Shown here: piece after piece, positions 1 to 41,343 of the stretch
Layout of the letters: the number at the start of each line of letters is the position of its first letter
Position numbering within the stretch: position 1 is the first letter of the stretch
IMG/VR virus record: IMGVR_UViG_3300027852_000021
Coordinates: 1-41,343 of that record
Reading direction: 5' to 3' (one strand)
Source: a virus
DNA: 41,343 nucleotides
Translations under genes and position numbers: made by a program
The notes under the pieces: generated by a model
The model's input: only the letters and a program-made list of their open reading frames with translations
The model's database searches: none
What the model was told of the DNA's origin: nothing

Positions 1-122
1 ATTATAGCGTGTAAAACCGAAGACTTGGCGGATAAAGATTTCTTAAGGGAGAAGCAAAATAAAAAACGGAAACTGTAAATATTGTGGGGCCCCCTTGCCG
101 GATTCCAAAGGGAAAAGAGCAT
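1..122. repeat. Terminal direct repeat, copy 1 (circular overlap)
   Basis: Bases 1-122 are identical to 41222-41343. An exact terminal overlap of this size is what an assembler leaves on a circular or circularly permuted molecule, so the true length is about 41,221 bp. Bases 1-78 are the 3' end of the Cys-rich gene that is complete at 41105-41299. Biological terminal repeats are possible but less likely, because the overlap cuts through genes. Headful packaging by a P22-type terminase fits a permuted genome. Confidence 0.93.
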
Positions 123-316
123 TGAACTTTTGCCGGAAACCAAAGAACTGCGCTTCAATGTTCTGGAAGCGTGAAGCGGTTAAGAGGGCTAAAGCGGAAA
201 AGGTGAGCACAAGAGGTACACGCCCTTGTCTCAGGTGTGATAAACCGATAAGTGAGGGATATTTGTGCCGGCTATGTAGGGCGCATGCGGGAACGATTGA
301 CAGTTCGTTTGTTTAA
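59..316 (+). CDS. Small zinc-ribbon protein, non-standard start
   Basis: The open frame runs from 47 to the TAA at 314-316. It encodes two Cys pairs near the N-terminus (CKYC, then NFC and NC) and two more later (CLRC, CRLC), a pattern typical of small phage zinc ribbons. The first CxxC lies upstream of the only standard start in frame, TTG at 95. A good ribosome binding site (AAGGGAG, 45-51) stands at normal distance from an ATA codon at 59, where an ATG would be expected. I take ATA 59 as the likely start, or as a mutated ATG. TTG 95 would lose half of the first zinc site and has no clear binding site. The gene overlaps the end of the preceding Cys-rich gene, as is common in this operon. 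Function unknown. Confidence 0.6.
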   Translation: MKNGNCKYCGAPLPDSKGKRALNFCRKPKNCASMFWKREAVKRAKAEKVSTRGTRPCLRCDKPISEGYLCRLCRAHAGTIDSSFV

Positions 317-334
317 TTTTTTTGGAGGTATGAA

Positions 335-565
335 ATGAAATCACCAAAAGAAAAATATATAAATGATCCCGAATACCATCATTTGGTTTGTACATTGGAA
401 CAGATGATAGAACAAGCTAGGTTTACACCGTCAGAATTGCGGGAGGCTTGCGTTTTGGCAAGTATCAATTATGAAATGCGGCATATCAGAGATCATAATC
501 TGCCACCGAATGTAGAAAACGCATTTCGTACGCTAGATGAATTTCTTTATAAACCGAAAAGATAA
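335..565 (+). CDS. Small early phage protein, helical, unknown function
   Basis: A 76-aa protein that begins at ATG 335, just after TTGGAGGTATGAA. It has no membrane segment or metal site. The middle (TPSELREAC to EMR) looks helical and resembles small accessory proteins found in many phage early operons, but I cannot assign a family. Its stop codon (563-565) falls in GATAACC, a setting like that of the cassette genes downstream, where the stop lies in the first box of an attC-like site (see the degenerate element at 561-590). Confidence 0.75.
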   Translation: MKSPKEKYINDPEYHHLVCTLEQMIEQARFTPSELREACVLASINYEMRHIRDHNLPPNVENAFRTLDEFLYKPKR

Positions 566-590
566 CCATCGAATGCACCCAATCTTAAAA
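561..590 (+). other. Possible degenerate attC-like remnant
   Basis: The segment TAACCA-TCGA-ATGCACCC followed by AATCTT resembles the intact element at 1544-1591 (TAACCAAAAGATGCACCC, then ATCTT after its loop) with the top of the hairpin and the GTT box missing. It may mark the 5' edge of the cassette array. The match is short and could be chance. Confidence 0.25.
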
Positions 591-605
591 GGAGGTAAAG
601 AAAAA

Positions 606-950
606 ATGAGAACAACATTAGTACTCAATATCATAATAATTTTGCTGGCATCATTTCTTTTCGGAGGGATTCTTTCTTGGGTACGGAAAAAGCCCCTCGA
701 AAACATACCGCCCAAAAGCACGCCCCCCGAAAGTAAAGCCCATAAAACCATGCCACCAGGATATTCTCTTGTTTATAATGCCAAAGGGCTTTATTCTTTT
801 AGGCATGATATAACAGGTTTTGTGGCTGGAGATGAGATAGAGCCTTCCAAAATTAAAAAAGAGGCAATTAAAGAGGCATGGCAACTATATAAATTTAAAC
901 TAACCCATAAACCAAAAAAGCCGGAGAAGTGGTTTTCGTGCGATCCCTAA
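606..950 (+). CDS. Single-pass membrane protein of cassette 1
   Basis: A 114-aa protein starting at ATG 606 behind AAAAGGAGGTAAAGAAAAA; upstream in-frame starts have no binding site. Residues 2-24 form one hydrophobic helix (LVLNIIIILLASFLFGGIL) followed by basic residues. A proline-rich linker with two MPP/TPP motifs comes next, then a charged C-terminal domain with a WF near the end. The stop TAA (948-950) lies inside the first box of the attC-like site at 945-992, the usual relation between an integron cassette gene and its site. No function is recognised. Membrane-anchored small proteins are common among cassette and accessory phage genes. Confidence 0.72.
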   Translation: MRTTLVLNIIIILLASFLFGGILSWVRKKPLENIPPKSTPPESKAHKTMPPGYSLVYNAKGLYSFRHDITGFVAGDEIEPSKIKKEAIKEAWQLYKFKLTHKPKKPEKWFSCDP

Positions 951-992
951 CAACAAGTTCGAGCGGATAACCCGCTCAACTTGGAGTTAGAC
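945..992 (+). other. attC-like recombination site A
   Basis: The inverse core box CCCTAAC (945-951) and core box GTTAGAC (986-992, a full match to GTTRRRY) enclose an imperfect hairpin. CTAAC pairs with GTTAG. After an unpaired AA/GA spacer, CAAGTT pairs with AACTTG and GAGCGG with CCGCTC, closed by a 5-nt loop. One extra base, C960, sits in the left arm only. This is the architecture of attC: R boxes, spacer, L boxes with an extrahelical base, terminal loop. The GTT(C)GAGCGG arm resembles the L box of classical cassettes. At 48 bp it is shorter than the usual 57 bp or more. A recombinase would cut after G986. Confidence 0.72.
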
Positions 993-1037
993 CCCCTGCT
1001 TGACAGGATGGCTGGCAAGTGATGAGGAGGGGGTAAA
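987..1037 (+). promoter_or_regulatory. Cassette leader that can mask the RBS of the next gene
   Basis: ACCCCCT (991-997) is complementary to AGGGGGT (about 1028-1034), which is the ribosome binding site of the gene at 1038. Between the arms lies CAGGATGGCTGGCAAGT, repeated exactly in the leader of the other cassette at 1777-1828. The shared segment also contains a mini-ORF, ATG GCT GGC AAG TGA, ending just before the binding site. Translation of the mini-ORF or binding of a ligand could control access. The structure is inferred from base pairing only. Confidence 0.5.
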
Positions 1038-1502
1038 ATGAGTTTTAGTATTAAAGAAATATGGGAGGTTAAGGATAAAATGATTGAGCACCCCAAAGAA
1101 ATAATAATAATCCTTGCCATAGTTGCCATAATAATTTTGGTAGGGTTCTATTTGCATGGTCTTTTAAGTGAAATGGGCAAGCAGACAATAAAGAACGATG
1201 TCCAATCAATGCCCATTGAAAACAAAATAGGAGGAGACAAGATTAATGGGGATAAATATGTTGTAGGTGGCGATCTTGTTGATGGGGATAAGTATCAAGT
1301 AAACACCTCAGATGGAGAAAGTGAACCCCTTGGGCCAAATAAAAAAACAATGCCACCACAACAAACAACTGGAATTAAAGTTGAGGGGAAAAGAAACCTT
1401 ACGAGTGGCAATGTTGTTATAGGCGCAGATACCGGCTATGATATAAGCGGCGAAGACAATGTAACGACAGATAATAAATATGACCCTTCAAAATCAGAAT
1501 AA
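1038..1502 (+). CDS. Membrane-anchored protein with GGDK-type repeats (cassette 2)
   Basis: A 154-aa protein, ATG 1038 after GAGGAGGGGGTAAA. Residues 22-44 form one strongly hydrophobic helix (IIIILAIVAIIILVGFYL). It is followed by short tandem repeats of the form GGDKxxGDKYxxGGDxxDGDKY and then a Gly/Asn/Thr-rich tail with VVIGADTGYDISGEDN. GDxxxGD repeats of this kind occur in bacterial accessory proteins, some linked to conflict systems. I do not assign a function. The gene fills a unit bounded by attC-like sites A and B (587 to 599 bp, cut after G986 and G1585). Confidence 0.72.
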   Translation: MSFSIKEIWEVKDKMIEHPKEIIIILAIVAIIILVGFYLHGLLSEMGKQTIKNDVQSMPIENKIGGDKINGDKYVVGGDLVDGDKYQVNTSDGESEPLGPNKKTMPPQQTTGIKVEGKRNLTSGNVVIGADTGYDISGEDNVTTDNKYDPSKSE

Positions 1503-1543
1503 CCCTTTGTCGGAATGGACGGAATGGATACATGATAACCTCA

Positions 1544-1591
1544 CCCTAACCAAAAGATGCACCCGATGAACGGGTGATCTTGGTGTTATGT
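1544..1591 (+). other. attC-like recombination site B
   Basis: CCCTAAC (1544-1550) and GTTATGT (1585-1591) bracket a hairpin: TAAC with GTTA, AAGAT with ATCTT, then an unpaired G1559 on the left arm, and CACCCG with CGGGTG around an ATGAA loop. The order of boxes and the single extrahelical base match sites A and D. The right box fits GTTRRRY in six of seven positions at most. TTTGTCGG (1506-1513) and CCGACAAA (1593-1600) form a further inverted repeat around the element. Confidence 0.65.
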
Positions 1592-1732
1592 GCCGACAAA
1601 AAGAAATATTACAACTGTTGTGATATCACAACAGTTGCAGCAGACAACAAACAAGTGTCGGTAAATTCAGTTGTGGTGATATCACCACAACTGGCAAAGG
1701 AGTTGTGATATCACAACCCCAAGAAAAGTTCT
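1592..1732 (+). promoter_or_regulatory. ORF-less cassette with three perfect palindromes
   Basis: Between attC-like sites B and C there is no gene. The longest ATG frame, at 1588, encodes 11 residues and lacks a binding site. The unit instead carries three perfect palindromes. The first is 26 bp at 1612-1637, the second 26 bp at 1668-1693, the third 16 bp at 1702-1717. The first and third share GTTGTGATATCACAAC; the second has GTGGTGATATCACCAC. Centres are 56 and 29 bp apart. All are centred on TGATATCA, so each contains GATATC. They could be operators for a dimeric protein or RNA hairpins. The exact symmetry is far beyond chance. Confidence 0.8.
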
Positions 1733-1782
1733 CCATAACCAAAAAATACACCCGATAAAGACGGGTGATTTTGGCGTTAGGC
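1733..1782 (+). other. attC-like recombination site C
   Basis: CCATAAC (1733-1739) and GTTAGGC (1776-1782, a full GTTRRRY match) bracket the hairpin AAAAT/ATTTT, an unpaired A on the left arm, then CACCCG/CGGGTG with a 7-nt loop. The stem sequence is close to site B, and the GGCGTTAGGC right end is typical of integron cassettes. It closes the palindrome-bearing unit and opens the next gene-bearing unit. Confidence 0.68.
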
Positions 1783-1828
1783 CCCCTTAATCAACAGGAT
1801 GGCTGGCAAGTTAAAGGGGGTGGGTTAA
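1777..1828 (+). promoter_or_regulatory. Second cassette leader with RBS-masking stem
   Basis: This leader matches that at 987-1037. CCCCCTT (about 1782-1788) pairs with AAGGGGG ahead of the GTG start at 1829, and the loop contains the same CAGGATGGCTGGCAAGT. The pairing arms differ in sequence from the first leader but stay complementary (CCCCCT/AGGGGG against CCCCCTT/AAGGGGG), which supports a kept RNA structure. The internal ATG GCT GGC AAG frame here runs to a TAA directly touching the GTG start, so translational coupling is possible. Confidence 0.5.
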
Positions 1829-2374
1829 GTGTCGAAAATATTATGGATTATTGGGTTAAATATAGTCTCTTATTTTTTAAGTAAAATAATTGACAGGATA
1901 ATTGGGAGGTCGCCCGAAATGATGCAAGCATTTACAAATTTTGTTGGCGTAAGTTTTTATTACGCCATATTTTTTGCCCTGATAAACATTGGAGCCCTTT
2001 ATTATTTTACAAGGGACCAGGCCCCAGGGGTTGTCCCCCTTGCACTAAAAAAAACCATCACAAACAAAACTTTCAGAGTAGAAAAAGAGATAATTGACGG
2101 GAAACAATATGTTAACTGTACGTTTGATGGAGCGGAGTTAATATTTAAAGGGACTCGTCCTTTTAGTTTAAATTATAATAAATTTTCGCGGCCCGCACCT
2201 AGAATAAAATTTGAGGATAGCGCAAGGCTTACTATTGAAATGCTTGCCGCTCTTTATTCTGACCCAGTATTTAGGCCGGTGATTGAAGCAACTTTTGAAG
2301 ATATAAAAACAGGTGGCATTAAGCAACCAAAGCAGGGAACAAGACAGACTGGATGCAGGACAGACTCACCCTAA
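1829..2374 (+). CDS. Two-helix membrane protein of cassette 3
   Basis: A 181-aa protein with a GTG start at 1829 behind AAAGGGGGTGGGTTAA. The N-terminal third has two hydrophobic stretches (residues 4-22 and about 40-62). The soluble C-terminal part has the motif NKTFRVEKEIIDGKQYVNCTF and later ARLTIEMLAALYSDP. A similar hydrophobic N-terminus plus FxxCTF-type module occurs in small membrane proteins of accessory gene pools, with no known function. The stop TAA (2372-2374) lies in the CCCTAAC box of attC-like site D. The last 15 residues are polar and poorly structured. Confidence 0.72.
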   Translation: MSKILWIIGLNIVSYFLSKIIDRIIGRSPEMMQAFTNFVGVSFYYAIFFALINIGALYYFTRDQAPGVVPLALKKTITNKTFRVEKEIIDGKQYVNCTFDGAELIFKGTRPFSLNYNKFSRPAPRIKFEDSARLTIEMLAALYSDPVFRPVIEATFEDIKTGGIKQPKQGTRQTGCRTDSP

Positions 2375-2416
2375 CCAAAAAATGCAGCGGACGAGCCGCT
2401 GATTTTGGCGTTATGC
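2369..2416 (+). other. attC-like recombination site D
   Basis: CCCTAAC (2369-2375) and GTTATGC (2410-2416) bracket a hairpin: TAAC/GTTA, AAAAT/ATTTT, an extrahelical G on the left arm, then CAGCGG/CCGCTG around ACGAG. The TGCAGCGGACG...CCGCTGA arm is very like those of known cassette arrays. It is the last site of the array; the following small gene has no site behind it. Confidence 0.7.
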
Positions 2417-2439
2417 CCTTAGCGGAAAGGAGGTTTAAA

Positions 2440-2574
2440 ATGCCAGACACAGTAAACACTGAATTACAACCAGATAACATAGATAAGTACGATATAGATA
2501 AAATAATGCAGTATGCAGAAATCGTTGATCTTTCCAACACTATATCGTTCGATGACGAAAAGCTGACCTCCTAG
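2440..2574 (+). CDS. Small acidic protein at the end of the array
   Basis: A 44-aa protein, ATG 2440, with a strong binding site (AAAGGAGG, ten or so bases upstream). It is acidic and rich in Asp, Ile and Asn (DNIDKYDIDKIMQYAE), with no Cys and no membrane helix. It lies directly behind attC-like site D and before the operon terminator, so it is either the fixed gene next to the array or a last cassette that has lost its site. Function unknown. Confidence 0.6.
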   Translation: MPDTVNTELQPDNIDKYDIDKIMQYAEIVDLSNTISFDDEKLTS

Positions 2575-2580
2575 ATAGTT

Positions 2581-2634
2581 AGGGCAGCCCAACACAATAC
2601 GAGCTACTGTATAGTTGAGGCTGCCCTTATTTTA
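2581..2634 (+). terminator. Intrinsic terminator of the early (+) operon
   Basis: AGGGCAGCC (2581-2589) pairs perfectly with GGCTGCCCT (2619-2627), and CAAC with GTTG just inside. TTATTTTAT follows. It lies between convergent operons. On the minus strand the stem is not followed by a T tract, so termination of the late operon here would be weaker. Confidence 0.75.
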
Positions 2635-2665
2635 TCCTCACACAAGCATAGACTACCCTCCCCTC

Positions 2666-2815
2666 TTATGCTTCATACTGAAATAAAGCGTCCAGCGCCC
2701 TCAAGGCCCAATTATCCCACTCAGTATCAGGATCGTCAATAGCCTTCAATAAGAGCTCTCTCAATATTTCACGATACGCCATCGATAACATTTTTAAGAT
2801 CATTGCTTCCTTCAT
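2666..2815 (-). CDS. Small protein at the distal end of the late operon
   Basis: A 49-aa protein from ATG 2815, with AAAGGAGGTAAAATC upstream. Its start overlaps the TGA of the endolysin gene (ATGA). The sequence is helical and acidic in the middle (DDPDTEWDNW) with Leu-rich flanks. It is the last gene of the late operon. No function is recognised; its place next to the endolysin suggests a lysis accessory role, which is only a guess. Confidence 0.65.
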   Translation of the reverse strand: MKEAMILKMLSMAYREILRELLLKAIDDPDTEWDNWALRALDALFQYEA

Positions 2816-3222
2816 GATTTTACCTCCTTTCTCATATTTAACTCAAAATGCCAAAGATCGTAAAAAGTCTGATCGTTAAAATCATTATCCGAATCCCAAT
2901 CCCCACCCCAACGAATAGGGATGTCTAGCCCCTTTGCTATGCCCTTTACATACCCGGCAAAGAAATAATGTCCCTGAATATCAACCATTTTAACCGGAAA
3001 GGGAGCTACGTCAATGGCCATAGAAGGCATTTTATTGTGTTTACTATTAGGATATATCTTTGTTGATTGATCTTTCATGTAAGCGTCATCCTGCGCCGCC
3101 TTATCCCTATGTCCACACAACACTATGCAGTCAACTTCCTTGATAACCCTTGAAAACAGTCTTATCAATCTACCCTCACACGAAAGTAGCCTATTTTGTG
3201 ATCTAGCAGAAAAGAAATACAT
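2812..3222 (-). CDS. Endolysin, M15-type D-Ala / L-Ala-D-Glu peptidase
   Basis: A 136-aa single-domain enzyme predicted to cut peptidoglycan peptide stems at lysis. The zinc ligands of the M15 (VanY/T5 endolysin) fold can be followed: His62 in SKHNKMPSMAID, Asp71 at its end, and His125 in LWHFEL near the C-terminus, with Glu127 as a nearby acid. The length fits phage M15 endolysins, which lack a separate wall-binding domain. There is no signal peptide, so export would need a holin; the neighbour at 3238-3516 is the candidate. Confidence 0.85.
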   Translation of the reverse strand: MYFFSARSQNRLLSCEGRLIRLFSRVIKEVDCIVLCGHRDKAAQDDAYMKDQSTKIYPNSKHNKMPSMAIDVAPFPVKMVDIQGHYFFAGYVKGIAKGLDIPIRWGGDWDSDNDFNDQTFYDLWHFELNMRKEVKS

Positions 3223-3237
3223 TATATATTATCCTTA

Positions 3238-3516
3238 TTATGGCCCAGGAAACATCTCCCCCTTATGCGGCCACAAAATCCTATCAAGTTTATTTTCCAC
3301 CCCGCTGATCTTCTCTGTAAACAGCTCTTTAAGTTCAGCGATCTGTTTCTCAAGTTTTTCCTGATCGCATTTATACCGCTCAAGCCGCACAAACTCTTTG
3401 GGGAGATTGTCTTTAAGTGTGGACAGGCTAAGTGTGCTCCACCCTTGGGTTAAAGTGAGGATCGCCAAAAGAAAATAAACCAGGAAGGTTAACCATTTAG
3501 AATTTGTGTCAGTCAT
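3238..3516 (-). CDS. Holin- or spanin-like membrane protein
   Basis: A 92-aa protein, ATG 3516, behind AAGGAATCTTTA. Residues 8-32 form one hydrophobic segment (WLTFLVYFLLAILTLTQGW). A coiled-coil-like stretch with KCDQEKLEKQIAELKELF follows, then a short Pro-rich end. An N-terminal anchor plus coiled coil beside an endolysin fits a class III/pinholin-like holin or an inner-membrane spanin. Sequence alone does not separate these. Confidence 0.6.
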   Translation of the reverse strand: MTDTNSKWLTFLVYFLLAILTLTQGWSTLSLSTLKDNLPKEFVRLERYKCDQEKLEKQIAELKELFTEKISGVENKLDRILWPHKGEMFPGP

Positions 3517-3554
3517 TAAAGATTCCTTTTTAGTAAAAATAATATCTCATTAAG

Positions 3555-6065
3555 CTAATTCGACCAAGGCCCGATAATATCATAAAATGTATACCCCGCT
3601 AGGTCTCCGCCTGTATAGTTATTAGGTATTTCTACCACTCCTACGGCACATCTCCCCCCACTATTATGTGGTAACTTTGCTGCTGCTTGAGAAGCGGCAA
3701 CATCACCAGCAATTCCATTTCCCGTTCCGGCAGAACTAAGAACTAAAAGCACTTTTCTATATTCCGCCGCCCCTGTTTGAAAACCTGCTGCTGAGATATC
3801 AAACAAGTCATCTGTACTGGCCTTAGTATAGACAAGTCCATTAATCGAATATGTTACCGTGGCAGATATTCGCGCTTTCCCATTTGTGGTAGCGTCCCCA
3901 ACGGCAGCCCCGGTATCATGTAGAACAAAGCTATTCACGTGCTGTTTTTTAATTTCCGTTCCAGTTCCGGCAACGATATTATCATAATACTGAGTCGCCT
4001 CGTTATTTATATCCCCTGAAGTATTGTTAAATAGGGTATTTCCTTCAAAAATAAGTGTCGGGCTTCCTGCTGAAACAGTCCAGTTTATCCCATATCCAGC
4101 GTTTCCGGCTGAGGTATTTCCTCTGAATATAATCCCACCAGTACCACTAACAGGATTATTTAACAATATCCCATCGCCAGGGAAGTTAAGAACCGTATTT
4201 CCCTCAAAAACTGTTCCGTCCAATCTATTATCAACTACTAATCCACTTCCATATGGTGCTGAAACATAAGTACCATCACCCACAACCATATTACCTTTAA
4301 CAACACTATTTTTTTGGTAATCAATCCATATTCCTGTATTGAACCCAATAATTGTGTTGTTAGAAAATATATTATCCCCAAAATAGACTCTTTCTGTATT
4401 ATCCGAAAAACTCCTTATTCCAGTGCGGTCTGCACTGTTTGATGGATCAAAACAATAAATTACATTGTTGCTTATTACATGCCCAGTTGCTTCAAAAGTT
4501 GCCCCAACCCCCTGTGAAGTTTTACTGGTGCCTAAATTCGTTCCATCTACGATAATCCCAATTTTCGCACCTGTGACCGTATTCCCTGAAATATTACATC
4601 CTTTTGCCAGCCCTGTTGTTGCAATACTGGCTGAGGTTGCACCCATAGTACCACTAGAATCAACGGTGTTCCCACATATGGTAGTATATAAAGAGTGTGT
4701 CTTTATACCGTTTTGCCATACATTTTTAACAGTATTATTGTTAACAACATGAAAAGAGCCTGTGCCAATATATACCCCATGCTCTGACATATTATAAGAC
4801 TCGTTCCCTATGAATTGTAGTTGCTGAATATCTTCAGTATACCCTGTTTCATCTCCCGCAACATTAGATACTGAGGTTATTGAAGTAGAAAGGTTGTTAA
4901 ATTTACTGTTTAATACTCTGAAATTATCTCCACCGCCATAAGTTGTTCTTTTCCCTAATGCAACCCCTACCCTTCCCCTAGAACCAGCAGCAAGAGGGGA
5001 GGCGTTCTCAAAGGTACATTTTTCAATCAAGGTATCATCTGTATCCGCCGCGAAAATACCATAATCATCAATTTCATAAAAACCACAACCAGTAAAAGTA
5101 TGATTATCAGATTGATCAATATATATGGCAGTATATGCACTATAAGTTGAATCACCACCCGTAGAATGGCTCCCTTCTCCGTACATATCAAGGCCGGTTA
5201 TAGAAAAATTATCACTGGTTACTGTGAATAAAATAAAGTTATTGTCTGCGGCGAACCGCTTGATTGAAGAATTATGCGCGATTATCTCGGCATCAACCCC
5301 TGGGGTAACAGTGGCACTAATATAAATATCCATATTGGCAATAACAACCGGAACTTTTGACGTGCCGGAGAAATTAACGGCATCAACCAAATGTGTCCTT
5401 TCATCCGTAGCATCACCAGTGACCCCAAACCACTCAACAGGGAACTCGGATATTTTTGGAGAACCGTTAACCGCGCCGCTCCCCGTCCAGTTGAAGCATT
5501 GATATGCCCCGGCACTTATTGGCCCATTGATGGTAAGAGTAGCCGCTCCGCCTCCGTCTGAGATGATTGCGCCTGGTTCTATTATAAGGGCAAGGGTGCT
5601 TGGTATTGTTTCAGTAGTAGACAGTGTATAAGTAGTATTCGCCCCGGAACTTCCACGGCTGAGAACAAGGGCCCCAACGTTTGACCCGGCTTGATCGACA
5701 TAGTATTTAATCGTGTTGTTATCACCCGTAACACCTTGATCTGCCGCCGTCGCATCAGGATAGAAGGCGTTTGAGTGGAAATCTCCGTAGTCAAGGCCCA
5801 CCCCTGTTATATTATCCCGAGGCCACCCCCCTTGCTGAACATCACTTGAATCTAAAAGATTAAGTTTATACGACCCGGAAAGATAGACAATGGCTTTGCC
5901 CTCAGAATCCAACACAACCGGGTTTGTATTTGCATTGCCATCCTCATCATAGGTAGCTTTTGGTGTGCTTGTTCCCGGTTCATAGCTATATAACTTCCCT
6001 CCGGCGAGTGGATCACCACTTGCGTCATATGCCCTAAATAATGGATGTGTTAATAGCTGTGTCAT
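3555..6065 (-). CDS. Tailspike with right-handed beta-helix
   Basis: An 836-aa receptor-binding protein, the counterpart of P22 gp9 by position and design. Residues 1-90 resemble the particle-binding head of tailspikes (HPLFRAYDASGDPLAGGKLY, then SGSYKLNLLDS). From about residue 200 to 720, repeated short strands with GN(T/N), VKGNxV and FEGNT motifs form a pectate-lyase/NosD-like parallel beta-helix, likely with polysaccharide-cleaving or deacetylating activity. The last 100 residues form a separate cap. ATG 6065 overlaps the end of the upstream gene (ATGA). The helix repeats are Asn-rich, as in other phage spikes. Confidence 0.88.
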   Translation of the reverse strand: MTQLLTHPLFRAYDASGDPLAGGKLYSYEPGTSTPKATYDEDGNANTNPVVLDSEGKAIVYLSGSYKLNLLDSSDVQQGGWPRDNITGVGLDYGDFHSNAFYPDATAADQGVTGDNNTIKYYVDQAGSNVGALVLSRGSSGANTTYTLSTTETIPSTLALIIEPGAIISDGGGAATLTINGPISAGAYQCFNWTGSGAVNGSPKISEFPVEWFGVTGDATDERTHLVDAVNFSGTSKVPVVIANMDIYISATVTPGVDAEIIAHNSSIKRFAADNNFILFTVTSDNFSITGLDMYGEGSHSTGGDSTYSAYTAIYIDQSDNHTFTGCGFYEIDDYGIFAADTDDTLIEKCTFENASPLAAGSRGRVGVALGKRTTYGGGDNFRVLNSKFNNLSTSITSVSNVAGDETGYTEDIQQLQFIGNESYNMSEHGVYIGTGSFHVVNNNTVKNVWQNGIKTHSLYTTICGNTVDSSGTMGATSASIATTGLAKGCNISGNTVTGAKIGIIVDGTNLGTSKTSQGVGATFEATGHVISNNVIYCFDPSNSADRTGIRSFSDNTERVYFGDNIFSNNTIIGFNTGIWIDYQKNSVVKGNMVVGDGTYVSAPYGSGLVVDNRLDGTVFEGNTVLNFPGDGILLNNPVSGTGGIIFRGNTSAGNAGYGINWTVSAGSPTLIFEGNTLFNNTSGDINNEATQYYDNIVAGTGTEIKKQHVNSFVLHDTGAAVGDATTNGKARISATVTYSINGLVYTKASTDDLFDISAAGFQTGAAEYRKVLLVLSSAGTGNGIAGDVAASQAAAKLPHNSGGRCAVGVVEIPNNYTGGDLAGYTFYDIIGPWSN

Positions 6066-9000
6066 TTTTGCTCCTTTATTACTTCGTAGGTTTCTCCCAA
6101 TTCCTTTGATTCTTCGGCAAGGCCACTCAATTGCTTCGTTATTTCCTCAATTTGTTTGTCGTAAAGTGCGGTATCTTTCCCTTTGTCTTCGTATGCCTTC
6201 TTTTTAATAGCTAAGGTACGCAGGTTTCTATGTAATTTTCTTGCTAAATAACCAGACTGAGGGTCTATCTTGCCTATTTGCCTTGCAACCCGTTCAACAT
6301 AATCAACCGGATACATTTTTATTCCAGCTATTACGTCAAATGCGGCTATTTTAGGAGGTCGTATCCTACCCTTATAATCAGGCCTTTGCTTAATCGCATC
6401 AAATATTTTCGTTGCGTCTATAAATGGAGTGGGGAGCATCGTTTGTGCAATATGTTTACCTCTCTTGATAGCCTTTGTTTTCCGTTGCGCTGTTTTGGTT
6501 TTTCCGGCAAGCTCTTCTTCTTTGAAAATTGGCTCTTCCCAGAAATTATCATAGTTCATGAACTGTTGCATCGGTTCTTTAACAAAGGGCTGTGACATTG
6601 GCATGAGTCCACCCGGAATAGGGCCAAAATTCCCGGCCTCTCCAATATCTCCCCAGGGTAAAACATAAGTAAGATTTAAGAAATATTCTCTCCCTGTTTC
6701 ATCAATAAAAGGGACTCTTGCAAAGTTTGGTATTCCAAGAAATGATCCCTTTTGCCATTCAGGACGGAGGGCTTTTTTTGCTGCAATTTCTTCTTTAGTA
6801 TCACCTATTTTTCTCTGTGCAGCTTTTTCAAGCCCATAAATCATGGCGCCAGGGAGGGCAAACCTCCACGGTGTCTTCACCATTGCCTCTGCTATTCTTG
6901 GCAATGCCTTAAAAGTGAATGTAGCAAACGGCGCACCATACCATTTCGTCCTATATTTATCTTGAAACTTTGTCACTTTTGCATAATTAAAAAGCCATTT
7001 CTCTGCATCTTTCCAGGCTTCAACAGAGGTCATTTTTTTGCGTTCTACATTATGAATATACTTTGCCATTTTAAACCACTGTTCTTCAGCCTGATATAAA
7101 TCAGCCGCCTTCCTCATCCCCTTCTTTGCTATATTCCATCCCTCTCCGATAATGCCAAGTCGCTCAGGAATGGACGAAGCCTTAATGCCACCCATTTGAC
7201 CTTCTACTTGATCGAATAAAGCGCTTAGCTCTCCGGTTGTCCACGTATGTTCAACGCCCCCGATCTTCTTGACTTCCTGCCAATACTTGTTTTTTTGTTT
7301 TAATGCCTTAGCTGCCTTGGTTAAATATATTGGCTGTTCATACATAGGAAGGCCGCCAAGATGAGCAAGGACTGAGTTTGAAAAGGTGTTCCTTATATGA
7401 GTTTTTGGTGAAACAATCACTTTCCCAAATTTCCATGCCCCCAAAGCCTTTCGCCATACTTTTTCTGAAATTTTCATAACCCTTATTGTTTCTTCCAGAT
7501 CGTCAAATATTTCAGGATGAACATAAGACTCAGAGAGTTTCCCAAGTTTGGGATTAGGGGGAAGTTGTTTCCACCCCTCCGGTATCGGCTCAACAAATTC
7601 TTTCCTCACTCCCATATGTTCAATTGGTTCCCCTGTCAAGGGATGATAAGTAGTCTGCTTATATGTACTGGGCTTGCCCGCCTTTGTTAGTTTTATCTGT
7701 TTTACTTTTGCCCACTCAGGAGTTGCGGCTATTCCATTAAAAAATCTTGCAGTTTCTATGTCATGGGTTAACTGAGTAACTCCTTTTGCTATGGGATACC
7801 CAGGAGTAAGGATTTCCCCCATCTCTTCCCTTATCTCTTTTGGGACGTCTTTCCGTCTTTTAAATCTGGAAAGGTCTAAGCGATTAGCTTTTTTTAAATT
7901 AAACTGAGTCAAAAGGCTTTGATATTCTTTTGATGTGTAAAGGCGTGGCATATACCGCCCGGCATTTTTAAAGAAGGTTTTTTCTGACAATAGGCCAACG
8001 TCTACCGCTTGCCGCCCAAGATCAAGCATTGCGTTCTTTGCTTCATCTGCTAAAACTTTTTCTTTCCCGGTTAATTCTGATATTTCGCCTCTGATATATT
8101 CCCCCATCCGTAATTGAGACTCTTCTGGGACGGACTGTAATCGCTTACCTAAGTCAATAGCATACTCCCTGCCTATTGCCTGACCTTTTTTCAGGTCTTC
8201 CATAGAGTGAATATATTTAGCGGTGTCAGGAAGGTTCCCCCGGTACTCATAAATCAGCGCCCGGTTTATAGATTTACCTCCGGGTATCTTTTCAAGTAGT
8301 TTAGGAATTTGCTTTTCAACCAAATTATCCCAAACAGGTTCACCCACCCTTTTAACCCAGGCTTCCCCCGCTTTGTGAATAGGAATGCCGGAGTAAAGTT
8401 CAACATCTCCTTTTTTAACAGTTTCCCCTGGTTTTGGTTTGAGTTTTTTTGTGGGGGTAGAGATTAAATCGGGATATTCAGCAAGTACCTTTTGGGGGAC
8501 TGGTTTGCCTTCTTTGATGGCTTGTTGAACCAGACTCTTATGTTTTTTTATAATATCTGGGTTCATCCATCCTTTTCCATCAACATATAACTGCGCCTTA
8601 TCCTTTTTATGCTGTAATTTAATCCGTTCAGCAGTTTTAACGCTTCGGTCAAGAGTTTCTTTTGCTTCGGCCAGTGCCTCCTCTGGGGACTTAACTCTCA
8701 CCCCCATAAAAGATTCTTTTCCGGTCTTTCCCGTTTTTTCATAATTGGTAAGTGTTTTATTGTATTCAAGAGTGGAGGAAGTTCTTATATTAGATGCCCA
8801 TTGAGAGACTTCCTTGTCTGTCATGCCAAACGTTGGGAACCTTTCACCAACCCTCTCTCCCCAGTCTGCAAGCTCTAATTCTCTGTATTGTTCAGCCTTT
8901 TTGCCAGGGAAGGGAGTGGGCCTTTTTTGGCTTCCATAATACTCTTCCCCACTCATCTCCCAGGGTTCTTTTGGGTTAATCTCTGTATCGTATTTTAATT

Positions 9001-9742
9001 GCCGTGGTTCTGGCGTGACCGGTTTGGCTTTGGGTAAGGGACTAACGTCTGAAAGCTGTTCGGGCCTCTTGGGGGTAGGTATTTTTGAAGGCTTTTTGAC
9101 TTCACCCATTAAAAATCGTTCTGCAAATTCACCCTCCAAGAACTTTGATTCAATGGCTCTTACAGGGGCAGCGCCTACGGAACTCGGTACAGTTTTTACG
9201 GCAATTCGTTCAGGAACTTGACCAAAGGGTTTAGTTGTGGCCCTGGCCATTGTTTTCTCAAGTTGCTTTGCCTCCACTCCCCTGACAACTTTAGGAACGG
9301 CTTTAACTCCTGCCTTTGTAAGTGCTGGAACTTCAGAGGCCCCTCCAGTTAACCATCCGATAGCCTCTCTCGCTCCCCGCGCGGCTTTTTTTGCCAATGT
9401 AGTAGCTGGCCTGACACCACCAGAAACAAGCCCTATAGTTGCAAGGGATATGGGATCTTCTAAAAAGGGCACTTCTCCTGATTCGGGTTCGTTGGTGATT
9501 ACTTCCCCTGTTTTAGGATCGCGCTCAACTTCAGGACGAGGAAGAGTGTCTCTAAATTTTATATGTTCGGCGGAAAGCCATTCCACAGGCCCATGCCACC
9601 ATTCTTGGTGTGGAATGTCTCTACCAACTCCACCTTGAGGCTTGCCACCCTCAAAAGGTTGAGCTTCTCCAAGAAACTTTTCAGCGCCCATATTAGCCGT
9701 AGACTCTTGTTTTTTTGGTTCTAAAAATTCTAATGCGTCCAC
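6062..9742 (-). CDS. Large internal virion / DNA ejection protein
   Basis: A 1226-aa protein, the longest in the genome. It sits in the position of the P22 ejection genes, directly after the smaller helical protein and before the tailspike. It begins with a Pro- and Lys-rich N-terminus, followed by a charged helical middle and a C-terminal half with the segment SPKTHIRNTFSNSVLAHLGG. This C-terminal region resembles those of large polyvalent-type phage proteins carried in virions. No protease, lytic or polymerase motif could be confirmed. It overlaps both neighbours by four bases or less, so translation is probably coupled. Confidence 0.65.
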   Translation of the reverse strand: MDALEFLEPKKQESTANMGAEKFLGEAQPFEGGKPQGGVGRDIPHQEWWHGPVEWLSAEHIKFRDTLPRPEVERDPKTGEVITNEPESGEVPFLEDPISLATIGLVSGGVRPATTLAKKAARGAREAIGWLTGGASEVPALTKAGVKAVPKVVRGVEAKQLEKTMARATTKPFGQVPERIAVKTVPSSVGAAPVRAIESKFLEGEFAERFLMGEVKKPSKIPTPKRPEQLSDVSPLPKAKPVTPEPRQLKYDTEINPKEPWEMSGEEYYGSQKRPTPFPGKKAEQYRELELADWGERVGERFPTFGMTDKEVSQWASNIRTSSTLEYNKTLTNYEKTGKTGKESFMGVRVKSPEEALAEAKETLDRSVKTAERIKLQHKKDKAQLYVDGKGWMNPDIIKKHKSLVQQAIKEGKPVPQKVLAEYPDLISTPTKKLKPKPGETVKKGDVELYSGIPIHKAGEAWVKRVGEPVWDNLVEKQIPKLLEKIPGGKSINRALIYEYRGNLPDTAKYIHSMEDLKKGQAIGREYAIDLGKRLQSVPEESQLRMGEYIRGEISELTGKEKVLADEAKNAMLDLGRQAVDVGLLSEKTFFKNAGRYMPRLYTSKEYQSLLTQFNLKKANRLDLSRFKRRKDVPKEIREEMGEILTPGYPIAKGVTQLTHDIETARFFNGIAATPEWAKVKQIKLTKAGKPSTYKQTTYHPLTGEPIEHMGVRKEFVEPIPEGWKQLPPNPKLGKLSESYVHPEIFDDLEETIRVMKISEKVWRKALGAWKFGKVIVSPKTHIRNTFSNSVLAHLGGLPMYEQPIYLTKAAKALKQKNKYWQEVKKIGGVEHTWTTGELSALFDQVEGQMGGIKASSIPERLGIIGEGWNIAKKGMRKAADLYQAEEQWFKMAKYIHNVERKKMTSVEAWKDAEKWLFNYAKVTKFQDKYRTKWYGAPFATFTFKALPRIAEAMVKTPWRFALPGAMIYGLEKAAQRKIGDTKEEIAAKKALRPEWQKGSFLGIPNFARVPFIDETGREYFLNLTYVLPWGDIGEAGNFGPIPGGLMPMSQPFVKEPMQQFMNYDNFWEEPIFKEEELAGKTKTAQRKTKAIKRGKHIAQTMLPTPFIDATKIFDAIKQRPDYKGRIRPPKIAAFDVIAGIKMYPVDYVERVARQIGKIDPQSGYLARKLHRNLRTLAIKKKAYEDKGKDTALYDKQIEEITKQLSGLAEESKELGETYEVIKEQK

Positions 9743-10731
9743 TATTTCATCCCAAATAACTCTTTAAGCAAATAAACAGCCTTCTTTTTATCTATTCTTT
9801 TGGCCTCATAATCCGCCTTAATCCCTTCGGCTGTGATGCCCAAATCCTCTGCTTTCCCTCCATCCTTTACATATTTAATAGCGAGGGTTTCTGCTGCTTC
9901 CAGAGCTTCCCCGGCAACTTGTTCTTTATTGGGGTCTGCTATAAACTGGCCTACTCCACGTTGAGCTTGATAGTAACGGCCTATTGTTTGAAAATATCTA
10001 TCACTAGCAAGTTTTTGTTTTTTTGCACCTTCCTTTTGCTTCTCGGTTAACTTGCCCCCTTCCTTTCCTTTGGCTTCTATAATTGCCAGCTTATCTTTTT
10101 GCAACCTTGCTTGCTTTTCTTCCCACTCTTCCTGTGTTCCACCATAAGCAAGGGGTTTTTTATTCGCACCCTTAACTCTTTCCCTCTTCATCGCAGCCGT
10201 ATCTTTTTGCGCTTGGAGTTTTGAAGCGTGTCCAGCCTTTAGATTTTCAAGCCCCTCTCTCCCATACGTTTTTGCTATTTCAAGATCAAGATCATGGCTT
10301 GCTTTTATACCGGCTTGGCGTTCTTCCCCTTCCTGCTCTCTCTCAAACTTTCGCCCTGAGATTATTTCTTTTACCTTTGCTTCCGGGTCTACGGAGTTTA
10401 TTAATAAATCCTCATGGGCTTCTTTCCCTGGATATGTAGTTGAAATCCGGCCTTTCATTTCAGGGAATTCCGCCTCGTAATTATTTACTACCTGCACCCA
10501 GTTGTTTTCATTCGCCATTGAAAAATGCCGATTCACGCCAGCGATTGATTGCTTAAGTCTGTCCGCCGCCTTTGCCCGTTCGTAGGCTTCTGTCTTTTGC
10601 CCTGAAAGGACATTTCTTTGCTTCTGCCCCTCCATAGCCCCCTTTAGTTGTATAGCGTTTGAAAGGGCATTTACAAGCTGCGGAGGTTGGTATTGGGGAA
10701 TTCTCCCCTGTCCGTAATCTAAGGCGTTCAT
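9742..10731 (-). CDS. Helical ejection protein (gp20-like position)
   Basis: A 329-aa protein that is almost entirely charged helix, rich in Lys, Glu, Ala and Gln, with long runs such as KLTEKQKEGAKKQKLASDRY. It has no Cys or membrane segment. P22-like phages carry three internal proteins (gp7, gp20, gp16) between the tail hub genes and the tailspike; this is the middle one here. The composition fits a protein stored in the capsid and expelled with DNA. The start ATG 10731 follows AGGAGATATAATC. Confidence 0.65.
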   Translation of the reverse strand: MNALDYGQGRIPQYQPPQLVNALSNAIQLKGAMEGQKQRNVLSGQKTEAYERAKAADRLKQSIAGVNRHFSMANENNWVQVVNNYEAEFPEMKGRISTTYPGKEAHEDLLINSVDPEAKVKEIISGRKFEREQEGEERQAGIKASHDLDLEIAKTYGREGLENLKAGHASKLQAQKDTAAMKRERVKGANKKPLAYGGTQEEWEEKQARLQKDKLAIIEAKGKEGGKLTEKQKEGAKKQKLASDRYFQTIGRYYQAQRGVGQFIADPNKEQVAGEALEAAETLAIKYVKDGGKAEDLGITAEGIKADYEAKRIDKKKAVYLLKELFGMK

Positions 10732-10744
10732 GTGATTATATCTC

Positions 10745-11395
10745 CTAATTAAGCATTGCCATTGCAGCCAGCGTTCCGCCCTGGCCCAATAAATTAGATA
10801 GGGCGTTTGCTTTGTTCATATATCCGCTTGCCCTGGTTGTTCCTCCGGCAAGTAGATTTTGCGCAAGAGCGTTGGTATAGTCTCCGGTTGTCTGTGTACT
10901 TTGGTCTACTGCCGTTTGCCCTTGACCCGCAAGGCTCTGGTAAGGATTAAGAGATTGATAATATCTATTGAGGAAATTATCATAATCTTGCAAGGCTAAT
11001 CTCTGCCCATATTGTAAAAGCGCTTTATCTTGCGCTCCGCTTCTTAGCCTGCCCTTTGATGCTGCGCTACGATCTAAGGCATTCACACCCTGCTTCATTG
11101 CCCATTCATAGCCTGGACTTTGTGTAAACTCGCCCGGCCCTTGAGAGATTAACTCCTGAAGAGTAGTTAAAGCATTTGCCCCGGCCTCAGTCCACGGCTT
11201 TTGAGTCTCCTGTGTCTGTTGAAACATATCCCACAGTAAGGCGTTTGCTTCGCTTTGGGCTTCGCTTTGGGCTTTGGTAGCTTTGTCAATAGATTCCTCC
11301 CCAGTGAAAATGTCTAATGCAGGGCCTAAAGTTGCTCCCATAACCCCGCCGGCCGCATCTCCTACCACATCAAACACATCATCGAAAAACCCCAT
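10745..11395 (-). CDS. DNA transfer protein (P22 gp7-like)
   Basis: A 216-aa protein. The Gly/Ala-rich N-terminus (DVVGDAAGGVMGATLGPALD) could insert in a membrane. The core has a motif widespread in P22-group ejection proteins: SPGYEWAMKQGVNALDRSAA followed by SGAQDKALLQYGQRLA, then NPYQSLAGQGQTA. The C-terminus is Gly- and Ala-rich. It is predicted to leave the virion with the DNA and help it cross the cell envelope. It begins the ejection gene block. Confidence 0.8.
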   Translation of the reverse strand: MGFFDDVFDVVGDAAGGVMGATLGPALDIFTGEESIDKATKAQSEAQSEANALLWDMFQQTQETQKPWTEAGANALTTLQELISQGPGEFTQSPGYEWAMKQGVNALDRSAASKGRLRSGAQDKALLQYGQRLALQDYDNFLNRYYQSLNPYQSLAGQGQTAVDQSTQTTGDYTNALAQNLLAGGTTRASGYMNKANALSNLLGQGGTLAAMAMLN

Positions 11396-11407
11396 ACCAT
11401 CACCTCT

Positions 11408-11752
11408 TTATTGAACAACGTTAATACCACTCGCCACAACTGCCACCCTAGCAGCGTCTGCAGCGAGAAGCTGAATAAAACTCCCGGCAATTAATACCTG
11501 TCCTTCAATGTCTGGACAAGACCATGTTTCATTTGCCCCTATAGGATGGGCGTCAATGAACTTATATTGATTTGCCGCAGTTTCCCCTGAAGGAATTTTA
11601 TACCCTGTTATCGTTGTGGCGGCTCCGGTATTTGTGAAGGTCATTTTAGTTACCGTTGTAGCCTCATTCGCAAGAATAGTACAATAAGTAACCGCCGATG
11701 CAGTTAAAAGCCCCGCAGATCCGTCAATGATTTCTACAAGTTTTATGCTCAT
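11408..11752 (-). CDS. Small virion-associated beta protein
   Basis: A 114-aa protein rich in Thr, Ala and Ile with alternating beta-type pattern (TYCTILANEATTVTKMTFTN). It resembles small decoration or tail accessory proteins. ATG 11752 overlaps the stop of the upstream gene by four bases. It lies between the gp10-like and gp7-like genes, where P22 has its needle gene, but it lacks the coiled-coil needle design. Function uncertain. Confidence 0.6.
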   Translation of the reverse strand: MSIKLVEIIDGSAGLLTASAVTYCTILANEATTVTKMTFTNTGAATTITGYKIPSGETAANQYKFIDAHPIGANETWSCPDIEGQVLIAGSFIQLLAADAARVAVVASGINVVQ

Positions 11753-12198
11753 TTCTTTAATACCTTCAGTATTTCATTTAAGATTGTCCCGATTGCATCT
11801 AAAGCGGATTCGATATCAGGAATTGCGTTTGCGACAAGATCATCCCTGAGAGCGTCCGCTGTTGCCGGAGCATCCGCAGGATCGGTTATTGTATGGCTTT
11901 CACTTGCATCTGAAATGTTATGTTGAATCCGAATGGTTTTTGAGTCAGGGAGACTCGCAAGCAATTCAATCTTGTCTAGTCGTTTTTTGAGCTCTCCATT
12001 ATTATTTTTCGGAAGAAAAAGTATCTTTTCTAGTTCCTTAACCCGTTTTTCAAGCTCCCCGCCTCTCTTGTCAAAAGAAGTATAGAGCAAGATTTCAGCA
12101 TCTTCTGCCCGTTTAACCCCGACATACATTTGATAAAAAAAATCCTGCCAGAACAGAGAGCTTGTGTTTTTATCTTTAACGGGTGGAGGTATACTCAT
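11749..12198 (-). CDS. Coiled-coil virion protein, possible tail needle part
   Basis: A 149-aa protein. Residues 30-75 form a heptad-like helix (KRGGELEKRVKELEKIL, NGELKKRLDKIELLA), followed by a Thr/Asp/Ala-rich stretch and a second helix ending LNEILKVLKK. It lies directly after the gp10-like hub gene, as gp26 (needle) does in P22, but is shorter and shows no sequence match I can name. A needle or trimeric plug role is an inference from position and coiled coils. Confidence 0.55.
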   Translation of the reverse strand: MSIPPPVKDKNTSSLFWQDFFYQMYVGVKRAEDAEILLYTSFDKRGGELEKRVKELEKILFLPKNNNGELKKRLDKIELLASLPDSKTIRIQHNISDASESHTITDPADAPATADALRDDLVANAIPDIESALDAIGTILNEILKVLKK

Positions 12199-13556
12199 CT
12201 ATTAGCCATCTTCGCTTCTATGGTTGCACCATAAATTACGGTTTCGACAGGATCGGTGATAATAAGTTCGGGTGTCCAGTTGCGTGCTATGCCTTGATTT
12301 CTCCATATAGCACGGTTTTTGTACTCACCGATCTTCCCTATATCTCTCCACTGTTCATTTCCCCACGTCTTTCCCCTGTCTTTCGATGCCCTTAGCATTG
12401 CCTGTGGGTCTTCACCTTGAACCCCACCACTAAGCCCAACACCTTCTTTAAATTCTATTTCGAATTTATTTATCCTGAACTGGTACCTACTTTTTTCATC
12501 AAAAATAGTCTGCCCAACCCTCTTTCTTGTGATGGTTGACCCATTATCAGTATATGTGTCCTTATCAAGCCGATATAGTTTCCCGTTTTCATAGTCACCA
12601 ACTATGTGTTCACCTTGAAAGTAAGCATAACAGTTGCCCCTGTGCCGTCCCGTGCCGGACTTCCATTGATTCCAAAGCCCTGTAGACACGTTATACATCC
12701 ATGTTGTTTGGCCAGGGAATGAGAGGACATAGAAAGGATTTCCTTCAAAAACCATAGCGTACCCTACGGCGTTCATAAACCCAGGATATTCAGAGATAGT
12801 TTTTTCAATTTCTCTTGTTGATATAACAACTGGTGTATAACCCTCCGCCTTTCTTATCCGGCCTTCGTTGTCAATCCAGTATATTGTATTATCAATCTTT
12901 GCAAGGCTTTTAACCGCCCCTAAACCTACCTCTATTAATCCTCTCCGATCAAAGGTGAAGGTATTCCCGGAATTAAACCAAATTTCACAATAATCTTTAC
13001 CAAAACACCAGACTTCAAGATGATCTGAAATAACGGCAAGAAGATTCCCTGGATTCCCTTCAGCCGCCGCATATTGAAGGGCGTTCCAACTTGTGCCATC
13101 GTTTAAGTCTGACAAAAACACATAGTCGGAGTCTTCTTGTGTCACGATAAAATAGCCATCCTGGAAAGTCAGGCTTGAAGATAAAGGAAAATCGGTATCA
13201 GTGATTTGAGTTAGTGTGCCGCTATCATAAATATACCCTGCATTCCCGGCTAAGATCATTATTTGGTTAAAGCCTTTTACTATCCAGGCTTTCCCAGAAG
13301 AAGAAACAGCCCCCTTATTTGTAGCTGTGTATCCACTGTCTATCTCAAAAAATGTTCCTCCCACTACAGCATAAAGTTTATTGCCATCGGTCATTACTGC
13401 CCGGACTTCTGAGGAAACACCCGTATCACACACCTCAATAAGTCCAGGTGTCCCCACCAATGCCGGACGGCCTTCTTTTGTTTCCGGCACATAATAAAGG
13501 TTTTCAGGGTATTGGCCTTCCGGCCCTGGGGATGCTGATATAAAGTTTGTTTTCAT
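12195..13556 (-). CDS. Tail hub / packaged DNA stabilization protein, P22 gp10-like
   Basis: A 453-aa protein of the family that forms the tail nozzle below the gp4 adaptor and keeps packaged DNA inside. The N-terminus (SASPGPEGQYPENLYYV, then GRPALVGTPGL) and the repeated blade-like motifs with Trp/Tyr (DGYFIVTQEDSDYVFLSDL, GNLLAVISDHLEVWCFG) are typical. The length is close to P22 gp10 (about 470 aa). Start ATG 13556 follows directly on the gp4-like gene. Structural, not enzymatic. Confidence 0.88.
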   Translation of the reverse strand: MKTNFISASPGPEGQYPENLYYVPETKEGRPALVGTPGLIEVCDTGVSSEVRAVMTDGNKLYAVVGGTFFEIDSGYTATNKGAVSSSGKAWIVKGFNQIMILAGNAGYIYDSGTLTQITDTDFPLSSSLTFQDGYFIVTQEDSDYVFLSDLNDGTSWNALQYAAAEGNPGNLLAVISDHLEVWCFGKDYCEIWFNSGNTFTFDRRGLIEVGLGAVKSLAKIDNTIYWIDNEGRIRKAEGYTPVVISTREIEKTISEYPGFMNAVGYAMVFEGNPFYVLSFPGQTTWMYNVSTGLWNQWKSGTGRHRGNCYAYFQGEHIVGDYENGKLYRLDKDTYTDNGSTITRKRVGQTIFDEKSRYQFRINKFEIEFKEGVGLSGGVQGEDPQAMLRASKDRGKTWGNEQWRDIGKIGEYKNRAIWRNQGIARNWTPELIITDPVETVIYGATIEAKMANR

Positions 13557-14279
13557 TTAATAACTCAAAATAGTACCGCTTGAACGTGAAGCTTTCGTGC
13601 CAACCTCTATCACTGATGGCTGGGCTTTTCTTGCAGCGTTAAGCCCGGCGATTTTGTTTCTAGCCATGGCCCCCTTCATAACCATAAAGGGAGTGGGGGA
13701 CATCCCGTATTCCTCTGATAATTCCAGGACAAGCAACCATTTGAGAGGGTTATGGTAATTCCTTGCAATTCCAACAGTGTTCAACAGGTTTTCAGTGAGT
13801 GCAGTTGGTTCAGGAAGACTTTTTATACTTGAAATATACAAAGATTCTACTGTTGTAGGGGTGGGATAGACGTATATCGTCCCATTTGGAGCGGTCGGAT
13901 TATACCAAAGCAATTCAGGTCTACCTGTTGTCGTCTTGCTTACGATAGAATTATAAGCACTCTCGCCAATAATCCTTACAGGGTAATCATAATTACTCGC
14001 TCTTACCCACACATCAACAATTTGATCCGGCCTTTGGCTGTTTAGGTCCGGAGACCCATTCTCTCCGACTGTATAGCTGTTTTGAGCATTAACCAGCGTT
14101 ATAGCCTCTTGAACAACAATAGGGACCGATATGTCCCCGGCGTGTTCGGCCAAAAGGTCTTGAAGGCAAATTAAGGCCGTTGAGGAATCGTCAGCCGACA
14201 AAGACTCACCTTGAGAATAAACGCCTATAATTCTTAACGCACTTTCAATGAGTTGCAAGACTGTTCGTGCCGTTGCCAT
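13557..14279 (-). CDS. Head-to-tail adaptor, P22 gp4-like
   Basis: A 240-aa protein. The start TARTVLQLIESALRIIGVYS followed by ALICLQDLLAEH is the hallmark of the P22 gp4 tail accessory family, which binds the portal ring after packaging. P22 gp4 is shorter (166 aa) and has a muramidase-like activity; no such active site is obvious here. The ATG overlaps the stop of the small gene upstream (TAATG). The usual order gp4-gp10 is kept. Confidence 0.88.
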   Translation of the reverse strand: MATARTVLQLIESALRIIGVYSQGESLSADDSSTALICLQDLLAEHAGDISVPIVVQEAITLVNAQNSYTVGENGSPDLNSQRPDQIVDVWVRASNYDYPVRIIGESAYNSIVSKTTTGRPELLWYNPTAPNGTIYVYPTPTTVESLYISSIKSLPEPTALTENLLNTVGIARNYHNPLKWLLVLELSEEYGMSPTPFMVMKGAMARNKIAGLNAARKAQPSVIEVGTKASRSSGTILSY

Positions 14280-14443
14280 TATTTTTCACCTTGTTTGCGT
14301 GGCCTCCCCGGTTTTGCTGTGGAGATTTCCTTGCGAGAGTCAATCCATCCATCTTCTTTTGCTTGATTGTATTCTTCTTCATCTGTAAATATCTTCCCCG
14401 CCTTACAATCCTTGTGATACAGAAATGATCTAAACTTTTTCAT
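14279..14443 (-). CDS. Small basic virion-region protein
   Basis: A 54-aa protein starting at ATG 14443 behind AAGAAAGGAAAATTAAA and ending in TAATG with the gp4-like gene. The sequence has HKDCKAGKIFTDEEEYNQAK followed by DGWID and a basic Pro/Arg tail (KPGRPRKQGEK). Short proteins with an acidic patch and a DGWxD motif are frequent just upstream of head-tail genes in podoviruses. Role unknown. Confidence 0.75.
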   Translation of the reverse strand: MKKFRSFLYHKDCKAGKIFTDEEEYNQAKEDGWIDSRKEISTAKPGRPRKQGEK

Positions 14444-14444
14444 T

Positions 14445-14963
14445 TTAATTTTCCTTTCTTGCCTTTAAAGCAAATATAAACGTGCCTTTATTTGTTTCAG
14501 ACAATTCAATATCGAAGTCGGCCCGGTAAACATAACGATAATCCGTCATTGCTGTTTTCCCGATTTGTTTCTCATATTCTTTTTGAGATAAAAAAACCAA
14601 TGTTCCTTGGTTTATAATTCGTGTGTGCCCCGGATCGCCAAACGCCCACAATGCATTCCACTGGGGCACTGTAGCAAAAAACATGCCATCAGGTTTTAAT
14701 ATTCTCCAAAACTCTGAAAATTGATTGAAGAAATATTTCCAATCTCCTTGTGTCCCACAATGCTCTAAAACTTCATAAGCGTGAATTTCGTTAAATTCAT
14801 TGTCTCTAAACGGATACGGAAGATCATTCAGGTCATGGGGTATATCAGGGTTACATTTTGGGTCAATATCAAGGGTTATAAGGTTTTTCCATTCTCTATC
14901 ATTAAACAACTTTATCCTTGAATTCCCACACCCTATCAATAATTCTTTAAATTCTTGGTTCAA
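14445..14963 (-). CDS. SAM-dependent methyltransferase
   Basis: A class I Rossmann methyltransferase of the type that acts on small molecules or sugars. Motif I is LLIGCGNSR, motif II LDIDP, and the post-I segment is DLPYPF followed by YEVLEHCG; ILKPDGMF comes next. I choose TTG 14963, because AAAGGAGTGGAAG stands just before it. The GTG at 14996 in the same frame has no binding site. The gene overlaps the glycosyltransferase gene by 17 bp, and both lie within the head-tail block. The pair may modify a virion glycan or cell-surface sugar; the substrate is unknown. Confidence 0.78.
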   Translation of the reverse strand: MNQEFKELLIGCGNSRIKLFNDREWKNLITLDIDPKCNPDIPHDLNDLPYPFRDNEFNEIHAYEVLEHCGTQGDWKYFFNQFSEFWRILKPDGMFFATVPQWNALWAFGDPGHTRIINQGTLVFLSQKEYEKQIGKTAMTDYRYVYRADFDIELSETNKGTFIFALKARKEN

Positions 14964-15678
14964 ACTTCCACTCCTTTTCTGGGGGCCCACCCCCACCCGG
15001 GAGTGTTCTCAAGTAATTGTGAAAATTACCCTTAAAAGACTTTAGGCCATGATGATAAAAATCAATATCAGGATATATCCACACTTCACCCCCCAATTCC
15101 CTCCACACATTGCAAAAGTGAAGGTCTTCACCCCATTTCGTTCGGCCTATCTTTGGGGTATCAAAGAAGTTGTGGTATGTCAAAACTTCTTCAGGGTTTT
15201 TGTAGTCTTCTATGATTAAATCGTCCCCCATCTTATCAATCATGATTTCAAAAACATTCCGCCGAATCCGCATAAAACCTGTCGGCAGCAACGTCCCCAG
15301 GATTAACCCCGTTTCCGGGTCAACAATAGGGTGACGATCTTCATCAAGTTCGTATGCCGCTGGATATTTTTCTTCTCCAATTTTATACGGGTAAACCCCG
15401 GCTATTAAGTCTTTATCATAGCTCAACATTTTCATTGCCGCCCCTGGCTTCCACTGAACATCAGTATCAATAAAGAAGGCATCTTCACAGCCCCCTTCCA
15501 GGAATGTTTTTATAAGCATATTTCTTGCTATTTCAGGGTAGCAGCAACCAGGATAAAAGTCCCAGTCTGAATCAATGTCAAACTCTTTCAATATCTTCAT
15601 TTCAAGCATAATAGACCATGCCATAGAGATATGACATGATCCATCATAACTTGGTGTAAGGAAGTGTACTTTTCTCAC
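14947..15678 (-). CDS. Glycosyltransferase, GT-A type
   Basis: A 243-aa protein. After the N-terminal strand (KVHFLTPSYDGS) comes IARNMLIKTFLE and then AFFIDTDVQW, with the DxD motif at residues 71-73 that binds the metal and nucleotide-sugar. GTLLPTGFMRIRR and the late acidic WGEDLHFC are also usual in GT-A phage enzymes. The C-terminus is Gly- and Pro-rich. It probably transfers a sugar to a virion protein or to a lipid-linked glycan. Such genes occur in many environmental podovirus head modules. Confidence 0.8.
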   Translation of the reverse strand: MRKVHFLTPSYDGSCHISMAWSIMLEMKILKEFDIDSDWDFYPGCCYPEIARNMLIKTFLEGGCEDAFFIDTDVQWKPGAAMKMLSYDKDLIAGVYPYKIGEEKYPAAYELDEDRHPIVDPETGLILGTLLPTGFMRIRRNVFEIMIDKMGDDLIIEDYKNPEEVLTYHNFFDTPKIGRTKWGEDLHFCNVWRELGGEVWIYPDIDFYHHGLKSFKGNFHNYLRTLPGGGGPPEKEWKFEPRI

Positions 15679-15929
15679 TATGTCACCAGCCCTAAGTTGG
15701 TGAGCGCTGTCCTGATCTCCGCCACGATTGCACAGAGATCGGTTAATTGGGTGGTATTAGCAAACCCGTAGTTGTTGGTTGTCGTGGTTATGGCCGCCGT
15801 TGTAACCGCAGTATCAGAAACACTTCCACGAACTGCCGGAGTAGCGCCATAAAAACTGATCTTATCTGTTGCAGCCCGGCCAAAACATTGACCGTCCGCC
15901 GCATAATCACCTAAATATCTTACTGCCAT
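15678..15929 (-). CDS. Small head-associated protein
   Basis: An 83-aa protein with TDKISFYGATPAVRGS near the middle and a C-terminal helix LCAIVAEIRTALTNLGL. A KISFYGATP segment plus a C-terminal LRxALxxLGL-like helix is shared by many small phage proteins located near the major capsid gene and thought to be head fibre or decoration parts. ATG 15929 follows GGGGGACAAAAAA. Virion location is inferred from position. Confidence 0.7.
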   Translation of the reverse strand: MAVRYLGDYAADGQCFGRAATDKISFYGATPAVRGSVSDTAVTTAAITTTTNNYGFANTTQLTDLCAIVAEIRTALTNLGLVT

Positions 15930-15941
15930 TTTTTTGTCCCC

Positions 15942-16415
15942 CTATTTCCCACACTCTATAGTTACCATCTCGCAGGTCACCGTATCACTTGCGTGTCCCG
16001 ACTCTATCTGTGCCTTTAGGACTGCCCCGGCTGTGCAATCAACCGTTCCTGCCGCATAGTTTATTTCAGCATCCCCGGTATCTTCAAACAGCTTACCGAT
16101 GATTCTTTGGTTTTTGGCATCCTTAAAGTTAATAATAAACTCGGCCGCCCAATCAACCGCCGCCCCTGCATCTTGGGTTAAGGAACAAACCTGAGTCGCC
16201 CCTAACTTCAAATGAATTACAGCAGCCGCATTTGCCCCCGTTTTAGTCCCGGCCAAGTTAAAGCGATAGGACAGTGGAGGTCCCGGCTTGGCCTCCACTT
16301 CTACTGATCCGCCCGTCACGTCCGAAGTACCTGCCGCAGCTTGTGAAGTTTGAGTTGTCCCGGATGATAAGCCATAAATAACTCTTTCAAATCTTTCGTT
16401 TAATGTTCCAGCCAT
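15942..16415 (-). CDS. Putative head decoration protein
   Basis: A 157-aa beta-rich protein. I choose ATG 16415, behind GGGGGGTGGAATAAC; the longer frame to 16448 runs into the coat gene and has no binding site. The sequence alternates Ala/Thr/Gly with hydrophobics (YRFNLAGTKTGANAAAVIHL). It resembles beta-sandwich decoration proteins that cap coat hexamers. It is placed directly after the coat gene. Cys residues near the end (CTAG, CEMVTIECGK) are unusual in this region. Confidence 0.68.
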   Translation of the reverse strand: MAGTLNERFERVIYGLSSGTTQTSQAAAGTSDVTGGSVEVEAKPGPPLSYRFNLAGTKTGANAAAVIHLKLGATQVCSLTQDAGAAVDWAAEFIINFKDAKNQRIIGKLFEDTGDAEINYAAGTVDCTAGAVLKAQIESGHASDTVTCEMVTIECGK

Positions 16416-16429
16416 GTTATTCCACCCCC

Positions 16430-17665
16430 CTATCCTGCTATCCTGCAACCGAGGAAAGGATTAATTACCTTGTAGCCGTACAAAATGTCAAACCGGATAT
16501 AGGAGACATAGTTTACAATGTCTCCGCCGATTGCTACTGTAATAGTAAATCCGTTAGCACTCTTGTTATATGATTTAAGCTCTGATGGGGCTTGAACCGG
16601 AACCATAAACAAAGCAATAGCATCCTTATGAAAAGCCATATTGACTTTATGTGCAAGGGATGCACTCCCGGCCACCGTCACTGCCGCATCGTTAGCGGGG
16701 AGAGCGTCAACCGTTTGATATGGAAGTGTTTTTTCCGTGGCACTTGCAGAGTAAATTTGGTACGGAGCTACACCGGGAGTACAACTAAGGGCCGTTTCTG
16801 TTCCGGTTGTTCCTGCCGCAGCTTCAACAACAAACTGTCTTGCCCTCCCCGTACTGCCACCTGATATCGTGTTTACACCGTTAACGCTGGCTACTGTGAA
16901 GATGTCACCCTGTGTAAAGGTCTTTGCCCATGATCCACCCTGGTCTACGGTAATAGTTGTGTCACCCTCTGAACTCGCACCATCAACATCAATGTCTGTC
17001 ACCCCTGCCGCAGTTCCGCATGTATGGGTGTTAATGTTTTGGGTTTCATACATATTAAACCCGACGAGATTACCAAAGCTACCTTCTTTGACTGCCTTTG
17101 AAACCATTCCGGCATGAAGCAGGCCCTTCATTTGGTCTGCTATCTTTATTGTGGCCCACGGGTCAAGGTAGCAATACCTGTCATTTTTCGGCGCAGACTG
17201 GTCTGTTAACACGGCGCTTGCTTCCCCAATAGTATAAACTGCGCTTGGAGTCATCCCTGGGGTTCCTACCTGAGCAGGGATATATTTATACGCCCCTAAA
17301 AGCGTGGTTGCCATGTGGTCTTCAAACGTATCAACAACAGGCTTTAAAAACCTGTCGGAAAACTCATCAATATTCAGTGTCATTTCAGTTCCGGTGAGTT
17401 TATAGGCAACGTGTTTCCTGTGCTCTACAACCATCGAAACGTCCTCTTCTCTGAGATCGACAACATCAATGGTCTCACCATCTTTTACCCTGAAATACAG
17501 TGGGGCTTTCGCTGTTATGGTTGCCCCCTTCTTCCATCCATTTGAGCGGGTCATCCATTCTTTTTCATATCCCCTGAAAACATTTTGCATGATATTCTTC
17601 CTGTTCTCTAATTGCAAAAGTGTTTCCTGTGCAATTATCGAAGGATTTAAAAGTGTATTTGACAT
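16430..17665 (-). CDS. Major capsid protein, P22 coat (gp5) family
   Basis: A 411-aa coat protein. It has the family start NPSIIAQETLLQLENRKNIM, the charged segment with TITAKAPLYFRVKDGE, and RKHVAYKLTGTEMTL. It ends with the beta-rich C-terminal part containing SYIRFDILYGYKVINP. P22 gp5 is 430 aa, so the length fits. An HK97-type fold with an inserted domain is expected. The scaffold gene lies directly upstream, as in P22. Confidence 0.92.
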   Translation of the reverse strand: MSNTLLNPSIIAQETLLQLENRKNIMQNVFRGYEKEWMTRSNGWKKGATITAKAPLYFRVKDGETIDVVDLREEDVSMVVEHRKHVAYKLTGTEMTLNIDEFSDRFLKPVVDTFEDHMATTLLGAYKYIPAQVGTPGMTPSAVYTIGEASAVLTDQSAPKNDRYCYLDPWATIKIADQMKGLLHAGMVSKAVKEGSFGNLVGFNMYETQNINTHTCGTAAGVTDIDVDGASSEGDTTITVDQGGSWAKTFTQGDIFTVASVNGVNTISGGSTGRARQFVVEAAAGTTGTETALSCTPGVAPYQIYSASATEKTLPYQTVDALPANDAAVTVAGSASLAHKVNMAFHKDAIALFMVPVQAPSELKSYNKSANGFTITVAIGGDIVNYVSYIRFDILYGYKVINPFLGCRIAG

Positions 17666-17682
17666 TATTTTTTACTCCTTTA

Positions 17683-18453
17683 CTATTTACCCCCACCCGT
17701 TCGCCATGCTTTATACTCTTCATAACTCATGTCATTAGGGTCTTTTGTCGGTGTTTCATTCCCGATCACAGGGCTTGTGGGGTTTGGGGCATTTGTTGTT
17801 TTTCGTTGTGGCGGGGAGTGCTTAAACCCTGCCTCTAATCTTCCTATTTCAACAGCCGCCTGGATTTGTGGCAATTTCATTATTCTGTGTACTTCTTGTG
17901 GATTTTCACCAAAATAGTACGCAAAATCAGATAATTTTTCTGTTTCAGACAACATCGGAACCAACCCTGCGGGGATATATCCCTTTTCCAAAAAGTCCGG
18001 GTCTTTTGCTACTGCTTCACTCACCCGGTTATCCCATTTTTGTTGCTGCTGTTCCTGGTCTTGCTTCGCCCTTTCTTGCGCTCGGGCTGCCTCTCTTTCG
18101 TCAAGTTTCCAGTCCGTTAATGCTTCCGAAAACTCTTCGTAAGAACCATAATCGTCTATTTCCGGCTTTGCTTTTCCCCCCACTTGTTGAGGTGTTCGTG
18201 GCTGATCTTCCGGTAAACGACTTTTTAGCTGTTCATTCTCCCTCTGTGTTCTTTTTAGTTCACCGTAGATTTCTTTAAATCTCGAATATTCCACGGTTTC
18301 TTCCGCTGGTTCTTCCGCTGGTTCTGCTGCTGGTTCTGCTGCTGGTGTTTCTGCTGGTTCATTTTCCTGTATTGCTGGTACTTCTGGTTCGCTTGTGGAA
18401 GGTGGCGTTTCTTCCGGTTTTGTTGCGCCTGGTTCTGCTTGTTCTTCCAACAT
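17683..18453 (-). CDS. Scaffold protein
   Basis: A 256-aa, acidic and disordered-to-helical protein. Residues 1-50 are built of short Pro/Ala/Glu repeats (PAETPAAEPAAEPAEEPAEE), encoded by a tandem GCTGGTTCT-type repeat at about 18297-18360. A Gln/Lys/Arg-rich helix follows (RAQERAKQDQEQQQQKW), and the C-terminus is short and Lys-containing. This composition and the place just before the coat gene identify it as the internal scaffold that directs procapsid assembly and leaves before packaging. Confidence 0.82.
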   Translation of the reverse strand: MLEEQAEPGATKPEETPPSTSEPEVPAIQENEPAETPAAEPAAEPAEEPAEETVEYSRFKEIYGELKRTQRENEQLKSRLPEDQPRTPQQVGGKAKPEIDDYGSYEEFSEALTDWKLDEREAARAQERAKQDQEQQQQKWDNRVSEAVAKDPDFLEKGYIPAGLVPMLSETEKLSDFAYYFGENPQEVHRIMKLPQIQAAVEIGRLEAGFKHSPPQRKTTNAPNPTSPVIGNETPTKDPNDMSYEEYKAWRTGGGK

Positions 18454-18470
18454 TATTATTTCCCCCTAAG

Positions 18471-19187
18471 TTATAACGCTGCCATTGTAGCTGCGCCAAG
18501 ATATAACCCTGATCCATTGTGTTGATTATGTTGTGGTTCTGGGCCATTCCAAAAACTTTCTTTAAATTCCTCTTTGTTGTATCGGCCTAAATGCCGTGCT
18601 TTAAATTCTTCCATAGAAAACCCCCTGTTTTTTCTGCTGGTTTCTATACCGTTTCTCATTCCCTGCTTTCTCTTTATGGTTATTCTTAAGCTGTTCATGT
18701 GGCGGATATATGCCCTGTCCGGCTTGTGAACAGGTACACAGTGAAGGAAAATTTCTTCTAGCAAGTCTTCATCCTCAAGGTCTTTAAAGTCAACCACAAA
18801 TACGTTTTCTTCATTTTCCGCATACCACTCAATACATATAGAATACATCTCAACCATATTGTTAATATATTGTTTCCATTCCTTATCGGTAAACGCCTCA
18901 TGTTTTTCAAATGCCTTTAAAAGAGATTTAATCACATCACCTTCCGGCCTGTTAATTATAACCATTGGCCCGTTTTCTCTTTTTGCCATACTGAAGCTGA
19001 TAGCGTTCGTGTCGGCGCTTCCAACATAATCCCTGTGGAACCCCTTCATGTATTTATAAAAAGCCTCCGGGTCATTATTTGAAAGTATCTCATGATAACA
19101 ATACGATACATTCGTACTAAAAAACTGAGAAAACCATGTGCTTCGACATCGAGGATAGCTTAACAAATAAAAAAACTTTTTCGCCAC
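18471..19187 (-). CDS. Sulfotransferase-like protein
   Basis: A 238-aa protein. The N-terminus FFYLLSYPRCRSTWFSQFFS has the strand-loop-helix that binds the 5'-phosphosulfate of PAPS (Pro-Arg-x-Arg-Ser-Thr-Trp). MVIINRPEGDVIKS fits the 3'-phosphate region. It would move sulfate from PAPS to a sugar or protein. It lies between a small virion protein and the scaffold gene in the late operon, so it may act on a virion glycan. The C-terminal 30 residues (NQHNGSGLYLGAATMAAL) are Gly/Ala-rich and look added. The ATG follows AAAGGGGGTAAAGTGGC. Confidence 0.72.
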   Translation of the reverse strand: MAKKFFYLLSYPRCRSTWFSQFFSTNVSYCYHEILSNNDPEAFYKYMKGFHRDYVGSADTNAISFSMAKRENGPMVIINRPEGDVIKSLLKAFEKHEAFTDKEWKQYINNMVEMYSICIEWYAENEENVFVVDFKDLEDEDLLEEIFLHCVPVHKPDRAYIRHMNSLRITIKRKQGMRNGIETSRKNRGFSMEEFKARHLGRYNKEEFKESFWNGPEPQHNQHNGSGLYLGAATMAAL

Positions 19188-19188
19188 T

Positions 19189-19533
19189 TTACCCCCTTTG
19201 CATAACAGTTATATTAACGGCCCCGGATGTTTGGCTTGCACAGGTGAACCTTGCCACATATTGCGTGTTTTCAGGCAAAAACCGTATCCAATCGGAAAAG
19301 TCAATCCATCCTGGATCGCTGCCACTCGCCACTAAAACAGCGTCCTCTCCATCTACCGGATCAAGAACCGGGTTATAGTTTGAACCTCCGTCAATTGATA
19401 TTTCCAGCCCGATTGCTCCGTCATCCATCGCCGGGAACAATGCCCCATAAAAAATAGCATAATGTTCCACAGTAAAACCCGCTGAATAAGTTCCGTTTGC
19501 CGCCACTGTTACTGTCTGAGGTTTAAAGTTCAT
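19189..19533 (-). CDS. Small beta-sandwich virion protein
   Basis: A 114-aa protein with beta pattern (TVTVAANGTYSAGFTVEHYA, GLEISIDGGSNYNPV). It ends in VNITVMQRG. The start ATG 19533 overlaps the stop of the portal gene. It resembles small Ig-like or decoration proteins in phage head regions. The position between portal and sulfotransferase-like genes suggests a structural role, which remains unproven. Confidence 0.62.
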   Translation of the reverse strand: MNFKPQTVTVAANGTYSAGFTVEHYAIFYGALFPAMDDGAIGLEISIDGGSNYNPVLDPVDGEDAVLVASGSDPGWIDFSDWIRFLPENTQYVARFTCASQTSGAVNITVMQRG

Positions 19534-21509
19534 TGCTGTATGCCCTCCCTATGTATATCTTCAATAAATGTACGTATTTCCTGAAACTGTTGGCCCCTTT
19601 CCGCTGCTTCGGCATTCATAATCTTAGCAATTGCATCAACCTTGGCCTCGAACCCCTTTCTCATCTCTTCAATCGCCTTAAGTTCAAGTTCTTTCATCTT
19701 CATTTGTTCTTCAGGAGACGGCCCCTGTGGATCCGGTGGCTGTTCTCCTGGATCCAGATCACGGATACCGATAGGAACAAGTTTTTTCGCACGTTTAAGA
19801 AGTTCATCCGCCCCCGGAATATCAATGTTTTTCACTATCAGATCGATTGTAGCCTTCCCGAATTCAGGGAATTTTCCGGTTAAATTAAGCAACATTTCAA
19901 GGGCTTCAGTCCTTTGGGTGTCATAGCTTGGCCCTATAGTTATAATAAAGTCGTATTGCCCCACAGAAAGATCATTAATATATTCCGTAACCCCTTGTCT
20001 TGGTTTAGAAAGAAGTTCATCCGAAACGCCTTCGAGTTGGTTCATTAATGGCGACTGCGCTCTCATGTTAATCGGAACTGCTTTCTCGCCCCCATCTGCT
20101 CCTATTATCCTTATAATTCTTTCTGTGTCATATACATGAGGAATTAAATCCATTACAATTTTTGTGCTATAGATTAGAGCGGTTTGAAAGTTGTCTGTAT
20201 ACACAAAACTACCAATACTCCCTTGATGCTGCCTTGCTAAAATCGCTTTCCCGCTTTTCTCGCTGCCCTCATCACCCAAAGACGCTTGATAAATCCCCAT
20301 CGCCGACATTATGTCATGTTCCATCCTGGCCAATTCATGGGCCACGGCTGGCGATAGCTGTGGAGGGGGTTCCCTTTTTGGATATAGCGCTGGGGAATTA
20401 ATATCTGATTCATAAAGCAAATATGGAACGTTTTTAATGTTTGCATCTTCCCACATCTTCTGATGCGGCCCGAGCATATTTGAAGTTATAAGGTATGGAG
20501 CTTTCGGTGCAAGGGCTATTTGTTCCGTTACACTTGACGACCAGTAATTATACATTTCCTGGGGAGTCTTAGCTGGCCTAACCATACCTTTTGTCTTAGA
20601 TACTCCACCAATCCAGGTTTCCTTACCTATTTCATATACTATTGGAATATATTTTGAAGGCCAAAGATGTGGCCCGTCTAATATGTTGTTGTGTATCATC
20701 TTGCACCACATCACCTGCGGTACTTTAGCTTTTTTTTCATTTGAAATAAAAGGCATGTCTTCTTCTGAAATTTTATCTTCTGAAACCGTGTATTCCGTTC
20801 CGTCCTTCTCTATCCTATAAAATGTTTTTTCTTTTTTCTCTTTCCACCAATATTCAGCCACTCGTACTGTCTTATCTGTGCTCCAGCTTATATCGACAGT
20901 TTCATCCGGCCAATTCCCGAGTTCTACATCTGGGTGCTTTGCTTTAAATTCTTTATCTGTAAGCTCGGCGGAGACAATTACCCAATTAGCATCTGACTTG
21001 TCTTGTTTAATTGCCCCAGGGTCTATTTTAACTGTAAATATGTTGGGGATTCTATTAATTACAATATCCCTTACAAACGGGTCTTCTTCGTTGTCTTCAA
21101 TGTCAACCCGCCACGCACCACGCCCACACTTTAATGTGGAACTGTATGCTGTATTATACGCCGATCTCGCAACTGAGTGATACGCAATGTGCCTGTATAT
21201 CCCTGAACGTATTTCAGCAATCTTCGGGTCTGCGACTGAATCAATCGGACGCACTTTAATTGAAGGCCGTAACTGCCTGAATTCCCCCTCAACTTGATCT
21301 ATCTTTTCAGATATTTTATTGAGAGACAAACATGGGCGAGGCGGAGACTCAGATTCCCTCTGTTGTTTTACCTCCGCAGGCCATTGATAATTATCCTCGT
21401 TGTGTTCAAATTTTAAATCATCAAGGGCGTATTTCGCCTCTTCATTATCTGCATCACAGGCAACCTTATAGCGTTCCATTGCTAGTATTAATATGTCTTC
21501 GTTTTTCAT
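19530..21509 (-). CDS. Portal protein, P22 gp1 family
   Basis: A 659-aa protein. It shows the P22 portal start (ILILAMERYKVACDADNEEA), then PCLSLNKISEKIDQVEGEFR and RPSIKVRPID, and the long middle with AEYWWKEKKEKTFYRIE. The helical barrel at the C-terminus is Glu/Met-rich (PEEQMKMKELELKAIEEMRK). P22 gp1 is 725 aa. It forms the dodecameric vertex through which terminase loads DNA. It follows the terminase gene with a one-base gap. Confidence 0.92.
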   Translation of the reverse strand: MKNEDILILAMERYKVACDADNEEAKYALDDLKFEHNEDNYQWPAEVKQQRESESPPRPCLSLNKISEKIDQVEGEFRQLRPSIKVRPIDSVADPKIAEIRSGIYRHIAYHSVARSAYNTAYSSTLKCGRGAWRVDIEDNEEDPFVRDIVINRIPNIFTVKIDPGAIKQDKSDANWVIVSAELTDKEFKAKHPDVELGNWPDETVDISWSTDKTVRVAEYWWKEKKEKTFYRIEKDGTEYTVSEDKISEEDMPFISNEKKAKVPQVMWCKMIHNNILDGPHLWPSKYIPIVYEIGKETWIGGVSKTKGMVRPAKTPQEMYNYWSSSVTEQIALAPKAPYLITSNMLGPHQKMWEDANIKNVPYLLYESDINSPALYPKREPPPQLSPAVAHELARMEHDIMSAMGIYQASLGDEGSEKSGKAILARQHQGSIGSFVYTDNFQTALIYSTKIVMDLIPHVYDTERIIRIIGADGGEKAVPINMRAQSPLMNQLEGVSDELLSKPRQGVTEYINDLSVGQYDFIITIGPSYDTQRTEALEMLLNLTGKFPEFGKATIDLIVKNIDIPGADELLKRAKKLVPIGIRDLDPGEQPPDPQGPSPEEQMKMKELELKAIEEMRKGFEAKVDAIAKIMNAEAAERGQQFQEIRTFIEDIHREGIQQ

Positions 21510-21510
21510 G

Positions 21511-22866
21511 TTATACCATCCACCCGCCCGCGACTGGTTGGGTTATGACTTGTTGTTGTTTCAGTGGTATTCTTGGCGAAGTATACCCAACTGCAAAAGT
21601 ACGAAAAGCTGAAGCCCCATGAGAGGCCCAGTCGTGTAATGGTCTATTGCTTAAAACCTTCCTTTTCTCATCATATTCGGCCTTAAAATTCTCTAAAGCA
21701 TAAATACCTAATTTACACTTTTCTTCATCAAACCAACATAAAGAAATAATGTTTCGCATTGCCGGGATATGTACTTGAATTATTATATCCATATTTCGTG
21801 CTCTTTGAACAACTCGGATTGGCTTTATCCCTAATCCTTCAGCAACTTCCTTGCGTGACTTAGCGATTTCTGAATTGGTCATCTCTCTTTGTTCTGCATC
21901 ATGGGGCATCCAGTGGTTTCCGTAAAAATAACCTTTATCTTTTAAAACCTTTGCATAATGTTCTAACCCATACCCGGATGCCTCATAGTAATCAATGACG
22001 TTAAAAGATTTCCCTATCGGCTGAAAAAACCATATCGCCATTGAATCATCAACCCCCAAGTCCCAGGCTGTATCAACTTCTATGCCCTTATTATAGGGAA
22101 CCTTTGTAATCCGCCCCTCTTCTCTCGCTTCAGTTATTTGAGCAGACAAATAAGCCCCTAATACTGCCCCCTCCCAACTACACAGGTATTCCTGATTAAA
22201 CATTGCAAGCCCTAATTCAGGGCCATATAGTGCAATGTACTCTTTTTTGATAGTCTTTAATTGCTCTCCTGTGAAAACAGGTGTTTCGTAAGCGTTTAGC
22301 CGTTCTGCAAACCAGGACTCTGTTTTTTCTGCGTGTTCAAACATGGAACGGCCATGATTATTCCCTCTGGAAGTATAAATGAACGCTGCCCACCCTCCAT
22401 TCTCTTCTAAGATCGGAGAAAGGAAGGCCCAGGCCATAGGGTTTGCGACTGCCCACTCAGAAAGAACAATTCCGACCGGGGGAGACCCTATATAAGCATT
22501 GTAATTGTCACTGCCCACCAACTGCCATATAGCTCCTGTTTTCAATTCAATACTCATTTCTTGCCGCCTGGTGTGCTTTCTTATTTCTTCTGGAAACGCC
22601 TCGTCAATTCTCTTCTTTCCCGTTTTCGGATTAACCGCGTCCCAGATAACCTTACGAGCTTGGTTGTATTGTGGTAGCATGTGCCAATAGTTACCGGGCC
22701 TCTCCATTGACGCTGTAGCGGTAAAATGTAGGGCGACATCATCTTTCCCCCACCGTCTATGTGCCACTTCTACCGCCCTTTTGCCTCCATTTTCCATGTA
22801 TTCCCAGAAATTCATCTGGTCTGGCCGGGGTTCCCAATTATTTGGGATTCTTATCTTTTTTCTTGG
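21511..22866 (-). CDS. Terminase large subunit
   Basis: The DNA-packaging motor: ATPase plus nuclease. The Walker A region reads VAHRRWGKDD (about residues 35-44), a deviant loop in which Asp-Asp replaces the usual Thr/Ser. A Walker B-like IVLSEWAV follows. The nuclease acids can be seen in VDTAWDLGVDDS, PHDAEQREM and HDWASHGASAFR. ATG 22866 is my choice; TTG 22884 in frame stands too close to its purine run. The gene overlaps the small subunit gene by about 29 bp. The length (451 aa) suits the P22-like and environmental podovirus group. Confidence 0.9.
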   Translation of the reverse strand, partial: PRKKIRIPNNWEPRPDQMNFWEYMENGGKRAVEVAHRRWGKDDVALHFTATASMERPGNYWHMLPQYNQARKVIWDAVNPKTGKKRIDEAFPEEIRKHTRRQEMSIELKTGAIWQLVGSDNYNAYIGSPPVGIVLSEWAVANPMAWAFLSPILEENGGWAAFIYTSRGNNHGRSMFEHAEKTESWFAERLNAYETPVFTGEQLKTIKKEYIALYGPELGLAMFNQEYLCSWEGAVLGAYLSAQITEAREEGRITKVPYNKGIEVDTAWDLGVDDSMAIWFFQPIGKSFNVIDYYEASGYGLEHYAKVLKDKGYFYGNHWMPHDAEQREMTNSEIAKSRKEVAEGLGIKPIRVVQRARNMDIIIQVHIPAMRNIISLCWFDEEKCKLGIYALENFKAEYDEKRKVLSNRPLHDWASHGASAFRTFAVGYTSPRIPLKQQQVITQPVAGGWMV

Positions 22867-23314
22867 CATTAGAAAACTTAACAATCTCCACTGTGAAATC
22901 CATGTTGCCGTCTACATTATGGTCTTTTCTGTCTCGCCAATCATCTGGCATCCTGTTTTTGGCCCAAAAGATAATCGAAGTCGGATTCGGAGGATGATGC
23001 TTTGTGTAATGTGCGTATTCCCATCTGCCTACGCGCTTCCACTCCCCATCTACTTGTATATCAGTCTCAACCCATTGTGCTTTGGTTTCCGGGTGGCTAT
23101 ATCCACAAGCACTATCATAAAGCGATATCACAACTTTCTCGTCCGCTACCGCCTTCCAGTCCTTTAAGTCAGCGAAAAAATCCGGATACTTGTTTTTCCA
23201 GACAGTGAGTGTTGCTTCACATATACCGACAACCTCAACCATCTCCTTGTCTGTAAAGCCTTTCTTGGCAAGGATTTTCAGTTGTCGCTTCCTATCGTCC
23301 GTGAATTTTGCCAT
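22838..23314 (-). CDS. Terminase small subunit
   Basis: A 158-aa DNA-recognition subunit. The N-terminus carries a helix-turn-helix of the type used to bind the packaging site (KKGFTDKEMVEVVGICEATLTVWKNKYPDF). A helical oligomerisation part follows (ADEKVVISLYDSACGYS), and the C-terminus has FWAKNRMPDDWRDRKDHN, common to small terminases. It stands directly before the large subunit, whose start overlaps its end. Confidence 0.88.
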   Translation of the reverse strand: MAKFTDDRKRQLKILAKKGFTDKEMVEVVGICEATLTVWKNKYPDFFADLKDWKAVADEKVVISLYDSACGYSHPETKAQWVETDIQVDGEWKRVGRWEYAHYTKHHPPNPTSIIFWAKNRMPDDWRDRKDHNVDGNMDFTVEIVKFSNAKKKDKNPK

Positions 23315-23335
23315 AGTAAAAACCTCACTTCTTAA

Positions 23336-23515
23336 TTATGATAAAATTTTTCTATGTACAAACCTAGATAACCAACTCACACGCCTTGAAGCTATGGCCA
23401 CAGCCGCAGGAGCCGTATCCAACAACCCCCAGGAACAGAAAAAAGCCGCCCTCTGTGTATCTGTTGGGGTTGGGGTTGGGAATACTCCAAGCGTTGCAAC
23501 TGCAAAAAAATCCAT
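23336..23515 (-). CDS. Uncertain short ORF between terminase and a small gene
   Basis: The 200 bp between 23315 and 23516 can be read in two frames. One is a 59-aa ORF from ATG 23515 (PTPTPTDTQRAAFFCSW core), with only a weak GAAGTGAG before it. The other is in frame with the gene at 23517-23936 after its TGA and would encode a Cys-rich extension (FFCSCNAWSIPNPNP, later GSCGCGHSF). A (CCCCAA)-like tandem repeat lies at 23463-23480. I cannot tell which, if either, is used. Confidence 0.3.
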   Translation of the reverse strand: MDFFAVATLGVFPTPTPTDTQRAAFFCSWGLLDTAPAAVAIASRRVSWLSRFVHRKILS

Positions 23516-23516
23516 C

Positions 23517-23936
23517 TCACTTCTTTGTCTTCTTAATCTGTTTTAACCGTTTCTTTACTTGTTTAGCCTTATCTTTTTGGATCTTTTTTTGACCATTGAA
23601 AAATTCTGTGAGCTTCAAATTACTTCGTTGTTCAAAAAATTTCCCTATTTCAGCCTGTAAATTCCAGTCTAAAGCCTTTAATCGCTCCAACATAGCATGA
23701 GTAATGGCTGTCCCGGCTTTATCAATCCCACATCCACACGGGCATTTATTGAGTGAAAAATGCTTTCCGTTTTGTACCTCAAACATTACTTCTTGGACTG
23801 CAACCGGAACCAAATCTTCATTAATTCCCTTTAACTTCGCTTCCTTAATCAAAAACCGAATAGCATTCTCTATGCTGTGCCCATCTACTGTGTATGGCTC
23901 GAAAAGTTTTTCATAATCCATCTTTGGGATTATCAC
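23517..23936 (-). CDS. Hypothetical late protein with CPCGCG motif
   Basis: A 139-aa protein with a GTG start at 23936 (AGAGGATGGTACA upstream, overlap with the stop of the upstream gene). The middle has CPCGCGIDKAG, which may bind metal. The C-terminus is strongly basic (KIQKDKAKQVKKRLKQIKKTKK in part). It lies just before the terminase genes. Function unknown. A DNA-binding role is suggested by charge only. Confidence 0.65.
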   Translation of the reverse strand: MIIPKMDYEKLFEPYTVDGHSIENAIRFLIKEAKLKGINEDLVPVAVQEVMFEVQNGKHFSLNKCPCGCGIDKAGTAITHAMLERLKALDWNLQAEIGKFFEQRSNLKLTEFFNGQKKIQKDKAKQVKKRLKQIKKTKK

Positions 23937-25246
23937 TGTACCATCCTCTTTCTTGTAGTATATGTACCATCTGAGGTAATTGCCGTAGCTATCGTCCCGA
24001 TTGATACATCGGAATCATTAAATTGTTCAGCCGCCCCGCTTGCCTCGGTGAATACGGACTTGTTGACCAAGGCAATGAACGCTTTTTGCGTATACCATGC
24101 CATTTTGTTGGCTGTGGCAACATTGAGCTCGTCAAGATAGCCCGCCCTAGCTGCTGATAATCGAGTAAGCAAGGTGTCAACATTGGTGTCGATAATATCC
24201 TGCTTCGCCTCAGTCGCTAACAACCCATGCCCCGTGTCCATTTCTGCCTTAGTCGGAGGATCGTAGTCACTGAGTGCGGTATCGGCTTCAGTGTTGACCG
24301 AGGCTTTCATGGTTGCCGTTAAATCGCCGTTTGTAGGGGCGTTTGTGAGATTGGTACATGTTGCTATAGTGCCAATGTTAGTAAGGTGATCTCCATCTCC
24401 CCCCGCCTCGGTTAAATTAGTACCATCTGCTATGTGGTCTCGAATCGCTTCTATCGCATCCGTTTGAGCGGAAAAATTACCAGCCCCACTTCCACCGTCT
24501 GCATTTATAGCTGTGAGTTCTGTCGCGTTATCCATTTCTATAGCTGCGTCGCTACGGGCAAGTAGTTGGATATATTTCAAAAGTTTGGCTGGTATGTCGG
24601 TTGTGGTGTCGGCTGCTATAATATCAAGGATAAGGTCAAGCCGTCCGCCGTTAATCCAATCAGTTAATGCTCCCATGCGTGCTGCCGTGATCTCATTTGT
24701 GTTCGCAAGTTTTGTATCAAGATCAAGGCCACCAGCATCACTAATCGCTAACCCACCCGCAGCATCCGCCGCCGCCGCCGGAACCGCCGTACCCGCAAGC
24801 CCCCTGGTAGCAGAATAATTACTACATGCCGACTCAAGGTTGTTTGCCTCGGTTTCTTGGGTGTCTGCCCGGCCTATGGTTTTTATGTTGACATCCATAA
24901 ACCCATCATCCTTGGCTATATATTTACTATCCCAGGCCGCCTCGGACAGAACCATATATTCTTGTTTTACAGGTAGGCAGTCTGAATCGTCCTGGACAAT
25001 AACAACCAGCATACCCTCAGTATCCGTATAACTTGTTGTGAGGGTTAGGGAGTAATACCCTCGACAACCTGTCACAGCCGCCCATGTTGCCCCTGAGATG
25101 TCCACAACAGAAGTTGACCCGTGCTTTATGAGCTCCGCCTCATTACCGGATAATGCGATATCGGTCTGCGGAGTAAAGCCATCTCCCACATCGACAAAAG
25201 GGCCAACAGTAACAATGACCTGTGTATTCGCCCGTAATTCTTGCAT
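23933..25246 (-). CDS. Tail fibre / virion appendage protein
   Basis: A 437-aa Ala/Thr/Asp-rich protein. The N-terminal 100 residues form a beta module found in many environmental phage structural proteins: VDVGDGFTPQTDIALSG, then KHGSTSVVDISGATWAAVTG and YSLTLTTSYTDTEGMLVV. The rest has repetitive, low-complexity helical repeats (NLTEAGGDGDHLTN) and ends with a short beta domain. A fibre or spike-associated part is likely. It lies in a four-gene block between the late promoter and the terminase genes. Confidence 0.7.
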   Translation of the reverse strand: MQELRANTQVIVTVGPFVDVGDGFTPQTDIALSGNEAELIKHGSTSVVDISGATWAAVTGCRGYYSLTLTTSYTDTEGMLVVIVQDDSDCLPVKQEYMVLSEAAWDSKYIAKDDGFMDVNIKTIGRADTQETEANNLESACSNYSATRGLAGTAVPAAAADAAGGLAISDAGGLDLDTKLANTNEITAARMGALTDWINGGRLDLILDIIAADTTTDIPAKLLKYIQLLARSDAAIEMDNATELTAINADGGSGAGNFSAQTDAIEAIRDHIADGTNLTEAGGDGDHLTNIGTIATCTNLTNAPTNGDLTATMKASVNTEADTALSDYDPPTKAEMDTGHGLLATEAKQDIIDTNVDTLLTRLSAARAGYLDELNVATANKMAWYTQKAFIALVNKSVFTEASGAAEQFNDSDVSIGTIATAITSDGTYTTRKRMVQ

Positions 25247-26007
25247 TAATTAACTCCCATAAGCTGCTTATAGTGATGCGCTGCAATCGGAATTGACAGC
25301 CCGCCCCCCGCCGTTGCAACATAAGCCATTAAATTGATTGGCAATAGGTCGCCAAAAAACACATATGGGTTAATCTGTAGTTGAGAAATGCAGCCATCAG
25401 TCAATACCCTATCCCAGATATACGTAAGTACAATGGTTGATCTAAGATCATTAGATAGCCCACCAAAATGGCATAATGGATCTATATTGGTAAAATTTGT
25501 ATATCCAACAGAATCTCGAACATTATTACAACGAAAGTTAGCCGTTCCTTTGTTTAACGTCAGTGATAAATTTAATAGGTCATTTAAGCTAAAACCAACT
25601 ACAACAGTCCGAGGGTCGGCATCGCCCACCCTGAAGTGAACGTCATAATTGATCGTGCCGATATAAATACGGGTATCAGTTGATCCGACTCGATGTCGAA
25701 ATGTGTATCCTGTTTCAGTATCAACTCCGATAGGGATTACCTGTTGAAAAATTGTCATTGCCTGCGGGTTAAATCCCTTTGTTGGACTGGAAACTAAATC
25801 ATAACTAGCTGAATTAATGGATAATCCATAAATCGACCAATACCATGTCGCTAGACTGTCAATAGTTAAGTGGTTTTGATATTTTGAATAGTCCCGAACC
25901 GTAAGACCCCCTTTTTCGTCCATTAACCAGCAGCCCACCAAGCCTCTTGCTAATGGATGCGTCCAATTAATTTGCTGGCCTAAAAGTGGTTTTGGTTTAA
26001 AAATCAT
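25246..26007 (-). CDS. Concanavalin/LamG-like virion protein
   Basis: A 253-aa beta-rich protein. The N-terminus (NWTHPLARGLVGCWLMDEKG) and the following DYSKYQNHLTI are typical of phage LamG/concanavalin-like proteins, with a later VLTYIWDRVLTDGCISQL. Such domains bind carbohydrates. The C-terminus ends in a Gly-rich segment and HHYKQLMGV. It may be part of an appendage with the neighbouring fibre gene. Confidence 0.68.
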   Translation of the reverse strand: MIFKPKPLLGQQINWTHPLARGLVGCWLMDEKGGLTVRDYSKYQNHLTIDSLATWYWSIYGLSINSASYDLVSSPTKGFNPQAMTIFQQVIPIGVDTETGYTFRHRVGSTDTRIYIGTINYDVHFRVGDADPRTVVVGFSLNDLLNLSLTLNKGTANFRCNNVRDSVGYTNFTNIDPLCHFGGLSNDLRSTIVLTYIWDRVLTDGCISQLQINPYVFFGDLLPINLMAYVATAGGGLSIPIAAHHYKQLMGVN

Positions 26008-26015
26008 TGAATGCC

Positions 26016-26450
26016 TTAAAACTCAAAATTAACGGAAGAACCCTCGTCCTCAGCATCAGTAATAATATTTAGTACCGCAACCAGTCTGCAATGCTTTGTG
26101 ATCTGGAAAGCTGCGGAGTCAGAGGGCCAATTACTATTATCATCAGACTCTTCTAAATATAGGTAAAAATCCCCGGTAGAAGGGTTAATATCCGCTATAA
26201 CCTCTAAAAAGCCATTAATCCCGTAATATAGATTAGACGTATTGTCGTTAACGTCCCCCTCTTTTACAACTGTGGTTGCCCATGTGCCTGTAGTAAATCC
26301 CATATCGTCTGTGATTGTAGTGCCATAAGTTAGAGTGCCAGATACTAATTCCCATGGGCTTGATCTTACATTTACCCTTGCGCCATCGGCATAAGTAAGA
26401 GTATCATCCCCCACCCAATAGCCTTGATATCGCCAGTATTTTGCCAGCAT
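26016..26450 (-). CDS. Hypothetical structural beta protein
   Basis: A 144-aa protein. I take ATG 26450, behind GAGGGGGATGTTTAAT, just after the upstream stop. The longer frame to 26468 overlaps it. The sequence is Thr-, Asp- and aromatic-rich (FTTGTWATTVVKEGDVND, DFYLYLEESDDNSNW), typical of virion beta-sandwiches. It lacks any catalytic motif that I can name. Confidence 0.58.
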   Translation of the reverse strand: MLAKYWRYQGYWVGDDTLTYADGARVNVRSSPWELVSGTLTYGTTITDDMGFTTGTWATTVVKEGDVNDNTSNLYYGINGFLEVIADINPSTGDFYLYLEESDDNSNWPSDSAAFQITKHCRLVAVLNIITDAEDEGSSVNFEF

Positions 26451-26451
26451 A

Positions 26452-26817
26452 TTAAACATCCCCCTCATACCCTATAAATTCCAGGGTTTTTTGCTTTTCC
26501 TCAACAAATTCGGTGGTTAATGCCGTGAAGCGATCTTTAATCTCTTGCAATCGCTCTGCATTGGAGAGGTGCGGAAGTGAAAACGTAAAATTATCTTGCT
26601 TTTCTACAATTACCCCGGCCTTAAGGTCGCTATCCTCAGCTGGAGAAATGCCTGGCAATACAGAAATTATCTCACTTGCCCCGCCTTGCTCTAAAACAAC
26701 CGCCTCTCTCCAGGAGATATCCGCCACATTTGTACCATTCGCCGGGATAGGTATGTGGAATATAATGTTGATTGATTTATTGCGCTCTGATTGTGTTAAG
26801 AGATGAAAATTACTCAT
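26452..26817 (-). CDS. Hypothetical late protein with C-terminal coil
   Basis: A 121-aa protein. The first half is beta-like (SINIIFHIPIPANGTNVAD), and the second has a helix (LSNAERLQEIKDRFTALTTEF) ending in GYEGDV. The start ATG 26817 follows AGGAGGTAACAAACA. It may be a chaperone or appendage part of the fibre block. Unknown function. Confidence 0.6.
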   Translation of the reverse strand: MSNFHLLTQSERNKSINIIFHIPIPANGTNVADISWREAVVLEQGGASEIISVLPGISPAEDSDLKAGVIVEKQDNFTFSLPHLSNAERLQEIKDRFTALTTEFVEEKQKTLEFIGYEGDV

Positions 26818-26823
26818 TGTTTG

Positions 26824-27228
26824 TTACCTCCTCGCTAAATAACTCTTAATATCCTGTAAGGCTGCTATTATATTATCAATTGCCGATATAAGCAGGTTCT
26901 TAGGTGGAGTTAGGCCAGTATTGACCTCATTGGAAAACCCACTCTCTAAGTCCTGATTATCATAAGCCGTAACAACAAACCTTGTACGGACATCAGGTAG
27001 TCCAGTAACCGTATACTCAACAAGTGCAGGATCAGGGTTTTCGTCCTGCGCCAAGGTTATGACTATCGGAGTGTCATATCCCCCGCCCTCTGTTATGGCT
27101 GAATATATCTTGTACCCGGATAGGCCGTAGTCAGTGCATTGATCCCAACTTAAAGTCACGTCCATGGCCCGCGATAATATAGGAAATGCCAAAATAATCA
27201 TTAGTGCAAGCATTATGACTCGTTTCAT
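26824..27228 (-). CDS. Secreted or virion fibronectin-III-like protein
   Basis: A 134-aa protein, first gene of the late operon. Residues 1-20 form a signal-peptide-like segment (KRVIMLALMIILAFPILSRA). Residues 22-105 match a fibronectin type III fold (VTLSWDQCTDYGLSGYKIYS, then EYTVTGLPDVRTRFVVTAYD). The C-terminus is a helix. The signal peptide is odd for a virion protein and suggests export. ATG 27228 follows GGAGGCAAA. Confidence 0.7.
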   Translation of the reverse strand: MKRVIMLALMIILAFPILSRAMDVTLSWDQCTDYGLSGYKIYSAITEGGGYDTPIVITLAQDENPDPALVEYTVTGLPDVRTRFVVTAYDNQDLESGFSNEVNTGLTPPKNLLISAIDNIIAALQDIKSYLARR

Positions 27229-27308
27229 TTTGCCTCCATTGTAAACCTTTTTGCCTGTTTTCCAATATTATGTTAACTTTGAAAAGTAAAAAAAATTAAT
27301 TTAACCTA

Positions 27309-27345
27309 TAAACAAAAAAGCCTCCAGCGCATACACACCGAAGGC
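27309..27345 (-). terminator. Intrinsic terminator before the late operon
   Basis: On the minus strand GCCTTCGGTG pairs with CGCTGGAGGC (10 bp including G-U pairs, loop of six) and is followed by TTTTTTGTTT. On the plus strand the G-U pairs become C-A mismatches, so the terminator acts on minus-strand transcripts. It stands 80 bp ahead of the first late gene, and no good promoter lies between them. Confidence 0.8.
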
Positions 27346-27399
27346 GATATCTTTTTTAAGGCCACTATTTTCTTTGCCATTTAAAAACCCCTCACGGCC

Positions 27400-27435
27400 C
27401 GGAACATGCGCCGGATCATGTCACGGATCACGTCC
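27400..27435. repeat. Three 12-bp tandem repeats
   Basis: CGGAACATGCGC, CGGATCATGTCA and CGGATCACGTCC stand head to tail within the leader RNA region. The consensus is CGGATCATGTCx. They form part of the third stem of the leader and could also be protein-binding iterons. Confidence 0.45.
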
Positions 27436-27517
27436 AGGCCGCTATGAAAAGGAGGTTACGGGTGGTCAGCCCGTGGTGAAAAGATGCGGACAGCGTGGAG
27501 AGACACTGCCCACGACA

Positions 27518-27547
27518 ACTATACAAGCCCTTTTTTATGTGTGTCAA
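27518..27547 (-). promoter_or_regulatory. Late promoter candidate
   Basis: On the minus strand TTGACA (27547-27542), 18-bp spacer, TATAGT (27523-27518). The -35 is perfect and the -10 matches five of six. It drives the leader RNA and, if the terminator is passed, the whole 24-kb late operon. It overlaps the 3' end of the 58-aa gene. Confidence 0.8.
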
Positions 27548-27720
27548 GCATTTTTTTTAATCGGAAGAAACATTTGCTTTATTTTCCGAATAAAAAGGCG
27601 TTTCCGCATAAATTTAATGAGCTTATCATTGTTTTTCGCAACAGGCTGAAATAAGACCATAAATGGTAGGCTGTCAAGTAATTCTTTTTCACTAATAAAT
27701 AATTTATACAAAAATTGCAT
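27544..27720 (-). CDS. Small basic protein upstream of the late leader
   Basis: A 58-aa protein from ATG 27720, behind AAAAAAGGAGATAAGCGC. The first half is hydrophobic and aromatic (FLYKLFISEKELLDSLPFMVLF). The second is very basic (KLIKFMRKRLFIRKIKQMFL). It has its own promoter at 27758-27786. Its position just before the late promoter is where phages often keep their late regulator, so an antiterminator or leader-binding role is conceivable, but it is shorter than any Q protein I know. Confidence 0.55.
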   Translation of the reverse strand: MQFLYKLFISEKELLDSLPFMVLFQPVAKNNDKLIKFMRKRLFIRKIKQMFLPIKKNA

Positions 27721-27757
27721 GCGCTTATCTCCTTTTTTGTCAACATTATCTTTGCCT

Positions 27758-27786
27758 ACTATAAACCTTATCGCCGTTATTGTCAA
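27758..27786 (-). promoter_or_regulatory. Promoter for the 58-aa gene
   Basis: TTGACA (27786-27781 on the minus strand), a 17-bp spacer, TATAGT (27763-27758). The segment CAAAGATAA follows the -10 and recurs in the spacer of the divergent promoter at 27847-27875, which suggests a shared regulator. Confidence 0.78.
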
Positions 27787-27846
27787 TATTATGGCACCCT
27801 ACCTAGAAAAAAGTGTTTCAAGACAAAATAAATCTACATTATTTAC

Positions 27847-27875
27847 TTGACAAAGATAAGTTACTTTGGTAATAT
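27847..27875 (+). promoter_or_regulatory. Promoter of the small (+) operon
   Basis: TTGACA (27847-27852), 17-bp spacer, TAATAT (27870-27875). CAAAG...CTTTG (about 27851-27868) forms an inverted repeat across the spacer, an operator candidate. The RBS AGGGGGTGAG stands before the ATG at 27900. Confidence 0.78.
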
Positions 27876-27899
27876 TGGTTTAAAAGGGGGTGAGAACAA

Positions 27900-28055
27900 A
27901 TGAATTTACTGATTAAAAAGTTTCCCAACAAGTTACAAAAAGAACTGAAAATATTGGCAATACTAAAGGGCGTCAACACCTACGAGTTAATAATCGAAAT
28001 TTTGTGGGGATTTATTAATGAGAGGAAAAATAATAATTCAAAAATGGGTAACTGA
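27900..28055 (+). CDS. Small DNA-binding-like protein, possible ribbon-helix-helix
   Basis: A 51-aa protein, ATG 27900, first gene behind the promoter. The pattern LIKKFPNKLQKELKILAILK followed by GVNTYELIIEILWGFINER fits a strand-helix-helix (Arc/MetJ-like) regulator. It may control the divergent promoters. It overlaps the HNH gene by 38 bp in another frame. The sequence is short, so the fold assignment is tentative. Confidence 0.62.
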   Translation: MNLLIKKFPNKLQKELKILAILKGVNTYELIIEILWGFINERKNNNSKMGN

Positions 28056-28434
28056 AACACCTGATGAGTGTAGGCGGACGGCCAACTATTGGATGAAAAA
28101 ATTATATCCAGAAGTTGACTGGCATATACACTGCGTCCACCATATAGACCGCAACCCACTTAATAATAATTTAAACAACTTAAAAATAATGAACAAAAAG
28201 GATCATGTTATATATCACAATACAAAATTATCAACTCCCATTAGAACCACCTGTAAGCGGTTTATAAAAAATTATCGCTTCCAGGGGTTAAAAAGTTCCA
28301 CGTCTTTATCAAGCCATTTAAAAACCAACGAGGTTTGGGCTTGTAAATATGAAAAAACATTAATCACCGTATTGTCAAACGAAGGCAGAAAATACATAAT
28401 CACAGATACCGACAATCTATACGCTATCTATTAA
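28018..28434 (+). CDS. HNH endonuclease
   Basis: A 138-aa free-standing HNH protein. The core is VHHIDRNPLNNNLNNLKIMN followed by KKDHVIYHN, which gives the HH, N and H residues of the finger. The N-terminus has KWVTETPDECRRTANYWMKK, and the C-terminal part may bind DNA. Such enzymes in phages are often homing endonucleases or aid packaging. Here it sits in an early operon, away from the terminase, so homing is more likely. The start ATG 28018 lies inside the preceding gene. Confidence 0.82.
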   Translation: MRGKIIIQKWVTETPDECRRTANYWMKKLYPEVDWHIHCVHHIDRNPLNNNLNNLKIMNKKDHVIYHNTKLSTPIRTTCKRFIKNYRFQGLKSSTSLSSHLKTNEVWACKYEKTLITVLSNEGRKYIITDTDNLYAIY

Positions 28435-28472
28435 AAGCGAGCAACAATAAACAATTTTAAGGGGGAAAGAAG

Positions 28473-28748
28473 ATGAACCAGCAAGCAGAAAAAATCAAAA
28501 CTGAGATCGCAAAAGGATTTAACCAATTTACCCCAAACCCCATGATGACAATCGCAACAGAATATATCCTCTCAATCGACAATCCAGATTTTTGGATTGA
28601 CGAGGCAAGTTACTACATAGATAATCCAATTAATCTAATTATGGAGTTAACTCGAATCGGCTTACGTATCAAAGGCTTAGGGTTTGACACATTAGCCAAA
28701 ATGGACCAAAAAACAGGGGAAATTATAATCACTAAAATTACTTTATAA
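28473..28748 (+). CDS. Hypothetical early protein
   Basis: A 91-aa protein, ATG 28473, RBS AGGGGGAAAGAAG. It is helical, with an internal PNPMMTIATEYILSIDNPDF and a C-terminal ITKITL. No motif is recognised. It is part of the small early operon that runs to the terminator at 29612. Confidence 0.65.
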   Translation: MNQQAEKIKTEIAKGFNQFTPNPMMTIATEYILSIDNPDFWIDEASYYIDNPINLIMELTRIGLRIKGLGFDTLAKMDQKTGEIIITKITL

Positions 28749-28793
28749 TTAACCCCCACACACCGCCCTACGGGGCACACAGGAGGTAGGGAG

Positions 28794-28988
28794 ATGATAA
28801 CAACAAAGAAAGCAAAAAAGCTCTTGACCAAAAAAGATCAGCAACATTTGACAAAATCAAACATAAATAGCCTTGAAAAGCTTCAAAATCAAATTACGTG
28901 GATGAAGGAAACTCAACCCGAAGACCCGTGGAAGATATGTCCTGAGTGTTTTCGGATCGCACATAAACTTGGAATAGTAGAAAAATGA
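28794..28988 (+). CDS. Small basic protein with CPEC motif
   Basis: A 64-aa Lys-rich protein (MITTKKAKKLLTKKDQQHLT), ATG 28794 with AGGAGGTAGGGAG upstream. The C-terminus has KICPECFRIAHKLG, a CxxC with a His that may hold a metal only with a partner. Its stop overlaps the next start (ATGA). Confidence 0.65.
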   Translation: MITTKKAKKLLTKKDQQHLTKSNINSLEKLQNQITWMKETQPEDPWKICPECFRIAHKLGIVEK

Positions 28989-29209
28989 AACCACTGATAT
29001 TAACCCTACTCATAATCTTCTGCCCAGCATGGATAAACTCGGAACCAATAATTCCATGCCCCGCAGAGATAAGGATAATCAAAATGGCCCACAAATATCA
29101 TGGGATACGGGTAAGCACATGAGACAATGGAGAGTATTACTTTCTCCGGGACGGGGAAAAATGTAGGCTGTTTACCAGGGGATGTATAAACTTTTTAAAT
29201 CGGAGGTAG
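28985..29209 (+). pseudogene. Secreted small protein with an in-frame TGA
   Basis: From ATG 28985 a hydrophobic signal-like N-terminus (PLILTLLIIFCPAW) leads into a soluble part that stops at TGA 29120-29122, 45 residues. The same frame continues with protein-like sequence (DNGEYYFLRDGEKCRLFTRG) to TAG 29207-29209. A TGG in place of TGA would give one 74-aa protein (RVST-W-DNGEYYF). Either a nonsense change has truncated the gene or the stop is read through. Other genes use TGG for Trp and TGA as stop, so a changed code is unlikely. Confidence 0.55.
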
Positions 29210-29211
29210 AA

Positions 29212-29415
29212 ATGACACATAACCAGCAAGCCAAGAAACTATTATCCGACTTAAGAAACCTCATAAGAGTAGACTTTTATGAAGGAAGTAAGAAGGTGGC
29301 GGAATACCACCCAATGGATTTTAAAAGGGAAGTAAGAGAGGATGAGCTTTATTTCATTTTGCACGAGTCCGGGAAATTAGGCCGGACATGGGAAATAATA
29401 ACCAAGGAAGATTAA
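29212..29415 (+). CDS. Hypothetical early protein
   Basis: A 67-aa protein. I choose ATG 29212 (CGGAGGTAGAA upstream) over a longer start at 29182, which lies in the preceding gene and has no binding site. The sequence is helix then beta (NQQAKKLLSDLRNLIRVDFY, later EDELYFILHESGKLGRTWEI). No family is recognised. Confidence 0.65.
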   Translation: MTHNQQAKKLLSDLRNLIRVDFYEGSKKVAEYHPMDFKREVREDELYFILHESGKLGRTWEIITKED

Positions 29416-29429
29416 AAAAGGAGGAGAAA

Positions 29430-29606
29430 ATGAGTATCGAATTGGAGTTAAGAGGTAAAATCGTAAGGGGAGAAAAATATTATGAACTGGTGAGTTTTGG
29501 GATAGAGATAATCAAACTCGCAGGCGCACGACTCCAAACAATCAATGCCCGGCTGAAAAAAGAGAATGAAGGGTGGGAAGGATCACTCCATACCATCATA
29601 ATTTAA
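29430..29606 (+). CDS. Hypothetical early protein, last of its operon
   Basis: A 58-aa protein from ATG 29430 (AAAAAGGAGGAGAAA). It is a mixed helix (ELELRGKIVRGEKYYELVSF, KLAGARLQTINARLKKENEG). Six bases after its stop the GC-rich terminator begins. Function unknown. Confidence 0.65.
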   Translation: MSIELELRGKIVRGEKYYELVSFGIEIIKLAGARLQTINARLKKENEGWEGSLHTIII

Positions 29607-29611
29607 ATCCT

Positions 29612-29640
29612 GGGGGCCTCGGGCCCCCTTTATTTATTTA
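29612..29640 (+). terminator. Intrinsic terminator of the small (+) operon
   Basis: GGGGGCC and GGCCCCC (29612-29628) form a perfect 7-bp stem with a TCG loop, followed by TTTATTTATTTA. It separates the plus operon from the convergent replication operon. Confidence 0.85.
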
Positions 29641-29808
29641 CCCTCTGTAGACCCTGTTCCCAGCCGAACACAGTTTTTTGTGAACATCACCAACGGGGAC
29701 ATTACAAATATAACACCTAAGCTCTTTCGTGGGGTCCACCTCCTGGTTTAGCCTCTCCCAAACCCCTTGACGACACGGTGTGCCGTTGATTAACATTTTA
29801 TGTGTCAC
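29638..29808 (-). CDS. Cys-rich small protein, 3' part of a longer frame
   Basis: A GTG at 29808 behind AAGGGGGAACA starts a 56-aa protein with CYIC...H...C (LRCYICNVPVGDVHKKLC). The same frame is open upstream to the end of the helicase gene (about 29975), with no start codon, and looks coding (NYLYETVYCNHWERTISCDP). Thus the real product may be longer: a zinc-ribbon protein that lost its start, or a C-terminal part joined to the helicase by a +1 shift at its stop GGT-TAA. I annotate only the part with a usable start. Confidence 0.5.
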   Translation of the reverse strand: MTHKMLINGTPCRQGVWERLNQEVDPTKELRCYICNVPVGDVHKKLCSAGNRVYRG

Positions 29809-29932
29809 TGTTCCCCCTTTGTAGAACTGAGAATCAAATAAACCCCTTCGGCTCCAATCAGTGTTACCCCTTGGGTCACAACTAATTGTACGTTCCCAGT
29901 GATTACAATAGACTGTTTCGTATAAATAGTTT

Positions 29933-30712
29933 TTAACCTCTCTCCAACTCCTGTAGCCAGCCCCTTGTTTTTATCAATGGGACTACTTTTTTTCTTACGC
30001 CTGTACGCCTGTGGAATTCCACTTTTATTTGTGCTAAATTATCGTTCCCGTCATCATCTATCCTGTTAATTATAAAGACAGAATCGCTTTCCTGAGCGAT
30101 AATGCCGCTATCCCTAAGTATCCCATAATTTAAGTCTTTAGCCTTTATATCTTTAGGTATTTTAGTGGTATGACAGGCAAGAAATATGACCACATCCATT
30201 GTTACGGCAATACGCTTCAATCCCCTGACTAGCGTGCCTATCTCAAGGCTAGGATTCCTGCTTTGTGCCATGTCAAAAAGAAAGTGCAGGTGGTCAACAA
30301 AAACCACTTGGCAGAAAAACTTTTCCTTAGCCTCTTGGATCCGCTCAGTTATCCATGAAATTGAATTCGGCACGAGCTCCGCAGGCATAAACCCTGTTGG
30401 TAATGTCTCAAATTGGCCCAAGAATTGCCTTTGTGGAACTTCAAACTGAAACCACAAAGGATTCGCCCCCTGTGATGAAAAATTATTTGTCAATGTTTGG
30501 AGGAACAGCGTCTTACCGCCCTTTGTTGGCCCTGTGATAGTGTACAACTCCCCTAACATTAGGCCACCCTGTAGGTATTTATCTAATGTTGGGACCCCTG
30601 TTTCAAAAGATATTATGTCTTTTTGGTTTTTATATTTTTCTTTCACAACATGAAAAGGTAAAACCTGATCCTTCCCTTTGTAGTTAACTAACTTAACGCC
30701 ATCCTCAGACAT
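29933..30712 (-). CDS. DnaB-type replicative helicase, single domain
   Basis: A 259-aa RecA-fold ATPase. Walker A is GPTKGGKT (residues 61-68). Walker B-like VVFVDHLHFLF follows, then a sensor-like VVIFLACHTTKIP and a C-terminal VEFHRRTG with arginine finger candidates. It has the DnaB C-terminal fold but lacks the N-terminal collar domain, like other small phage helicases. It should unwind the phage DNA at the fork with the protein encoded at 31032-31784. Start ATG 30712 has GTGAGGTCAA upstream. Confidence 0.82.
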   Translation of the reverse strand: MSEDGVKLVNYKGKDQVLPFHVVKEKYKNQKDIISFETGVPTLDKYLQGGLMLGELYTITGPTKGGKTLFLQTLTNNFSSQGANPLWFQFEVPQRQFLGQFETLPTGFMPAELVPNSISWITERIQEAKEKFFCQVVFVDHLHFLFDMAQSRNPSLEIGTLVRGLKRIAVTMDVVIFLACHTTKIPKDIKAKDLNYGILRDSGIIAQESDSVFIINRIDDDGNDNLAQIKVEFHRRTGVRKKVVPLIKTRGWLQELERG

Positions 30713-30873
30713 TTGACCTCACTTTCATCCAGGCTTATGTTCTTCTCTATGAGATATTTCATTTCTTTGTCTTCACTCTGCAGGTATTGTTTACGAAGGG
30801 AATACAACATACCCAGGGATCTTTCTTTTTCATAAAGAAGGACAAGGATTTCTTTCCTACTCCAAACTTCCAT
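30688..30873 (-). CDS. Small charged helical protein
   Basis: A 61-aa protein from ATG 30873, overlapping both neighbours by 17-25 bp. It is almost all helix (SRKEILVLLYEKERSLGMLY, DKEMKYLIEKN). The tight overlaps with the helicase gene suggest a helicase partner or loader, but no motif shows it. Confidence 0.6.
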   Translation of the reverse strand: MEVWSRKEILVLLYEKERSLGMLYSLRKQYLQSEDKEMKYLIEKNISLDESEVKCLRMALS

Positions 30874-31045
30874 CGTCCGATTTTTCGATGCAGGCTATCA
30901 TGGCAGTTGAAATAATGGTATCCTGGTTTAACTCAAGAAATGCCTGACTTTCCTCATGAGCTAAAATTTTCCGTAGAATTTCATATCGTTCCTTCGCGAT
31001 TTTAACTATTTTACCGTTTTTTAATGTAATATCATAGCTTTCCAT
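30857..31045 (-). CDS. Hypothetical small replication-operon protein
   Basis: A 62-aa protein, ATG 31045, RBS AAAGGAGGAAGAAA. The start resembles a small beta hairpin (ITLKNGKIVKIAKERYEIL) followed by helices (AFLELNQDTIISTAMIACIE). No family is recognised. It overlaps the end of the replisome-organizer gene. Confidence 0.62.
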   Translation of the reverse strand: MESYDITLKNGKIVKIAKERYEILRKILAHEESQAFLELNQDTIISTAMIACIEKSDDGSLE

Positions 31046-31784
31046 TTTCTTCCTCCTTTAATAGTTGGTCAAGGTTATAATATCCACCATTGCCCTTCTT
31101 GTCACCCCTCCACTTATCCGCTTGCTTAATCCAATTTCTAAACCCCCTTTCTTTGTTTTTATGCTGCTTACTTTTTGGCCTCTCTTCCTGGTAGTGTAAG
31201 TATTTATCTAACTCAAAATCAATATCTATGTTTGGGAAATCATTTTTAAGTGAGTCGATTAATTTTTTTGAAACAGGTTGTAATATACTTTCCTTTCCTT
31301 TACTTTCCTTTACTTTACTTTGTGTATAACTACCGGAGTTTTCCCCTTTTCCGGCGGAAGAAATCGGTATATCAAGTGTTTTTCTTCCGGTAGTTATATT
31401 AAATTTATCTTTTATCGCTTCCATTGTAGTACATTCATTTTTTCTTTTTCTGTAAGCATCTTGGATGCTGTCTATGAAATCTTGTGAGGCTATAACCTTT
31501 TTTTGTTCCCACAACTCCCTATCAAGTTTTTCTGTCTCAACCATTATTTCAATCATATCTAATGCTGATTTTTCATCACACTTGGTTGAAGCTAAAAAAA
31601 ACAATAGATCAGATTCTTTTTCTAATTGAAAATGGTGGTCAGGAGTTCTGGCTAAAAACCTACATAGGTTTGTAAAAAACCCAGTCCCCTTGCATTCATA
31701 TTTTGATTCTAAAATAAACAAAGTACGCCCGTCTTTTATGAAGAACGGGAAATAATCAACATCTTTTCTCTCGCTTCTTCCCAT
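31032..31784 (-). CDS. Replisome-organizer-like protein (Lin1244/DUF4373-type N-terminus)
   Basis: A 250-aa protein. I choose ATG 31784, because the N-terminal motif then reads RKDVDYFPFFIKDGRTLFIL, the usual start of the Lin1244/Lin1753-like domain of phage initiation proteins. A longer frame would reach into the upstream gene. A winged-helix-like region follows. The C-terminus (DKYLHYQEERPKSKQHKNKE, then FRNWIKQADKW) fits a helicase-loader tail. It probably binds the origin and loads the helicase encoded two genes downstream. Confidence 0.75.
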   Translation of the reverse strand: MGRSERKDVDYFPFFIKDGRTLFILESKYECKGTGFFTNLCRFLARTPDHHFQLEKESDLLFFLASTKCDEKSALDMIEIMVETEKLDRELWEQKKVIASQDFIDSIQDAYRKRKNECTTMEAIKDKFNITTGRKTLDIPISSAGKGENSGSYTQSKVKESKGKESILQPVSKKLIDSLKNDFPNIDIDFELDKYLHYQEERPKSKQHKNKERGFRNWIKQADKWRGDKKGNGGYYNLDQLLKEEENGKL

Positions 31785-31899
31785 TTTCTTCTCTCTCTTC
31801 GTCCCAGTACTTTGATTTACATAAAGGACACAAGACGGGTTTGTCTGGTCTTCGTCTATACCATTCGTGCCCACATCTTAAGCATTTATCCTTTTCCAT
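31756..31899 (-). CDS. Tiny zinc-ribbon protein
   Basis: A 47-aa protein, ATG 31899 with AAGGTGGTGAT upstream. It contains two CxxC pairs (KCLRCGHEW and VLCPLCKS), a complete four-Cys zinc ribbon, and ends in a Glu/Lys/Arg tail. It overlaps the replisome-organizer gene by 29 bp in another frame, so translation is probably coupled. A DNA- or RNA-binding role is likely for the fold. Confidence 0.72.
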   Translation of the reverse strand: MEKDKCLRCGHEWYRRRPDKPVLCPLCKSKYWDEEREENGKKREKRC

Positions 31900-32017
31900 A
31901 TCACCACCTTAACTTATTATAGGTAAATTGTCAAACAAAAAAAATCAAGAAATTTCTTTAAACATCCTCACTCGCTAATTAACTTTCTCTCGTTTTTTTT
32001 AATTAGCACTTCTACCA

Positions 32018-32392
32018 CTAAAAAAACTCCTCCAAGAGGTCCTCCGCCCCGTAGTACAACACTCCCTCTTCCGGGGAAGGATCATTACTTATTCGCCAGA
32101 AACATCGAGCACAAAGTAGCCTGTTTGTTGTAATGTCCCCACAGTTAGAGCATTGGTGTGGTTCCCATCTTTGCGGCGCAGGAATAGCAAACGGGTCTTC
32201 TGTACATTGGGTATCTCTCCATGCGCTTGTACTACTTTTTTGCGCCTGACACTCAGGTTTTGGACAATACCTTGTAGCTGAGAAGCCCTTGTACTTATCA
32301 CCGCAGACTCGACACACCTTCTCACATAATGGTTGTACGTACTTCTTCTTTAGGCCGTGTCTCTCACGTCCCCTTGCTTTCTTTTTTTTCAT
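32018..32392 (-). CDS. Multi-zinc-finger protein
   Basis: A 124-aa protein. A very basic start (KKKKARGRERHGLKKKYVQP) leads into three Cys pairs: CRVCGDKYKG with CPKPEC, CSNCGDI, and LLCARCFWRIS. It has an acidic C-terminus. ATG 32392 follows GGGAGGAAA. Likely a DNA- or RNA-binding protein of the replication block; a function is not known. The 120 bp between it and the next gene (31900-32017) are AT-rich and hold no clear gene. Confidence 0.72.
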   Translation of the reverse strand: MKKKKARGRERHGLKKKYVQPLCEKVCRVCGDKYKGFSATRYCPKPECQAQKSSTSAWRDTQCTEDPFAIPAPQRWEPHQCSNCGDITTNRLLCARCFWRISNDPSPEEGVLYYGAEDLLEEFF

Positions 32393-32405
32393 TTTCCTCC
32401 CTCCC

Positions 32406-33506
32406 CTACAAAAAACTCAGTTCATAAACAGTATTTTCAATTCTCTCCCTCGCCATGTCACAATATTCTTCCTTAACCTCAATTCCTATATATTCCCGAT
32501 TGTTTTTCTTCGCTACGACCCCCACGGTCCCGGCCCCGGAGAATGGATCAAGAACAATATCCCCTTCTTTTGACCCCGCTAAAATACATGGTTCTACAAG
32601 TTTTTCTGGAAAGGTGGCGAAGTGGGCTTTTTTAAAACCTTTTGTGGGGATTGTCCATACTGAGCGTTTGTTGCGGTGTGTGGCCTCTTTTGCTTCATCA
32701 CTACCTAAATATTTATTCATATGGTTTTGGGCCCCATTAACATAATCCCTGTTAATATCTCCGTCCCAACCCGTTTGGTTTCTTTTAATGCTGCTTTCTT
32801 TTAGCGGTTCCTTTATAGCCTCGGCATCATAATAATACTTTCCCGATTTACTCATCAAAAATATATACTCATGCGACTTAGTACACCTATCCTTAACGCT
32901 TTCCGGCATGGGGTTGGGCTTGTGCCATATTATATCCTGCCTCAACCACCATCCGTCGGCACGTAGGGCGAAGGCTACCATCCAGGAAATGCCTATTAGG
33001 TCTTTTGGTTTTAAGCTTTTATCAGTTACCCCAGCCTCTTTCTGGTATGTATTTAACCCCTGCCCGCCAGTTTGTCCTGTGCTTCCAGCATAACTATCCC
33101 CCAAATTCATCCACAACACGCCATCTTTCTTTAACACCCGCCGTACTTCCCTAAATATCTGAACAATATGATTGACGTATAATTCAGGAGTGGGTTCAAG
33201 GCCGAGACAGCCTTTCCATGCGCTGCAGAGTTGGCAGAATTGGCCTTGAACCGACTTTTCTCCTTTTGTTTTTGCCCCCGGATTTCCGCCTGTTTTCCAC
33301 TCCATTGTACCCCGGTTAGAATCGTTACTTTTTGAAATTATTTCTGCTCCCCATTTGTGCCTGCAGCCCTTAACCCCATCCCATACAACTGGATCAACCC
33401 CATAATCTCTAAGCCCCCAATAAGGGGGAGACGTAACGCAGCATTGAACGCTTTCAGCATCCAGTGTTTTCAATACGGATAACGCATCCCCATTATAAAG
33501 ATTCAT
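32406..33506 (-). CDS. DNA methyltransferase, beta class (N4-cytosine or N6-adenine)
   Basis: A 366-aa enzyme. The catalytic motif TSPPYW (residues 25-30) is near the N-terminus, and the SAM-binding motif DPFSGAG begins at about residue 320, the order of the beta class. A target-recognition region lies between, with RHKW-type and Cys-containing stretches. No restriction enzyme is next to it, so it probably protects phage DNA from host nucleases or marks it for regulation. The SPPYW motif allows both N4mC and N6mA. Confidence 0.88.
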   Translation of the reverse strand: MNLYNGDALSVLKTLDAESVQCCVTSPPYWGLRDYGVDPVVWDGVKGCRHKWGAEIISKSNDSNRGTMEWKTGGNPGAKTKGEKSVQGQFCQLCSAWKGCLGLEPTPELYVNHIVQIFREVRRVLKKDGVLWMNLGDSYAGSTGQTGGQGLNTYQKEAGVTDKSLKPKDLIGISWMVAFALRADGWWLRQDIIWHKPNPMPESVKDRCTKSHEYIFLMSKSGKYYYDAEAIKEPLKESSIKRNQTGWDGDINRDYVNGAQNHMNKYLGSDEAKEATHRNKRSVWTIPTKGFKKAHFATFPEKLVEPCILAGSKEGDIVLDPFSGAGTVGVVAKKNNREYIGIEVKEEYCDMARERIENTVYELSFL

Positions 33507-33700
33507 TTTTCCTTCTTTCTTCTTTCACTATCAACCTCCCGCCCCCACTCCCGAATTAACCCCTCCGCCCCAAGTATCTCTTTTTGCTGCCTGGGATACT
33601 CGGAGAGTAGATCGGCGAGGATAAGCATTTCTGCCGACACTCGCTTCATTTGGCGTTTTATTTCATTGGTTGTTGGTGGCATTATTCCGCCCGCTTTCAT
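33503..33700 (-). CDS. Small helical protein
   Basis: A 65-aa protein, ATG 33700 in an ATGA overlap with the upstream stop. A second ATG seven codons in has GGCGGAATA before it. It is a charged helix (IKRQMKRVSAEMLILADLLS) ending in RERRKKEK-like basic residues. No family recognised. Confidence 0.58.
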   Translation of the reverse strand: MKAGGIMPPTTNEIKRQMKRVSAEMLILADLLSEYPRQQKEILGAEGLIREWGREVDSERRKKEK

Positions 33701-33933
33701 CTAACCCGTCCGTCCGTCAGTGAATCCATGAATTCATAATGGTCCTTGAGGTCTTCCCACGGCAGGACCGCACAAAGAAAATGGTTAACGACAAACATCT
33801 TACCGCAATCCTGACATTTTATTAATTGCGAATGATCACTTAACCGGCGGACAGCGACTACATTCTTGTGCCAGAAATGATTCAGGCTGAACGGCATCGA
33901 ACACCTGATTTTTTGGATGATCTTTTTAAGCAT
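33697..33933 (-). CDS. Small zinc-finger-like protein
   Basis: A 78-aa protein, ATG 33933 with AAGGGAGAAAGC upstream. CQDCGKMFVVNHFLC gives a C-x2-C-x7-H-x2-C site. The N-terminus is basic and hydrophobic. It ends in ATGA with the next gene. Role unknown. Confidence 0.68.
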   Translation of the reverse strand: MLKKIIQKIRCSMPFSLNHFWHKNVVAVRRLSDHSQLIKCQDCGKMFVVNHFLCAVLPWEDLKDHYEFMDSLTDGRVR

Positions 33934-33948
33934 GCTTTCTCCCTTAAA

Positions 33949-34281
33949 TTAAAACGGCACATCAGTATAATGATATAAAATCTCCCATTGCCCTCGGACT
34001 AACCTAATCATCTTCCATCGGAACCACGGGAACTCTTTAGCTGCAACCTTAAATTTTACCAAGGCATCATCTCTTAGAAACCCTTTAATTTCAACGATTT
34101 CAAAACAACCTGCGTGCACGATAAAAAAATCAGGCTTGTAAAAGGTATTATCTGCAAGGCGCAGATTAAACGGCTCGAATTTCCAATCAATAATTTCCCC
34201 GGCACTTTTTAGTAGGGACAGTTCTTGAGCGTATTTTGCTTCAGTCTTATTCATTTTTGTTTTCATTGGAATTGGTTTCAT
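33949..34281 (-). CDS. DUF1064-type PD-(D/E)XK nuclease
   Basis: A 110-aa protein of the small phage nuclease family near RecU-like resolvases. The signature is NKTEAKYAQELSLLKSAGEI, then FYKPDFFIVHAGCFEIVEIKGF, giving PD, E and ExK residues. It may cut branched DNA or flaps during replication. I choose ATG 34281 (AAGGGTACATCAATA upstream). ATG 34305 and ATG 34254 are alternatives in the same frame. It overlaps the small gene at 34247-34411. Confidence 0.75.
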   Translation of the reverse strand: MKPIPMKTKMNKTEAKYAQELSLLKSAGEIIDWKFEPFNLRLADNTFYKPDFFIVHAGCFEIVEIKGFLRDDALVKFKVAAKEFPWFRWKMIRLVRGQWEILYHYTDVPF

Positions 34282-34411
34282 TATTGATGTACCCTTGCTC
34301 CACATTTCGAACTTCTAACGTCTCCAAACACTTCTGTGTAAAGGTCCATAAATTTACCTCTTTAACCACTCTTGGATTGTTATTTTGTATTGCATTCTTA
34401 TCCTCTGACAT
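34247..34411 (-). CDS. Small Asn-rich protein
   Basis: A 54-aa protein from ATG 34411, nested between its neighbours with overlaps at both ends. It is rich in Asn and Glu, with a helix (TFTQKCLETLEVRNVEQGY). The purines AAGGAAG stand very close to the ATG. The chain of overlaps and lack of another gene in 34282-34397 support it, but evidence is moderate. Confidence 0.5.
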   Translation of the reverse strand: MSEDKNAIQNNNPRVVKEVNLWTFTQKCLETLEVRNVEQGYINNETNSNENKNE

Positions 34412-34577
34412 CTTCCTTCATGGGAGACTCTAGGTGTGCCCAATGAGTTACATCCTCGTAGTAACACACAAAATGTTCCCTCCTGTAATTTTGATATATT
34501 TCATAGCCATCTTTCCCGCGTAGCAAAACATCATCTCCCTCTTTCGGAAGTTCAGTTTCTACTTTTATCCATTCCAT
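34398..34577 (-). CDS. DUF551-like small protein
   Basis: A 59-aa protein, ATG 34577, RBS AGGAGGGTAAACG. The pattern WIKVETELPKEGDDVLL followed by VTHWAHLESP is typical for DUF551 (a Trp-rich, Pro/Glu motif and a closing HW). Such proteins are common in phage early operons; function unknown. Confidence 0.75.
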   Translation of the reverse strand: MEWIKVETELPKEGDDVLLRGKDGYEIYQNYRREHFVCYYEDVTHWAHLESPMKEDVRG

Positions 34578-34759
34578 CGTTTACCCTCCTTACCAACCTT
34601 TATATAGAATTTCCCTTTCCTCAATTCCTCTTTATAGTGTCTCCGGCGAGAGCGGTTCATCTGCTTCTTCGCCCACTGTGAAAACCTGTCCCTGTGATGT
34701 TTTGGGTTGTCAGTTCGCCAATATATCCAGCGTGCTTCTGATTTACATATTGGCTTCAT
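34565..34759 (-). CDS. Small very basic protein
   Basis: A 64-aa protein with over a third Lys and Arg (QMNRSRRRHYKEELRKGKFY). ATG 34759 lies after GGCCGGTGCCGGA, a weak binding site. It overlaps the DUF551-like gene. A nucleic-acid-binding role would suit its charge. Confidence 0.6.
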   Translation of the reverse strand: MKPICKSEARWIYWRTDNPKHHRDRFSQWAKKQMNRSRRRHYKEELRKGKFYIKVGKEGKRWNG

Positions 34760-34775
34760 TCCGGCACCGGCCTAC

Positions 34776-34988
34776 CTACTCGTCGAACGGTTTAACTTTT
34801 TGATATGTAATGTTTGGATATATAGCATCTAAATATCGCTTATACCCGGCTTCTGGAAACAACGCAATAGCGCACTGGTCGCCGGAAATGTACGGCTTAT
34901 TAACGATACAGCACATTTCCGGCTTCTCATTAGTTTTCCTACTCCACCACCACCCCGTTTCAGTAGGGTAGTCTATCCAGCCTTCCAT
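34776..34988 (-). CDS. Small Trp/Tyr-rich protein
   Basis: A 70-aa protein. I choose ATG 34988, with GGGAGGTGAAAGGATT upstream; the longer frame to 35018 overlaps the upstream gene. The start EGWIDYPTETGWWWSRKT and a CCIVNKPYISGD segment resemble small phage proteins of unknown role that carry a GWW motif. Confidence 0.62.
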   Translation of the reverse strand: MEGWIDYPTETGWWWSRKTNEKPEMCCIVNKPYISGDQCAIALFPEAGYKRYLDAIYPNITYQKVKPFDE

Positions 34989-35134
34989 AATCCTTTCACC
35001 TCCCTTTCGTTCCGCCACGTCCTCTCAAACGCCTCGGCGCACCCAGGACACCTCTCTTTCCGATCTCGGACGGATGTACATATTTCATGGCCCTTGATTT
35101 TTCTGTTGCAATCTTGGCGGGTTGTTTTTTTCAT
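34973..35134 (-). CDS. Tiny zinc-finger-like protein
   Basis: A 53-aa protein, ATG 35134, three bases after the HTH gene's stop, with TTGGAGTAACCC upstream. Cys residues lie at DCNRK, ICTS and CPGC, consistent with a four-Cys metal site, in a very basic chain. It is probably co-transcribed and coupled with the repressor gene. Confidence 0.65.
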   Translation of the reverse strand: MKKTTRQDCNRKIKGHEICTSVRDRKERCPGCAEAFERTWRNEREVKGLWKAG

Positions 35135-35137
35135 GGG

Positions 35138-35338
35138 TTACTCCAATAGGTCTTTAGGGTCAACCCCCATCGCATCCGCTATCTGTGCGATGGTATTAAA
35201 ACTACTTCTCTTGGTTGATATAATAAAGTGTAGTAATTGGCGAGAAATGCCACACCTTGTCGCAAACTCAGCCTGTGAAACGCCAAGCCTCTTTATTTCA
35301 CTCCCTATTTTCTTCGTGTTTACTTTTAATGATTTCAT
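35138..35338 (-). CDS. Cro/CI-type HTH regulator
   Basis: A 66-aa Xre-family protein. The helix-turn-helix is SQAEFATRCGISRQLLHFIIS, with the following NTIAQIADAMGVDPKDLLE typical of the family's C-terminal helix. It lacks a dimerisation or RecA-cleavage domain, so it is Cro-sized. The promoter at 35346-35375 would start the mRNA at or one base before the ATG (no leader), as lambda PRM does for cI. It should bind the inverted repeats at 35374-35433 and govern the two divergent early operons. Confidence 0.82.
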   Translation of the reverse strand: MKSLKVNTKKIGSEIKRLGVSQAEFATRCGISRQLLHFIISTKRSSFNTIAQIADAMGVDPKDLLE

Positions 35339-35345
35339 GTTTTCT

Positions 35346-35375
35346 ATTTTACCGTGAAGAGAACACTTCTGTCAA
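35346..35375 (-). promoter_or_regulatory. Promoter for the HTH gene and replication operon
   Basis: TTGACA (35375-35370, minus), an 18-bp spacer, TAAAAT (35351-35346). The -10 ends seven bases from the ATG, so the transcript is probably leaderless. Confidence 0.75.
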
Positions 35376-35398
35376 GTGATATTTTCCTCATATTACTT
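35374..35398. promoter_or_regulatory. Operator candidate 1
   Basis: AAGTGATAT and ATATTACTT form an imperfect inverted repeat (one mismatch) with a 7-bp spacer. It abuts the minus-strand -35. Confidence 0.5.
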
Positions 35399-35405
35399 TT
35401 TATTA

Positions 35406-35433
35406 ATATTTTATTGATAATATCGTAAAATAT
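35406..35433. promoter_or_regulatory. Operator candidate 2
   Basis: ATATTTTA and TAAAATAT form a perfect 8-bp inverted repeat around 12 bp and end four bases before the plus-strand -35. Both operator candidates lie between the divergent promoters. AT richness weakens the case. Confidence 0.45.
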
Positions 35434-35436
35434 GTC

Positions 35437-35465
35437 TTGACAAACCAGAAAAAGCTTTGTATCCT
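35437..35465 (+). promoter_or_regulatory. Early (+) promoter
   Basis: TTGACA (35437-35442), 17-bp spacer, TATCCT (35460-35465). It drives the recombination operon that runs across the circle junction to the terminator at 2581. Confidence 0.75.
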
Positions 35466-35531
35466 TATCTTACGAAGGGGGAAGCAACTATGAAAACAAA
35501 AGGCCTATGTAATTTAAAAAAGGAGGCGACA

Positions 35532-35729
35532 ATGATAATCCGATGTACATACTGTGCAGACGAAGGCGAAGACAGCTACGTCGGCACATCACCGCCGCTA
35601 TACTGCCCGACTGTGGCATGGGGGGTTTGTGAGCGACATAGAAAACTTTTTGATAAGGAGGAAAAAAGATGGCCGTCTTACATACAATCAGAAAAAATGG
35701 AGAAGGCGAAACAAAAGAGGTTAAGCTAA
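35532..35729 (+). CDS. Small zinc-finger protein, first early gene
   Basis: A 65-aa protein with CTYCADEGED, then YCPT and VCERHRK, a plausible metal site. ATG 35532 has AAAAGGAGGCGACA before it. ATG 35490 in frame has GAAGGGGGAAGCAACT and would add 14 residues. I prefer the first. It is the first gene after the promoter, a position often held by host take-over proteins. Confidence 0.65.
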   Translation: MIIRCTYCADEGEDSYVGTSPPLYCPTVAWGVCERHRKLFDKEEKRWPSYIQSEKMEKAKQKRLS

Positions 35730-35863
35730 CAGCAAGACGGGCAATTATTGAACACTGCAAAGAGTGTATGTGTTTCAATACGGCAGAGGTCAGGCGTTGT
35801 ACAAGTACATTATGTGCGTTGTTTCCATTCCGTACTTGGGATAAGCCAGAGGACACGTTTTAG
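35669..35863 (+). CDS. Conserved-type small Cys protein
   Basis: A 64-aa protein, ATG 35669, RBS ATAAGGAGGAAAAAAG. The C-terminal half matches a motif seen in many phages: RAIIEHCKECMCFNTAEVRR followed by CTSTLCALFPFR. Four Cys form the metal site. Function unknown. It overlaps the preceding gene by 61 bp. Confidence 0.75.
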   Translation: MAVLHTIRKNGEGETKEVKLTARRAIIEHCKECMCFNTAEVRRCTSTLCALFPFRTWDKPEDTF

Positions 35864-35880
35864 CGCATAGGATGTGTGAA

Positions 35881-35919
35881 CTCTCTTTTTAGGTGGTTTG
35901 CATTGCCCTAAAAAGAGAG
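35881..35919. repeat. Perfect 13-bp inverted repeat
   Basis: CTCTCTTTTTAGG (35881-35893) and CCTAAAAAGAGAG (35907-35919) are exact complements around a 13-nt loop. No T tract follows, so this is not a normal terminator. It could be an RNA processing or stability hairpin, or an operator. The stretch 35864-36025 otherwise holds only a possible 22-codon frame. Confidence 0.7.
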
Positions 35920-35953
35920 CAGCTTAAAAAATGGGAGGTTTGAACTATACAAA

Positions 35954-36022
35954 ATGAGCAAGGGGGGTGGCATAAAACTAATAGATAGAACATATCGGGA
36001 TAATCTATTTAGAAGGAGGTAA
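35954..36022 (+). CDS. Possible 22-aa peptide
   Basis: ATG 35954 starts a short Gly/Arg-rich peptide (MSKGGGIKLIDRTYRDNLFR) that ends in the RBS of the next gene, with GGGAGG 15 bases before it. The tight fit to the next RBS hints at coupling. The evidence is weak. Confidence 0.25.
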   Translation: MSKGGGIKLIDRTYRDNLFRRR

Positions 36023-36025
36023 ATA

Positions 36026-36223
36026 ATGCGAGCAGTCACGTTTTATTTAGAAGAAGCCACAATTGACAAGATTAATGATTTTAGCCGTATCCACTTAATA
36101 ACAACCTCTGAAGGAGTAATGAGATTGATTAGCGAAGGCTATCATCGCTACTACAAAAAACATTTGAACATAAAGGGCGAAAGGAGGGAGGAAGATGGTC
36201 AAGACGCTAATGGAGTTGTTTGA
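36026..36223 (+). CDS. Ribbon-helix-helix-like small protein
   Basis: A 65-aa protein, ATG 36026, RBS AGAAGGAGGTAAATA. The beginning (AVTFYLEEATIDKINDFS, then TTSEGVMRLISEGYHRYY) has the strand-helix-helix profile of small regulators. The C-terminus is charged and overlaps the next gene. The role may be transcription control in the early operon. Confidence 0.6.
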   Translation: MRAVTFYLEEATIDKINDFSRIHLITTSEGVMRLISEGYHRYYKKHLNIKGERREEDGQDANGVV

Positions 36224-36440
36224 TACGACAATTAAAGACGTACGAGCTCAGATGCAGGAACCCTACCTGAAACGGTATATTCCATGCGACCATAAGCTGT
36301 TAGGCACACTTCTTGCCGTGAAGAGGCGCATAGAACACCTTGAAGGTGAAAACGAATACAGAGAGAAAGCCATAAAGTATTTAATGGAGAGGGAAAACAA
36401 TGAAAACACTACAAACATTGATAAAGAAGGTCAAGCATAA
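36195..36440 (+). CDS. Paralogous small protein, copy 1
   Basis: An 81-aa protein, ATG 36195 after AGGAGGGAGGAAG. The core RYIPCDHKLLGTLLAVKRRI and the C-terminal KAIKYLMER match the next gene closely, so the two are tandem duplicates. It has one Cys-Asp-His and a coiled helix. Function unknown. Confidence 0.65.
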   Translation: MVKTLMELFDTTIKDVRAQMQEPYLKRYIPCDHKLLGTLLAVKRRIEHLEGENEYREKAIKYLMERENNENTTNIDKEGQA

Positions 36441-36603
36441 GGTTGAATATGAAGATTTCATGGACAGGCATATCCGTTGCGACCATCAATTGCTCGGCAC
36501 GCTTATTGCCGCAGAGAGGGAAATGGGACGGTTGATAGGAGAAAACAAAGACCTGGAAAGGGTGATAAAATACTTAAGAGAGAGGGGGGGGTCTGTGGAA
36601 TGA
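36400..36603 (+). CDS. Paralogous small protein, copy 2
   Basis: A 67-aa protein, ATG 36400 within the end of copy 1. RHIRCDHQLLGTLIAAEREM, followed by VIKYLRER, aligns with copy 1 (about half of the residues identical). Its stop overlaps the start of the RecE-like gene (ATGA), so translation is coupled. Confidence 0.65.
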   Translation: MKTLQTLIKKVKHKVEYEDFMDRHIRCDHQLLGTLIAAEREMGRLIGENKDLERVIKYLRERGGSVE

Positions 36604-37397
36604 AAGAAGGCTGGCACGAAATGACAAACGAAGAATATCACAAGGAAAAAGGTCTTTCCTCAAGTGGTATCATCCAATTGCTCAAATCCCCGGCCCATTA
36701 CGCAGCAAGGGAAGAGTTTAAGAAAACTGATGCAATGATCCAAGGGAGTGCTTTACATTGCCTTACACTCGAACCTGATTCGTTTAATGATAGGTTTATT
36801 GTAATGAAAAAGGGAGAGGTACGAACGGCGACAAAAAAGGCGAAGGATAACAGTAAATCCCTACTAACAAGCGGCCAATACAAAGAGGCGCTAAAATGGG
36901 CGCAAGAAATTGTTTCAAACCCATACGCAGAGAAATTACTGCACGCTCTCGGCCCGGTCGAGCAGTCAGGTTTCTGGCAGGACGAAGAAACAGGGGTGTT
37001 GCTAAAAGTCAGGCCAGACAAAAAAATACAAGAGCTTAAAACTGTGGTAGACGTGAAAACTTGGTCACTGGCAAAGCATTACAGCCTGGATTATGACTGG
37101 TTATGGTCAAAAGAAATTTCAAACCGGAAATATCATATCCAGGCGACACATTACCTGAACGGCTGCTCTATCCTTGACGAGATAGAGTATGAGAATTTTG
37201 TTTGGATTGTTATAGTTAAGGAACCGCCTTATCAAGTATTAACTTATGAGTTAACCGAAATTGACAAAAAAGATGCTCAAGATGAGATTGAGTCTGCACT
37301 ATGGGAGTATAAGGAGTGCATGGAGAAAGATATATGGCCTAAACCGTCATTTCCCGGGATTAGGCAAGCAGGACGTTATCAATGGCAAAACAGATAA
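36600..37397 (+). CDS. RecE-like exonuclease (PD-(D/E)XK, DUF3799-type)
   Basis: A 265-aa nuclease. The family start MTNEEYHKEKGLSSSGI, the GSALHCLTLEPD motif (His53), and LLKVRPDKKIQEL with VVDVKTW (Asp140, Asp151, Lys153) give the catalytic site of RecE/YqaJ-like enzymes. TRP-rich stretches and IQATHYLNGC follow as usual. It should chew 5' ends of double-stranded DNA and leave tails for the next gene's product. I choose ATG 36600; the longer frame to 36477 overlaps the paralogue gene. Confidence 0.85.
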   Translation: MKEGWHEMTNEEYHKEKGLSSSGIIQLLKSPAHYAAREEFKKTDAMIQGSALHCLTLEPDSFNDRFIVMKKGEVRTATKKAKDNSKSLLTSGQYKEALKWAQEIVSNPYAEKLLHALGPVEQSGFWQDEETGVLLKVRPDKKIQELKTVVDVKTWSLAKHYSLDYDWLWSKEISNRKYHIQATHYLNGCSILDEIEYENFVWIVIVKEPPYQVLTYELTEIDKKDAQDEIESALWEYKECMEKDIWPKPSFPGIRQAGRYQWQNR

Positions 37398-37416
37398 ATT
37401 GAAAAGGAGGTGTATT

Positions 37417-38910
37417 ATGGAAAACAATCAAAAAAACATACCAATGGTTTTTTCAAATGATCCCGCTGCGATTGCAGCGGCGGAAGGTGCAAGAGCAAGA
37501 ATCCAATCTGCGTATCAAGTGGCCCTGCATCGCCCACGGGACGTAGACAATGCAAGAGATAGGATTCTACGTGCATGCAAAAGACATCTTTTTGCTGCAA
37601 GGGTAGAATTTAGCAAACCAGTAGGGGGAAGAAAAATCAAAGGCCCTTCCGTGAGATTCGCAGAACTGGCCCTCCGTGAATGGGGAAACGTTGATATAGA
37701 AACCCAAACTATATACGAAGATGATTTTGTACGAAGGATTAAGGTCAGAGTACTTGACCTCGAATCAAACTCTGGATTCTCAAAGGAAATACAGATCAAC
37801 AAAACAGTTGAGAGAAAAAAAGGGAAAGACCGTGAGGTCTTGGGAGAGAGGCAAAACACTAAACACGAAACGGTATATATTGTACGTGCCACAGACGATG
37901 AGCTACAAAATAAAGAAAACGCTTTGATTTCAAAAGCTGTGCGAAATGAGGGATTAAGGCTGATCCCCTCAGACATAGTTGACGAAGCGATTGAAACATC
38001 AAGAGAAACGTTGAGGAAAAGAGATAAGGAAGACCCGGACGCAGCAAAGAAAACACTCCTTGATAGTTTTTCTGAACTAGGGGTAAGGCCAAAAGACATA
38101 ACGGCATATCTTAAGCACGATCTTGACACTATTACACCCTTTGAAATCGAAACTCTCAGGGGTATATATACGGCAATTGCGGACGGAGAGACAAGCTGGC
38201 AGACAATCGTTGTAAAAGAGGAAGAGGACAATAAAAAGAAAAACGACCTCCAAAAAACCCTTGACGAAATACCGACAAAGGAAAAAGAGGAAACGCCTCC
38301 GGATTTTGCCAAAAAGAAAGAACCTTCCACAAAAAAAGAAATCCTCGCCGTTTATGAGGAAGGATTAAAAGCCCTTGCTCACTACGGGATCAAAGAAGGG
38401 GAAATCCTTAAAAAGCTTGGCACAACAAAGGGAAAAATCACTATGGAGGACGTGCTTAAACTGAGGGGCTTTTATGCCCAAATATTGGAAGGTGCAGCCC
38501 CGGCCCACCTTTTTCCACCCAAGGAAGAAAAGTCCACAGTCTCCGGCAATGAGGCATGGGAATTCCCCGAGCCGGAGAAAAAGGAAAGTGAGATTTCCTT
38601 GTATTTCAAGAAGTGTGCTGAAGATAAGATAGAATTAGGGGAAGAAACCTATTATACAACCCTTGGTGATATAGGCTTTGCCAAGGCAAACGAGGCGAAA
38701 ACCAAGAAAGACCGGGACAAAGTGTTGAAAGCCCTGGAAGAGGCAAAGGAGAAGCAGGACAACGTGGAAGAAAAAATGGTCTTATGTCCTAATACCGGAG
38801 ACCCCAAAGACCCAACTACACAGGATGAAATGAAGTTGTCATATTGTAATGGACGGTGTGACAAAAGAGATGGCTGTCCGGCGTTTTCGGCTGGAAATGT
38901 TTTGAAGTGA
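37417..38910 (+). CDS. Putative ssDNA-annealing / recombination partner
   Basis: A 497-aa protein, ATG 37417 (AAAAGGAGGTGTATT). The N-terminal 220 residues carry a motif shared by a widespread phage protein family: RACKRHLFAARVEFSKPVGG, then SVRFAELALREWGNV and KTVERK, then KENALISKAVRNEGLRLIP. I believe this family partners RecE-like nucleases, but I cannot assign it to RecT, Erf or Rad52. The long Lys/Glu middle looks flexible. The C-terminus has a Cys cluster (YCNGRCDKRDGCPAF) that may bind metal. Position after the nuclease supports a recombination role. Confidence 0.7.
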   Translation: MENNQKNIPMVFSNDPAAIAAAEGARARIQSAYQVALHRPRDVDNARDRILRACKRHLFAARVEFSKPVGGRKIKGPSVRFAELALREWGNVDIETQTIYEDDFVRRIKVRVLDLESNSGFSKEIQINKTVERKKGKDREVLGERQNTKHETVYIVRATDDELQNKENALISKAVRNEGLRLIPSDIVDEAIETSRETLRKRDKEDPDAAKKTLLDSFSELGVRPKDITAYLKHDLDTITPFEIETLRGIYTAIADGETSWQTIVVKEEEDNKKKNDLQKTLDEIPTKEKEETPPDFAKKKEPSTKKEILAVYEEGLKALAHYGIKEGEILKKLGTTKGKITMEDVLKLRGFYAQILEGAAPAHLFPPKEEKSTVSGNEAWEFPEPEKKESEISLYFKKCAEDKIELGEETYYTTLGDIGFAKANEAKTKKDRDKVLKALEEAKEKQDNVEEKMVLCPNTGDPKDPTTQDEMKLSYCNGRCDKRDGCPAFSAGNVLK

Positions 38911-38919
38911 GGGGGGATC

Positions 38920-39135
38920 ATGAAAACGAGAAAGGTTATTATATACAGGTATGAAAAGGTTAAGGGAAAAATACACAATGAAAAAGTTATTGATGGCCAT
39001 GGGTTTTTTCATCAGTTTGGTTTAGATTATGAAGAATTTGAAACGGGGCCGGGTGTTTATTCGACAGCAATAGTCGAAATGCTGGACGGATCAGTAAAAA
39101 ATGTTCCAGTTGAGTTGATTGTTTTTAATGATTAA
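38920..39135 (+). CDS. Hypothetical early protein
   Basis: A 71-aa protein, ATG 38920, RBS GTGAGGGGGGATC. Beta-rich with aromatic residues (KVIIYRYEKVKGKIHNEKVI, then YEEFETGPGVYSTAIVEMLD). No family recognised. Confidence 0.65.
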   Translation: MKTRKVIIYRYEKVKGKIHNEKVIDGHGFFHQFGLDYEEFETGPGVYSTAIVEMLDGSVKNVPVELIVFND

Positions 39136-39161
39136 TCGTAAAGAAGGGGGGGAGTGGAAAA

Positions 39162-39362
39162 GTGAAAATAACAACAAATGAAAACGGGGGGGTTGTTATC
39201 AGGGAAATATATAGTGGTGTTATCATGGAAACTAAAGAGGGAAACCAAATAGCCGTCTGCATGCGTGATGATACCTTTGAAATCAATGTATGCCCCAAAG
39301 GGAAAAACATAAGAAATTGGTGGCGTGTTAACATGGACACGGACGAAATTACACCAATTTGA
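39162..39362 (+). CDS. Hypothetical early protein, GTG start
   Basis: A 66-aa protein with a GTG start at 39162 and GGGGGGGAGTGGAAAA before it. It is a small beta protein (NENGGVVIREIYSGVIMETK, later NWWRVNMDTDEITPI). Function unknown. The ATG at 39177 in this frame is an alternative. Confidence 0.6.
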   Translation: MKITTNENGGVVIREIYSGVIMETKEGNQIAVCMRDDTFEINVCPKGKNIRNWWRVNMDTDEITPI

Positions 39363-39377
39363 AAAGGAGCATAACTA

Positions 39378-40760
39378 ATGAAAAAAATAAAAGACTTAAT
39401 GCTGAAAAATTTCGGCAAAGTTGACCACCTTTCCATTAACATTAATCCAGGAGTCAATTTTCTTATTGGCGAAAACGGGTCCGGTAAAACAACTGCGGGA
39501 CAAACTGGAATATGGTTTGTACTAAAGGGTCTTGCACAAAAAGGCCCGGACGTATTTCACGCCGAACGGTTCCGGTTCATAGGCCCAAATGCTAAAAGCG
39601 CAAAGGGGCGAATAACAATCATAGACGAACACGAAGGTTTTGAGGCCGTCGTAGAGCGCAAAATCACAAAGTCAACTCCTACGCTCAAAATAACTGCGTC
39701 CGATGGGCGCCAATTGGGGCAAGCATGGCTTGATGAGATATTCAATGTTTTTACCATGAACATTTTCAGTCTTTCAAAAATGCCTCCCAAGGAACAAGCT
39801 CTGGCATTGGGGATAGATACCTCAAAACACGATAGTAAAATAAAGGCATTATTCGAGGAGCGAAAAGAGGCTAAAAAGGAGGCGGCCCGGCTAAGGGTAG
39901 TCGCCGACAAATGTGAACAGGTGGCTCCGGTTAAGCCAGTCGATCTTACCTCGCTGCTGAAGCAGAAAGAAGAGATCGACCAGGAGAACCACAAAAAGGC
40001 GAATGAATCAATGGCGAAACACAACAAAAGGATGCAAGAAGCCATCGCCTATAATGGAGAGCAAGGAAGGCTTGCAGAAAAACAAAGAATAGTAATGGAG
40101 GCGAAGGAAGCCGCTAAAGAAGCAAAGAAAGCTGCACAAGAAGCCCTTGACAAAGCACTTAAAGAAGAATCCGAGTTAATCAAACCGGACAAACTGATCC
40201 CCACAGACTTCCAGCCGGAAGAAGTTGATCTGATAGATACTGAAGAAATCTCAAACCAGATCATAAACGCCGAAGAAACGAACGAGAGGGCCCGTAGACA
40301 CGAAGAATATGTTAAGGCAATAAAAGAGTACGCTCAGTCAAATCGAGCATTAAGAGACATGATAAACAACTATGAAGAGGCTATAGAAGACAAAACCGCT
40401 TATATCCAGCAATCCAATCTCCCATTCTCTAACATGACGATTGACGAAAATGGCGGCCTTCTGGTAAGCGATAAGCCGTTTTGCGAACCGTATTTCAGCA
40501 AGGGTGAGATCATGCGGATGTCAATGACACTCGCAGTAACACAGGCAAAAGCCGGGGAATTGAAATACATCTTCATCCCGGATGCCAATAGCCTTGACCC
40601 GAAAAACAGGGAGAAAACAATTCAGTTTCTTTCTAATAAAGGGTTTCAGGTTATGGTCGAAATTGCCGACACAAAAAAGATCGGAGACAACTCAATCTTG
40701 TTGAAAGAACGTAGGGTAGTTGACTCCTACGAGGTTGAGGAGGGAGGTGTTGAGTTATGA
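39378..40760 (+). CDS. SMC/Rad50-like ATPase
   Basis: A 460-aa protein. The N-terminal head has KDLMLKNFGKVDHLSININP and Walker A GENGSGKT (residues 31-38). A long coiled coil follows with basic-acidic heptads (MEAKEAAKEAKKAAQEALDK), and the C-terminal lobe has a signature-like FSKGEIMRMSMTLAVTQAK and KYIFIPDANSLDP, the place of Walker B and D-loop. The Walker B acidic pair is not standard. It resembles the Rad50-type arm of phage SbcCD/gp46 complexes. With the RecE-like nuclease it may work on DNA ends. Confidence 0.8.
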   Translation: MKKIKDLMLKNFGKVDHLSININPGVNFLIGENGSGKTTAGQTGIWFVLKGLAQKGPDVFHAERFRFIGPNAKSAKGRITIIDEHEGFEAVVERKITKSTPTLKITASDGRQLGQAWLDEIFNVFTMNIFSLSKMPPKEQALALGIDTSKHDSKIKALFEERKEAKKEAARLRVVADKCEQVAPVKPVDLTSLLKQKEEIDQENHKKANESMAKHNKRMQEAIAYNGEQGRLAEKQRIVMEAKEAAKEAKKAAQEALDKALKEESELIKPDKLIPTDFQPEEVDLIDTEEISNQIINAEETNERARRHEEYVKAIKEYAQSNRALRDMINNYEEAIEDKTAYIQQSNLPFSNMTIDENGGLLVSDKPFCEPYFSKGEIMRMSMTLAVTQAKAGELKYIFIPDANSLDPKNREKTIQFLSNKGFQVMVEIADTKKIGDNSILLKERRVVDSYEVEEGGVEL

Positions 40761-41083
40761 AGAAAAAATATTTCGTCTACGACCCAATGGATAACGGGTT
40801 TGCGACCTTCGCCACAGTCCAGGAAAGAGACAAGGCGGAGGAAGAATTTATTCAGTATTACTTGGATGAAGTCTGGAGCGAAGACGTTGAGCACATTATA
40901 TCCGGGGTTATCACAAGAGAAGTAAAGGAATATGGTAGAATAAAAATGCCAGCCCCGGATGAAATAGATGAGGCTGGGTGTGATGTTGATGGTAACTATT
41001 GGCCCAACGGCATAGACTATATTTGTAATTACAAAATGGTTGACATCGAGGATGAATCTGGCAATGGAGGGGTCGAATTATAG
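40757..41083 (+). CDS. Acidic hypothetical protein
   Basis: A 108-aa protein, ATG 40757 overlapping the ATPase stop (ATGA). It is acidic with aromatic residues (YYLDEVWSEDVEHIISGVIT, then GRIKMPAPDEIDEAG). No family recognised. The tight coupling suggests a partner of the ATPase. Confidence 0.65.
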   Translation: MKKKYFVYDPMDNGFATFATVQERDKAEEEFIQYYLDEVWSEDVEHIISGVITREVKEYGRIKMPAPDEIDEAGCDVDGNYWPNGIDYICNYKMVDIEDESGNGGVEL

Positions 41084-41104
41084 CGAAAGGAGAGTTAACA
41101 AAAA

Positions 41105-41299
41105 ATGAATAAAATAACCATTGACGAATATACTCTATCCAACATTCTAAATAATTATTGTTCCTGCGGCGGTCGTGGGCCGAAAGATGATCCGTGTGAC
41201 GCATGTGCTATTTGGCATGAAATTATAGCGTGTAAAACCGAAGACTTGGCGGATAAAGATTTCTTAAGGGAGAAGCAAAATAAAAAACGGAAACTGTAA
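41105..41299 (+). CDS. Small Cys-rich protein at the circle junction
   Basis: A 64-aa protein, ATG 41105 with GCGAAAGGAGAGTTAACAAAAA upstream in part. NYCSCGGRGPKDDPCDACAI gives two Cys pairs, a likely metal site, followed by a basic end. Its last 78 bases are repeated at 1-78 because the circle was opened here. The next gene overlaps its end. Confidence 0.7.
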   Translation: MNKITIDEYTLSNILNNYCSCGGRGPKDDPCDACAIWHEIIACKTEDLADKDFLREKQNKKRKL

Positions 41300-41343
41300 A
41301 TATTGTGGGGCCCCCTTGCCGGATTCCAAAGGGAAAAGAGCAT
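41222..41343. repeat. Terminal direct repeat, copy 2 (circular overlap)
   Basis: This segment is identical to 1-122 (see that entry). It contains the end of the Cys-rich gene at 41105-41299 and the beginning of the zinc-ribbon gene at 59-316. Confidence 0.93.

Follow-up and report, generated by a model that had tools for sequence, protein, structure and literature searches.

We identified four attC sites in the genome of a tailed phage, the virus record IMGVR_UViG_3300027852_000021 (positions 1 to 41,343; this whole stretch of DNA was analyzed and is called the window below). They are attC sites by their sequence, their asymmetric structure, and the orientation of the genes between them. The array, which consists of four attC sites bounding three cassettes together with the attC tail of an upstream unit and which has no IntI, very probably represents a CALIN (i.e., at least two attC sites within a few kilobases and no integrase gene). 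The four sites lie within 1.5 kb, and two of the three units are single-gene cassettes in attC orientation, the third having no gene. The array was classified as a CALIN and not as an integron because the phage has neither an integron integrase nor any other tyrosine recombinase. It belongs to a kind of phage CALIN already described in 2023 (PMC9892861).

Genome and position of the array

Comparison of the window ends revealed an exact 122-bp direct terminal repeat (1 to 122 = 41222 to 41343); thus, the record probably represents the complete genome, approximately 41.2 kb in size and either circular or terminally repeated. Family matches include a P22-like portal, a terminase, an endolysin, and an exonuclease VIII-like protein (36477 to 37397; phrog_412, E = 1e-61; also PF12684). 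The window had no DNA-level match to known phages. Terminase matches in bacterial genomes were at most 45% identical and spread across phyla, and they point to no single host.

The rightward genes start at 36 kb, cross the joined ends, and stop at 2574, and the leftward cluster extends from 27 kb to 2812. The attC array is the distal, final part of the rightward cluster, ahead of a terminator-like hairpin, where a first-pass annotation of the same DNA had placed it. The cluster ends with the following features:

2440 to 2574, + strand: small ORF (44 aa) with a ribosome-binding site, downstream of site D
2581 to 2628, no strand assigned: long GC-rich hairpin, then TTATTTTA (RNA fold of 2570 to 2645, z = -5.5)

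The small ORF is the last gene of the rightward cluster and had no match in a Pfam search. The hairpin, lying between the converging gene clusters, is a probable terminator. The GC content of the array (40%) is near that of the phage (42%), and composition therefore gives no sign of recent import.

Anatomy of the attC sites

IntI acts on the folded bottom strand of attC and cuts the R' box at G|TT. The four hairpins to which the first-pass annotation had ascribed an attC plan are present as follows:

945 to 992, + strand: attC A, R'' CCCTAAC, extrahelical C at 960, R' GTTAGAC; closes the unit with ORF 606-950
1544 to 1591, + strand: attC B, R'' CCCTAAC, extrahelical G at 1559, R' GTTATGT; closes cassette 1
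1733 to 1782, + strand: attC C, R'' CCATAAC, extrahelical A at 1748, R' GTTAGGC; closes cassette 2
2369 to 2416, + strand: attC D, R'' CCCTAAC, extrahelical G at 2384, R' GTTATGC; closes cassette 3

Each site is laid out as R'', 8 nt, an unpaired base, a 6-bp stem, a loop, the second arm of the stem, L', and R'. Each matches 12 or 13 of the 14 positions of the R'' (RYYYAAC) and R' (GTTRRRY) boxes; A and C have GTTRRRY in full, as had been noted earlier, and B and D depart from it at one R (GTTATGY), as do many sites of bacterial arrays. As single-stranded DNA, the bottom strands fold better than their shuffled versions (z = -6.6 for A, -4.6 for B, -2.9 for C, and -2.6 for D), with a single bulged base at the identical place in all four folds. 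This extrahelical base stands on the L'' arm, 8 nt past R'', in every site, as in most of the parsed bacterial sites. The inner stems vary between sites yet keep their pairing (GAGCGG/CCGCTC, CACCCG/CGGGTG [twice], and CAGCGG/CCGCTG). In two cases, a stop codon lies inside the left box, namely, in A (ORF 606-950) and D (ORF 1829-2374), in agreement with the earlier observation.

The first-pass annotation had cautioned that 48 to 50 bp is shorter than usual for attC. This caution can be lifted: a 48-bp attC site of the same build (L249:6864-6911) occurs in a bacterial integron locus that also has a good IntI, and short length is therefore no objection.

Covariance-model search and controls

An initial scan used two boxes and a bulged stem. 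The four sites ranked at the top of the window, shuffled windows gave approximately 0.5 hits each at a much lower threshold, and 1.58 Mb of other viral loci contained no site scoring that high. This pattern had been shaped on the window, and an independent test was therefore carried out with a covariance model, R1. The integron integrase model TIGR02249 was searched against 398 genomes of one phylum, Pseudomonadota, of which 73 were above the cut-off. DNA adjoining 20 of the integrase genes was fetched, and 16 attC sites were aligned with their middle loops trimmed. R1 was built from these 16 integrase-linked bacterial sites only, with the window excluded. Because the parser that chose the reference sites demands an L'' arm with a bulged base, R1 is not blind to that one feature.

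R1 recovered all four sites on the + strand of the 41-kb window: D (40.1 bits, E = 3.3e-7), A (38.7 bits, E = 6.8e-7), C (32.3 bits, E = 2e-5), and B (25.2 bits, E = 9e-4). The covariance-model check proposed in the first-pass annotation thus gave a clear positive (E = 3e-7 to 9e-4). Nothing beyond A to D was found in the window up to E = 10, and each site has the expected base in 12 of the 12 columns that are invariant in the reference set. As a positive control, the integron loci yielded 109 matches at E values up to 1, mostly in one-strand rows. No match was found in 89 phage loci (terminase related or pattern picked; 0.89 Mb). Separately, exact attC-like DNA patterns were searched for in viral contigs, and their matches were rejected, as they do not score as attC; a stricter attC pattern was absent from the viral and genome contigs searched.

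These results bear on the possibility that the sites are intergenic hairpins that end minus-strand transcription from the late genes and resemble attC by chance. Terminator-like matches do occur on the minus strand at A, B, C, and D, and T runs follow the inner hairpins on that strand. However, a terminator needs neither TAAC/GTTA boxes, nor a fixed bulge, nor the 12 invariant attC columns, the 0.89 Mb of related phage DNA contains no such match, and the separate hairpin at 2581 to 2628 already lies between the clusters. We therefore consider this explanation extremely improbable.

Cassettes and their genes

Measured between successive G|TT points, the units are exactly 599, 191, and 634 bp long, in agreement with the lengths given in the first-pass annotation, which had also recognized two units with one gene and one without. 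The units and the ORF ahead of them are as follows:

606 to 950, + strand: ORF of 114 aa with a hydrophobic N terminus; TAA stop in the R'' box of A
987 to 1585, + strand: cassette 1 (599 bp), ORF 1038-1502 of 154 aa with a hydrophobic N-terminal segment
1586 to 1776, + strand: cassette 2 (191 bp), without a convincing gene; three palindromes around GTKGTGATATCACMAC
1777 to 2410, + strand: cassette 3 (634 bp), ORF 1829-2374 of 181 aa; stop in the R'' box of D

In both gene-bearing units, the attC strand carries the longest ORF, as it does in 36 of 39 intervals of bacterial arrays. Family searches gave no match for ORF 606-950 and nothing above the cut-off for ORF 1038-1502. The C-terminal part of the cassette 3 protein matches phrog_26297 and is 33% identical to a protein of Elizabethkingia phage EKP1, which is encoded there beside lysis genes. 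N-terminal helices are predicted for this protein, and they alone are confident in an otherwise poor AlphaFold model (pLDDT of 50). No relatives were found for the cassette 1 protein among the phages searched, for the cassette 3 protein among the plasmids searched, or for the cassette proteins among the viral contigs searched, and PADLOC gave no hit for the cassette proteins. The cassette 1 and cassette 3 proteins have at best a very weak likeness to each other (29% over 62 residues; E = 0.026). Our guess is that the gene products of the array, two of which have a membrane-like N terminus, may be accessory cell envelope proteins.

Cassettes 1 and 3 are also alike in their DNA, both at the head (49 bp at 73%, right after the R' box and including an identical 18-mer; repeat D6) and at the tail (73 bp at 78%, attC included; repeat D2). 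Cassette 2 departs from both at the head and over most of the tail. Because cassettes 1 and 3 are alike at both ends and the intervening cassette 2 is different, the unit that is repeated extends from one attC to the next. The R boxes were also compared: R'' matches the R' box of the previous site, at the head of its own cassette, at 5, 6, and 6 of 7 positions and the R' box of the same site at 5, 5, and 5 positions (three comparisons), and the corresponding means in control arrays are 6.16 and 5.56. The direction of this register appears right for cassette shuffling, which it weakly suggests.

The two gene-bearing cassettes begin with similar leaders:

990 to 1036, + strand: cassette 1 leader, CCCCCT / AGGAGGGGG stem around ACAGGATGGCTGGCAAGT (RNA fold, z = -2.7)
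1781 to 1828, + strand: cassette 3 leader, the identical 18-mer and a comparable stem (RNA fold, z = -1.0, by itself not significant)

In both, the exact 18-mer ACAGGATGGCTGGCAAGT is flanked by C-run and G-run arms, and the stem would hide the ribosome-binding site by pairing. The 18-mer was not found elsewhere in the searches. The leaders are not in Rfam, a search of which gave nothing at gathering cut-offs and only chance hits below them. Cassette 2 contains three near-identical perfect palindromes of the GTTGTGATATCACAAC type around TGTGATATCACA (1612 to 1637, 1668 to 1693, and 1702 to 1717), which occur elsewhere in the window only with 3 mismatches. The region folds strongly as RNA (1600 to 1740; z = -6.9), and the palindromes resemble operators or, alternatively, an RNA that forms three hairpins.

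Other phage records with attC arrays

Searches with R1 led to two further phage records. Among the full records of terminase relatives, G006 (IMGVR_UViG_3300033407_000004; 76 kb) alone matches at E values below 1. Its terminase is 54% identical to that of the window, and it carries two attC arrays without an integrase (L182:12676-15727 and L181:11437-12608). Most of its genes are opposed to the attC direction, which is unusual: among the six intervals with an ORF of at least 60 aa, the longest ORF follows the attC direction in one, versus 36 of 39 in bacteria. In 80 endolysin-related phage loci (0.67 Mb), R1 gave three matches, all in contig L106, which itself has an array (3910 to 3962, 10622 to 10707, and 11842 to 11904). 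This contig is part of G417 (IMGVR_UViG_3300042731_003895), a 39-kb phage record with four attC matches. By eye, its operon genes run opposite to attC; a mechanical longest-ORF test on one interval returned "same."

The arrays of G006, in which the attC-like sites stand mostly against the genes, could speak for a phage-specific repeat that is mobile in its own right (MITE-like or intron-like) and merely resembles attC, as could the sequence similarity among B, C, and D in the window. Such a repeat is very unlikely to account for our sites, given that a model trained solely on integrase-linked bacterial sites finds them and that, in the window, the repeat borders individual genes whose orientation is the usual one.

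Origin and mobility of the array

The integron integrase model (TIGR02249) had no match in the whole record. The first-pass annotation had already noted that IntI is absent, and this absence extends to all PF00589 tyrosine recombinases in the record. No attI was recognized in the window, so neither of the components of a complete integron (intI and attI) was found. At the left border, there is no recognizable attC (R1) or attI, and the left end of the array is undefined, as ORF 606-950 has no attC to its left. The best terminase relatives (65 to 73% identical) are short fragments or records without this neighborhood. No related phage with a precise cassette gain or loss and no homologous cassette in bacteria were found. 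The first-pass annotation had proposed that the phage picked up cassettes, perhaps through a host integron. The presence of attC cassettes in the phage is borne out; one-by-one pickup via a host integron is not, as no close relative, gain or loss, or bacterial homolog was found.

For the CALIN, two origins can be envisaged. A host integron integrase, acting in trans, may have inserted cassettes into the phage DNA, or the recombination genes of the phage may have taken up a piece of an existing array as a ready-made block. Replication would expose the bottom strand in single-stranded form, and this strand would fold. IntI would then cleave its R' box (G|TTRRRY), so that cassettes could leave to, or enter from, a host integron. 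The cassette genes would be read with the phage's own operon, with no Pc promoter needed.

It is also possible, though we hold this only tentatively, that the array is a fossil, that is, attC by descent, acquired in a single event as one block through the general recombination of the phage and inert since. The phage has no integrase, a RecE-like exonuclease gene is present (36477 to 37397), the array and phage have similar GC contents, and there is no record of single gains or losses, all of which fit this view. However, each of the four sites retains intact stems, R boxes, and its extrahelical base, and both A and D score above 38 bits, which argues against long decay. A fossil array is compatible with the CALIN interpretation except for present activity; our confidences in the two overlap and are not exclusive, since both hold the sites to be attC by descent.

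A more far-reaching idea, which we consider rather doubtful, is that several phage lineages keep a cassette pool of their own, made of integrase-less attC arrays that are traded among phages and hosts via borrowed host IntI. Under this idea, the common leader hairpin in the window would control translation, and the counter-oriented genes of G006 would point to cassette formation inside phages.

With the CALIN described here, a phage genome that is apparently complete and has four well-preserved attC sites joins the few phages known with integron cassettes, and G006 and G417 are two more phage records with attC arrays. If the sites are active, phages would be vehicles that carry cassettes between bacteria, and the origin of cassettes and the entry of phage genes into integrons would become testable. 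If cassettes form inside phages, as the orientation in G006 may suggest, this would bear on cassette origins.

Comparison with known integrons and CALINs

The attC sites of Pseudomonadota integrons, such as the one at L249:6864-6911 beside an IntI, have their R'', L'', extrahelical base, L', and R' placed as in the window and share with it the 48-bp length and, with site D, a GCAGCGGAC..GCCGCTGA core. Unlike the Pseudomonadota integrons, the window has no IntI and no attI; unlike in their attC sites, its L'' is A rich (CAAAAAAT) and the CCC at R'' pairs incompletely with R'.

In a screen of 10,705 phage genomes, Qi and colleagues identified 3 complete integrons, 1 integrase without cassettes, and 17 CALINs, several of the latter in virulent phages; IntI1 recombined five of the six phage attC sites assayed (PMC9892861). 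The temperate-phage integrons (i.e., Vibrio anguillarum phage p16, a P1 derivative, and Shewanella M16-3; PMC9892861) resemble the window in carrying attC arrays in phage genomes and differ from it in carrying an integron integrase. Closer to the window are Tetrasphaera jenkinsii phage TJE1, whose CALIN has 3 attC sites and 4 ORFs, Pseudoalteromonas phage PH101, and Polaribacter phage P12002L (PMC9892861), all of which have attC sites and small genes without an integrase; in TJE1 and PH101, the cassettes all point in one direction, as they do in the window. Compared with these CALINs of virulent phages, the window is distinguished by four attC sites of 48 to 50 bp, one gene-less palindrome cassette, and two cassettes that share a leader hairpin.
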